64,000 bases of DNA from Siphonodentalium dalli (Eukaryota > Mollusca > Scaphopoda > Gadilida > Siphonodentaliidae). Position 1 is the first letter of the stretch. Each line of letters starts with the position of its first letter. The DNA lies in the NCBI GenBank assembly GCA_032622095.1, contig CP136065.1, positions 53,811,949 to 53,875,948 on the forward strand, given 5' to 3'. A program made the translations under genes and the position numbers. Shown here piece by piece: positions 1 to 64,000 of this stretch. Under the pieces are notes generated by a model, which had not been told where the DNA came from, searched no databases, and saw only the letters and a list, made by a program, of their open reading frames with translations.

Positions 1-3000
1 GAGGGGCAAAATATGTCAATTTTTTTTTTGTCGCCGATTTTAACCAAAATGGTTGTGAAGTATCTGTAGGATGTACTAAGTATTATCGTGCGTGAATTTT
101 GTGAATCGGTTGACAAATGTAGAAATGGTGGCCCTTTCCTTTTTTCAAGTTTACAGGGAAAGCACTATGAATTTATATTTCTTCAACCAATCGTGACGTG
201 TTTAATATCATTCGATGGGGAATTTTTAGCTCTTTTAAACGATTATTCATTTGCTGCATTATGTCGAATGAGTCCGGAGATATTCAAAAACGTATGAACC
301 AGAAACATACATATTGGCCTACATAGTAAAATATCGGCGCAATACCTCACCAAAACCCTAGTAAATATTATAGGAGCATAAAATACGAACACAATGGCGC
401 AAATATTAGCTCGATATCTCGAAAATTGGCCGATATATGGCGACTTTTCTACCCGCGTCATCAAATTTCGAGGCATGGGTGGGGGTCACACCAGAACGTT
501 CCAACTGAACACAGAAATGTCAATAAACCATACTATCGACATTCCAATCAATTCCGAGCGATTCCCTTATTATACTTACATATTTTAATATGGAAGTATA
601 TTGTTATTCAATTTTTTATTTTTCACTATTATTATTATTTATTATTCTTAATATATTTTGAAACCCTTATATCTCAGAAAGTTTAAAAGTTAAAGCATTG
701 AAATTTGGTAGGTATATGCACCATGCCAAGATGCATGGTAATGGAGCATTTAGGTTTGTGCCCTAACTTGCTTACCAGAGTTATGGCCCTTAAACCAAAA
801 TTTTGGAAAAAGTTTGTGCGCAGATTTTCTCCTGTAAGAAGTCAAGCAGCTGAATTCGGTTCACGTAATCGTGTTAACTAAGGAAAGGGCACGAATCGGG
901 GAAATTTTCACCAAGGTCCGAAAACAATTTGTTGACCCGGGGAGGGGTGCAAAATTTGTCAATTTTTTTCTTGTCACCGATTCCAACCATTTTTACTGTC
1001 GGGTATCTATACGATGTACTGATGCTACTCGTGAAAGAATTTTGTAAATCGGGTGAGAAATTACCAAGTTATAACACATCGAAAAATGTACTAATAAAGT
1101 CCATGTGTAGAAAGTGCTTGTGTCCCGATCTTCTCCTAGACGAAGCGCAACAGCTGGATTTGCTCTATGTGAGCGTCTTAAACATAGACAGAAGACCAAA
1201 CCAGGACATTTTTACAAAGGTCCGCTCAATTTTTCGTGGGCTAAGGGAGGGGCAAAATATGTCAATTTTTTTTTTGTCGCCGATTTTAACCAAAATGGTT
1301 GTGAAGTATCTGTAGGATGTACTAAGTATTATCGTGCGTGAATTTTGTGAATCGGTTGACAAATGTAGAAATGGTGGCCCTTTCCTTTTTTCAAGTTTAC
1401 AGGGAAAGCACTATGAATTTATATTTCTTCAACCAATCGTGACGTGTTTAATATCATTCGATGGGGAATTTTTAGCTCTTTTAAACGATTATTCATTTGC
1501 TGCATTATGTCGAATGAGTCCGGAGATATTCAAAAACGTATGAACCAGAAACATACATATTGGCCTACATAGTAAAATATCGGCGCAATACCTCACCAAA
1601 ACCCTAGTAAATATTATAGGAGCATAAAATACGAACACAATGGCGCAAATATTAGCTCGATATCTCGAAAATTGGCCGATATATGGCGACTTTTCTACCC
1701 GCGTCATCAAATTTCGAGGCATGGGTGGGGGTCACACCAGAACGTTCCAACTGAACACAGAAATGTCAATAAACCATACTATCGACATTCCAATCAATTC
1801 CGAGCGATTCCCTTATTATACTTACATATTTTAATATGGAAGTATATTGTTATTCAATTTTTTATTTTTCACTATTATTATTATTTATTATTCTTAATAT
1901 ATTTTGAAACCCTTATATCTCAGAAAGTTTAAAAGTTAAAGCATTGAAATTTGGTAGGTATATGCACCATGCCAAGATGCATGGTAATGGAGCATTTAGG
2001 TTTGTGCCCTAACTTGCTTACCAGAGTTATGGCCCTTAAACCAAAATTTTGGAAAAAGTTTGTGCGCAGATTTTCTCCTGTAAGAAGTCAAGCAGCTGAA
2101 TTCGGTTCACGTAATCGTGTTAACTAAGGAAAGGGCACGAATCGGGGAAATTTTCACCAAGGTCCGAAAACAATTTGTTGACCCGGGGAGGGGTGCAAAA
2201 TTTGTCAATTTTTTTCTTGTCACCGATTCCAACCATTTTTACTGTCGGGTATCTATACGATGTACTGATGCTACTCGTGAAAGAATTTTGTAAATCGGGT
2301 GAGAAATTACCAAGTTATAACACATCGAAAAATGTACTAATAAAGTCCATGTGTAGAAAGTGCTTGTGTCCCGATCTTCTCCTAGACGAAGCGCAACAGC
2401 TGGATTTGCTCTATGTGAGCGTCTTAAACATAGACAGAAGACCAAACCAGGACATTTTTACAAAGGTCCGCTCAATTTTTCGTGGGCTAAGGGAGGGGCA
2501 AAATATGTCAATTTTTTTTTTGTCGCCGATTTTAACCAAAATGGTTGTGAAGTATCTGTAGGATGTACTAAGTATTATCGTGCGTGAATTTTGTGAATCG
2601 GTTGACAAATGTAGAAATGGTGGCCCTTTCCTTTTTTCAAGTTTACAGGGAAAGCACTATGAATTTATATTTCTTCAACCAATCGTGACGTGTTTAATAT
2701 CATTCGATGGGGAATTTTTAGCTCTTTTAAACGATTATTCATTTGCTGCATTATGTCGAATGAGTCCGGAGATATTCAAAAACGTATGAACCAGAAACAT
2801 ACATATTGGCCTACATAGTAAAATATCGGCGCAATACCTCACCAAAACCCTAGTAAATATTATAGGAGCATAAAATACGAACACAATGGCGCAAATATTA
2901 GCTCGATATCTCGAAAATTGGCCGATATATGGCGACTTTTCTACCCGCGTCATCAAATTTCGAGGCATGGGTGGGGGTCACACCAGAACGTTCCAACTGA

Positions 3001-6000
3001 ACACAGAAATGTCAATAAACCATACTATCGACATTCCAATCAATTCCGAGCGATTCCCTTATTATACTTACATATTTTAATATGGAAGTATATTGTTATT
3101 CAATTTTTTATTTTTCACTATTATTATTATTTATTATTCTTAATATATTTTGAAACCCTTATATCTCAGAAAGTTTAAAAGTTAAAGCATTGAAATTTGG
3201 TAGGTATATGCACCATGCCAAGATGCATGGTAATGGAGCATTTAGGTTTGTGCCCTAACTTGCTTACCAGAGTTATGGCCCTTAAACCAAAATTTTGGAA
3301 AAAGTTTGTGCGCAGATTTTCTCCTGTAAGAAGTCAAGCAGCTGAATTCGGTTCACGTAATCGTGTTAACTAAGGAAAGGGCACGAATCGGGGAAATTTT
3401 CACCAAGGTCCGAAAACAATTTGTTGACCCGGGGAGGGGTGCAAAATTTGTCAATTTTTTTCTTGTCACCGATTCCAACCATTTTTACTGTCGGGTATCT
3501 ATACGATGTACTGATGCTACTCGTGAAAGAATTTTGTAAATCGGGTGAGAAATTACCAAGTTATAACACATCGAAAAATGTACTAATAAAGTCCATGTGT
3601 AGAAAGTGCTTGTGTCCCGATCTTCTCCTAGACGAAGCGCAACAGCTGGATTTGCTCTATGTGAGCGTCTTAAACATAGACAGAAGACCAAACCAGGACA
3701 TTTTTACAAAGGTCCGCTCAATTTTTCGTGGGCTAAGGGAGGGGCAAAATATGTCAATTTTTTTTTTGTCGCCGATTTTAACCAAAATGGTTGTGAAGTA
3801 TCTGTAGGATGTACTAAGTATTATCGTGCGTGAATTTTGTGAATCGGTTGACAAATGTAGAAATGGTGGCCCTTTCCTTTTTTCAAGTTTACAGGGAAAG
3901 CACTATGAATTTATATTTCTTCAACCAATCGTGACGTGTTTAATATCATTCGATGGGGAATTTTTAGCTCTTTTAAACGATTATTCATTTGCTGCATTAT
4001 GTCGAATGAGTCCGGAGATATTCAAAAACGTATGAACCAGAAACATACATATTGGCCTACATAGTAAAATATCGGCGCAATACCTCACCAAAACCCTAGT
4101 AAATATTATAGGAGCATAAAATACGAACACAATGGCGCAAATATTAGCTCGATATCTCGAAAATTGGCCGATATATGGCGACTTTTCTACCCGCGTCATC
4201 AAATTTCGAGGCATGGGTGGGGGTCACACCAGAACGTTCCAACTGAACACAGAAATGTCAATAAACCATACTATCGACATTCCAATCAATTCCGAGCGAT
4301 TCCCTTATTATACTTACATATTTTAATATGGAAGTATATTGTTATTCAATTTTTTATTTTTCACTATTATTATTATTTATTATTCTTAATATATTTTGAA
4401 ACCCTTATATCTCAGAAAGTTTAAAAGTTAAAGCATTGAAATTTGGTAGGTATATGCACCATGCCAAGATGCATGGTAATGGAGCATTTAGGTTTGTGCC
4501 CTAACTTGCTTACCAGAGTTATGGCCCTTAAACCAAAATTTTGGAAAAAGTTTGTGCGCAGATTTTCTCCTGTAAGAAGTCAAGCAGCTGAATTCGGTTC
4601 ACGTAATCGTGTTAACTAAGGAAAGGGCACGAATCGGGGAAATTTTCACCAAGGTCCGAAAACAATTTGTTGACCCGGGGAGGGGTGCAAAATTTGTCAA
4701 TTTTTTTCTTGTCACCGATTCCAACCATTTTTACTGTCGGGTATCTATACGATGTACTGATGCTACTCGTGAAAGAATTTTGTAAATCGGGTGAGAAATT
4801 ACCAAGTTATAACACATCGAAAAATGTACTAATAAAGTCCATGTGTAGAAAGTGCTTGTGTCCCGATCTTCTCCTAGACGAAGCGCAACAGCTGGATTTG
4901 CTCTATGTGAGCGTCTTAAACATAGACAGAAGACCAAACCAGGACATTTTTACAAAGGTCCGCTCAATTTTTCGTGGGCTAAGGGAGGGGCAAAATATGT
5001 CAATTTTTTTTTTGTCGCCGATTTTAACCAAAATGGTTGTGAAGTATCTGTAGGATGTACTAAGTATTATCGTGCGTGAATTTTGTGAATCGGTTGACAA
5101 ATGTAGAAATGGTGGCCCTTTCCTTTTTTCAAGTTTACAGGGAAAGCACTATGAATTTATATTTCTTCAACCAATCGTGACGTGTTTAATATCATTCGAT
5201 GGGGAATTTTTAGCTCTTTTAAACGATTATTCATTTGCTGCATTATGTCGAATGAGTCCGGAGATATTCAAAAACGTATGAACCAGAAACATACATATTG
5301 GCCTACATAGTAAAATATCGGCGCAATACCTCACCAAAACCCTAGTAAATATTATAGGAGCATAAAATACGAACACAATGGCGCAAATATTAGCTCGATA
5401 TCTCGAAAATTGGCCGATATATGGCGACTTTTCTACCCGCGTCATCAAATTTCGAGGCATGGGTGGGGGTCACACCAGAACGTTCCAACTGAACACAGAA
5501 ATGTCAATAAACCATACTATCGACATTCCAATCAATTCCGAGCGATTCCCTTATTATACTTACATATTTTAATATGGAAGTATATTGTTATTCAATTTTT
5601 TATTTTTCACTATTATTATTATTTATTATTCTTAATATATTTTGAAACCCTTATATCTCAGAAAGTTTAAAAGTTAAAGCATTGAAATTTGGTAGGTATA
5701 TGCACCATGCCAAGATGCATGGTAATGGAGCATTTAGGTTTGTGCCCTAACTTGCTTACCAGAGTTATGGCCCTTAAACCAAAATTTTGGAAAAAGTTTG
5801 TGCGCAGATTTTCTCCTGTAAGAAGTCAAGCAGCTGAATTCGGTTCACGTAATCGTGTTAACTAAGGAAAGGGCACGAATCGGGGAAATTTTCACCAAGG
5901 TCCGAAAACAATTTGTTGACCCGGGGAGGGGTGCAAAATTTGTCAATTTTTTTCTTGTCACCGATTCCAACCATTTTTACTGTCGGGTATCTATACGATG

Positions 6001-9000
6001 TACTGATGCTACTCGTGAAAGAATTTTGTAAATCGGGTGAGAAATTACCAAGTTATAACACATCGAAAAATGTACTAATAAAGTCCATGTGTAGAAAGTG
6101 CTTGTGTCCCGATCTTCTCCTAGACGAAGCGCAACAGCTGGATTTGCTCTATGTGAGCGTCTTAAACATAGACAGAAGACCAAACCAGGACATTTTTACA
6201 AAGGTCCGCTCAATTTTTCGTGGGCTAAGGGAGGGGCAAAATATGTCAATTTTTTTTTTGTCGCCGATTTTAACCAAAATGGTTGTGAAGTATCTGTAGG
6301 ATGTACTAAGTATTATCGTGCGTGAATTTTGTGAATCGGTTGACAAATGTAGAAATGGTGGCCCTTTCCTTTTTTCAAGTTTACAGGGAAAGCACTATGA
6401 ATTTATATTTCTTCAACCAATCGTGACGTGTTTAATATCATTCGATGGGGAATTTTTAGCTCTTTTAAACGATTATTCATTTGCTGCATTATGTCGAATG
6501 AGTCCGGAGATATTCAAAAACGTATGAACCAGAAACATACATATTGGCCTACATAGTAAAATATCGGCGCAATACCTCACCAAAACCCTAGTAAATATTA
6601 TAGGAGCATAAAATACGAACACAATGGCGCAAATATTAGCTCGATATCTCGAAAATTGGCCGATATATGGCGACTTTTCTACCCGCGTCATCAAATTTCG
6701 AGGCATGGGTGGGGGTCACACCAGAACGTTCCAACTGAACACAGAAATGTCAATAAACCATACTATCGACATTCCAATCAATTCCGAGCGATTCCCTTAT
6801 TATACTTACATATTTTAATATGGAAGTATATTGTTATTCAATTTTTTATTTTTCACTATTATTATTATTTATTATTCTTAATATATTTTGAAACCCTTAT
6901 ATCTCAGAAAGTTTAAAAGTTAAAGCATTGAAATTTGGTAGGTATATGCACCATGCCAAGATGCATGGTAATGGAGCATTTAGGTTTGTGCCCTAACTTG
7001 CTTACCAGAGTTATGGCCCTTAAACCAAAATTTTGGAAAAAGTTTGTGCGCAGATTTTCTCCTGTAAGAAGTCAAGCAGCTGAATTCGGTTCACGTAATC
7101 GTGTTAACTAAGGAAAGGGCACGAATCGGGGAAATTTTCACCAAGGTCCGAAAACAATTTGTTGACCCGGGGAGGGGTGCAAAATTTGTCAATTTTTTTC
7201 TTGTCACCGATTCCAACCATTTTTACTGTCGGGTATCTATACGATGTACTGATGCTACTCGTGAAAGAATTTTGTAAATCGGGTGAGAAATTACCAAGTT
7301 ATAACACATCGAAAAATGTACTAATAAAGTCCATGTGTAGAAAGTGCTTGTGTCCCGATCTTCTCCTAGACGAAGCGCAACAGCTGGATTTGCTCTATGT
7401 GAGCGTCTTAAACATAGACAGAAGACCAAACCAGGACATTTTTACAAAGGTCCGCTCAATTTTTCGTGGGCTAAGGGAGGGGCAAAATATGTCAATTTTT
7501 TTTTTGTCGCCGATTTTAACCAAAATGGTTGTGAAGTATCTGTAGGATGTACTAAGTATTATCGTGCGTGAATTTTGTGAATCGGTTGACAAATGTAGAA
7601 ATGGTGGCCCTTTCCTTTTTTCAAGTTTACAGGGAAAGCACTATGAATTTATATTTCTTCAACCAATCGTGACGTGTTTAATATCATTCGATGGGGAATT
7701 TTTAGCTCTTTTAAACGATTATTCATTTGCTGCATTATGTCGAATGAGTCCGGAGATATTCAAAAACGTATGAACCAGAAACATACATATTGGCCTACAT
7801 AGTAAAATATCGGCGCAATACCTCACCAAAACCCTAGTAAATATTATAGGAGCATAAAATACGAACACAATGGCGCAAATATTAGCTCGATATCTCGAAA
7901 ATTGGCCGATATATGGCGACTTTTCTACCCGCGTCATCAAATTTCGAGGCATGGGTGGGGGTCACACCAGAACGTTCCAACTGAACACAGAAATGTCAAT
8001 AAACCATACTATCGACATTCCAATCAATTCCGAGCGATTCCCTTATTATACTTACATATTTTAATATGGAAGTATATTGTTATTCAATTTTTTATTTTTC
8101 ACTATTATTATTATTTATTATTCTTAATATATTTTGAAACCCTTATATCTCAGAAAGTTTAAAAGTTAAAGCATTGAAATTTGGTAGGTATATGCACCAT
8201 GCCAAGATGCATGGTAATGGAGCATTTAGGTTTGTGCCCTAACTTGCTTACCAGAGTTATGGCCCTTAAACCAAAATTTTGGAAAAAGTTTGTGCGCAGA
8301 TTTTCTCCTGTAAGAAGTCAAGCAGCTGAATTCGGTTCACGTAATCGTGTTAACTAAGGAAAGGGCACGAATCGGGGAAATTTTCACCAAGGTCCGAAAA
8401 CAATTTGTTGACCCGGGGAGGGGTGCAAAATTTGTCAATTTTTTTCTTGTCACCGATTCCAACCATTTTTACTGTCGGGTATCTATACGATGTACTGATG
8501 CTACTCGTGAAAGAATTTTGTAAATCGGGTGAGAAATTACCAAGTTATAACACATCGAAAAATGTACTAATAAAGTCCATGTGTAGAAAGTGCTTGTGTC
8601 CCGATCTTCTCCTAGACGAAGCGCAACAGCTGGATTTGCTCTATGTGAGCGTCTTAAACATAGACAGAAGACCAAACCAGGACATTTTTACAAAGGTCCG
8701 CTCAATTTTTCGTGGGCTAAGGGAGGGGCAAAATATGTCAATTTTTTTTTTGTCGCCGATTTTAACCAAAATGGTTGTGAAGTATCTGTAGGATGTACTA
8801 AGTATTATCGTGCGTGAATTTTGTGAATCGGTTGACAAATGTAGAAATGGTGGCCCTTTCCTTTTTTCAAGTTTACAGGGAAAGCACTATGAATTTATAT
8901 TTCTTCAACCAATCGTGACGTGTTTAATATCATTCGATGGGGAATTTTTAGCTCTTTTAAACGATTATTCATTTGCCGCATTATGTCGAATGAGTCCGGA

Positions 9001-12000
9001 GATATTCAAAAACGTATGAACCAGAAACATACATATTGGCCTACATAGTAAAATATCGGCGCAATACCTCACCAAAACCCTAGTAAATATTATAGGAGCA
9101 TAAAATACGAACACAATGGCGCAAATATTAGCTCGATATCTCGAAAATTGGCCGATATATGGCGACTTTTCTACCCGCGTCATCAAATTTCGAGGCATGG
9201 GTGGGGGTCACACCAGAACGTTCCAACTGAACACAGAAATGTCAATAAACCATACTATCGACATTCCAATCAATTCCGAGCGATTCCCTTATTATACTTA
9301 CATATTTTAATATGGAAGTATATTGTTATTCAATTTTTTATTTTTCACTATTATTATTATTTATTATTCTTAATATATTTTGAAACCCTTATATCTCAGA
9401 AAGTTTAAAAGTTAAAGCATTGAAATTTGGTAGGTATATGCACCATGCCAAGATGCATGGTAATGGAGCATTTAGGTTTGTGCCCTAACTTGCTTACCAG
9501 AGTTATGGCCCTTAAACCAAAATTTTGGAAAAAGTTTGTGCGCAGATTTTCTCCTGTAAGAAGTCAAGCAGCTGAATTCGGTTCACGTAATCGTGTTAAC
9601 TAAGGAAAGGGCACGAATCGGGGAAATTTTCACCAAGGTCCGAAAACAATTTGTTGACCCGGGGAGGGGTGCAAAATTTGTCAATTTTTTTCTTGTCACC
9701 GATTCCAACCATTTTTACTGTCGGGTATCTATACGATGTACTGATGCTACTCGTGAAAGAATTTTGTAAATCGGGTGAGAAATTACCAAGTTATAACACA
9801 TCGAAAAATGTACTAATAAAGTCCATGTGTAGAAAGTGCTTGTGTCCCGATCTTCTCCTAGACGAAGCGCAACAGCTGGATTTGCTCTATGTGAGCGTCT
9901 TAAACATAGACAGAAGACCAAACCAGGACATTTTTACAAAGGTCCGCTCAATTTTTCGTGGGCTAAGGGAGGGGCAAAATATGTCAATTTTTTTTTTGTC
10001 GCCGATTTTAACCAAAATGGTTGTGAAGTATCTGTAGGATGTACTAAGTATTATCGTGCGTGAATTTTGTGAATCGGTTGACAAATGTAGAAATGGTGGC
10101 CCTTTCCTTTTTTCAAGTTTACAGGGAAAGCACTATGAATTTATATTTCTTCAACCAATCGTGACGTGTTTAATATCATTCGATGGGGAATTTTTAGCTC
10201 TTTTAAACGATTATTCATTTGCTGCATTATGTCGAATGAGTCCGGAGATATTCAAAAACGTATGAACCAGAAACATACATATTGGCCTACATAGTAAAAT
10301 ATCGGCGCAATACCTCACCAAAACCCTAGTAAATATTATAGGAGCATAAAATACGAACACAATGGCGCAAATATTAGCTCGATATCTCGAAAATTGGCCG
10401 ATATATGGCGACTTTTCTACCCGCGTCATCAAATTTCGAGGCATGGGTGGGGGTCACACCAGAACGTTCCAACTGAACACAGAAATGTCAATAAACCATA
10501 CTATCGACATTCCAATCAATTCCGAGCGATTCCCTTATTATACTTACATATTTTAATATGGAAGTATATTGTTATTCAATTTTTTATTTTTCACTATTAT
10601 TATTATTTATTATTCTTAATATATTTTGAAACCCTTATATCTCAGAAAGTTTAAAAGTTAAAGCATTGAAATTTGGTAGGTATATGCACCATGCCAAGAT
10701 GCATGGTAATGGAGCATTTAGGTTTGTGCCCTAACTTGCTTACCAGAGTTATGGCCCTTAAACCAAAATTTTGGAAAAAGTTTGTGCGCAGATTTTCTCC
10801 TGTAAGAAGTCAAGCAGCTGAATTCGGTTCACGTAATCGTGTTAACTAAGGAAAGGGCACGAATCGGGGAAATTTTCACCAAGGTCCGAAAACAATTTGT
10901 TGACCCGGGGAGGGGTGCAAAATTTGTCAATTTTTTTCTTGTCACCGATTCCAACCATTTTTACTGTCGGGTATCTATACGATGTACTGATGCTACTCGT
11001 GAAAGAATTTTGTAAATCGGGTGAGAAATTACCAAGTTATAACACATCGAAAAATGTACTAATAAAGTCCATGTGTAGAAAGTGCTTGTGTCCCGATCTT
11101 CTCCTAGACGAAGCGCAACAGCTGGATTTGCTCTATGTGAGCGTCTTAAACATAGACAGAAGACCAAACCAGGACATTTTTACAAAGGTCCGCTCAATTT
11201 TTCGTGGGCTAAGGGAGGGGCAAAATATGTCAATTTTTTTTTTGTCGCCGATTTTAACCAAAATGGTTGTGAAGTATCTGTAGGATGTACTAAGTATTAT
11301 CGTGCGTGAATTTTGTGAATCGGTTGACAAATGTAGAAATGGTGGCCCTTTCCTTTTTTCAAGTTTACAGGGAAAGCACTATGAATTTATATTTCTTCAA
11401 CCAATCGTGACGTGTTTAATATCATTCGATGGGGAATTTTTAGCTCTTTTAAACGATTATTCATTTGCTGCATTATGTCGAATGAGTCCGGAGATATTCA
11501 AAAACGTATGAACCAGAAACATACATATTGGCCTACATAGTAAAATATCGGCGCAATACCTCACCAAAACCCTAGTAAATATTATAGGAGCATAAAATAC
11601 GAACACAATGGCGCAAATATTAGCTCGATATCTCGAAAATTGGCCGATATATGGCGACTTTTCTACCCGCGTCATCAAATTTCGAGGCATGGGTGGGGGT
11701 CACACCAGAACGTTCCAACTGAACACAGAAATGTCAATAAACCATACTATCGACATTCCAATCAATTCCGAGCGATTCCCTTATTATACTTACATATTTT
11801 AATATGGAAGTATATTGTTATTCAATTTTTTATTTTTCACTATTATTATTATTTATTATTCTTAATATATTTTGAAACCCTTATATCTCAGAAAGTTTAA
11901 AAGTTAAAGCATTGAAATTTGGTAGGTATATGCACCATGCCAAGATGCATGGTAATGGAGCATTTAGGTTTGTGCCCTAACTTGCTTACCAGAGTTATGG

Positions 12001-15000
12001 CCCTTAAACCAAAATTTTGGAAAAAGTTTGTGCGCAGATTTTCTCCTGTAAGAAGTCAAGCAGCTGAATTCGGTTCACGTAATCGTGTTAACTAAGGAAA
12101 GGGCACGAATCGGGGAAATTTTCACCAAGGTCCGAAAACAATTTGTTGACCCGGGGAGGGGTGCAAAATTTGTCAATTTTTTTCTTGTCACCGATTCCAA
12201 CCATTTTTACTGTCGGGTATCTATACGATGTACTGATGCTACTCGTGAAAGAATTTTGTAAATCGGGTGAGAAATTACCAAGTTATAACACATCGAAAAA
12301 TGTACTAATAAAGTCCATGTGTAGAAAGTGCTTGTGTCCCGATCTTCTCCTAGACGAAGCGCAACAGCTGGATTTGCTCTATGTGAGCGTCTTAAACATA
12401 GACAGAAGACCAAACCAGGACATTTTTACAAAGGTCCGCTCAATTTTTCGTGGGCTAAGGGAGGGGCAAAATATGTCAATTTTTTTTTTGTCGCCGATTT
12501 TAACCAAAATGGTTGTGAAGTATCTGTAGGATGTACTAAGTATTATCGTGCGTGAATTTTGTGAATCGGTTGACAAATGTAGAAATGGTGGCCCTTTCCT
12601 TTTTTCAAGTTTACAGGGAAAGCACTATGAATTTATATTTCTTCAACCAATCGTGACGTGTTTAATATCATTCGATGGGGAATTTTTAGCTCTTTTAAAC
12701 GATTATTCATTTGCTGCATTATGTCGAATGAGTCCGGAGATATTCAAAAACGTATGAACCAGAAACATACATATTGGCCTACATAGTAAAATATCGGCGC
12801 AATACCTCACCAAAACCCTAGTAAATATTATAGGAGCATAAAATACGAACACAATGGCGCAAATATTAGCTCGATATCTCGAAAATTGGCCGATATATGG
12901 CGACTTTTCTACCCGCGTCATCAAATTTCGAGGCATGGGTGGGGGTCACACCAGAACGTTCCAACTGAACACAGAAATGTCAATAAACCATACTATCGAC
13001 ATTCCAATCAATTCCGAGCGATTCCCTTATTATACTTACATATTTTAATATGGAAGTATATTGTTATTCAATTTTTTATTTTTCACTATTATTATTATTT
13101 ATTATTCTTAATATATTTTGAAACCCTTATATCTCAGAAAGTTTAAAAGTTAAAGCATTGAAATTTGGTAGGTATATGCACCATGCCAAGATGCATGGTA
13201 ATGGAGCATTTAGGTTTGTGCCCTAACTTGCTTACCAGAGTTATGGCCCTTAAACCAAAATTTTGGAAAAAGTTTGTGCGCAGATTTTCTCCTGTAAGAA
13301 GTCAAGCAGCTGAATTCGGTTCACGTAATCGTGTTAACTAAGGAAAGGGCACGAATCGGGGAAATTTTCACCAAGGTCCGAAAACAATTTGTTGACCCGG
13401 GGAGGGGTGCAAAATTTGTCAATTTTTTTCTTGTCACCGATTCCAACCATTTTTACTGTCGGGTATCTATACGATGTACTGATGCTACTCGTGAAAGAAT
13501 TTTGTAAATCGGGTGAGAAATTACCAAGTTATAACACATCGAAAAATGTACTAATAAAGTCCATGTGTAGAAAGTGCTTGTGTCCCGATCTTCTCCTAGA
13601 CGAAGCGCAACAGCTGGATTTGCTCTATGTGAGCGTCTTAAACATAGACAGAAGACCAAACCAGGACATTTTTACAAAGGTCCGCTCAATTTTTCGTGGG
13701 CTAAGGGAGGGGCAAAATATGTCAATTTTTTTTTTGTCGCCGATTTTAACCAAAATGGTTGTGAAGTATCTGTAGGATGTACTAAGTATTATCGTGCGTG
13801 AATTTTGTGAATCGGTTGACAAATGTAGAAATGGTGGCCCTTTCCTTTTTTCAAGTTTACAGGGAAAGCACTATGAATTTATATTTCTTCAACCAATCGT
13901 GACGTGTTTAATATCATTCGATGGGGAATTTTTAGCTCTTTTAAACGATTATTCATTTGCTGCATTATGTCGAATGAGTCCGGAGATATTCAAAAACGTA
14001 TGAACCAGAAACATACATATTGGCCTACATAGTAAAATATCGGCGCAATACCTCACCAAAACCCTAGTAAATATTATAGGAGCATAAAATACGAACACAA
14101 TGGCGCAAATATTAGCTCGATATCTCGAAAATTGGCCGATATATGGCGACTTTTCTACCCGCGTCATCAAATTTCGAGGCATGGGTGGGGGTCACACCAG
14201 AACGTTCCAACTGAACACAGAAATGTCAATAAACCATACTATCGACATTCCAATCAATTCCGAGCGATTCCCTTATTATACTTACATATTTTAATATGGA
14301 AGTATATTGTTATTCAATTTTTTATTTTTCACTATTATTATTATTTATTATTCTTAATATATTTTGAAACCCTTATATCTCAGAAAGTTTAAAAGTTAAA
14401 GCATTGAAATTTGGTAGGTATATGCACCATGCCAAGATGCATGGTAATGGAGCATTTAGGTTTGTGCCCTAACTTGCTTACCAGAGTTATGGCCCTTAAA
14501 CCAAAATTTTGGAAAAAGTTTGTGCGCAGATTTTCTCCTGTAAGAAGTCAAGCAGCTGAATTCGGTTCACGTAATCGTGTTAACTAAGGAAAGGGCACGA
14601 ATCGGGGAAATTTTCACCAAGGTCCGAAAACAATTTGTTGACCCGGGGAGGGGTGCAAAATTTGTCAATTTTTTTCTTGTCACCGATTCCAACCATTTTT
14701 ACTGTCGGGTATCTATACGATGTACTGATGCTACTCGTGAAAGAATTTTGTAAATCGGGTGAGAAATTACCAAGTTATAACACATCGAAAAATGTACTAA
14801 TAAAGTCCATGTGTAGAAAGTGCTTGTGTCCCGATCTTCTCCTAGACGAAGCGCAACAGCTGGATTTGCTCTATGTGAGCGTCTTAAACATAGACAGAAG
14901 ACCAAACCAGGACATTTTTACAAAGGTCCGCTCAATTTTTCGTGGGCTAAGGGAGGGGCAAAATATGTCAATTTTTTTTTTGTCGCCGATTTTAACCAAA

Positions 15001-18000
15001 ATGGTTGTGAAGTATCTGTAGGATGTACTAAGTATTATCGTGCGTGAATTTTGTGAATCGGTTGACAAATGTAGAAATGGTGGCCCTTTCCTTTTTTCAA
15101 GTTTACAGGGAAAGCACTATGAATTTATATTTCTTCAACCAATCGTGACGTGTTTAATATCATTCGATGGGGAATTTTTAGCTCTTTTAAACGATTATTC
15201 ATTTGCTGCATTATGTCGAATGAGTCCGGAGATATTCAAAAACGTATGAACCAGAAACATACATATTGGCCTACATAGTAAAATATCGGCGCAATACCTC
15301 ACCAAAACCCTAGTAAATATTATAGGAGCATAAAATACGAACACAATGGCGCAAATATTAGCTCGATATCTCGAAAATTGGCCGATATATGGCGACTTTT
15401 CTACCCGCGTCATCAAATTTCGAGGCATGGGTGGGGGTCACACCAGAACGTTCCAACTGAACACAGAAATGTCAATAAACCATACTATCGACATTCCAAT
15501 CAATTCCGAGCGATTCCCTTATTATACTTACATATTTTAATATGGAAGTATATTGTTATTCAATTTTTTATTTTTCACTATTATTATTATTTATTATTCT
15601 TAATATATTTTGAAACCCTTATATCTCAGAAAGTTTAAAAGTTAAAGCATTGAAATTTGGTAGGTATATGCACCATGCCAAGATGCATGGTAATGGAGCA
15701 TTTAGGTTTGTGCCCTAACTTGCTTACCAGAGTTATGGCCCTTAAACCAAAATTTTGGAAAAAGTTTGTGCGCAGATTTTCTCCTGTAAGAAGTCAAGCA
15801 GCTGAATTCGGTTCACGTAATCGTGTTAACTAAGGAAAGGGCACGAATCGGGGAAATTTTCACCAAGGTCCGAAAACAATTTGTTGACCCGGGGAGGGGT
15901 GCAAAATTTGTCAATTTTTTTCTTGTCACCGATTCCAACCATTTTTACTGTCGGGTATCTATACGATGTACTGATGCTACTCGTGAAAGAATTTTGTAAA
16001 TCGGGTGAGAAATTACCAAGTTATAACACATCGAAAAATGTACTAATAAAGTCCATGTGTAGAAAGTGCTTGTGTCCCGATCTTCTCCTAGACGAAGCGC
16101 AACAGCTGGATTTGCTCTATGTGAGCGTCTTAAACATAGACAGAAGACCAAACCAGGACATTTTTACAAAGGTCCGCTCAATTTTTCGTGGGCTAAGGGA
16201 GGGGCAAAATATGTCAATTTTTTTTTTGTCGCCGATTTTAACCAAAATGGTTGTGAAGTATCTGTAGGATGTACTAAGTATTATCGTGCGTGAATTTTGT
16301 GAATCGGTTGACAAATGTAGAAATGGTGGCCCTTTCCTTTTTTCAAGTTTACAGGGAAAGCACTATGAATTTATATTTCTTCAACCAATCGTGACGTGTT
16401 TAATATCATTCGATGGGGAATTTTTAGCTCTTTTAAACGATTATTCATTTGCTGCATTATGTCGAATGAGTCCGGAGATATTCAAAAACGTATGAACCAG
16501 AAACATACATATTGGCCTACATAGTAAAATATCGGCGCAATACCTCACCAAAACCCTAGTAAATATTATAGGAGCATAAAATACGAACACAATGGCGCAA
16601 ATATTAGCTCGATATCTCGAAAATTGGCCGATATATGGCGACTTTTCTACCCGCGTCATCAAATTTCGAGGCATGGGTGGGGGTCACACCAGAACGTTCC
16701 AACTGAACACAGAAATGTCAATAAACCATACTATCGACATTCCAATCAATTCCGAGCGATTCCCTTATTATACTTACATATTTTAATATGGAAGTATATT
16801 GTTATTCAATTTTTTATTTTTCACTATTATTATTATTTATTATTCTTAATATATTTTGAAACCCTTATATCTCAGAAAGTTTAAAAGTTAAAGCATTGAA
16901 ATTTGGTAGGTATATGCACCATGCCAAGATGCATGGTAATGGAGCATTTAGGTTTGTGCCCTAACTTGCTTACCAGAGTTATGGCCCTTAAACCAAAATT
17001 TTGGAAAAAGTTTGTGCGCAGATTTTCTCCTGTAAGAAGTCAAGCAGCTGAATTCGGTTCACGTAATCGTGTTAACTAAGGAAAGGGCACGAATCGGGGA
17101 AATTTTCACCAAGGTCCGAAAACAATTTGTTGACCCGGGGAGGGGTGCAAAATTTGTCAATTTTTTTCTTGTCACCGATTCCAACCATTTTTACTGTCGG
17201 GTATCTATACGATGTACTGATGCTACTCGTGAAAGAATTTTGTAAATCGGGTGAGAAATTACCAAGTTATAACACATCGAAAAATGTACTAATAAAGTCC
17301 ATGTGTAGAAAGTGCTTGTGTCCCGATCTTCTCCTAGACGAAGCGCAACAGCTGGATTTGCTCTATGTGAGCGTCTTAAACATAGACAGAAGACCAAACC
17401 AGGACATTTTTACAAAGGTCCGCTCAATTTTTCGTGGGCTAAGGGAGGGGCAAAATATGTCAATTTTTTTTTTGTCGCCGATTTTAACCAAAATGGTTGT
17501 GAAGTATCTGTAGGATGTACTAAGTATTATCGTGCGTGAATTTTGTGAATCGGTTGACAAATGTAGAAATGGTGGCCCTTTCCTTTTTTCAAGTTTACAG
17601 GGAAAGCACTATGAATTTATATTTCTTCAACCAATCGTGACGTGTTTAATATCATTCGATGGGGAATTTTTAGCTCTTTTAAACGATTATTCATTTGCTG
17701 CATTATGTCGAATGAGTCCGGAGATATTCAAAAACGTATGAACCAGAAACATACATATTGGCCTACATAGTAAAATATCGGCGCAATACCTCACCAAAAC
17801 CCTAGTAAATATTATAGGAGCATAAAATACGAACACAATGGCGCAAATATTAGCTCGATATCTCGAAAATTGGCCGATATATGGCGACTTTTCTACCCGC
17901 GTCATCAAATTTCGAGGCATGGGTGGGGGTCACACCAGAACGTTCCAACTGAACACAGAAATGTCAATAAACCATACTATCGACATTCCAATCAATTCCG

Positions 18001-21000
18001 AGCGATTCCCTTATTATACTTACATATTTTAATATGGAAGTATATTGTTATTCAATTTTTTATTTTTCACTATTATTATTATTTATTATTCTTAATATAT
18101 TTTGAAACCCTTATATCTCAGAAAGTTTAAAAGTTAAAGCATTGAAATTTGGTAGGTATATGCACCATGCCAAGATGCATGGTAATGGAGCATTTAGGTT
18201 TGTGCCCTAACTTGCTTACCAGAGTTATGGCCCTTAAACCAAAATTTTGGAAAAAGTTTGTGCGCAGATTTTCTCCTGTAAGAAGTCAAGCAGCTGAATT
18301 CGGTTCACGTAATCGTGTTAACTAAGGAAAGGGCACGAATCGGGGAAATTTTCACCAAGGTCCGAAAACAATTTGTTGACCCGGGGAGGGGTGCAAAATT
18401 TGTCAATTTTTTTCTTGTCACCGATTCCAACCATTTTTACTGTCGGGTATCTATACGATGTACTGATGCTACTCGTGAAAGAATTTTGTAAATCGGGTGA
18501 GAAATTACCAAGTTATAACACATCGAAAAATGTACTAATAAAGTCCATGTGTAGAAAGTGCTTGTGTCCCGATCTTCTCCTAGACGAAGCGCAACAGCTG
18601 GATTTGCTCTATGTGAGCGTCTTAAACATAGACAGAAGACCAAACCAGGACATTTTTACAAAGGTCCGCTCAATTTTTCGTGGGCTAAGGGAGGGGCAAA
18701 ATATGTCAATTTTTTTTTTGTCGCCGATTTTAACCAAAATGGTTGTGAAGTATCTGTAGGATGTACTAAGTATTATCGTGCGTGAATTTTGTGAATCGGT
18801 TGACAAATGTAGAAATGGTGGCCCTTTCCTTTTTTCAAGTTTACAGGGAAAGCACTATGAATTTATATTTCTTCAACCAATCGTGACGTGTTTAATATCA
18901 TTCGATGGGGAATTTTTAGCTCTTTTAAACGATTATTCATTTGCTGCATTATGTCGAATGAGTCCGGAGATATTCAAAAACGTATGAACCAGAAACATAC
19001 ATATTGGCCTACATAGTAAAATATCGGCGCAATACCTCACCAAAACCCTAGTAAATATTATAGGAGCATAAAATACGAACACAATGGCGCAAATATTAGC
19101 TCGATATCTCGAAAATTGGCCGATATATGGCGACTTTTCTACCCGCGTCATCAAATTTCGAGGCATGGGTGGGGGTCACACCAGAACGTTCCAACTGAAC
19201 ACAGAAATGTCAATAAACCATACTATCGACATTCCAATCAATTCCGAGCGATTCCCTTATTATACTTACATATTTTAATATGGAAGTATATTGTTATTCA
19301 ATTTTTTATTTTTCACTATTATTATTATTTATTATTCTTAATATATTTTGAAACCCTTATATCTCAGAAAGTTTAAAAGTTAAAGCATTGAAATTTGGTA
19401 GGTATATGCACCATGCCAAGATGCATGGTAATGGAGCATTTAGGTTTGTGCCCTAACTTGCTTACCAGAGTTATGGCCCTTAAACCAAAATTTTGGAAAA
19501 AGTTTGTGCGCAGATTTTCTCCTGTAAGAAGTCAAGCAGCTGAATTCGGTTCACGTAATCGTGTTAACTAAGGAAAGGGCACGAATCGGGGAAATTTTCA
19601 CCAAGGTCCGAAAACAATTTGTTGACCCGGGGAGGGGTGCAAAATTTGTCAATTTTTTTCTTGTCACCGATTCCAACCATTTTTACTGTCGGGTATCTAT
19701 ACGATGTACTGATGCTACTCGTGAAAGAATTTTGTAAATCGGGTGAGAAATTACCAAGTTATAACACATCGAAAAATGTACTAATAAAGTCCATGTGTAG
19801 AAAGTGCTTGTGTCCCGATCTTCTCCTAGACGAAGCGCAACAGCTGGATTTGCTCTATGTGAGCGTCTTAAACATAGACAGAAGACCAAACCAGGACATT
19901 TTTACAAAGGTCCGCTCAATTTTTCGTGGGCTAAGGGAGGGGCAAAATATGTCAATTTTTTTTTTGTCGCCGATTTTAACCAAAATGGTTGTGAAGTATC
20001 TGTAGGATGTACTAAGTATTATCGTGCGTGAATTTTGTGAATCGGTTGACAAATGTAGAAATGGTGGCCCTTTCCTTTTTTCAAGTTTACAGGGAAAGCA
20101 CTATGAATTTATATTTCTTCAACCAATCGTGACGTGTTTAATATCATTCGATGGGGAATTTTTAGCTCTTTTAAACGATTATTCATTTGCTGCATTATGT
20201 CGAATGAGTCCGGAGATATTCAAAAACGTATGAACCAGAAACATACATATTGGCCTACATAGTAAAATATCGGCGCAATACCTCACCAAAACCCTAGTAA
20301 ATATTATAGGAGCATAAAATACGAACACAATGGCGCAAATATTAGCTCGATATCTCGAAAATTGGCCGATATATGGCGACTTTTCTACCCGCGTCATCAA
20401 ATTTCGAGGCATGGGTGGGGGTCACACCAGAACGTTCCAACTGAACACAGAAATGTCAATAAACCATACTATCGACATTCCAATCAATTCCGAGCGATTC
20501 CCTTATTATACTTACATATTTTAATATGGAAGTATATTGTTATTCAATTTTTTATTTTTCACTATTATTATTATTTATTATTCTTAATATATTTTGAAAC
20601 CCTTATATCTCAGAAAGTTTAAAAGTTAAAGCATTGAAATTTGGTAGGTATATGCACCATGCCAAGATGCATGGTAATGGAGCATTTAGGTTTGTGCCCT
20701 AACTTGCTTACCAGAGTTATGGCCCTTAAACCAAAATTTTGGAAAAAGTTTGTGCGCAGATTTTCTCCTGTAAGAAGTCAAGCAGCTGAATTCGGTTCAC
20801 GTAATCGTGTTAACTAAGGAAAGGGCACGAATCGGGGAAATTTTCACCAAGGTCCGAAAACAATTTGTTGACCCGGGGAGGGGTGCAAAATTTGTCAATT
20901 TTTTTCTTGTCACCGATTCCAACCATTTTTACTGTCGGGTATCTATACGATGTACTGATGCTACTCGTGAAAGAATTTTGTAAATCGGGTGAGAAATTAC

Positions 21001-23645
21001 CAAGTTATAACACATCGAAAAATGTACTAATAAAGTCCATGTGTAGAAAGTGCTTGTGTCCCGATCTTCTCCTAGACGAAGCGCAACAGCTGGATTTGCT
21101 CTATGTGAGCGTCTTAAACATAGACAGAAGACCAAACCAGGACATTTTTACAAAGGTCCGCTCAATTTTTCGTGGGCTAAGGGAGGGGCAAAATATGTCA
21201 ATTTTTTTTTTGTCGCCGATTTTAACCAAAATGGTTGTGAAGTATCTGTAGGATGTACTAAGTATTATCGTGCGTGAATTTTGTGAATCGGTTGACAAAT
21301 GTAGAAATGGTGGCCCTTTCCTTTTTTCAAGTTTACAGGGAAAGCACTATGAATTTATATTTCTTCAACCAATCGTGACGTGTTTAATATCATTCGATGG
21401 GGAATTTTTAGCTCTTTTAAACGATTATTCATTTGCTGCATTATGTCGAATGAGTCCGGAGATATTCAAAAACGTATGAACCAGAAACATACATATTGGC
21501 CTACATAGTAAAATATCGGCGCAATACCTCACCAAAACCCTAGTAAATATTATAGGAGCATAAAATACGAACACAATGGCGCAAATATTAGCTCGATATC
21601 TCGAAAATTGGCCGATATATGGCGACTTTTCTACCCGCGTCATCAAATTTCGAGGCATGGGTGGGGGTCACACCAGAACGTTCCAACTGAACACAGAAAT
21701 GTCAATAAACCATACTATCGACATTCCAATCAATTCCGAGCGATTCCCTTATTATACTTACATATTTTAATATGGAAGTATATTGTTATTCAATTTTTTA
21801 TTTTTCACTATTATTATTATTTATTATTCTTAATATATTTTGAAACCCTTATATCTCAGAAAGTTTAAAAGTTAAAGCATTGAAATTTGGTAGGTATATG
21901 CACCATGCCAAGATGCATGGTAATGGAGCATTTAGGTTTGTGCCCTAACTTGCTTACCAGAGTTATGGCCCTTAAACCAAAATTTTGGAAAAAGTTTGTG
22001 CGCAGATTTTCTCCTGTAAGAAGTCAAGCAGCTGAATTCGGTTCACGTAATCGTGTTAACTAAGGAAAGGGCACGAATCGGGGAAATTTTCACCAAGGTC
22101 CGAAAACAATTTGTTGACCCGGGGAGGGGTGCAAAATTTGTCAATTTTTTTCTTGTCACCGATTCCAACCATTTTTACTGTCGGGTATCTATACGATGTA
22201 CTGATGCTACTCGTGAAAGAATTTTGTAAATCGGGTGAGAAATTACCAAGTTATAACACATCGAAAAATGTACTAATAAAGTCCATGTGTAGAAAGTGCT
22301 TGTGTCCCGATCTTCTCCTAGACGAAGCGCAACAGCTGGATTTGCTCTATGTGAGCGTCTTAAACATAGACAGAAGACCAAACCAGGACATTTTTACAAA
22401 GGTCCGCTCAATTTTTCGTGGGCTAAGGGAGGGGCAAAATATGTCAATTTTTTTTTTGTCGCCGATTTTAACCAAAATGGTTGTGAAGTATCTGTAGGAT
22501 GTACTAAGTATTATCGTGCGTGAATTTTGTGAATCGGTTGACAAATGTAGAAATGGTGGCCCTTTCCTTTTTTCAAGTTTACAGGGAAAGCACTATGAAT
22601 TTATATTTCTTCAACCAATCGTGACGTGTTTAATATCATTCGATGGGGAATTTTTAGCTCTTTTAAACGATTATTCATTTGCTGCATTATGTCGAATGAG
22701 TCCGGAGATATTCAAAAACGTATGAACCAGAAACATACATATTGGCCTACATAGTAAAATATCGGCGCAATACCTCACCAAAACCCTAGTAAATATTATA
22801 GGAGCATAAAATACGAACACAATGGCGCAAATATTAGCTCGATATCTCGAAAATTGGCCGATATATGGCGACTTTTCTACCCGCGTCATCAAATTTCGAG
22901 GCATGGGTGGGGGTCACACCAGAACGTTCCAACTGAACACAGAAATGTCAATAAACCATACTATCGACATTCCAATCAATTCCGAGCGATTCCCTTATTA
23001 TACTTACATATTTTAATATGGAAGTATATTGTTATTCAATTTTTTATTTTTCACTATTATTATTATTTATTATTCTTAATATATTTTGAAACCCTTATAT
23101 CTCAGAAAGTTTAAAAGTTAAAGCATTGAAATTTGGTAGGTATATGCACCATGCCAAGATGCATGGTAATGGAGCATTTAGGTTTGTGCCCTAACTTGCT
23201 TACCAGAGTTATGGCCCTTAAACCAAAATTTTGGAAAAAGTTTGTGCGCAGATTTTCTCCTGTAAGAAGTCAAGCAGCTGAATTCGGTTCACGTAATCGT
23301 GTTAACTAAGGAAAGGGCACGAATCGGGGAAATTTTCACCAAGGTCCGAAAACAATTTGTTGACCCGGGGAGGGGTGCAAAATTTGTCAATTTTTTTCTT
23401 GTCACCGATTCCAACCATTTTTACTGTCGGGTATCTATACGATGTACTGATGCTACTCGTGAAAGAATTTTGTAAATCGGGTGAGAAATTACCAAGTTAT
23501 AACACATCGAAAAATGTACTAATAAAGTCCATGTGTAGAAAGTGCTTGTGTCCCGATCTTCTCCTAGACGAAGCGCAACAGCTGGATTTGCTCTATGTGA
23601 GCGTCTTAAACATAGACAGAAGACCAAACCAGGACATTTTTACAA
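1..23645. repeat. Satellite array, 1246-bp unit, about 19 head-to-tail copies
   Basis: The sequence starting at 1 recurs at 1247, 2493 and so on, with every landmark moving by exactly 1246 bases through to 23645. That gives about 18.98 copies with no indels. The only base difference I noticed is C for T at 8977. The array is cut by the left window edge, so its true length is unknown. The right end is sharp: identity to the unit stops at 23645, at unit phase 1217. The unit is AT-rich, with a T-rich patch, an (ATT)-like stretch near 625-650, and the phrase 'gttatggccc' that recurs in lophotrochozoan repeats. Each unit contains short open frames (up to 128 codons) on both strands. They overlap one another and show no recognisable domain, so I do not call genes. 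Confidence 0.98.
820..1400. repeat. Diverged internal duplication inside the satellite unit (offset about 304 bp)
   Basis: Within one unit, the stretch from about 820 to 1090 resembles the stretch from about 1125 to 1400. Matching landmarks are cagctg at 847 and 1151, aaggtccg at 913 and 1217, gagggg at 942 and 1247, and gatgtact at 1013 and 1316. The offset is 303-305 bases. The two halves differ at many positions, so this duplication is far older than the near-identical 1246-bp copies. The same pair recurs in every unit of the array. The unit is therefore a higher-order repeat built partly from a roughly 304-bp ancestral monomer. Whether the remaining 600 bases also derive from that monomer is not clear by eye. 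Confidence 0.75.
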
Positions 23646-24936
23646 TGTCAAAAATTACACAAATGACCACTGGCGATATATTTCAACATCCATTCATGTT
23701 GGCGCACTGTATTAAGTGTTGTATTGGCTAATGGGTAATCACTCAAAACAAAGTCGGCTGTCTGTCTTGCCGACCGGCCGTGATTATGCGGTTTTATCAC
23801 GATGCGGCTTAAAAATGACATATTTTGAGTCCAAAAACGGTTGAAATTCATTAGTTTTAGAATAGTAGTTCGTTTTGTTTTCACTTTTTTTAAAACCCCC
23901 ATTTTTTACAAAAATAATTCTCGACTTTGACATTTGAGAATTAACAGAACTGTGGTGTCCGTCGTATATTGTTATAACACTTCTCAGCATGGACCACGTT
24001 TTCATAAAGCACAATCCGTCTTATGCGCGGACTTTCGCTTGCAGTTCTCAATTCAATTGAAACTATTTTCTATCCGTTCACGCGCCCGAAAACCATTTTA
24101 ATATATGATATATTCAAATTGAATGAATGGGAGTCAGCGTATCCCGTCCGACGCCCCAACCTTGCCACCCCTTAGTCGCTAATTTTGGTATCATAATTTC
24201 GGAACGTGACACTTTGCGGTTTGGTATTGGTTCACCATCTGACATAGTGCATAATTTTGTTGAATTCAGATCTGACCATTTAAAAATTGTCTCTTTATCA
24301 TCTGTATGTGTCACGAGTGAAAATATATGACTTTATTGTCCGACTGTTAAGACCGCCGATTGCATATTTCGCATTAATTGGACGAGACGTAATGTAAAGT
24401 CTTATAACTTACGAATAGGCGACAACGTCGACGTCGTACATTCGTTCGCTACTCGGAAAATATACAATAAATGCCTTAAAGCGCCGACTAATTCACCACC
24501 TGCGGGTATACAAGAATATGAATCACACCAAAATTAAGCGAATTGCATATGGAATGTGTAGGTACAAGCTGCCATGTATATATCATTTCCAGAATGCTAC
24601 CATTTCATGACAATCTATTTGTTAAAATACGGCACCTTAAACTGTTGGGAACATCGCGATATAGGCAAGCGAGCAAAGAGAGTTTAATGTCATCATACCA
24701 TACGCTATTTCGCTGTTCCGAAATGGGTGGTCGATCAATGTAGCATAATTACATTGAACGACATATATAAGTATGTTTTTGTGTGAATAACGATTGTTAA
24801 CTTGGTATTATGAACTTATGCATGACTGTGGAGACTTGCAATAACATATTAAATGGTAAAATACGCGCATTCATATCCGTATATTCTCAAAAATATCCGT
24901 CTATTTTACAAGCTCGACATGCTATATTTGTTTATG
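23646..24936. other. Gene-free flank of the satellite array
   Basis: About 1.3 kb of apparently unique, AT-rich sequence follows the array. Open frames are all under 90 codons, overlap on both strands and show no recognisable domain. I see no transposon ends or RNA gene here. Confidence 0.6.
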
Positions 24937-25453
24937 GTATACCAGGGGGGGGTGAAAACAAAAATTCCGGCACGTATGCCGGGGTGGGTGGGTGATCAAA
25001 TCCACCAACAAGCAATTTTTTCCGCAACTAAAAAAAATAATTTCCTGCTTGTTTGTTAGTGTTTTGGCAACTGTAAACTGTAAACTGACTGCAGGCAGTT
25101 ATCGTGTTGTATTTTGTTGCAAATTTTTAAATCCAAGATGGCCGCTGGCAGCCATGTTTTTTTGGCCGAATGACCTCAAAAGGACTCATTCCTATTTACA
25201 TGTCCATGTCAACATCCATGATAAATAGTATGCACAGAAATTCATATACAGCTGTTTACAGTGAATTCCCCCCCGCAAATCTCTGTTTTAGTGTTAAAAG
25301 GGGGGTGGGGGTCAAAAAATGGTCGGAAAAAACTGCCGAAAACGGAAAAAAATTTGGCGAAGGGGGTGGGTGGGTACAAAAAATGATCGAAAGGGAAAAA
25401 ATGCCATACGTGCCTGAAATTTTTGTCCGACCCCCCCCCCCCCCTGGGTATAC
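24937..25453. mobile_element. MITE-like element with G-tract terminal inverted repeats
   Basis: The left end reads gtatacc followed by a run of G, then aaaattccggcacgtatgcc. The right end is its inverted match: catacgtgcctgaaattttt, a run of C, then gggtatac. The inverted repeats are roughly 45 bases, interrupted by the homopolymer run (8 G on the left, about 15 C on the right). TATA occurs at both outer edges and may be part of a TA-type duplication, but I cannot fix the exact boundary. No transposase is present, so the element is non-autonomous. The longest open frames inside (156 codons plus, 112 codons minus) lie over each other and cross the homopolymer, so I do not regard them as genes. 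Confidence 0.65.
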
Positions 25454-26642
25454 TACCGTTTCAACACATCGGCTATTTATCATTTTGCTGGTGAGAAGGC
25501 GTATGTTCAGTTTGGTGCTATTTATGTACACAGAAAAGGCACCATTACTCGGGAAAGCAACATACCGAAATGCATATAGATGTACGCGAATCATGTTACG
25601 TTCTCACACAATGCAGCTTTCCCAAATCCGCGCTCTTTAAAATAGAATTGGCTGCATGACTGGCCTACTTCTGATGGCACAGTGTGTTGCGCACCTGTCC
25701 GATTAAGTCGCTTTGAACCAAAAATGTATACAAAATTCGCACAAGCTGTGGAAAAGTTCGCGATCTTGGACAGTCAGTACAATCGGTTGGACAGTCAGTA
25801 CAATCGGTATAAACGTTTGTAATGACATAACGTGTCTTGACAGCATTACCTGTTATGCTATTTTGATATGTTTCTAAATTATATTTAATGCTTGATTCCT
25901 GATACACATATATAGTGACATTTCAGTGATCTTTCTAGAGCGTTCCCGAGCATGATAGAACTTCAAATAAAACATATTCGCCTTTGTCCCATTCTGGTGA
26001 TTTGGGCTCGTTTTTAGCATGTTACTAATTTTATAATAAGGCGTAATCAAGACATGTGTTATCAGATGTGTGAGTGATTGCCATTCGCGCATAATTATTT
26101 CATAAATAAATATATCCGCTGCACGTAGATATAACCGTCACTTATAGTACTGGCCGTTGAAATCACTGACCCGACAAACTGATAAACCAAGACTTAACAC
26201 TTGGCAAATTACAGATCGGCATTGATTTAAAACTTCGCACTTCATTGTGGACAGACTATAACTATCCGTATATTTCACGAGAATATACCATCCCATAGCA
26301 GTTATAATTTTTAACATCTCAAGTCTTTAATTTGGAATATAGGCACAAGAGATAGACACATGTGTGCATGTGGAACCCGTGCATGTTCTTTATTCCCGTT
26401 GCCAATTAAATATATATATTGTACACATGTGGGTATGTATACTAATAAAACCGAACTGTGTGTGTGTTCATTTGTTTGTCGGTCTGACCTGCTATTGGTG
26501 CCCAACCGGTTGGATCATGACAAACTAAAATTGGAACACACGGTGAATTGTCACGTGGAGTGTCATGGGATAGGTGCATCTGACGTCGTGTGATTTAATT
26601 TGGAATTCATGAATAATTTAATAACATGCTTACATCTATATC
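25454..26642. other. Gene-free stretch with a 21-bp exact tandem duplication
   Basis: No supported gene. The one clear structure is two exact adjacent copies of a 21-bp word at 25766-25786 and 25787-25807, beginning ttggacagtcagtac. Confidence 0.6.
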
Positions 26643-26644
26643 TA

Positions 26645-26814
26645 CAGTATGCCCTAAGTAATCGACTCCTTAAACATAGCAGAATTATGGGTAATATTTC
26701 AGGATTTAGCGGGAAATATAGCCTGCTGACATTCATCCGAAAGCTCTCCTGAATCCCGAAAAGTTACCCATAATTCTGCTGTGTTTAAGGGGTCGATTAC
26801 ATAGGGCATTACTG
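26645..26814. mobile_element. Mariner/Tc1-type MITE, 170 bp, TA duplication
   Basis: The ends read TA|CAGTATGCCCTA and TAGGGCATTACTG|TA. The two arms pair imperfectly over roughly 50 bases: the left contains aatcgactccttaaacatag and agaattatgggtaa, and the right contains the inverted ttacccataattct and ggggtcgatta. Tc1/mariner elements duplicate a TA dinucleotide, and their ends commonly start CAGT, which fits. There is no room for a transposase, so it depended on one elsewhere. Confidence 0.8.
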
Positions 26815-26816
26815 TA

Positions 26817-27352
26817 TATCTGCGAATTTCTGTCTGTCTGCCTGTGTCTGTCTTCTACAGAAATTACAGGAGACCATCTAGATGATACCAAAGGGTCTAC
26901 TAGGGGTCACTTTTTACGAGAAATATAATTTCAAAAGTAGCCTCATTCTTAATCTTTTATTTTTGCGAACTGATGTGTTTATGATGTTCATGTATCATAA
27001 TATAAGGTATGAAGTATGCATGGTTGTAACTAAATAAATACTTCAATAGTTGTGGAACGGATTAATCGAGATAAACAAAATTACGATCGAAAAGGTGAGC
27101 CACTACTTATATTCCATGACTTTTTAAAGTTATAAATATAGTGATAATTATTGTGGTTATGGTTACGGCTAGAGCATGGTTATGCTTATAGAAACATTTA
27201 GTATTGGGACATGGTACGGGTTGCCTATAGGTATGGTTATGATTAAGATTTGGGTTATGGGAAAGGTAATGATTGAGAGGGGATTTGGATTGGAATATAT
27301 ATGATAATTATATGGAAGTATCAAACTTCCAATAGGAAGTTTAAAAATTCTA

Positions 27353-27388
<36 letters not shown>

Positions 27389-29954
27389 AACTCTCCAATA
27401 ACAAGATTTCTTATTGAAACTCATTAAATACATGGCAGCAATGTGTATATGCAGGTGGCGAAGAGCTGTTGGTTCTATTACTAGTATCTCTTAAGCAACA
27501 TGACAGTCCTGTTGAGGGAGGAGGGTGGGATAGCACGGGTTGATTTTTCATGTTGTATATATATATACAGGTACGAGTATCTATTTAGTAGTCATTACTA
27601 AGCTAGGTTTATTCACTATCTTGTCCCTCTACAGAACTGTCAAGCTGCATTCTTGTTATATTTATATATCTATACTTTTTATATTTATATTATATGAATG
27701 TCACACTCTGTGTTTACACTTTTGTATATATGCTTATGCTCATGTCTGCAAATTTTGCATCTTTTAGCCATTAAAAAATTATCTATCTATCTATCTATGT
27801 AAATGTTACTGTTACAGTTGAATTATCTATCGAGGTCAATTCGGTACCAAAGTTTAATAACAAACTGACGGTAAACATAGGAAAAAGTCAGAGCATTGAA
27901 AAGTATTCTGCAAATCGCATTGTTCACGTGTTCGGAGCATGTACTGAAGGATACACATGTTTTGAAATCCCGTTCTAAATGACGTTTAGCTTTCGCGTCT
28001 GTCATGATTTCTGTCAGTCTCTTTGAAAAGCCGACGATAATCCCAACGGATGTACGTCTCTAAATTTCATTTCTACAACGACGCGGCATTTCCAACATGA
28101 CGTAACAAACCATTTCCAAATATGGAGTGCATTCCGGGCGTAGTAAATGTTTGTGAGAATCGTAGTATTTAGAAATAGTTATAAATACAACAAAACGCGA
28201 AAGAATAATTATCAGTCATGAAACCTCGAAGATGGTGTCTCCTATATTGCGATGAGTAAAATGAGTTATGGATATATCGCCTACATTCAATTGTCCAATA
28301 ATAGTTGAGTTTGACAATGCGTGGGAAACTTGTGAACACGTCATTGACCTCTCATTATGTCAATGAAATCACGCGCGTGCTTCGCCACGCTCCACTGAAA
28401 GGGAGGGAATCCCATCAATTCATAACTGATTATGAATTAGATATCCAGAGACGTAAACTATTTTAAAAAATTTGTTTAAAGAGACTGGATTTCTGTTAGA
28501 GAATAATTGTTTACGGGAACACAGTTGAAGTAACTGAGTTTGTGCTAATATTAAACCCCGTGTATGTATATACCCTTCGGCACATTTTCAAAACATGTGC
28601 CCTTCAGCACTTTTATAAGATGAGAGTGACCCCTCCAGCCTTACTTCGCGACCAGCGATGTTTGTTGACATTGTACAGCTTTGTTTACATCACAATCGTT
28701 ACAACACGCGAAATTCCGTTATTGGAGAACTATCAATGATGAGTATAAGTGCACTGGAGTCTCGAAGTGAGTCCGGAATTTGCGCAAGTGCAAATAGTGA
28801 CGAGTAATTAAGTCAAGTGTATACATCCCGATAAGTGATTGACCGCATAAGTCAATGCGGTTACACGTGTAAAGTCATAAGTCAATGCGGTCACGTGTAT
28901 AAATCATATTAAGTCAATGCGGTCACACGTGTGCGGACATGGGCGGACGGAGGTTCTTTAAATTTAAAACATAAATACAATAGCTGATCATAAATATAAT
29001 TGCAATGTGGTGTTGGTGTGAGTAGGTTTGAGGAAGTTATCTTGGATAATATGAACTACAACGTAATGACATCGATGCATGCATGGACTCGCTCTCGCTT
29101 AGAAATGATAAACTATTACACTGTCTACTTCATGATCGACACTTTCTTAACTAAATACTCTTTGACGGGAAGTGTTTATTGAACTTATTAGCTGAACATT
29201 TCCCACCAAAGGATATGAATCCTTCTGCACTTGAATTAGATTTTCTACTTTCTGTCGTCTGCTTTGTATTATACATGTACCTGAACATCCCTCCAAATAA
29301 ATAGTACACCATGCATTCAAATATATACTTAACTGATGGGAGAATCCAGAATCCATTTAGTAAAGAAAGAGTTAATTAAAACAATTCAAAGGAACTCGTA
29401 ATCTTCGTCGTTTAGTTCATGCCTATACAGTAATTTGTCGCTTTCGTCTAAACCTGGTGATAAAAATAAGTCGATAGATACATTACGTACCAATATATGC
29501 AGACTATGTGTCTCGGAAAACCTCATAGAAGCCATTGATGTTATCGTCTCAAATTAAAGGAGGGCCTTTTATTTTCTCCCACTTGGAACATTAAAGAGCT
29601 TTGTGGTCTGATGTTGATAAAAAATAAAGAGTGTTTTATCACTTTTAGCGAAAAGTTGAACACAGCCGATACAGTTCAATGACTTTGTCTTTGCTAAGTA
29701 TTTCAAGAGTCTATTGAGAGTTTTGTATGTTAGTCTTCGCTTGAAATGGTAACACAAAATATGGTATGTACCACTTCACTGTTGAAAAAGATCGATAACT
29801 AACTAACTTCGTTATCGGTATGTAATGTTAGAATATATAAACAATTTGCATATCATATTTTCGTATAGATTTAACGAACTATTTGGACCATCAGAACGCG
29901 ACAGAAGCGAGGAATTGCTGTTCCAAATTTTAGGTCTGAAGATTACAAATCGCT
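26817..29954. other. Gene-free AT-rich stretch with microsatellites
   Basis: About 3.1 kb without a supported gene. It contains an (ATT)n microsatellite at 27354-27386, a (CTAT)n run at 27780-27798 and a small minisatellite at 28847-28935. Open frames are at most 75 codons and low-complexity. A stretch near 29165-29240 is a diverged relative of 36585-36655 (both contain ttgaacttatta followed by ctgaacatttcc), marking another dispersed repeat. Confidence 0.55.
28847..28935. repeat. Three-copy minisatellite, roughly 30-bp unit
   Basis: Three copies of aagtcaatgcggt followed by (c)acacgtgt start near 28849, 28879 and 28911. Each carries an acgtg core. The spacing is uneven (30 and 32 bases). 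Confidence 0.7.
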
Positions 29955-30224
29955 TTAACCCTTTCACGACGAGAGCTGCGCTGTTGCAGCATTAAACATC
30001 ATGTGCCAGTGCATTTTCTTATATATGCGAGTCTACAAAAGGGAGCCATGCATATATAAGAGAAATCACTGGCTTACAATGTCATGGTAAATATGTTAAA
30101 TTGGGCCAATGCAATCTCTTATATATAAATGTGAGGCTCCCTATATGGTAGACTCGCATATATAAGAGAATTCATTGGCACAGGGTTTTCGCAAAATTTC
30201 AGGAAGCCCCAGTCATAAAAGGTT
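29955..30224. mobile_element. Degenerate TTAA MITE containing two hairpin modules
   Basis: It starts TTAA|CCCTTTCACGAC at 29955. The far end, near 30211-30224, reads gtcataaaaggtt, a weak inverted match, so the right boundary is soft. Inside are two copies of the window's recurring hairpin motif (gcattttcttatatatgcga and gcaatctcttatatataaat, with inverted partners), plus the flanking words gtgcca and tggcacaggg. A sister copy lies at about 31465-31735. I place it with the piggyBac-type TTAA elements by its start and content. The poor right end keeps confidence moderate. Confidence 0.55.
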
Positions 30225-31464
30225 GGGGCACATACGGTTTAGTCTAGGCTCCGTCGTCTGTCCATTAGTGCGAACATATCGTCACCTTGTAACTCTGGTA
30301 TAAACCATCGGATTTCGTGTCATTTGATACATGTATGATGGTAGCTCAGCTGGAGGGAAATGATACCCACGTGGACATACTACATCTTTCGTCCATTCAT
30401 TCTTACCATAGTTACGACCCTTGCAATTCCGTCTCCATGCGAGCATTACATCCTGTAACTCGGGTGTTATCATCGGATTTGGTTGTCCTTTGGTATATGT
30501 TGATAGCCCAACTTGGGGAATTGTCATCAATTTATTACAGGGTTCGCCCGTTCAGTCACGAAACCCAGGTGTTCATAATCGGATTTGGCTGTGTTTTATA
30601 CTAAACTGAACGTTGAGGGCATACATGTATTCCACGCTTAACGTTGCACTATATAGTCTTGTTGGCATATCTTTTGCATAGTTGCATATGCTGTCCCACA
30701 GTCTCAATGTCTTCAAGGTCTTTTGCACCTGAAATCAACAGAACAACAGCCTCGCAGTACACTAATTGTAGATTCTCAACATTCACAACTCATTTGAAAA
30801 TGCATCATGACCGAATTGCTTGAAAATCGCTCTGTGTGTTTGGTGTAGGATAGTGCACAGAACACAGCGGCACCTTAATATGTTTTTAACGAGGAGGCTG
30901 GCAACAAACACTAGAGTACATGGCAGCCCTTCTATGGCAGATGAAGTGGCCCTCGACTATAATATGAGAGAAACTTCCTTGCCAATGAGGAAAACAATAA
31001 GATTTATTGTGATGCACTCAATGGCCGGATAGGAGCTCCTATAGGTATATCCAGAATGCATCATCATTACCGCAGTTATATGGCCGAATCATCAGCATTC
31101 TTGATTTGAGAATTAAATGATATAATCATATATAATCATATAATAGGGACCGAAGGGTAATTTGAGGGTGTCCTTCACCAACACTGGACTAGATTTTCAA
31201 CAGGTAGACTTTTCATGCCTGAAACAAAACAGTTGGAAATTTCAGACCAGTTATATATAGGATATATACTTGCCTATTTTCTGTCTAATTTTCTGTCTAA
31301 TTTTGAACTCACAAGCACGACCCCTTCAGCTTTTAGGAAACGGAAGCATGGACGCTCTAATTTTTGCTTGCGTGACCAAAATTCAAAACATGTTGAAACC
31401 TCCTATTTTGAACTTCGATATCTAACCAATAAGACTTCACATCAATGAGCTCACGAGTACGATC
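30225..31464. repeat. Diverged tandem repeats (30240-30610) and gene-free sequence
   Basis: From about 30240 to 30610, phrases such as 'cttgtaactctggt', 'cctgtaactcgggt' and 'aacccaggtgtt' followed by 'atcggattt' recur roughly every 100-180 bases, indicating three decayed tandem copies. The rest, up to about 31464, shows no gene. A 77-codon frame at 31215 is unsupported. Confidence 0.45.
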
Positions 31465-31735
31465 TAATAATTTACTGCCTTTTCGTGACGGGGGCTGCGA
31501 TGGTGCAGTATTAAATATCCCGTGCCAGTATACATTCTCTTATATATTGGAGTTTCATATCGGGAACATCGCATATATAAGAGAAGCACTGGCTTACAAG
31601 GTCAAGGTAAATATTGCTAGGCTAATACATTCTCTTATATATGTGACGCTCCCTATATATGACAGACTCGCATATATAAGATTGGCACAGGGTTTTCGAA
31701 AAAATTCAGGAAGCTTCAGTCATGCCTGGAACCCC
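31465..31735. mobile_element. Second degenerate copy of the hairpin-bearing TTAA MITE
   Basis: It parallels 29955-30224 in order: a start resembling 'ccttttcgtgac', then 'ggctgcgatggtgcagtatt', 'ccgtgcca', two hairpin modules built on 'cattctcttatata' with inverted partners 'atatataagaga', then 'ggcacagggttttcg' and 'cttcagtcatg'. The TTAA start has decayed to 'ttta', so the termini are approximate. Confidence 0.5.
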
Positions 31736-32504
31736 CTACATACATAAATTGTTTGCCAGCTCTTTAAATGATTTCAAGACTGATCTCTTCCGACTACAAT
31801 ACACCGAATCAGATATAGCCGCGACCAAAGGAAGTAAAAGTGATGCCAAAAACTCCAGACGCCGTTTAAGATGCCTTTGTGTTGTATGAATGTCATGATG
31901 TTACTCGTGTTTATTGTGTGGATATATGGAGTCTGTCTCGAGTGCATGGTATCATTAGGCATGCAATCATCGACTTGTGCCTTCTGGTGGTTATGCGTTA
32001 TGCAAATATTATCTATAGTATTATTATAAGTTATGCCCTGGATCAAGTTGGTTTATTATTATCCAAAATTAGGCGTGTCTGAAGTAAGCAAAGAAGAACT
32101 AACGAATAAGAACAACTTATCGATATTGGGTACGAAGATGACACGACATTTTATATGAATTGCTATTGTCTAAATGTAGTTTTATTTCCATTTAGTATAT
32201 GTGTCCTTACTACGCGATGTGACTATCTGGTTATGGTATATATTGTGTTTGTATATATGGCCTGATATGACTTGTGGAAAAGCAGTTTATCTTACACATG
32301 ATCAGTAAGTATCGGAAGCGTGTGTAATAACTAAAAATTCCGCTTTGCACAAATAGTACAGAGATCCGGTTTTGGAATAGCCGACAGAACATGCTCGATA
32401 ATTGATCCTATACATTTACATGTATATAGCCATTTGAGCCACACGGTGTCCTGCAGCTTGCATGATATTATGGATTTCACATGCCACGGGTCTGGACTTT
32501 AATT
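31736..32504. other. Gene-free stretch
   Basis: No gene or mobile-element end recognised. Open frames are 90 codons or fewer and overlap on both strands. Confidence 0.5.
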
Positions 32505-32665
32505 ACTTCAAGCTTGATCTGAATTGATGGAGATCCCAATATGTCATTCCGATCGATGCATGGAGATTTCGAAAAGAAATGAGAATTTGTTCACGCTCAA
32601 TGAAGCAAGCAAACTTGAAAAAATGCATAATGAGTCCGTGCCTCAATGCATATCTGATATATATA
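32505..32665. repeat. Dispersed repeat, copy 1 (pair with about 33990-34160)
   Basis: The words 'cttgatctga', 'attccgatcgat', 'gaatttgttcacgctca' and 'aagcaagca' recur in the same order at about 33997-34100. It is a diverged direct repeat about 1.5 kb apart. No terminal structure is visible. Confidence 0.6.
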
Positions 32666-33015
32666 TATATTTCCATACTGAGTGTGATTATCACTAAATC
32701 CAGCATTCCGATTGGTCAGCGACCACGTGACTAGTTGCAATTATTTCTCGATAAACCTGCAAGAGGGTCATAATGACAACCATAATTACATCGGCGCGTC
32801 ATTGATTTTGGAGAAGAAGAACGCGTAATGTTTTGGGCGCATTTGCAATCGCGCAGGATTGACTTATTAAATCATCAGGTTTCAATATAAAGAGCCTCGT
32901 TTTGAAATTGTTCGTGTTAACTTTTGCCAATATAACATTGATTAAAAACACCTTTTGTGTCACGTAGTATTAATTTCTAAAACAAAGCAATTGAATGATA
33001 CATGGATAAATTGTC

Positions 33016-33708
33016 GGGTTTTACACAAGTTATGACCACTTACCTCACGGTTACATCTCCATAAAAACAGTCCACATGACAGTTAATCCTTAAATAGTTT
33101 TAATTAGTAGATGCAGGTTAATTTTCCGCTTGTGCAAACTTGTCAGTGAATACTGAAATTATTTTTGTTTCCGAATCCAATAAAATTGAACAGTAAATCG
33201 GCGTGAAATGTATCCGATTTTATGTTCCAGAATAATGTAGCACATCTCATTGTAATCTGTTATTGTTCGAACATTGTTGCCAATTGTATTTTGTAAATAA
33301 AACAGAAAATAAAATGAATTTTGATGAAAGTGTTGTCTGCAGGTGAGAGAATTTGACCGGCTTTCAAAAACACGTCACGTGACAAATGGGAAATTCCGAC
33401 CCGCCACGTGACAAATGGTACAAAAATAACTTCTCAGCTGGTTTCTGATCGGGTGCTGTGGGATATTTTGGGCTGGTTTTGTCACGATACACTTTTCGAT
33501 TTAAATACATTTACAAAAGTGGCTTTTTCGCTAAATGTATATAAATATAAGGATTAACTGTCATGTGGACTGTTTTTATGGAGATGTAACCGTGAGGTAA
33601 GTGGTCATAACTTGTATGTAAAACCTTCGGGTTTTACACAAGTTATGACCACTTACCTCACGGTTACATCTCCATAAAAACAGTCCACATGACAGTTAAT
33701 CCTTAAAT
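33016..33708. repeat. Three-copy fold-back: 78-bp sequence in direct, inverted, direct order
   Basis: A sequence running from ggttttacacaagttatgac to gacagttaatcctta occurs at about 33017-33096. It occurs inverted at about 33549-33625 and direct again at about 33630-33708. The last two copies abut with only 'ttcg' between them, so they form a long hairpin with a 4-base loop. The first two bracket about 450 bases like terminal inverted repeats. No transposase frame lies inside. Either a fold-back element or a MITE whose end was duplicated would explain it. Confidence 0.75.
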
Positions 33709-33719
33709 AAATATATATA

Positions 33720-34315
33720 TACCCCAGTACCAGTTATCGTATGGTCACATCTACAATTTCGGAGGAAGTGCATTGTGCTTTTCAAATATAATGGTAGATC
33801 GGTTCGTTCTGTGTCAATATTCGAACCCATGTTCCAACTGATATGCTTCTCAACTCTCGGCGAAAATGCTTCCTTTTTAAGGATGTCCCCTTAGCCGATG
33901 TGGTTATGTCGTGGATAAAATCGATCGCAGTCTGGGCAAGATGAGGTTGGCGCGGGTTCAAATTCAGACTGCCGGAAATCGGGACCGATTGTCAGTCTTG
34001 ATCTGAGTTGATGAACATCTCAATGTGCCATTCCGATCGATAATGCATGCCATCTCGATAAGAAATGTGAATTTGTTCACGCTCAGTAAAGCAAGCACAT
34101 GCATTTGAAGCAAAAAGCACCCATTACTGAGTCTGTACCACCATAAATCTGATATAGCTATATACGCCAGTATTAGTAATCGTATGGTCACAGATACAAC
34201 TTCGGAGGAAGTGCACTGTACTATTCCAATATAATGGTTGATCCTTTCTGAGTCAATAATAGAACCCATTTTCTGACTGATATGCTTCCCAACTCTCGGT
34301 GAAAGAGCTTCCATT
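33720..34315. repeat. Diverged direct repeat, roughly 440-bp offset, plus dispersed-repeat copy 2
   Basis: The words 'atcgtatggtcaca', 'ttcggaggaagtgca', 'ataatggt', 'gaaccca' and 'ctgatatgctt' occur in the same order at about 33736-33880 and about 34178-34312. Between them (33990-34160) sits the second copy of the repeat at 32505-32665. A 116-codon minus-strand frame spans the second copy but is not preserved in the first, so I do not call it a gene. Confidence 0.6.
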
Positions 34316-34860
34316 TTAGCTCAACTTGACGAAGTCAAGTTTGAGCTGATGCCATGGGTTTGTCGTCAGTCCGTCCATCAACAATTTCCGTTAGCACACC
34401 CTACAGGTCACATCTCTCATCCGATCGTCACCAAACTTCATATGGATCTTCGGTGTGACCTCTAGATTTGGAGACATAAATGTTTTTCGAAATTCGTTAA
34501 AAATCATGGCCACCACCAACCATCTTGGATTTCAAATTTGAATCCATCGCCGAACCCTGCTTTTATTGGAGAATTGTTTTTGATAAATTACAGGCATGTT
34601 TTTGATCACCTCTAGTAAGGAGCTATCGAATTTTAACGATTTTCGACGAAAACCATGGCCGCCGGCAGCCACCTTGGAGTTTACTCTTAAATTTGCATGA
34701 CTAAATCCTTTGGCACACCCTACAGACCGCATCACTCATCCGATCGTCACTAAACTGAAAATGAATCTTTTGTGTGACCACTAGATGGGAGCCATAAAAT
34801 TGTTCCGTATTTCATTGAAAAACATGGCCGCCAACGGCCATCTTGGATTTTACTCTTTGG
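34316..34860. repeat. Decayed tandem repeats (gtcgtc / catcttgga type)
   Basis: It begins with a hairpin-like gctcaacttgacg...caagtttgagc, then 'gtcagtccgtcc'. Two or three diverged units follow, each with 'caccctacag', 'catc-ctcatccgatcgtca', 'aaac' and, further on, 'catggccgcc' or 'catggccacc' and 'catcttgga'. Repeats of this kind are common in marine invertebrate genomes. That comparison is from memory and untested here. Confidence 0.55.
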
Positions 34861-34879
34861 CGCACCCAAGACCCCAATT

Positions 34880-34882
<3 letters not shown>

Positions 34883-34956
<74 letters not shown>
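34883..34956. repeat. (CT)n microsatellite
   Basis: 74 bases of almost pure CT with two CG interruptions. It immediately precedes the empty-site paralogue at 34957-35064. Confidence 0.95.
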
Positions 34957-34959
<3 letters not shown>

Positions 34960-35064
34960 GCTGAACTTGGCGAGGTGTTTAATTTAAGGTTGATCAAGCA
35001 AGTATAATCCAAGTCGTGCCAATCATCATCATCATCATCGTCATCATCATCATCGTCATCGTCT
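34957..35064. repeat. Empty-site paralogue of the MITE insertion at 35957, ending in (ATC)n
   Basis: This stretch, ctgaacttgg...gtgtttaatTTAAggttgatcaa...(atc)n, matches the two flanks of the MITE at 35957-36364 joined together, with a single TTAA (34984-34987) where the filled copy has a MITE between two TTAAs. It ends in an (ATC)n tract at 35021-35063, as the filled copy ends in a shorter (ATC)n at about 36402-36415. Confidence 0.85.
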
Positions 35065-35952
35065 TCTTTTTCTTCTGTTTTTGTCATCGCCCTCAACATC
35101 GGCATTGTCGCCGTAAACGCAGCAATAACGAATGAGCTATCAACGATGTGCAGGCAGCGGTAGAATGTGTTTTGCCTGTCTTATTTAGATTGAAGCCAAT
35201 TAAGATGGAAATGCACGTTTTGCATAAATACAGCCAAATATGGCAAGATATTTTCAACAAAGTGTTTCTCTGGATCTATCTGGCGAAAAAAATTGAATTT
35301 CACATATCATCCACAGGTCCCCAGAACAAATATTGACCCCATCCACAATAGTACTTAATCCTTAATAGATAGATGTCTTTCTAAGTGAAAGTATTCATAA
35401 TATTTCATGAATCAAGAAAAATTAAGTCTCCTCTCATGATCTTCAGATAAGATATCATGGATATATGATCTGCATTTTTGAAACAAATCTAATTTACAGA
35501 AGTTCGTGGTATCTGAAAACGGTGAAATTATACATATTTTCCATGCCATAAAAGTGAAGTAAATGAGATTATAATAACCAATTGGTGGTTCGATGGTTCG
35601 ATGGTTCTTAAATATTGTATCACAATAATTGCTTGTACCAAATTTCACAAATAAATTCGTGACAGATTTTGAGAAAATCCATTTGGAAATACCAGGAAAT
35701 TTTGGCCAAACGTGCATCTGACCATTAAGCATGTGGGTGGTCGGTCGCATTGTGGCAGCTTGTTAAAATAAATGTCACCACCGACTATTGTTTACAGGTT
35801 TCGCTTGACGTTGGCCGATATCTACAATCGTGTAGATTTGGCACCATGAAACCATGTGACTGTTATGGTATATAGTGTTTATCCACAGCAATACCATAGA
35901 AATACACGTTACAGGTTACCTTGTGTGGCTGAACTTTGCTTTAGTGTTTAGT
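35065..35952. other. Gene-free stretch
   Basis: About 0.9 kb without a supported gene. A 112-codon minus-strand frame at 35412-35750 has no recognisable domain, and I do not call it. From about 35920 the sequence is the left half of the repeat described at 34957-35064. Confidence 0.5.
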
Positions 35953-35956
35953 TTAA

Positions 35957-36364
35957 CCCTTTCAGTGCCAGGTCCGATTTTTGTATCAACCAATATACCC
36001 TGTGCCAATGCATTCTCTTATATATGCGAGTCGACCATAGGTCGCCTCGCATATATAAGAGAATGCATTGCCCTAACAATATTTCATCATTTGTTATTAT
36101 TTTTTACAATTTTTTACAATTTTAATAATTTTTTCTTATAATCTTTAACAGACTTATTTTGTAGGTTTAGAGCCAGGGAATCTTACGTTTTTCATGGGCA
36201 TCAAAATTATTACTATTAATACTTGGTGGTAGTTTTGAGTTATAACATGCCCCTAAGGTTTTATCCAGTTTGTTTTTAAATTCGCTATAGCATGCTTAAG
36301 CATACCCAAAAAAATCCAGACCGTAAATTAGGGCCGATGATATCGGCGTCTGGCACTGAAAGGG
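35957..36364. mobile_element. piggyBac-type MITE, 408 bp, TTAA duplication, with hairpin
   Basis: Ends: TTAA|CCCTTTCAGTGCCAG at 35953 and CTGGCACTGAAAGGG|TTAA ending 36368. TTAA target duplication plus CCC-starting inverted repeats are characteristic of piggyBac elements. Inside, 36004-36072 is the recurring hairpin (gccaatgcattctcttatat / inverted), followed by T-rich filler. Near the right end are 'gggccgatgatatcgg' and the terminal repeat. It has no coding capacity. A second member of the same family lies at 55422-55868. Confidence 0.88.
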
Positions 36365-36368
36365 TTAA

Positions 36369-37376
36369 GGTTGGTCAAGTATAGTCCAAATCGTGGCAAT
36401 TTCATCATCATCATCGTACTGATGTGATCTGGCGAATGGTTTTGATAGCGATTTCTATGCTTATTTGCGTTCTAAATTATAATATATTGTGTAATATGTG
36501 AACTACGAAGGCACTTGCTGAGCTATATGTGATCCAATTAACCTTTTTGTTTTACTAATTGCGAGTAGTTCCCTTAGGGTTGTAATTGAACTTATTATCT
36601 GAACATTTCCGCCCAATAAATCGGACTCCTTCAGTACTTGATGTTGGGTTTCTGTTATAAAAATTGGTCGGTGTGTGTATAATATATTCATTTACGGACT
36701 TATATGTTGTGGAGTCATTTCCAGAAGTGATAGAAAATGTCGCATCAAAAGAAAAATCGTTTCCTTAATATGATGTAAAATAAAGAGCGTTTATAACTAA
36801 AATTATATGAAAAAACGTGCTGCTAATTTAAGTGCAAAGTTTCTATCATTTAACTTGCTTTTTGTTTAGTACATTCAGATGAAGTGTATATATATGACGA
36901 TACAGTTACCAGGCTTCAGTGAACGATAGACTTGGCACATATATTTGATAGTTCACTCAAGTTAACTGGTGCAGACTAATTATTATGACGATTTGCCAGG
37001 GGGTATTCCATGTGATGTGCATAAAGAGGACTTCAAAGAGATAGTACCACGGGGGGAAATGGAAAAACTTATCTCGACAATGAACGCCATATGAATAAAA
37101 TATGATATTATTTCTCATCTCATTTTCAGCTAATCTTCACCTGAAGGTGGTCGCATGCAACATCACAGAAAAGTGCGTTTGACGTGCAACTAATTTGAAT
37201 GCATGTAATGAATGTTTATTAAGCGTACGCATAACATTCGATAAAAAGTAGTAAAACGCAGACCACCGTCGACGGGAATTATATGGTTTAAGGTGGCGTT
37301 TACTTGCAGTTTGTTTAAAAAATTAATACCGATGGTCGCGACGAAGTTTACAAAAGCTAAATCTACAAAATGTCTA
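36369..37376. other. Gene-free stretch
   Basis: No supported gene. It starts with the (ATC)n right flank of the MITE and includes the dispersed-repeat copy at about 36585-36655 (related to 29165-29240). Confidence 0.5.
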
Positions 37377-37805
37377 AGTGAACGTTCAGACGACCACGTA
37401 AGTGGGAAGATTTCCGTCGTAGGGAGTACATTCTTCAACAATTTTTATCAATTTTTATCAATATTTCTTACATTCTTTAACAATTTTTTATAATTTTGTT
37501 CATGTTTTGTTTCATTTTTTAACAATGCTCATGCTCACGTCAAAATCGTAGATCAAAACATAATATCAAGCACTGTTTGATTTTAGATGCGAAATCGTGG
37601 CGTATCCTTTGTTACCTCCATTTGCGACGTAATCGCAGTCGTGTGTATGTAAAAATCGTAGCTGGAAATGACCGTAGGGTTGTCAATCACGTGCATTAGG
37701 AACAACCTACGATATCATAATGTACGACGACATCGCAATCGTCTGAACAAACTATCCACAATCTCGTCGGGCCCGATTGCTCCACTTGCGATTGAATCGT
37801 GGTCA
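37377..37805. mobile_element. MITE copy 2 of the 47647-47900 family, interrupted and 3'-truncated
   Basis: It starts agtgaacgttcagacgacca, matching the left end of 47647-47900, and later matches it through 'ctcacgtcaaaatcgtag', 'aatatcaagc', 'gacgacatcgcaatcgtctg' and 'tcgtcgggcccgattgctcc'. The right terminal repeat is lost after 37804. A block corresponding to about 18 bases of the intact copy is replaced by a 100-bp T-rich patch (37427-37526) that is identical to 39061-39160. A second unmatched block occurs at about 37585-37690. Confidence 0.75.
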
Positions 37806-38294
37806 GATATAGTAATAGAAACAATGAAAATCTAGAGTAATGTAATACCACAATTCGTTTATAATCTGGAAAAATAGCTTCAGTTGTTCAACTATACCGC
37901 TCGTTTTAATTTATGTATGCTTCACACATAAACAGGGTAATATCATATACGCATTGATCGTTAAAGGGGAACTGTACACTAAATGTGCTCTATGTGCTCT
38001 ATGAGCGATTCAAACAACATGGTAATTATAATGAAAATGAGTTTATGACTCGAGTCATAAACTAATTTTCACTATATATACCATTATCAGATGAGTAGGT
38101 TTTTCCGCTCAGATGAGTTGGGTTTTCCGCTCAAAACATATAATCAAAATATGTGACTTGCGAGTGGCCTCTCTTTGAATTTCAGCAATAGGCTACATTC
38201 AGCTCCTAAAATATTACCCATTTATTAAAATTCTGTGACATTAATCTTATGAATGTTCAACTATGAGGAAGTTGTAATTTCTTCTAGCGCAACA
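37806..38294. other. Gene-free stretch with a dispersed repeat shared with 51465-51520
   Basis: The sequence near 37995-38055, containing 'ctatgagcgat', 'caaacaacatgg' and 'aattataatgaaaatga', is closely matched at 51461-51517. No gene is supported. Confidence 0.55.
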
Positions 38295-38298
38295 TTAA

Positions 38299-38767
38299 AG
38301 GTACTCAACCCGTAAAGAGGGTCCCCGTCTCAACAGATTCCAACAACAACAATCCGATCAGAGGGTCCTATATTACTATTTCTTTGGCTTTGGGGGTAAA
38401 AAATATTTGATTCGAGTCGAGGAACCCATCAAACAAAGCTCAGAGTTATTAGATATTGATTTTTCAAATTTGTTATGTTCTCGAGATCAGTACTAATAAC
38501 TGCCGTAATCTGCTCTGGATGTGTTCTCCAAATCTATTCAAACAGACAAGGATGAATAACTCTAAAATCAAGTGGTAATTTTAACGCAATTTTGATTGAG
38601 TTCTGGGCCAGATAGTATTCCCGATAATGAAAAATAATAGATTTCTAAAATCGATATCTAACAAATCTGAGCTTTGATGGGTGACTTCCTCGACTCGAAT
38701 AAAATATTTTTGACCCCCGAAGCCATTGAAATAGTAATTGAGAGGAGTTTTATCGGGTTGAGTACCT
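38299..38767. mobile_element. TTAA-flanked MITE, 469 bp, AGGTACTCAACCCG ends
   Basis: Ends: TTAA|AGGTACTCAACCCG at 38295 and CGGGTTGAGTACCT|TTAA ending 38771. The inverted similarity extends inward, imperfectly, for roughly 170 bases: left 'ttcgagtcgaggaa', 'cccatcaaa', 'ctcagagtt'; right the inverted 'ctttgatggg', 'ttcctcgactcgaa'. It has no coding capacity. The right duplication is immediately followed by a hairpin module, so the element sits at the edge of, or inside, another repeat. Confidence 0.78.
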
Positions 38768-38771
38768 TTAA

Positions 38772-39265
38772 ATGCATTCTCTTATATGTGCGAGTGGACC
38801 ATATAAATGCATTGGCCTAACAAATTTTTATAAATTTTTCTCACATTCTTTAACAATTTTTATAAAAAAATTTAAATAATTTTGTCTTACATTCTTTAAC
38901 AAATTTATAAAAAAAAATTATAATTTTTTCTTACATTCTATAACAATTTTTATAATTTTTTCTTATAATTTTGATCATTTTTTATTACATTCTTAAACAA
39001 TTTTATTTTATTTTTTTCATTTTTTCTTACATTCTTTATTAATTTTTATATTTTTTTTCTTACATTCTTCAACAATTTTTATCAATTTTTATCAATATTT
39101 CTTACATTCTTTAACAATTTTTTATAATTTTGTTCATGTTTTGTTTCATTTTTTAACAATTATAACAAAAATAATATAAAATTTGTTAGGCCAATGCATT
39201 CTCTTATATATGCGAGCGACCTATGGTCGACTCGGATATATAAGAGAATGCATTGGCACAGGGTA
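38772..39265. repeat. Paired hairpin modules around T-rich filler
   Basis: A shortened hairpin copy (atgcattctcttatatgtgc...aatgcattggcc) lies at 38772-38818 and a complete one at 39190-39257, in inverted orientation to each other. Between them is about 370 bases of T-rich filler made of variants of 'cttacattctttaacaattt'. The same arrangement occurs in the MITE at 63056-63447. The right side ends in gcattggcacaggg. No TTAA-bounded ends were found for this copy. Confidence 0.7.
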
Positions 39266-40092
39266 AATGTGGCCGCCACCGTTGATGTATGGATCGATAC
39301 GTTTATTATAGCTTAGCTGCAAACCAATACACAACATACATGTAGGTGTATTGCTGCATGAACAAAACATACAACAGGGAAATATACAGATATATATATA
39401 TATACTTATACAATTTATAACCACCGGTTAGCCTATATTATGTATATCATTTTACCTTATCAATTGGTAACTTTGTTTTCGTTTTCGCCAAGCTCCTTCG
39501 GCGAATCCTCAATACAATTTTGCAGTGCTACCTTAATATGTCAGTGAGCTATGCCAACGGATGCCCACGTCAACCAAGAACTGACACGAGCCGTCGAAGT
39601 GTTTGCGTGTTCACGTGGTTCCTGAGTTGATCATATCGTTCAACAGTTCCTTGTTTTTCGGTTCATCAGCATAATTAAGCCTCTGTTCATCGTATCTATC
39701 ATCTCAGGTCCGCTAACGCGAGCAATTAACTGCGTGGTATATGTTTGTTTTCTGATGATAAACAACGCTGGTATCCTGCACTTCGCGTGTTGCGATGATA
39801 AATATGTTACCTGTTAAGCCGTAATTGTCTGGAACAATGGAATACCTGTATCAGAGTGATCATTAGAGATCAAGTAATTATCCCTTTTGAATCGGGTAAA
39901 CAATTCACACAAAGGTTAATGCAGCACAGTCTTGTTGTGTGACGTCATGATATCTCGCGTGTTTTTTTCTGTTCTCACCCTATATGAAATGGGATCCATC
40001 GCTTGTATATATAGTAGCCTCGCATTCTAGCGTTCATAGCAGCGGGTGTGACTAAACACCATTGGAACAGCCCAGACCGCCCGGTGGTGTCT
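39266..40092. other. Gene-free stretch
   Basis: About 0.8 kb with no supported gene or repeat boundary. A (TA)n run sits near 39392-39402. Confidence 0.5.
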
Positions 40093-40700
40093 AGGTTTAA
40101 TTTTAGTGGCCAGAACAGTACGATGGTCTCATGAAACGGACTGAAACCGCGGCCACACAGAAGTACCGCTATTAACCGTCGACTTGCCTGGCAATAGTGC
40201 GCCCACAATAACATGCCATGTAGACCGAACCCCCATGTCGCCCTTGTATATCGCTAAAGAAATACACACATATATGCATGTAACGGAACTACCGTATTAT
40301 AGACTACATTTGCGGAGAAAAAAAGGCGAATCGCCCACCAAAGCCTGGCAAATAACCCTAAAAACGCCGCCATCGCCGAATATGTTTGCCGCGAATGAAG
40401 CTAACAGTCCGTGGACCGCCCCTGCATGTGCTGTGTGGTGGTAATTTTAGTGGCTAAACCAGTGCGGTGGTCTCACGAAAACACGCAAATGCATGCACGA
40501 ACGGGGCCTCGACCAAACAGAAGTGCCGCTATTATTATAACCCATAACTTGCCAGAATTGCAATATTTTGACACCCAGACCAGACCCCAATGTCGCCACC
40601 GTACCGATAAGAAGTCCCCGCACATATGTAGCAGATCTATACCGTCGACTAGATTCGCGAAGAAACACAGGCGAATCGTCAACCAAATCCGCGACCAAAT
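40093..40700. repeat. Diverged tandem duplication, roughly 350-bp unit
   Basis: The segments at about 40096-40345 and about 40443-40690 share an ordered series of words: 'taattttagtggc', 'gatggtctca / ggtggtctca', 'acagaagt', 'ccgctatta', 'acttgcc', 'ccccatgtcgcc / cccaatgtcgcc', 'aggcgaatcg' and 'accaaa'. The offset is about 347 bases. The region is more GC-rich than its surroundings. Open frames of up to 105 codons run through it on both strands but are not conserved between the two copies, so I call it repeat DNA rather than genes. It borders the Polinton-type palindrome. Confidence 0.6.
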
Positions 40701-40752
40701 TCAAACTTGGCCTAAGTTTGTCTTCTGAAATTTGAACCACGAAATCAAGAGA

Positions 40753-40758
40753 TTCAGT
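40753..40758. repeat. Target-site duplication (left), ttcagt
   Basis: These six bases directly abut the first base of the palindrome at 40759. They recur exactly at 46442-46447, abutting its last base. Polinton/Maverick integration generates 6-bp duplications. Confidence 0.88.
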
Positions 40759-41935
40759 AGTAGTATATATTGAGCTGTGTCACCCCCAAGCGAGGAAGAG
40801 CCGAAGAGCCAATGTTTACATAACACGTTGCTATGTTGTGTTGTTAAGGGGGGTATTTAAATTTAAAGGTAGACAATGGGTTTAAAGGGACAACAATTGA
40901 ATTTAAATGGATGCTATTGAAATGTATTTAAAGGGAAAGATATAAGAATGAATCGGGTCATTGAATTTAATGAGTGTGTTGAATGGGTTGTAATTGATAG
41001 AGTATACAAGAATGAATCGGATCATTGAAACTGTTTCGAGTGAGATCAGGTCAGTGATTTATCTATAATTGAATGACAGATATATAAGAATTTGTTTTGT
41101 GCGGCTGAATTAGATAGGATCTTGCATGGGATAACAAATGGATGTAATTGATAGAGTATACAATACGGGCATAATTGGAATGATATGGGGAAGCAACCGA
41201 TCAGTAAGTATTAGTCAAATGAACGAGTTTTATATATGTTACTATTTGGCAAGATCAGTCTTCATCAGATGACAGTGGGTACGAAGCGGACGATGACGAA
41301 TGAATACAGCGAAAAAAGAAAAAAAACTCGGGATTCTTTTGAACCCCCAACTATCAATTAATATTAGTTATATTCCATAATCCCTCTGTTGATTCAGTTG
41401 GTTAGGACTCCAAGCAGATATTTCGTCCCAGATATAGCAAGTCGTGGGTTCAAACAGAGTGATAGTAGTCGACAAGTTTGAACATAACCTCTGGGCGCCG
41501 CATATATCACGTGGTTTCCGCCACCAAGGTAGAGTTTATCCATATAGCAGAAGGTGATCGTATATGATCGAAAACGGGTATAAATATTATATAGTATAGG
41601 TTACATATTCGGGTAGATGGTTTGACTGCCTAAGCCCTAGACTCCTCAACCTCAGCCACCAGGGGTGAGAGGTCACATCGCGGTGTGTTATCACTAATGG
41701 AATAGGATATTGGGGTGATAAACGATCGCGTTAACCCTATTGCGTATCGCCTACAATATGAAAGAAAATAGGGGGGGCGTGTACTTGGGTGGAGGTTATG
41801 CGGATATCGCAGATAAGAAGATACCGTTGATATATATTGGTACTATAAAAGGAATATATAACGCTGTTATATTACGAACACCAATATTATATGGAACAAT
41901 GAAGACAAATAAACAGTATAGTGTATCAACATTTG
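40759..41935. other. Left-arm terminal non-coding region of the palindrome
   Basis: About 1.18 kb from the element end to the polyadenylation signals of the minus-strand ATPase gene. It contains short internal direct repeats: 'aagaatgaatcgg' near 40945 and 41012, and 'gtaattgatagagtatacaa' near 40990 and 41144. It also has many 'tttaaa' words (40850-40940), a tRNA-like motif at 41384-41459 and a short acidic open tail at 41255-41302. The same features recur inverted in the right arm (about 45266-46441). In Polintons the terminal region carries replication and integration signals. Which bases do that here is unknown. Confidence 0.6.
41384..41459 (+). other. tRNA-like (A-box/B-box) motif in the left arm
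   Basis: It contains gattcagttggttagg, typical of a tRNA D-arm / A box, and gtcgtgggttcaaac, typical of a B box, about 45 bases apart. The outer 7 bases (ctctgtt / aacagag) pair. The T-stem does not fold, because the 3' pairing strand overlaps the T-loop, so this is not a functional tRNA gene. It is either a tRNA-derived (SINE-like) remnant or a pol III promoter-like element. The mirror copy is at 45742-45817. Confidence 0.4.
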
Positions 41936-41936
41936 C

Positions 41937-41967
41937 TTTATTCGACACCAAGAATAATAGGTTTATT
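41937..41967 (-). terminator. Polyadenylation signals of the left ATPase gene
   Basis: On the minus strand two AATAAA hexamers (41962-41967 and 41937-41942) follow the stop codon by 8 and 33 bases. The close spacing implies a very short 3' UTR, common in compact viral-type elements. Confidence 0.6.
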
Positions 41968-41975
41968 GCAGTTAA

Positions 41976-43401
41976 TCATCGATTGTCATCGTCGTCATCT
42001 TGCTCAGAGTCTTGAGAGGAGTCCATCTGATTATCGTTTTTGTCCTCACTTTTATTTCTCATGTACTCCATCAGGAGGGGTTTATATGTCCTCAAAGAAA
42101 TCCGAACAGCAGGGAGTATATCATAGCTATCATCTAGCATCTTATACACACGATCCATGATCTTGTTATGAGTTTTCCCACCACTAACTTCAAGTAAATT
42201 TCGTATAAATGCAGCGTATATGTTTAAGAAACGCCTTTCATACTCGGGACGTATCTTCACTTTCGATTTTTCTTCAGCCTCGTCTTCCGTCAATCCTTTC
42301 TTCATATAACGTTCAACTAATTCATCTAATTCTGCTTTATTGTCATCTTGGGCCTGTAACCACACCTCTTCGAAATAATCGTTTTCTTTTTCAGTCGGAA
42401 GTTTTAATATTAGTCTGTCCTGGTCCGGAATTAATTCTATTTTATTCGTGTCAGTTTTCTGTTTTTTATTATTCACCCGTGCATTTTCAATTGATTCTCT
42501 TTTCTTCCTATCAGAACACCAATTTTTAATGTGCCTTTGTACATCATGCTGGGTCTCAAATACGACACCACAATCGTCACAGCTTGGCATGATGTTGCCT
42601 TCGCTTTCAGAGTCGTATTCCTGCTGTAACAATAGCCCAGGGTATGTAGTTTCACTGATATTATCTTTCTTTTGATGCGTTATCACATCGACGGGCTCAT
42701 CAACACTACTGTTATTTGACAATATGCTTTCTTGTTTTATACTAGTCTTTGTCAGCACATTACTACGAAGTCGCAAATTTTCTGGAGTATTCGTTTTTAA
42801 GTCAACTACGAGATAACCAAATGGTTGATTGGTAGCTTCATTGAAATGGGACATAAAGTGTTGTGTTTTCTCTGGATACATTTGACGAGCTAGAGTCATT
42901 ACCTGCATTTTATCTATAGGGTTGTTGAATAGAATCAAGTAGTGGCAATTTCTCCGTTGGGTAGGGTCCTTGTTATAGTAGAGAGATTGATTAATCGCAA
43001 CCACTGATATACCCAAATGGTGACTGCCTTCCGTGAATAATTCAGTAACCCGCGAATCCTTGGATGCCGTAGACATAAGGTCATCAAGTACAATCAGACA
43101 TTTTTTTCCAGAATGAATGAGGGTGTCCAAGTTAGTCGGAAGACCTTGTATAAACTGGACAGATGGCGCGACTGTGTCCTTGATTTCATCGTATAATGGC
43201 TGCCAGTACTTATAGAACCAAATTATTTTCTCGGGTGAAGGCTGTATACTCGCTGAACAATTTTGAAGTATACTTTTAAGCAAGTGTGTTTTGCCGCAAG
43301 AAGTGGGTCCCGAAATCCACGCGGTAAATGGATGCCTGAATTTGAAGTCATCCTGTCGCGCGCCACCACTGCTTTCTCTATAAGGTTGTTGTTGTTGTTG
43401 T

Positions 43402-43434
<33 letters not shown>

Positions 43435-43541
43435 AGTTGTTGTTGTTGGTGTTGTTGTCGAGAGTGTTTGAACTTTATATGCCGTTTTAAACTGTCTGGC
43501 CATACATATTCAATTGAACATGTTTCACACTGATGCTTCAT
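41976..43541 (-). CDS. Zinc-finger / A32-like (FtsK-HerA) DNA-packaging ATPase, left copy
   Basis: The predicted protein of 521 residues matches the Polinton/adintovirus genome-packaging ATPase, which in viruses pumps DNA into the capsid. From the N-terminus it has a C2H2 finger (Cys5, Cys8, His21, His26), a Gln-rich linker (about 29-52), then the P-loop ATPase. Walker A GPTSCGKT lies near 78-85 and Walker B LIVLDD near 149-154, followed by the family phrases WFYKYWQPLYDE, FTEGSHH, AINQ and DPTQRRNCHYL. A second C2HC finger lies near 321-342, then a basic stretch and an uncharacterised helical, acidic C-terminus ending in Asp repeats. I start at the ATG at 43541. The frame extends upstream to a GTG at 43562 but has no earlier ATG. 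No frameshift or stop interrupts it. Core Polinton ATPases are about 200-250 residues, so the fingers and C-terminal domain are extensions. It has one Gln fewer than the right copy, and Leu where the right copy has Gln (in MTLARQ). Confidence 0.88.
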
Positions 43542-43586
43542 CCTTGACCGATCTGAGGGCACTGAGTCTTTTCCAGATAAAAGAGA

Positions 43587-43611
43587 GCCTTTTATGACAG
43601 GAAGAACAATA
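43587..43611. other. Asymmetric spacer at the palindrome centre
   Basis: Only 25 bases separate the two arms. The spacer supplies an ATG (43594) in frame with the right-arm gene only. The flanking arms begin agaga / tctct, a short pairing that could have primed a snap-back. There is no room for a promoter in the spacer, so each gene's 5' region is the reverse complement of the other's. Confidence 0.85.
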
Positions 43612-43765
43612 TCTCTTTTATCTGGAAAAGACTCAGTGCCCTCAGATCGGTCAAGGATGAAGCATCAGTGTGAAACATGTTCAATTGAATATGTATGGCC
43701 AGACAGTTTAAAACGGCATATAAAGTTCAAACACTCTCGACAACAACACCAACAACAACAACTAC

Positions 43766-43799
<34 letters not shown>

Positions 43800-45225
43800 A
43801 CAACAACAACAACAACCTTATAGAGAAAGCAGTGGTGGCGCGCGACAGGATGACTTCAAATTCAGGCATCCATTTACCGCGTGGATTTCGGGACCCACTT
43901 CTTGCGGCAAAACACACTTGCTTAAAAGTATACTTCAAAATTGTTCAGCGAGTATACAGCCTTCACCCGAGAAAATAATTTGGTTCTATAAGTACTGGCA
44001 GCCATTATACGATGAAATCAAGGACACAGTCGCGCCATCTGTCCAGTTTATACAAGGTCTTCCGACTAACTTGGACACCCTCATTCATTCTGGAAAAAAA
44101 TGTCTGATTGTACTTGATGACCTTATGTCTACGGCATCCAAGGATTCGCGGGTTACTGAATTATTCACGGAAGGCAGTCACCATTTGGGTATATCAGTGG
44201 TTGCGATTAATCAATCTCTCTACTATAACAAGGACCCTACCCAACGGAGAAATTGCCACTACTTGATTCTATTCAACAACCCTATAGATAAAATGCAGGT
44301 AATGACTCAAGCTCGTCAAATGTATCCAGAGAAAACACAACACTTTATGTCCCATTTCAATGAAGCTACCAATCAACCATTTGGTTATCTCGTAGTTGAC
44401 TTAAAAACGAATACTCCAGAAAATTTGCGACTTCGTAGTAATGTGCTGACAAAGACTAGTATAAAACAAGAAAGCATATTGTCAAATAACAGTAGTGTTG
44501 ATGAGCCCGTCGATGTGATAACGCATCAAAAGAAAGATAATATCAGTGAAACTACATACCCTGGGCTATTGTTACAGCAGGAATACGACTCTGAAAGCGA
44601 AGGCAACATCATGCCAAGCTGTGACGATTGTGGTGTCGTATTTGAGACCCAGCATGATGTACAAAGGCACATTAAAAATTGGTGTTCTGATAGGAAGAAA
44701 AGAGAATCAATTGAAAATGCACGGGTGAATAATAAAAAACAGAAAACTGACACGAATAAAATAGAATTAATTCCGGACCAGGACAGACTAATATTAAAAC
44801 TTCCGACTGAAAAAGAAAACGATTATTTCGAAGAGGTGTGGTTACAGGCCCAAGATGACAATAAAGCAGAATTAGATGAATTAGTTGAACGTTATATGAA
44901 GAAAGGATTGACGGAAGACGAGGCTGAAGAAAAATCGAAAGTGAAGATACGTCCCGAGTATGAAAGGCGTTTCTTAAACATATACGCTGCATTTATACGA
45001 AATTTACTTGAAGTTAGTGGTGGGAAAACTCATAACAAGATCATGGATCGTGTGTATAAGATGCTAGATGATAGCTATGATATACTCCCTGCTGTTCGGA
45101 TTTCTTTGAGGACATATAAACCCCTCCTGATGGAGTACATGAGAAATAAAAGTGAGGACAAAAACGATAATCAGATGGACTCCTCTCAAGACTCTGAGCA
45201 AGATGACGACGATGACACTCGATGA
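43594..45225 (+). CDS. Zinc-finger / A32-like (FtsK-HerA) DNA-packaging ATPase, right copy
   Basis: This is the mirror copy of the minus-strand gene, intact, with 543 residues if translation starts at the spacer ATG (43594) and 522 from the ATG at 43657. The latter is shared with the left copy and has A at -3, so I consider it the likelier start. Domains (numbered from 43657): C2H2 finger 5-26, Gln-rich 29-53, Walker A 79-86, Walker B 150-155, C2HC finger 322-343, helical C-terminus with an acidic tail. Differences from the left copy: one extra Gln, Gln for Leu (CAA at 44308-44310) and Thr for Asn next to the last residue. The preservation of two long open frames suggests recent origin, selection or arm-to-arm gene conversion. 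In the family the enzyme hydrolyses ATP to drive DNA into virions. With no capsid gene present, any action here would be in trans or nil. Confidence 0.88.
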
Positions 45226-45233
45226 TTAACTGC

Positions 45234-45264
45234 AATAAACCTATTATTCTTGGTGTCGAATAAA
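45234..45264 (+). terminator. Polyadenylation signals of the right ATPase gene
   Basis: AATAAA occurs at 45234-45239 and 45259-45264, starting 9 and 34 bases after the stop codon, mirroring the left arm. Confidence 0.6.
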
Positions 45265-45265
45265 G

Positions 45266-46441
45266 CAAATGTTGATACACTATACTGTTTATTTGTCTTC
45301 ATTGTTCCATATAATATTGGTGTTCGTAATATAACAGCGTTATATATTCCTTTTATAGTACCAATATATATCAACGGTATCTTCTTATCTGCGATATCCG
45401 CATAACCTCCACCCAAGTACACGCCCCCCCTATTTTCTTTCATATTGTAGGCGATACGCAATAGGGTTAACGCGATCGTTTATCACCCCAATATCCTATT
45501 CCATTAGTGATAACACACCGCGATGTGACCTCTCACCCCTGGTGGCTGAGGTTGAGGAGTCTAGGGCTTAGGCAGTCAAACCATCTACCCGAATATGTAA
45601 CCTATACTATATAATATTTATACCCGTTTTCGATCATATACGATCACCTTCTGCTATATGGATAAACTCTACCTTGGTGGCGGAAACCACGTGATATATG
45701 CGGCGCCCAGAGGTTATGTTCAAACTTGTCGACTACTATCACTCTGTTTGAACCCACGACTTGCTATATCTGGGACGAAATATCTGCTTGGAGTCCTAAC
45801 CAACTGAATCAACAGAGGGATTATGGAATATAACTAATATTAATTGATAGTTGGGGGTTCAAAAGAATCCCGAGTTTTTTTTCTTTTTTCGCTGTATTCA
45901 TTCGTCATCGTCCGCTTCGTACCCACTGTCATCTGATGAAGACTGATCTTGCCAAATAGTAACATATATAAAACTCGTTCATTTGACTAATACTTACTGA
46001 TCGGTTGCTTCCCCATATCATTCCAATTATGCCCGTATTGTATACTCTATCAATTACATCCATTTGTTATCCCATGCAAGATCCTATCTAATTCAGCCGC
46101 ACAAAACAAATTCTTATATATCTGTCATTCAATTATAGATAAATCACTGACCTGATCTCACTCGAAACAGTTTCAATGATCCGATTCATTCTTGTATACT
46201 CTATCAATTACAACCCATTCAACACACTCATTAAATTCAATGACCGATTCATTCTTATATCTTTCCCTTTAAATACATTTCAATAGCATCCATTTAAATT
46301 CAATTGTTGTCCCTTTAAACCCATTGTCTACCTTTAAATTTAAATACCCCCCTTAACAACACAACATAGCAACGTGTTATGTAAACATTGGCTCTTCGGC
46401 TCTTCCTCGCTTGGGGGTGACACAGCTCAATATATACTACT
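45266..46441. other. Right-arm terminal non-coding region of the palindrome
   Basis: Reverse complement of 40759-41935, with one base fewer near 46245. It includes the mirrored short direct repeats and the tRNA-like motif. Confidence 0.6.
45742..45817 (-). other. tRNA-like motif in the right arm
   Basis: Inverted copy of 41384-41459, with the same A-box and B-box words and the same inability to form a proper T-stem. Confidence 0.4.
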
Positions 46442-46447
46442 TTCAGT
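46442..46447. repeat. Target-site duplication (right), ttcagt
   Basis: Exact copy of 40753-40758, abutting the last base of the palindrome. Confidence 0.88.
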
Positions 46448-46524
46448 TGAATTTAAAAACAATCAAATAACTAAAAGTAAAGTCATCAAACAAAAACCAA
46501 TATAATCGGTAAATTCTTAGTCGA

Positions 46525-47040
46525 CAAGGACCATAACTCTGCGGAATAAATGGGTGGATCGAATCCATATTCGAACTCGACCTGTATTTGGAGCTGATAA
46601 CCTCAGATACCAAATTTTTTTTCAGACCCTATCACCCGGAAACCTCAAAATGACAACATTCTAAGTCAGTCAAAAATGGGCTATAACTCAGGCAATAATG
46701 CGTTGACCGAACCCATTTTCGAACTTGTATTGTGAGTTCATAAACTCACATACCAAATTTGGTTTCCATCCGATAACCCAAAATAAAATTCTCATCCGGA
46801 AACTTTCCGGAGGGACGGACATATTCTAAGTCGAAAAGGGACCATAACTCCGGTAATAATGGGCGGACCGAACCCATGTTCGAACTTAACCTGTATTTTG
46901 AGCTGATAAACGCACATACCAAATTTGGTTTCGATCCGATAGCCCAAAAATAACGATCACATTCTAGTCTGTCTCATCGACCGGAAACTTTCCGCACAGA
47001 CGGCTTGACGGAAAGACTCCGGCTATTTTAATAGTCCCCA
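46525..47040. repeat. Three diverged tandem units, about 150-170 bp each
   Basis: The units start near 46529, 46679 and 46847 and each contain 'ataactc', 'aataatg', 'accgaaccca', 'ttcgaac', 'ctgataa / ttcataa', 'acataccaaattt' and 'atccgata'. They end with 'ccggaaactttccg' and a final 'ggctattttaatagtcccc'. Blocks of this type recur in molluscan DNA (recalled, not searched). There is no coding potential. Confidence 0.7.
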
Positions 47041-47646
47041 AAAAAAATAATAATTCGGGGGACAAAAACTAAAATAATTTTTTAAGTGATGTTGAAAACT
47101 CGACTGGGGTGAATGAATGGGAACACAGAATAAAGTAGTTATTTTTATTATTTTACACACAAATTGTCAGCACTTAACTTCATTATATTAAAGACATATT
47201 ATGTACTTTTTCTGATGCGTGAAAGTGATCAGTTAGTGTCCAGGCGCTATGCCAACTGGAGGAATGTAGCATTCTACTAACATTGCCGAAAATCTGAAGC
47301 AAATCGACCGTACCACTGCATATAAAACATCGTCTGAACTACGCTCAATTGTAAATATTTACTACTCTATTCGGGACGCATCTATCGGGGATAAACTAAT
47401 GAAAACGGTTCTTCCATCGAGAGTCACTGTATTTAATTATTATATAAGAATGGCGGTGTGTGTTGTCAATTTGGATATAATATTTGTTAAAAAAACTACT
47501 TCTGTGAACAAGATTATTCTCCATTTATATTTGATCACCCTACCGGAGTGTTTCACATCACTTTACAAATCGCGTTGGAGACATCCTTGCCGTTTTTTCT
47601 CTCGACAAAATACTCCCCCCGAAGTAAGGACTAAATATTCATCCTA
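47041..47646. other. Gene-free stretch
   Basis: No repeat boundary recognised. An 82-codon frame at 47399-47647 runs into the next MITE and is not supported as a gene. Confidence 0.5.
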
Positions 47647-47900
47647 AGTGTACGTTCAGACGACCACGATACAATCATAAGTGGAAATATTTCCGTCGTA
47701 GGAAGTAACCGTTAGTTGGACTGCGCATGCTCACGTCAAAATCGTAGGTCATAAAATAATATCAAGCGCTTTTTGATTTTAGACAACCAACGATATCATA
47801 ACGCCCGACGACATCGCAATCGTCTGAACAAACTATCCACGATCTCGTCGGGCCCGATTGCTCCACTTACGATTGAATCGTGGTCGTCTGAACGTACACT
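47647..47900. mobile_element. MITE, 254 bp, AGTGTACGTTCAGACGACCA ends
   Basis: The left end agtgtacgttcagacgacca is matched inverted at the right end, tggtcgtctgaacgtacact, over at least 24 bases. The interior has further self-complementarity (aatcataagtgga / tccacttacgatt and others), so much of the element can fold. Flanking bases do not give a clear duplication, so I cannot name the superfamily. A damaged second copy lies at 37377-37805. Confidence 0.8.
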
Positions 47901-48916
47901 ATAAGAGGAACATTCAGACACAAGAAGAACTAATGTTAAAATATCAAGTGGTCTGCGCATGTGTAACTTACCCGCTAGCAACATTTGAGCGCGATTCGAG
48001 TGTCTTGTTGAACGCCCCGATACCATTAAGTTACGTCGGTGAATAGATCCCCTACTGGACAACCGGAAATAAAATGTATCGAGATACATGTACTATGTCT
48101 TGAAAATATTGTCGACAGGGCATAATACTTGTGTAAGCTCTTCTGTAAAGGAGGTCAATAAATGAATATCATGTTCCGAATGTGCCTAGACGACCATTAA
48201 TTAACCACCCTGGTCAAGTGGTCCTGCTAATGTGCTATGATGCGGTTTGGTCCTGCTGAATTGCTATGATGCTGTTAGTGCAAACTGATGCTGTTAACAA
48301 AAAGTACCGTTATATTTTTGTAATTTTGTCTTTTAATCTGAACATATATAGTCCAGGTACATTAGACGTGAAAGGGGAAAAATAAGGAAATAAATCAGGG
48401 AAAGCTGATTTTTTAAATATTATTTAGGCCATAACATCGCGGACGAGTCACGAAAAGTCCCCTAAAATCCGATTTGAGCTTTCTGAGTTACACCATCGTT
48501 TCCATATAAAAAAAACTTCTATATTTTTCACAATCATTGAAATAATTGGATGCTTTAATAATTTTTCAACTGAAAAATATATAAATGGCATTTAATATTG
48601 TTTAATACGCATTTCTCGAACAAGAGACACACATTCAAAGGGGGACTTCGAATGTATGTCGCAAAAATGAATATCAAATAACATAATGAACCCAAAAAAT
48701 GACGATTTTTTCAGGCAAACTGTCGTATTCGATGTCATATTTCTCGGGCTTCTCAAAATGTAAACGCGAGCAATTTATTTTAAAAACTGCACAGATATCA
48801 CTCCGTCACTATAATATGCGGAATTAGCGACTATTCGTATGATAAGTTGTCAATACTTGTAAAAACATAACCCTATCCCTAAACCGGTTCTCATCTAACT
48901 GGTCACTTTTTGTTAC
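47901..48916. other. Gene-free stretch
   Basis: Contains a short imperfect duplication around 48226-48275 (tggtcctgct...gctatgatgc). No gene is supported. Confidence 0.5.
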
Positions 48917-49868
48917 TAGTCCAGGCGCTTGGTGTAGAAAAAACACAACAATTGATAAAAAGGTGCTAGAAGCATGACAATTGGCATTTTCAGATGTGGC
49001 GATATTCGCGACAGGTCCGTCCTTAGCAGCGGTTGTTAGGCAAATACCCGGCATCGAAGAAATGCAATTAATGCACATATGACTGATATTATGTGAGTTT
49101 TAACAAACTAAACTACGTCGTGTAACATTTGTATGGTGAAACTAATTATACTTTGTTGACCTGACTAAAATAGTACCACATTTCTTACATACGGGGGTAA
49201 TGGTTGCTATGGACACACTCGCGATCTAAAAATGCACATATGACTGATATTATGGCAGTTTTACTATCATACTTTAACAAATAATAACGTAACACTCTTA
49301 TTATTATTATTATTTGCAACATTATTTGCAATACTTAACACTACCCCCCAAAACGTACACCATGGCTTTAAAACTACCCCCTCAAAGGTATTGTGGCGGC
49401 CTACGCTCATGGTATATATGTTTGGACATGGGTCATATGACTACGTATCGGTGCCTGGGTCCTTACACTTGATATTAAAGATAAGGAATTCTCATTTAAT
49501 GTTATTTGTATAAAATCTTAAGAGTGTTACGTTGTTATTTGTTGGATTACCATGAAGTCCCTTTGGGCTGGACTATCTATTGCATTATCATAGTTTAGTT
49601 TGTTAAAACTTCCATAATATCACTCATATTTGTACTTATTCGATGTCGGATAGTTTCCTAGCAACCGTTGCTAAGGAATGATTTGCCGCGATGTCTGCAC
49701 ATCTGAAAACGATTAATAGTGTAAGGAACACATGTGCTATGTTTCATGCATTTATCACCATTAGCACAAGTATTACACCAAAACGCCTGGACTATTGTGA
49801 TTATTTTAACTTTTCGGGCACTCGAAGCCATGGTGTACGTTTTAGGGGATAGTGTTAAGTTTTCGGCT
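48917..49868. repeat. Nested fold-back elements
   Basis: The outer inverted repeats start TAGTCCAGGCGCTTGGTGTA (48917) and end TACACCAAAACGCCTGGACTA inverted (ending 49794), continuing inward through 'cagatgt', 'gcgatatt', 'agcagcggttg' and 'gatattatg'. Inside are two more inverted pairs: 'aacgtaacactctta' near 49287 with 'taagagtgttacgtt' near 49519, and 'aaaacgtacaccatggct' near 49353 with its inverse near 49829, which reaches outside the first element. At least two fold-back elements are interleaved. No transposase is present. Confidence 0.65.
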
Positions 49869-50492
49869 ATAACATATTAAGAGTGGTGATGTTTCGATAT
49901 ATCTTATCACTTTCATTTTCTGAATTAACCTCTGTTCAGGTATAATGGTTCATAACTCAACTCATTGTCATCTGAATATCCTTACTAACATTACAAGGTC
50001 AGAACTCTGTACTACGCGCTGAAGCGTCGATTCGCTTGAAACCTCGATTATTCTCCCGATAAATCGCATCATCGCTATGATTTACTGTAAAATATTGCAC
50101 AAATCGCTCATGCAGAGTATTTTGTTTTTACCCCACGACTAAAAGTGTTACCCCATATGAGTAAAATGACTGACCGATTTATCTTGATGGCTCCATGATG
50201 TTCTCATTTATTCATATGTCCGTGAACAATTCGAAATGTCCTTAATGCGATCGGATTAGAAAAAAGTACAACTCATCACTTGCTAATGGGTTTTGATAGG
50301 TTTGTATGTTTCAATTAGTAGTAAGCTTTATTTGAGATGTCAAGTGTACGACGCATGGGTGTTTCCTGATGCATGTTGATAATTATACACTGTATGTGCT
50401 GTTTGGCTTGATTGATGGGAGATAATTCATATATAGCTAGGGTGTGCTCTTAATTGTGATATATTTAAGAAATGAATGTAATGGGTGTGTGT
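49869..50492. other. Gene-free stretch
   Basis: No gene, repeat end or RNA recognised. Confidence 0.5.
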
Positions 50493-50596
50493 TTTATTGA
50501 GGGATACGGCCCTGCATGCTGTGGTCGTTGGGGCACATTGTGGGAATCACTAAATGTGCATGCACCAACGACCATGGGGCCGTATCCTTCAATAAA
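50493..50596. repeat. Small fold-back, 104 bp
   Basis: tttattgagggatacggccc...ggtcgttgg pairs with ccaacgacca...ggggccgtatccttcaataaa. Arms of about 38 bases surround a loop of about 28. It is a very small MITE or hairpin repeat, directly followed by an (AC)n-like tract at 50598-50632. Confidence 0.7.
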
Positions 50597-50674
50597 GCGC
50601 ACGCACACGCACGCACACATACACACGCACACACATTCATTTATTATATCTATATATCATTTTAATGACTTTTT

Positions 50675-50686
50675 CCCATAAAAAGC
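50675..50686. repeat. SINE target-site duplication (left), cccataaaaagc
   Basis: Exact 12-bp match to 50991-51002, flanking the SINE. Confidence 0.9.
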
Positions 50687-50990
50687 GGGGGGGGGGGGGC
50701 TCGGTGACTCAGTCAGTTAGGGGTACAACTTCAAACCGCCACGCCCTCCAGCGCTGGCGATGATGGTTCAAATCCACATGTTTCCATTACGGACTTTGTA
50801 ACTCGAAATCGTTATCTGGAGGAGTTGCCAATTAATCGCCGATGGCCGGTGGTTTGCCAATGGTTTATCACCCATTGAAATCACTAGTTGAGCCGTAAGT
50901 ATGCGGATTTCCTCCACCATTAACACCGGCAATGTCGCGATATGGCTTCTGTTGCTGAAAGTGACATTAAACCCCAATCAATCAATCAAT
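50687..50990 (+). mobile_element. tRNA-derived SINE, full length, (AATC)n tail
   Basis: The head contains gtgactcagtcagttagggg (A-box-like) and gatgatggttcaaatcc (B-box-like), about 55 bases apart, as in a tRNA-derived pol III promoter. The middle is unrelated to tRNA. The 3' end is gtgacattaaaccccaatca followed by more AATC repeats, a tail seen in molluscan SINEs. Exact 12-bp duplications (cccataaaaagc) flank it, the signature of target-primed insertion. A run of G (50685-50699) sits at the 5' end. No protein is encoded. Insertion would have used a LINE reverse transcriptase, which is not present here. Confidence 0.87.
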
Positions 50991-51002
50991 CCCATAAAAA
51001 GC
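50991..51002. repeat. SINE target-site duplication (right), cccataaaaagc
   Basis: Exact partner of 50675-50686. Confidence 0.9.
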
Positions 51003-51348
51003 TTCACGTCTTTGTATTTATTTTCTCAAAATCTGCCGAGAATTTGCGACTGGACCACGCAGCAATATATTAAGTCAGTCCATTAAAGCACTTAGCAACG
51101 ATCACGTAATCGATATAAATTATTGGCTTCAGATGCATTACAGCTGCAATTTCAAAAGCCCAATTATTCTGCCGACCGCTTTTAGTGATTATGCCAACAC
51201 TTTGTGACGTCGTGTTCATGCTACGGTCTGTTTTATTGGGATATTAAACGGGTTACCAACCGCCACGTTCCCACCTGTAAATAGTAATATACGTGTTCTG
51301 ATGTCCCACGAATAATTGCCGAGTATTAAGCATTACTTGCTCAAAGGG

Positions 51349-51572
51349 GTAATGTATCCTAAATCGGTCAGTTATGGGACAATCTCCTTTTATACTCAAC
51401 ATAATATTTGCAACAAATAAATAAATTTGAGCCATGGATTAGTGCAAAATACACCCACGAGTTCTATGAGCGATGCAAACAACATGGCAATTATAATGAA
51501 AATGAATTTATGACTCCATTTTCTGTTGAATATAAAAGGAGATGGTCCCATAAATGACCGGATTTATAGTAC
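51349..51572. mobile_element. Fold-back MITE, 224 bp
   Basis: The left arm gtaatgtatcc...ctccttttatactcaaca (51349-51401) is matched inverted by tgttgaatataaaaggag...atttatagtac (51524-51572). The loop contains the dispersed repeat also seen near 37995-38055, so that stretch is probably another, damaged, copy of this family. No clear target duplication. Confidence 0.7.
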
Positions 51573-53616
51573 AGTACGCATTTAAGCCTGAATATATCTT
51601 TAAAATGCACTGGATGAATATCGTCAGCATGGACTATATCGAGACTTGATATGTGTTTATTTGGTACGAAGAAAGCACTTGATCCCATAACCAATCGCGG
51701 GAAACCATATCATAGCTTAAGAAGTGAGCAAGTGCTCCAAATTAATTGCTCCTATCCATAAAGGTCAAGTTGGCAAATCCCCAGGCCATAGAATATTGAC
51801 GGTTGTGTTTATCTCTGATTAATCCCAGAACGACTGACACAGATATCATTTGTTCCAAATGACGTTATTGATCACATTTGCTATATAGTTTTCGTCACCG
51901 GAACGTGGTGATATAGGGAATTAAAGTGTCTCTCTGTGCGACATCTTCAAATTGAACAGTTGAATGTTCCATGGCCCAAACAAAACAGTTAAGATTGTTA
52001 CTGTGATTGATGTAAACTTATTTATTTCCCAATGCTGATAAACATATACATGTACAGGTAAATGACACCAATTAACACATAGTTAATTACAATAGTGGAT
52101 GTATACATAAACTGAATGGGAATAAACAACAGTTTGTCCCCTTTTGCCTCCATTAAATGGAGAGGGGGATCAAACAGGAAAGAATGGAATTGTAATGTCG
52201 GAAAGAGATTCATATAGTGTCGAGAGATACGACGAAAGAGGGAGGATGGGAAGGAGAGAACGAGAGACAAAAAAAATGTGAGGAGCAGTTGGGAAAGGAG
52301 AATAGTTGAGATCACAATGGACACTATCTATCGGAGCCTCATTGGGAGGGAGAGTGATGAGAGAGCGAGGAGAGAGTGAGGAGAGAGTGAGTAACTGTGT
52401 TACTGATTGAAATGCCAGTCATTATATAGGCCTAACGTTTTAATATTAATGTTGAATATTTTCCCGCTTTCAGTCAATGTTTTGACTTAAATGTACATGA
52501 CATGGGTTGGTTAAAGATTCCACCATGTCAACACATACATCGTTGGTATTGTAAGTTATATTTTTATGTTTGCAGTCCACTCGATCATTCGGTATGGTCG
52601 GACATACACCCGTATAATGAGACTAAGTGCAACTCCCCGCAAGTGGAGCGGATGTCCATCTAAGTTTCAAGAACGTGTCCGCCAATCCCCACAGTTCTTA
52701 TATCATATTATGCTATTAAAATATGCTTAAATCAAACTCCCCTCATGTCAGCCCCGTATCCAGTAAACGCAGCTGCTACTAATGTTATGTCTGGAGAAGA
52801 AAACCAATGTCAGAAATGGTAACGCGCTCAAGATCATATATTATATACCCATGATTGTAATTATAGAATATAAAATATATTGGTTTCGCGAATGACCAAC
52901 TCAGAACTCCGTTAAAATAACAATAACAACCAGCACCTAATTAACGAACCGGCGGCCGACTCGACCGCCTCCGACCACAACCCCCAGTGGGCTGCAGAAC
53001 GAAAAATGTCTATAAAAGTTGAAATATAAGACTTACAAATTATCGTTTTCATTTCTTTTATTTGTAATTGACATATAGCTTGTCACAAACCAAAAATAAC
53101 ATTATTAACATAATAATGTAAAGGACAATAAATGAAATTGAAATTCCCAACTACACCTTTTACTGGACTCGGTCTCCGGGTCGCAGTTCGACTTTTAAAT
53201 CCGTCCCAAAAATTCCCATTTCTATAAATAAAACCCCCAGCGCCCATACGTTACAATAATCTCTACATTATAGTATACACGCGGAACGCGAAATAACATA
53301 TTGGCTCATCTCGAGATAATATATATATATAGTGATAATAACACTACAGTCTACAGACAATTTCTTGCTTACGGCGGCACTCTCACGATAATGCAACATT
53401 AATTCTGCTATCATGAAGCATATTTTCAATGTAAAATTACTAATAACAAGTGCGAATTTGAACATTTGCGTAATGAAACAATACAGATCACAACGAAATA
53501 GATTGATAAACAATAAGCAGTCTGAACAGGGTTTCCGCTTCTATAATAATCTCTTATCAAAATTAGCAATGAGCTTGTCTGCGAAATTGCGTGGAAGAGT
53601 ATACAAGGATTGCTTC
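51573..53616. other. Gene-free stretch with a purine-rich patch
   Basis: About 2 kb with no supported gene. 52195-52400 is rich in G and A (gagagagtgaggag words), which produces a spurious minus-strand frame. A short (TA)n run lies near 53320. Confidence 0.5.
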
Positions 53617-53704
53617 GTACTTCCTAATCGACATGTTGTCGCTATGTACTCTGGTAGATAGTACTTCCTAATCGACATGTTGTCGCTATGCACTCTGGTA
53701 GATA
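53617..53704. repeat. 44-bp tandem duplication
   Basis: gtacttcctaatcgacatgt... occurs at 53617 and again at 53661. The copies are identical except at one base (ctatgtac versus ctatgcac), indicating a recent duplication. Confidence 0.9.
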
Positions 53705-54019
53705 GTATTGAACAGCCAGGATGTCGACGCGACATCTCCACGATAAATGAGCTTTCATTACTCATCAACGGAAGTGCGCGTAACATATGATAAATGTTCA
53801 ATATATAGCGCTCTGTTCATTGCTCGTTTATCTTCCACATCAGGGTGGTATACACTGCCATCGGAAGTATAGAGAATAACGCAGTTCGGTCCCAAATCTA
53901 GTTGTCGGTACTTATACGCCAGTTCTCGGTATGCATTGTTTCTACGCCATAATCAGGAACATAACTATAACAAGAAAACAATAGTCATAAATGTTAAAGC
54001 CCTCAAGACATATTATTAA

Positions 54020-54021
<2 letters not shown>

Positions 54022-54066
<45 letters not shown>
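54022..54066. repeat. (TA)n microsatellite at the 5' edge of a Helitron-like element
   Basis: A run of about 22 TA repeats precedes 'ttttggaagatctgtctg'. It probably expanded from the AT-rich 5' terminus (tctattatatatttt) seen in the copies at 60541-62546. Confidence 0.85.
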
Positions 54067-54069
<3 letters not shown>

Positions 54070-55052
54070 GAAGATCTGTCTGTCTGTGTGTCTGTGTGTT
54101 CGCGATGAACTCGAAAACGGCCGAGCCGATTTCGATGAAACTTGTTATGTGGGGGTATTTTCGGTCGGGGGGTGGCATGGGCCTATTAATTTGTCCGTGC
54201 GACGTGACCTTGACCTTGAAATCGGGTCATTTCAAGGTCAAACGCCCGAATATCACGGGATTTCGATGAAACTTGGTATGTGGGGATACCTTCGACCAGA
54301 GAGTGGCATAAACCTATTAATTTTCCCGTGCGACGTGACCTTGACCTTGAAATCGGGTCATTTCAAGGTCAAACGCCCGAATATCACGGGATTTCGATTA
54401 AACTTGGTATGTGGGGGTACCTTCGACCAGAGAGTGGCATAAACCTATTAATTTGCCCGTGCGACATGACCTTGACCTTGAAATCGAGTCATTTCAAGGT
54501 CAAACGCCCGAATATCACGGGATTTCGAAGAAACTTGGTATGTGGGGGTACCTTCGACCAGAGAGTGGCATAAACCTATTAATTTGCCCGTTCGACGTGA
54601 CCTTGACCTTGAAATCGGGTCATTTCAAGGTCAGACGCCCGAATATCACGGGATTTCGACGAAACTTGGTATGTGGGGGGTACTTTCGTATGGGGAGTCT
54701 CATAAGCCTATTCGTTTGCCCGTGCAACGTGACCTTGACCTTGAAATCGGGTCAATTCAAGGTCAAATCGGGAATTTTGATGGGATTTCGACGAAATTTG
54801 ATACGTGGGGTTACTTTTGTCCACTGAGTGTTTTGGACGGGTCGAGTCGTGACCCCGACCTGACCTTGACCTTCAAAATTATCAATTCAAGGTCAAATCG
54901 GGTAAAACCGGATGGATTTCGACGGGCACATTTGTCGGGTACTTTTGTCCGGGCAGTGTTTTGGACTGGTCAAATCTTGACACCACTTGACCTTGACCTT
55001 CAAAATGGACAATTCAAGGTCAAAGCCCGGACGAAGTCAGGTCACCTTCTAG
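54067..55052 (+). mobile_element. Non-autonomous Helitron-like (pearl/HINE-type) element with 131-bp core repeats
   Basis: 5' part: a tct-gtctgtctg-type tetranucleotide tract, then 'gatgaactcgaaaacggccg'. Core: about five to six tandem copies of a 131-bp unit containing 'gaccttgaccttgaaatcgg' and 'aaacttggtatgtgggg', with gacgtg/gacatg marks at 54201, 54332 and 54463. Later copies diverge progressively. 3' end: gcccggacgaagtcagg, which in the other copies (gcccggacgaagtcgggt) forms a short hairpin, then 'tcaccttCTAG'. A 3' hairpin about 7-10 bases before CTRR is the canonical Helitron terminus. No Rep/helicase frame exists. The 199- and 138-codon open frames simply read through the repeat and are not genes. 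Tandem cores with tetranucleotide tails resemble the bivalve 'pearl' elements. Confidence 0.65.
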
Positions 55053-55080
55053 TATATATATATATATATATATATATATC
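55053..55080. repeat. (TA)n microsatellite at the 3' edge
   Basis: It directly follows CTAG at 55049-55052. Confidence 0.85.
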
Positions 55081-55421
55081 TTCAAGAGTGGCCCAGCCAT
55101 TGTTCATACCTAAACATCGAAAGCAACCAACGTGGTCATAAAAGTTACATACTGCAACAATGAGACATCAGCGAAGATACATCCGCGAAAACCAGAATTG
55201 TGTTGTGCGTTGTCCTGCGAGATCAGATCAGATCAGCCTTACTACAATTTCCTAAAAATAACTCGCATCGAGTGAAACCCGAAATGCGTTGTCCTGTCAG
55301 ATACCCCCATCGCTCCATTGGCACGACCAGAACAGCGAAGCAGTAAACACCCATATAATATGGGTGTAATAATAATCGATCCATGTATGTAGCGCATTCG
55401 ATCCACAATTAATTTATTTAA

Positions 55422-55868
55422 CCCTTTCAGTGCCAGGTCCGATTTTTGTATCAACCCACATACCCTCTGCCAATGCATTCTCTTATATATGCGAGTCAAC
55501 CATAGGTCGCCTCGCATATATAAGAGAATGCATTGGCCTAACAATTTTTCATCATTTGTTATTATTTTTTACAATTTTTTACAATTTTAATAATTTTTTC
55601 TTATATTCTTTAATAGACTTATTTTGTAAGTTTAGTGCCAGGGAATCTTACGTTTTTCATGGGCATCAAAATTATTATTATGAATACTTGGTGATAGTTT
55701 TGAGTTATAACATGCCCCTAAGGTTTTATCCAGTTTGTTTTTAAATTCGCTATAGCATGCTTAAACATGCACAAAAAAATTGAACCAAAAAAAAAAATAA
55801 AAAATTTAGGGCCGATTTTACAGACCGTAAATTAGGGCCGATGACATCGGCCCCTGGCACTGAAAGGG
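55422..55868. mobile_element. piggyBac-type MITE, 447 bp, same family as 35957-36364
   Basis: Ends: TTAA|CCCTTTCAGTGCCAG at 55418 and CTGGCACTGAAAGGG|TTAA ending 55872. It contains the recurring hairpin at 55469-55537 and T-rich filler. Compared with the first copy it carries an extra A-rich stretch and a second 'gggccgat' word near 55809-55840, accounting for its greater length. Confidence 0.9.
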
Positions 55869-55958
55869 TTAATGGTATCAATTATCACCTCGGATATATA
55901 TAGGGCGCGTCACTCCCATCCTCCTCATAGGAAGCAACTCCAGATTCAACGAATTCGG

Positions 55959-56170
55959 GCGCATAACAATGTTAACATACTGACAAGATCTATCGACACC
56001 CGTACCCAGTACTCCATTAACGCATACGTGTGGCGCATAGCAATGTTAACATGCTGACAAGATCTATCGACACCCGTACCCAGTACTCCATTAACGCATG
56101 CGTGTGGCGCATAGCAATGTTAACATGCTGACAAGATCTATCCACACCCGTCCCGAGTACTCTTTTAATA
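55959..56170. repeat. 74-bp tandem repeat, about 2.8 copies
   Basis: Units start at 55959, 56033 and 56107, each beginning gcgcata(a/g)caatgttaac and ending before gtgtg. The first two are nearly identical and the third is cut off near 56170. Confidence 0.9.
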
Positions 56171-56174
56171 GCTT

Positions 56175-57640
56175 ATCTTGAATCGAGTGATATATGTGTA
56201 ATTAAACAGTTAGATGAGATTTATTAGGGATGTATTGATTCTGTGACCTTTTCTATGAGCAGAAATATATGTACCCAGAGCAGTCTCACGAATGTGACCG
56301 ATCATCATTTATTTTGATATCTACAAAATCAAACCTTTCAAAATTCACGAGTCTCAAAATATAATAGTCCTAGTTGCCCACGATCACGTGATGACGCACG
56401 AATATATCGCTTTTATCACAATTATTCATTGTACTATGAACGCAATTTATCAAAACACATTATTCATTGTATATCTACATTGTACCATGGACGCAATTTA
56501 TCAAAACACAAAGGAGAACAATAGACTGCCTTCGATAAAATCTAAGCTTGACCAAATTTGCCTACATACTGGGTGGCAGAGACGGTTTATACCTGGATAT
56601 TATATATGGTTGTATTCGCCAATGCCACATAAACGTGAAACTTACTACGTATTCTGCAACATCATCACAACGTTTACCCCTTGTCCCTAATGTTACATCC
56701 AGCTGCTACACACACAACCACAACTAGCAACATTGCGCGAATGTTCAACGTTGAAATAGCCTTAAGCGATGGTCATCTGATATTTAGCACGAGTGCGTGG
56801 GTGGTAATGGTAAGATATTTTCAAACAAGATAGTGAACATTAATAGTGTGCATTGCGTGGTAACATATTTCAGTTGTAAAGTGGCCACTGAAGTAGTTTG
56901 AACAATGTTGTCTACTAAGAAACCGGTTTGTAGCAGCATGAAAGTTAGTCTTACATGTACAAATAATATACCATGTACCGTCTCGTTGATATGGTGAGAT
57001 GCGGTGCATATCTATTGACGTTATGAGTGTTTCTTTACAGTATAATAAGCATTGCGACATGGTATGTGTATATGTATGGTTTATATAACGGAGAGTGTTG
57101 AAAATGCAGGTAATGTAACTTGTTTTTATACTACAATGGTATGCACTTCGGTTTCTGCGTTACATTCAATAATTAATCATCATTCCGAATGAAACTACCA
57201 TACACTGTGTGGCGAACCATTACTTCGTGTGTTGCGAGCCAGAAATTATTATTTTGGCCCGATAATTGGATGTTGGATAAGCAGAAAACCTAAACTTTAA
57301 AGACGTTTCAAATCAATGGGCGTTTGACTTGTGTTGCAGTGACAGATAAATCCTTCAGAAGGATATGTTTTAGTGATCTGTGTACCTTTGCAGATATTTA
57401 ATAACAGACTTGTATATTACCAATACATATTTTCACTCCTAGGTGATTACTTTCTTTGTGGTATGGCTTGGAGTTGCGGCCATGTTGACAGCCATTTCAT
57501 GATTGTATTATTTTATGTCCGTATCACTCTATTCGTACATTAATTTCACACAAACTGGTATAACTACGTAACACCCATTGCCACAATATATCGTATAATG
57601 ACTTATTTCGAGAACTGATGAAATATAGATAACCATATTG
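56175..57640. other. Gene-free stretch with a 50-bp-offset duplication
   Basis: Two near copies of cattgtac-atg-acgcaattta start at 56428 and 56478. A 100-codon frame at 56388-56690 reads straight through this duplication and has no recognisable domain. No gene is supported. Confidence 0.5.
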
Positions 57641-57871
57641 GACGCCATCTTGGATAACAAAGTTTCCCAAAAGCGGATTTTTGCTGATTTTGGATATGTT
57701 GTTCCTGAAGCTTTTCCACTTCTAATGACACCAAAACCCCTTGTATTCAATTTCTTCCGGGCTCATGCCCAAATGCGGCTCCAACGACCACACTTGGCGC
57801 GAAAGTTGACATCTTGGCGAATCCGATTAATTCGGCAAAGCCACTGCTGTGTGAAACTCAGAATAGACCAG

Positions 57872-57953
57872 CGGTCGGACTGCGAACTCATCTCGATGTG
57901 TTGACAACTTGACAGCAAAGACAAGTCCGACACGCTAACCACCGGACCACAGA
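57872..57953 (-). mobile_element. tRNA-like head of a SINE (minus strand)
   Basis: Read on the minus strand it has tggtccggtggttagcgtgt (A-box-like) and gatgagttcgcagtccg (B-box-like), about 50 bases apart. It probably heads a SINE extending towards lower coordinates, but I find neither a tail nor a target duplication, so the body end is unknown. It does not fold convincingly as a tRNA. Confidence 0.45.
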
Positions 57954-58449
57954 GATTCAGGAAAGTGCATCAGTATAATTTAATTTTAGCGCTCTCAATA
58001 AGAAGGAATCGAATTTTATTTGTATTTCATATTGATATAGCAGTGTAAGGAATTTAATTGATTTCCATCGGCGAGCCAAGATGATATTCGCTATAAAATT
58101 AATAATTTAAAATTAATCATTCAAAAGGTAACACAAATTGCCGGGTTGGTAGATTTCTTTGGGCTCTGGTATGCTTCAAGTTTAGATTTAAACCATTTCA
58201 CAAGACTATCATATTATGTAGTGTGTCCAAAAGCACGTTAAATATGGGTTTGAAAATAACAGGGCATTATCGTCCGCAGGGCTATAAAGATCAATATTGT
58301 ATATGAAATAGAAAATATTGTTGAGAAAGACATTGCATAGCAAATGTTCTAGGATATACCTTTGATAATCTCCTTTGGTCATGTCAGACCAGTTGCTGAA
58401 CACTCTTTGAATTTGTGTCTGTTGTTTACTGTTTGCTAAATAGCTGAGG

Positions 58450-58450
<1 letters not shown>

Positions 58451-58535
<85 letters not shown>

Positions 58536-58548
58536 GACAGAGAGAGAG
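58451..58548. repeat. (AG)n microsatellite
   Basis: About 98 bases of nearly uninterrupted GA repeat. A minus-strand open frame through it is an artefact of the Ser-Leu repeat. Confidence 0.95.
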
Positions 58549-58915
58549 GGGGCCGTTTTGTCAGAGTCCGTATGCTGATAATTTAACAATAAGCTGACTG
58601 GGCAGGCAGTCAAATAATTTTTAGATAAGTCCTTAATAATAGCTGAAACATATTTATGTTGATCAAGTGAAAATTACAGTCTTCAATTAGTCTCGGCCAC
58701 TGACGACAATGACCTTTTCGAAAGGCACATACAGAATGATCAAATACGTTTGCGAAGAAATCGGATAGCTGAAAATAAATAACTTTGTCAAACAACAACA
58801 CGTAATAACTATAATATACTGACTGGCCTATAATTTGTTTTATTTCGAGAGGAAGAACGTGGGCTGTTTTGATGTTATTCGGGAATATATACCCCACTTA
58901 TAATGCTGCTGTTAA

Positions 58916-59395
58916 AGGCCACTTAATTTTCAAACACCGAGATCACATTATATAAAATATGCCATATTATATACCATTTGAAAGAGGAAGCTCCAATACA
59001 TTGTATTTTCAACTTATTCGATGTAATAAACTGTGAACATGTTGTTATTGTTGAGATATCGACGTCTGTTCTTTGCTAAAATTTCAGCACAAAATCGATT
59101 ATTTTCAATAGAAGGGGAATAAATCTATATATTTAGATATAATGTTATTCCACTTCACTTGAAAATAAACTACAGTTTGAATTTTGTTGCATTCTGGGAG
59201 CCATAACGGGGGAAATGATGTTATTATTTCAGCTATTTTATATTACTCTATGGACACCTTCTGAGACACAGACGTTCCAAATGGTGATGAAGATGAATTA
59301 TAGTATTTTAATCATATTTATGGCATAGATTGATATTAAAACCGTATATCAAGGCACTATAAAAATAATCGGTGACTCGAAAATTAAGCGGGCCT
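58916..59395. mobile_element. TTAA-flanked MITE, 480 bp, AGGCC ends
   Basis: Left TTAA|AGGCCACTTAATTTTC (TTAA at 58912-58915). Right GAAAATTAAGCGGGCCT|TTAA (TTAA at 59396-59399). The inverted repeats continue to 'caccga' / 'tcggtg', about 28 bases. It shares the TTAA|AGG start with 38299-38767 but otherwise differs. No coding capacity. Confidence 0.7.
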
Positions 59396-59399
59396 TTAA

Positions 59400-60480
59400 T
59401 AAGAAGCTCGTGGTATCTCGTGGAGATATACAACCTCCCCGCAACCGATCTAGAACACATACAGCCACATGCAATTTATTAATTTCTATCTGCTTCACTG
59501 TCTGGGGCGGGAAGTCCATTCAATATTAAACCACCACACGATTATAACATGACGTCCCAACGTAAGCTGTCATAGCGTAGAGGAGCCCCGTCCGAATTGA
59601 CACCAAATTAATCAAACTTCCTAAAAGCCCATCTTCAACTCGCCAGACATATACCAAAAATGTTAAACTACTTCCAATCAACATAGTTCGTGACATATAT
59701 ACACGCCAGCATGATCATCGGTAAAAAAAATAATACGATGATAATATTACAAGCATAATGCTATAGAAACCATGAAAGCTAACGATGACATTTTGCAATG
59801 AAAGTAAAATAATCTTTGTGATAGGTGATCTACAGACTTTCGACAGCCTGACAAACAGTGAGAACTTGCTAAAACTGTCGCCTGCCTCTTCCGATGAATT
59901 ATGATATCTGTCCTTCAAATTAGGTTCGTTCTCATTATTTCGTTTATGAACAACTAGACGCCCATATCGTATCCAGTAGGTTAGACATCCGAGATGGTAG
60001 GTCGTCTAATGAATAACTTGCAAACTTATGGTGTCAAACCGACCTACTCCCCCTCCTCATCCTCTCTCTCTCTCTCGTTCTCTCTCTCTCTCTATCTTCC
60101 TCCCCTCCATCTCAGTTCTAACCCATCCTACTCTTCACACTTCTCGATATCTACATTTCATACAATTCCAATACATTTAACGAACACACAGTCAATCAGC
60201 CAATCAAATAGCAACGACCAGATACTACGGCCCCATGCTGCACTAGTGAAGTATTCATGAGTCGGCATGGCACCAAGATCTTGTATACATATTATCATCT
60301 TAAGAATATTTGGTATCATCTTCCTAAGTGGGCTGAACGACCAAAAAAACCTTATAGCTTACTGTCACCTACGTTTCCGACAGATATCATGCATCCAAAT
60401 ATCCGATATGTTATGTCTTATGTATCTCTATGTACTGTCTTTGTATGTGTTGGAATAAAGTATGTTTAAAAAAAATGGCC
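59400..60480. other. Gene-free stretch with a CT-rich patch
   Basis: 60042-60110 is pyrimidine-rich (ctctct words). No gene is supported. Overlapping frames near 60257-60469 are in different phases and not preserved elsewhere. Confidence 0.5.
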
Positions 60481-60489
60481 TATATAGGT

Positions 60490-60540
60490 GCAAACAATAC
60501 AGACAGACAGACAGACTGAAGTTCCAAAATATATAATAGA
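60490..60540 (-). mobile_element. 5'-terminal fragment of a Helitron-like element
   Basis: On the minus strand: TCTATTATATATTTTGG, then 'aacttcagtctgtctgtctg'. It begins directly after the CTAG of the next element (60541-60544). The core is missing, so this is a truncated or very short copy. Confidence 0.55.
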
Positions 60541-61277
60541 CTAGAAGGTGACCCGACTTCGTCCGGGCTTTGACCTTGAATTGTCCATTTTGAAGGTCAA
60601 GGTCAAGTGGGGTCACGATTTGACCAGTCCAAAACACTGCCCGGACAAAAGTACCCGACAAACGTGCCTATTGAAATCCATCCGGTTTTACCAAATTTGA
60701 CCTTGAATTGATCATTTTGAAGGTCAGGGTCAGGTCGACTCGACCCGTCCAAAACACTCAGTTGACAAAAGTACCCCCATGTAACAAATTTCGTCGAAAT
60801 CCCATCAAAATTGGCGATTTGACCTTGAATTGACCCGATTTCAAGGTCAAGGTCACGTCGCACGGGCAAACGAATATGCTTATGAGACTCCCCATACGAA
60901 TGTAGCCCCACATACCAAGTTTCATCGAAATCCCGTGATATTCGAGCGTTTGACCTTGAAATGACCCGATTTCAAGGTCAAGGTCACGTCGCACGGGCAA
61001 ATTAATAGGTTTATGCCACTCTCCGACCGAAGATACCACCACATACCAAGTTTCATCGAAATCCCGTGATATTCGAGCGTTTGACCTTGAAATTACCCGA
61101 TTTCAAGGTCAAGGTCACGTCGCACGGGCAAATTAATAGGCCTATGCCAGTTCCTGGCCGAAAATACACCCACATACCAAGTTTCATCTAAATCGGTTCG
61201 GCCGTTTTCGAGTCCATCGCGAACACACAGACACACAGACAGACACACAGACAGATCTTCCAAAAATATATAATAGA
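60541..61277 (-). mobile_element. Helitron-like (pearl/HINE-type) element, copy 1 of a head-to-tail run
   Basis: On the minus strand it starts TCTATTATATATTTTTGG (ending 61277), carries a tetranucleotide tract, then diverged 131-bp core units with the 'gaccttgaccttgaaatcgg' phrase. It ends with the hairpin gcccggacgaagtcgggt, then 'caccttCTAG' at 60541. It is in the same family as 54067-55052. Confidence 0.65.
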
Positions 61278-61918
61278 CTAGAAGGTGACCCGACTTCGTC
61301 CGGGCTTTGACCTTGAATTGTCCATTTTGAAGGTCAAGGACAAGTGGGTTCACGATTTGACCAGTCCAAAACACTGCCCGGACAAAAGTACCCGACAAAC
61401 GTGCCCGTCGAAATCCATCCGGTTTTACCCGATTTGACCTTGAATTGATCATTTTGAAGGTCAAGGTCAGGTCGGGGTCACGACTCGACCCGTCCAATAC
61501 ACTCAGTGGACAAAAGTAACCCTACGTATCAAATATCGTCGAAATCACACCACAATTCGCGATTTGACCTTGAATTGACCCGATTTCAAGGTCAAGGTCA
61601 TGTCGCACGGGCAAATGAATAGGCCTATGCCACTTCCCGGCCGAAAATACCCCCACATACCAAGTTTCATCGAAACCCCGTGATATTCGGGCGTTTGACC
61701 TTGAAATTACCAGATTTCAAGGTCAAGGTCACGTCGCACGGGCAAATTAATAGGCCCATGTCACTCCCTGGCCGAAAATACACCCACTTACCAAGTTTCA
61801 TCGAAATCGGCTAGGCCGATTTCGAGTCCATCGATTACAGACAGACACACATACACAGACACACACACACACACACACACACACCCTCACATACATATCT
61901 TCCAAAATATATAATAGA
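61278..61918 (-). mobile_element. Helitron-like element, copy 2 of the run
   Basis: Same family and orientation as copy 1. Its 3' CTAG (61278-61281) abuts the 5' TC of copy 1. An (AC)n tract at about 61849-61884 lies in its 5' part. The core has about four diverged units. Confidence 0.65.
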
Positions 61919-62546
61919 CTAGCCGATGAGCCCGACGTTGTCCGGGCTATTCAAAAACCAAATTTCAAGTCGATAGCTCCACCCGTTTCCGAGATCTGGT
62001 CTGCGCATGCGCGAAGCTGGCGTCGCCCGGGCTCGGCGACCCGATAAAATTCGTATCCGGGGCAAGATACATTCACATAGCAAATTTCAAGTCGATAGCT
62101 CCACCCGTTTCCGAGATCTCGTCTGCGCATGCGCGAAGCGGGCGTCGCACGGGCTCGGCGACCCGATAAAATTCGTATCCGGGGCAAGATACATTCACAT
62201 AGCAAATTTCAAGTCGATAGCTCCACCCGTTGCCGAGATCTCGTCTGCGCATGCGCGAAGCTGGCGTCGCACGGGCTCGGCGACCCGATAACATTCGTAT
62301 CCGGGGCAAGATACATTCACATAGAAAATTTCAAGTCGATAGCTCCACCCGTTTCCGAGATCTCGTCTGCGCATGCGCGAAGCGGGCGCCACCCTGGCTC
62401 GCCAAAACGACATCGACCACCGCCTGGTCAAACTACACACACGTACCAAGTTTCGTCCCGATCGGTCGAGAATCGTAGATTTGTATTAATGACAGACAAA
62501 CAAACAGACAGACAGACAGACAGAGGTCTTCAAAATATATATGAGA
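61919..62546 (-). mobile_element. Helitron-like element, copy 3, different 122-bp core
   Basis: It has the same terminal architecture: 5' TCTCATATATATTTTGAAG, tetranucleotide tract (62503-62522), then the core, then hairpin gcccggacaacgtcgggc, 'tcatcggCTAG' at 61919. The core is unrelated to that of its neighbours: four units of exactly 122 bp, marked by gcatgcgcgaag at 62005, 62127, 62249 and 62371. The hairpin stem keeps pairing (gcccg/cgggc) although its loop differs from copies 1 and 2. Open frames of 84-172 codons on both strands arise because 122-bp units read through without stops. I do not call them genes. Confidence 0.65.
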
Positions 62547-63051
62547 TTACGGTCAGCGCGACTATTAGATCTACATGCACACCATGCCCCACATCAAGGG
62601 GCGTGACTAGAGAGTCTATATTTTGCGGTGGGGGTCTATTGGTGTAAACAATATTTATTCCCAATACAAAAGCAGATTAACTGCTAATGGATGATTATGA
62701 GTGATTGGAATGGGATGAAACAACAAACCTATTGTGGCTTTTTTTTGTAAATCCTCTCCCAGATCGCTCAAATGACTTGGACTGTCCAATTATACCCCTT
62801 GAACCAGACCGAAATTTCCAAGTCAGGGACTTTCCAATTACACCCACCCCTTGGGCTGGAATTGTCCAACAAATGAATTCCAAAAATTCATTATCCATGC
62901 ACACACGATTTTAGTTGCTTAATTATAAATAGGTCATCATCTTAGAGCACCATACATAACGTGTGATAATACGAAGAATCCGTTCCACCCCCCCCCCCCT
63001 CCATCATACCCCTCAATCTTCGTCTTCTTTTCATGAATTCTCCTCTTGTTC
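62547..63051. other. Gene-free stretch
   Basis: No supported gene. It includes a C-run at about 62988-62998. Confidence 0.5.
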
Positions 63052-63055
63052 TTAA

Positions 63056-63447
63056 CCCTTTACCCAACAGAAGGGCCCTGTGCCAATGCATTCTCTTATA
63101 TATGCGAGTCGACCATAGGTCGCCTCGCATATATAAGAGAATGCATTGGCTTAATACATTATAAATTATAAAATTGTTAAAGAATGTAAGAAAAAATGGT
63201 AAAAAGTGTTAAAAAAAGATTTTTTGTAGGCCAATGCATTCTCTTATATATGCGAGGCGACCTATGGTCGACTCGCATATATAAGAGAATGCATTGGCAC
63301 AGGGCATAACTGTAACTATCACAATGTGGTCAAGGAGCCGGTTCCAATGATACCCATATTTGTATGGTTCTATTGAGACAGACCGAAGATATTTTAGGCT
63401 GTTGAAGCTTTATTTGGCCGGTTTTGGCCGGTTTGTTGGGTAAAGGG
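63056..63447. mobile_element. piggyBac-type MITE, 392 bp, distinct ends, two hairpin modules
   Basis: Ends: TTAA|CCCTTTACCCAACA at 63052 and TGTTGGGTAAAGGG|TTAA ending 63451. Only the first CCCTTT is shared with the 35957/55422 family. Inside, two copies of the recurring hairpin (63082-63150 and 63230-63298) lie in inverted orientation, bracketed by ccctgtgcc and ggcacaggg and separated by A-rich filler with 'aaattgttaaagaatgtaag'. It is thus a hairpin of hairpins. Confidence 0.85.
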
Positions 63448-63734
63448 TTAATACGCAGAACCCATGTAATATCCGAATTATCTATCTACTTTCCGGTCCC
63501 GATATTAACGTAAAATCCCAGGATGATTTATATATACATTTTACAGGTGACCTTGATGATACATGGGGAGAACGACACCCGAAAAGCCATGTGGTTACTT
63601 CGTTCTCCCTTTCTACGAGATATATAATATACTACCATATCCATTATAACATTTCCTTATGTTCAATGAATCTTTTGTAACATAATTATATATGTGACCC
63701 GCCATATCAAATCCAGAGGTAAGTTTTACCCTGT

Positions 63735-64000
63735 GCCAATGCATTCTCTTATATATGCGAGTCGACCATAGGTCGCCTCGCATATATAAGAGAATGCATT
63801 GGCCTAACAATTTTTTATCATTTTTTTTAAATAAATGTTTCTTACAATTTTTAGGACATAAAATAAAAAAACATCCATTACCCTGCAGGGAGCCCCATAC
63901 ATATATAGAAGCATATAGAAGAGTGTCGTCTGCTCATATTTGTCTGGGGCTCTGTATGGGTGAAATTATAAAATTGTTAAAGAATACAAGAAAAAATTAT
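63735..64000. repeat. Hairpin module and filler running off the right edge
   Basis: 63735-63803 is another complete hairpin (gccaatgcattctcttatat...inverted), preceded by 'ccctgt' and followed by 'ctaacaatttttt' filler. Near the edge comes 'taaaattgttaaagaatac', the inverted filler, so a second hairpin may follow outside the window. A small inverted pair, ggagccccata / ggggctctgtatggg, lies at about 63889-63960. Confidence 0.65.

Follow-up and report, generated by a model that had tools for sequence, protein, structure and literature searches.

That Polintons synthesise themselves by protein-primed replication has been deduced mainly from their gene content. Among protein-primed linear replicons, palindromes are known as symmetric defective adenovirus genomes and as inverted-dimer derivatives of yeast linear killer plasmids; unlike the palindrome analysed here, these are laboratory-selected molecules that are not integrated. 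According to PMC8097293, vertebrate Mavericks measure 12.7-24.6 kb and have (AGT)2//(ACT)2 ends, a 6-bp duplication, TIRs of 46-1447 bp and modules of which most point to the centre, and the repeated end motifs of protein-primed replicons permit jumping-back. The element described here lies in a window of 64,000 nucleotides (the whole stretch of DNA that was analysed) and resembles the Polintons/Mavericks (including adintoviruses) in its repeated-trinucleotide ends and 6-bp TSD, in its A32/FtsK-HerA-type packaging ATPase and in terminal sequence that it has in common with PolB-bearing elements. It differs from them in being 5.7 kb long, in having an inverted repeat that makes up the whole element, in genes that point outward, and in the absence of genes for PolB, integrase, protease and capsid.

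The snapback subgenomes of AAV, which are made from one parent end and which the authors propose to be of help to the virus (PMC8235507), have the same snapback configuration, but they belong to a parvovirus with hairpin replication and occur in particles, whereas the element in the window belongs to an inherited dispersed family. Foldback inversions likewise involve hairpin or fold-back priming, but are described as chromosome rearrangements, with neither transposon ends nor target duplications (PMC10622511, PMC7467729). No palindromic Polinton family was found among the titles and abstract openings listed in searches of an open-licence library, which leaves its absence from print unproven.

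Architecture of the element and its ATPase

A 2.8-kb palindrome that is bounded exactly by a 6-bp duplication is far beyond chance. It stands at the coordinates and with the Polinton-type ends of the original prediction (Table 1): the termini read AGTAGT...ACTACT and both are directly abutted by TTCAGT. The arms differ from each other by two substitutions (41983, 42892), a 1-bp indel (40955) and a 3-bp CAA unit (43414), and each consists of approximately 1.2 kb of non-coding sequence, counted from the terminus, followed by the ATPase gene, which reads from the centre outwards. The mirror copy of the terminal ~307 bp ends at 46441.

Table 1. Features of the palindromic element (positions in the window)
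Feature	Positions	Strand	Basis
Left TSD, TTCAGT	40753..40758	.	sequence comparison
Left arm (2828 bp) from terminus to centre, beginning with (AGT)2	40759..43586	+	
Terminal ~307 bp, 93-95% common with TIRs of two 14.1-kb PolB-bearing elements	40759..41065	+	
Left-arm zinc-finger/A32-type packaging ATPase, 521 aa, open	41976..43541	-	
Asymmetric centre, 25 bp, GCCTTTTATGACAGGAAGAACAATA, also in other copies	43587..43611	.	
Right arm, 2830 bp, mirror of left arm, ends with (ACT)2	43612..46441	-	
Right-arm ATPase, 522 aa, open, Gln at mostly-Leu position	43657..45225	+	
Right TSD, TTCAGT	46442..46447	.	sequence comparison

The two ATPase frames are the only ones that reach 150 aa within 40759-46441, in agreement with the prediction that the ATPase is the sole recognisable gene, and neither a PolB nor an integrase was found there. 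An autonomous Polinton has a protein-primed PolB, a retroviral-type integrase, and TIRs that are shorter than the element and enclose a unique interior; here both genes are lacking and the arms meet at the 25-bp centre. The whole has the form of a snap-back genome, a palindrome with an asymmetric loop. The stretch at 41390-41460 and its mirror contain what we take, by eye, to be A- and B-box-like motifs of tRNA-derived sequence; ARAGORN detected no tRNA in this stretch and a search of Rfam gave no match.

The ATPase frames were counted from the ATG that aligns to the start of P0002. C2H2-finger matches occur at two places of the protein, which in Pfam also matches Adeno_IVa2 and Pox_A32. The predicted structure of the right-arm protein (mean pLDDT 72.5, pTM 0.43, core blocks near 90) most resembled the packaging NTPase B204 of STIV2 within the PDB and, among viral models, appeared similar to many A32-like packaging ATPases and to adenovirus IVa2. 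The prediction had spoken of an intact ATPase in each arm: both frames are indeed open, but since the right arm has Gln in the column of residue 239, where at least 90% of a 22-sequence alignment has Leu, 'intact' is to be read as open and not as proven functional. The relatives of the ATPase (120 listed of 226) include predicted proteins of Mizuhopecten, Pecten, Solemya, Mytilus, Pinctada, Mya and Ruditapes, with one filed under the bacterium Sedimenticola; they point to a bivalve or some other mollusc as the probable host. Relatives of the element itself were absent outside the host genome in a search of genome contigs and viral contigs.

The dispersed family and its common centre

Other copies with different flanks and 6-bp duplications of their own, for which the original prediction had recommended a search, were recovered as a dispersed family with the same ends. 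The terminal 601 bp of the element has at least 41 matches in the host assembly (2.23 Gb, nine contigs; 40 of 148 candidates scored), many of them in convergent pairs that are 3-9 kb apart, and 14 convergent pairs and 10 other ends were retrieved. An exact 6-bp duplication was present in all 17 two-ended loci (the window copy WIN, L021-L034, L037 and L043), located after one extra ACT in L022 and at the outer of two right ends in L037, and in six of seven further loci, C4:214.23 being without; in C3:252.24 and C1:93.16 the duplication is exact only once altered end repeats are allowed for. L031 and L032 have flanks in common, the sole flank match among 15 loci compared, and represent one insertion that was later duplicated, and C5:130.15 and C5:132.35 are identical in the eight flanking bases printed per side. 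After merging of common flanks, the exact duplications (23 of 24 loci) correspond to 21 distinct insertions. A search with the end pattern gave 24 forward and 26 reverse sites, and zero in the control. Part of one arm is missing in many copies, and an insertion of ~5.5 kb lies in one arm of the 9-kb copy L034. Close ATPase neighbours, picked by eye among the matches listed, were divergent in 14 of 14 pairs (gaps of 406-1009 bp in 13 pairs and of 3934 bp in one). We have very little doubt that the element is a member of a mobile palindromic Polinton-derived family.

The centres of the copies are informative about how the family moves. L023 (6066 bp, arms of ~3.03 kb) has a minute hairpin centre, and in the window-type copies ~450 bp around an L023-like centre have been lost, with 3 bp of microhomology at the junction. 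The 25-bp centre was found with both of its sides in seven loci: WIN, L026 (with two changed bases beside it), L027, L028, L038, C6:161.83 and C1:204.22; in L021 the junction was matched on the right side only, and the loops of C5:130.15/132.35, C3:252.24 and C4:214.23 are smaller or changed. The duplications are known for six of the seven loci and are all different (the left end of L038 lies outside the piece compared). The same centre at seven loci with six different duplications implies that the palindrome itself moves, and thus the predicted movement as a palindromic unit is borne out by the many sites together with the common centre.

Arm homogeneity, candidate helpers and proposed mode of replication

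In a tree of 38 arms, both arms of every two-armed copy were sisters, save in L031/L032, where left grouped with left and right with right first, as expected of a later duplication (25 and 26 left-right differences of 2021). The divergence between the arms of one copy was 0.07-2.0%, and it remained below that to the nearest other retrieved copy in 15 of 15 two-armed copies (L029 is near the limit, 2.00 vs 2.12); the median divergence between arms of different copies was 3.41% (646 comparisons). The differences look uniformly distributed along the arms in seven of ten copies tested and are uneven in L033, L027 and L030 (KS p 0.005-0.04, 6-11 differences each). In L037 a stretch of 305 bp (9256-9560), located between two copies of the element end, matches the left host flank in reverse complement (98%), and an internal 167-bp stretch of L022 is a copy of its own right flank (98%), which indicates that fold-back or other template copying also occurs in the chromosome.

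Judged from the codon changes, the ATPase appears to be under constraint from copy to copy and to vary neutrally between the two arms of a copy. The arm-versus-arm differences in 12 copies were nonsynonymous in 49 of 60 cases (pN/pS 1.09), five of them involving stops, whereas the differences between copies that are common to both arms gave a pN/pS of 0.39 (26 nonsynonymous, 16 synonymous, p 0.005; five pairs, dominated by L022-L023, with multi-change codons left out) and nine disjoint copy pairs gave a ratio of 0.59 (96 nonsynonymous, 40 synonymous, p 0.007). Two pairs go against the trend, L031-L037 (0 synonymous, 5 nonsynonymous) and WIN-L028 (0/1), and the ratio was 0.54 in copies with a broken frame vs 0.35 in copies with an open frame. 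These signs of purifying selection are more readily reconciled with a satellite whose gene works than with debris, and suggest that selection can keep a packaging ATPase in an element without any other recognisable gene; an unseen parent, rather than the palindromes, could have been under this selection.

Two elements of 14.1 kb (C1:49595702 and C5:244018443) have the same ends as the family, TIRs of ~411-419 bp and the duplications TGGAGA and AGTAGT; the latter is identical to the end repeat and therefore ambiguous. The comparison used their end pieces (all but 5 kb of the middle of the first element and a minor part of the second), in which frames of zinc-finger and polymerase type lie at one end and frames of PC4 and NADAR type at the opposite end; the C1 element has a different ATPase of 219 aa. 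Outside the common terminal ~307 bp, these pieces match the window arm in short scattered stretches, and their termini differ from some family members no more than those members differ among themselves. The polymerase frames of L045 remained unnamed by Pfam, PHROGs, NCBIfam and PDB sequences, with weak endonuclease/Vsr-like matches only. Relatives of the long frame of the 14.1-kb elements carry a precomputed PF03175 (DNA_pol_B_2) and the name DNA-directed DNA polymerase; the PolB label also relies on motifs that we presume to recognise. Related polymerase frames elsewhere in the genome extend up to 1588 aa without a stop. The 14.1-kb PolB-bearing elements are likely the helpers of the family, and are presumably autonomous. 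As parents of the window arm they were rejected on account of their ends, and the full-length Polinton envisaged by the original prediction, with a terminal 2.8 kb that matches the arm, was not found among the loci listed. Among the 81 ATPase and 77 PolB coordinates listed (95 of 4458 ATPase and 79 of 977 PolB candidates scored) no parent with an ATPase arm was recovered, the nearest distance between an ATPase and a PolB being 39 kb, and the one single ATPase locus examined as a full-length parent, L052, is another long inverted-repeat element.

On balance we favour the reading that the element is a non-autonomous palindromic Polinton satellite that replicates as a linear molecule by snap-back, with borrowed polymerase and integrase. 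The PolB-bearing elements would supply the protein-primed polymerase and the integrase in trans; a single strand of the linear satellite DNA would fold to a near full-length hairpin, in which, at every cycle, one arm would serve as template for copying or repairing the other; such copying or mismatch repair would make both arms alike, and the extrachromosomal palindrome would then integrate into a chromosome. The first palindrome of the family may have formed when a strand snapped back at a short inverted repeat and primed its own copying, an origin suggested by the junction of L074 (see below), and the ATPase probably aids the packaging or spread of the small palindromic genomes. The sister arms, the neutral-looking arm differences and the common centres would together be explained by hairpin replication; the ends of C4:214.23 and L074, which have no 6-bp duplication, form a counter-point. 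Both suggestions made earlier, a genome of defective-interfering type that borrows integrase and a mobile unit in its own right, are consistent with the findings and need not be alternatives, 'defective interfering' being unproven. Dispersed palindromes in which both arms are renewed jointly would be a trace, left in the genome, of protein-primed Polinton replication, and the family would be a natural, inherited counterpart of snap-back subgenomes that offers material for tests: copies of graded age, a common centre as marker, and neutral versus selected sites.

A tentative alternative is a multipartite Polinton system of inherited palindromic segments, each of which would replicate through a hairpin while functions are shared among them, selection on the packaging ATPase acting on the palindromes themselves; its segments might, equally tentatively, be the window ATPase element, the ATPase element L049-L051, L074 with an integrase and perhaps a capsid gene, and perhaps PolB ends. 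It is rather unlikely that the arms were equalised after insertion, by gene conversion or fold-back repair within the chromosome. This would account less easily than hairpin replication for the sister arms and the neutral-looking differences, and not at all for the common centres; the copied host flanks of L037 and L022, the uneven spread of differences, a possible product of conversion tracts, in three of the ten copies tested and the long private stems under arm pairs, e.g. in WIN and L024, argue for it, whereas the uniform-looking differences in the other seven copies, the 1-2% arm divergence held by several copies, the near-equal left-right differences that the L031/L032 duplicates keep with their left-left and right-right pairing, and the neutral look of the arm differences next to the constrained look of the both-arm differences argue against it. 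Because copying from chromosomal templates was seen in L037 and L022, we give the full mechanism of the satellite no more than moderate confidence.

That every palindrome was made anew, by snap-back from a long Polinton with an ATPase near one end, is improbable: L074, of another family, has such a junction, and a related ATPase is fused to an integrase in the Mya gene models P0043 and P0061, but the exact 25-bp centre in seven loci with six different known duplications needs the copying of an existing palindrome, and no such parent is present among the ATPase and PolB matches listed. The absence of PolB and integrase from the element would also suit an ordinary long-TIR DNA transposon that captured an ATPase and is not mobilised by Polintons, an explanation made very improbable by the Maverick-type ends, the 6-bp TSD and the terminal 307 bp in common with PolB-bearing elements. 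Palindromes are, finally, a classic artefact of assembly, arising from a missed adapter or a fold-back read; this is scarcely credible here, as the host flanks differ, exact duplications occur at nearly all loci, the arms differ from each other and the palindrome recurs at many loci.

Other palindromes and inverted pairs in the genome

An element of 7905 bp at C2:175988209-175996113 (L049-L051) has 3795-bp arms, between which the pieces compared show two mismatches, a centre of 315 bp, the duplication AGTGTA, ends AGAAGA...TCTTCT and two open ATPases of 564 aa; it has no DNA match with the window element, and its end has at least 41 matches in the genome (40 of 1757 candidates scored). In L074 (C3:293380151-293387907, 7757 bp), which is unrelated in DNA to the window family and has no matching 6-bp duplication at its ends, the arms are identical over 3177 bp and have one mismatch in 578 bp. 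Each arm contains a frame with a TBP domain, one for an integrase (matching rve, and chromo below the cut-off), one of 136 aa and part of another gene, which we tentatively take to encode a Polinton capsid-type protein and of which the sole named relative among ten is 'F54H12.2-like' of Mytilus; a 387-aa frame was unnamed by Pfam and PDB sequences. The centre junction of L074 lies at TGAACTT, and the inverted copy AAGTTCA is found ~258 bp further in the colinear L075/L076, which come from other inverted integrase pairs and are not its proven parent; this 7-bp inverted microhomology suggests a strand that folded back and copied itself. In L052/L053, one central ATPase lies between inverted arms of at least 3 kb that carry PC4-type genes.

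Pairs of inverted PolB-like frames ~5 kb apart, possibly palindromes of PolB ends, were seen at C2:112175606/112180452 and C4:258048823/258053773. Among 150 integrase matches listed, forty have one and the same score (132.3 bits) and include four inverted pairs with spacings of 4.5-10 kb, and ~95 others lie at 130.8-131.5 bits, the majority with a frame of 377 aa; such homogeneous scores probably reflect recent expansions. Elsewhere in the window, a satellite unit of 1246 bp is repeated 19 times from position 1 to ~23.7 kb, with identical copies in a 300-bp register, and arrays of a 131-bp tandem repeat are present in inverted orientation, ~6 kb apart, at 54077-55057 and 60536-61855.
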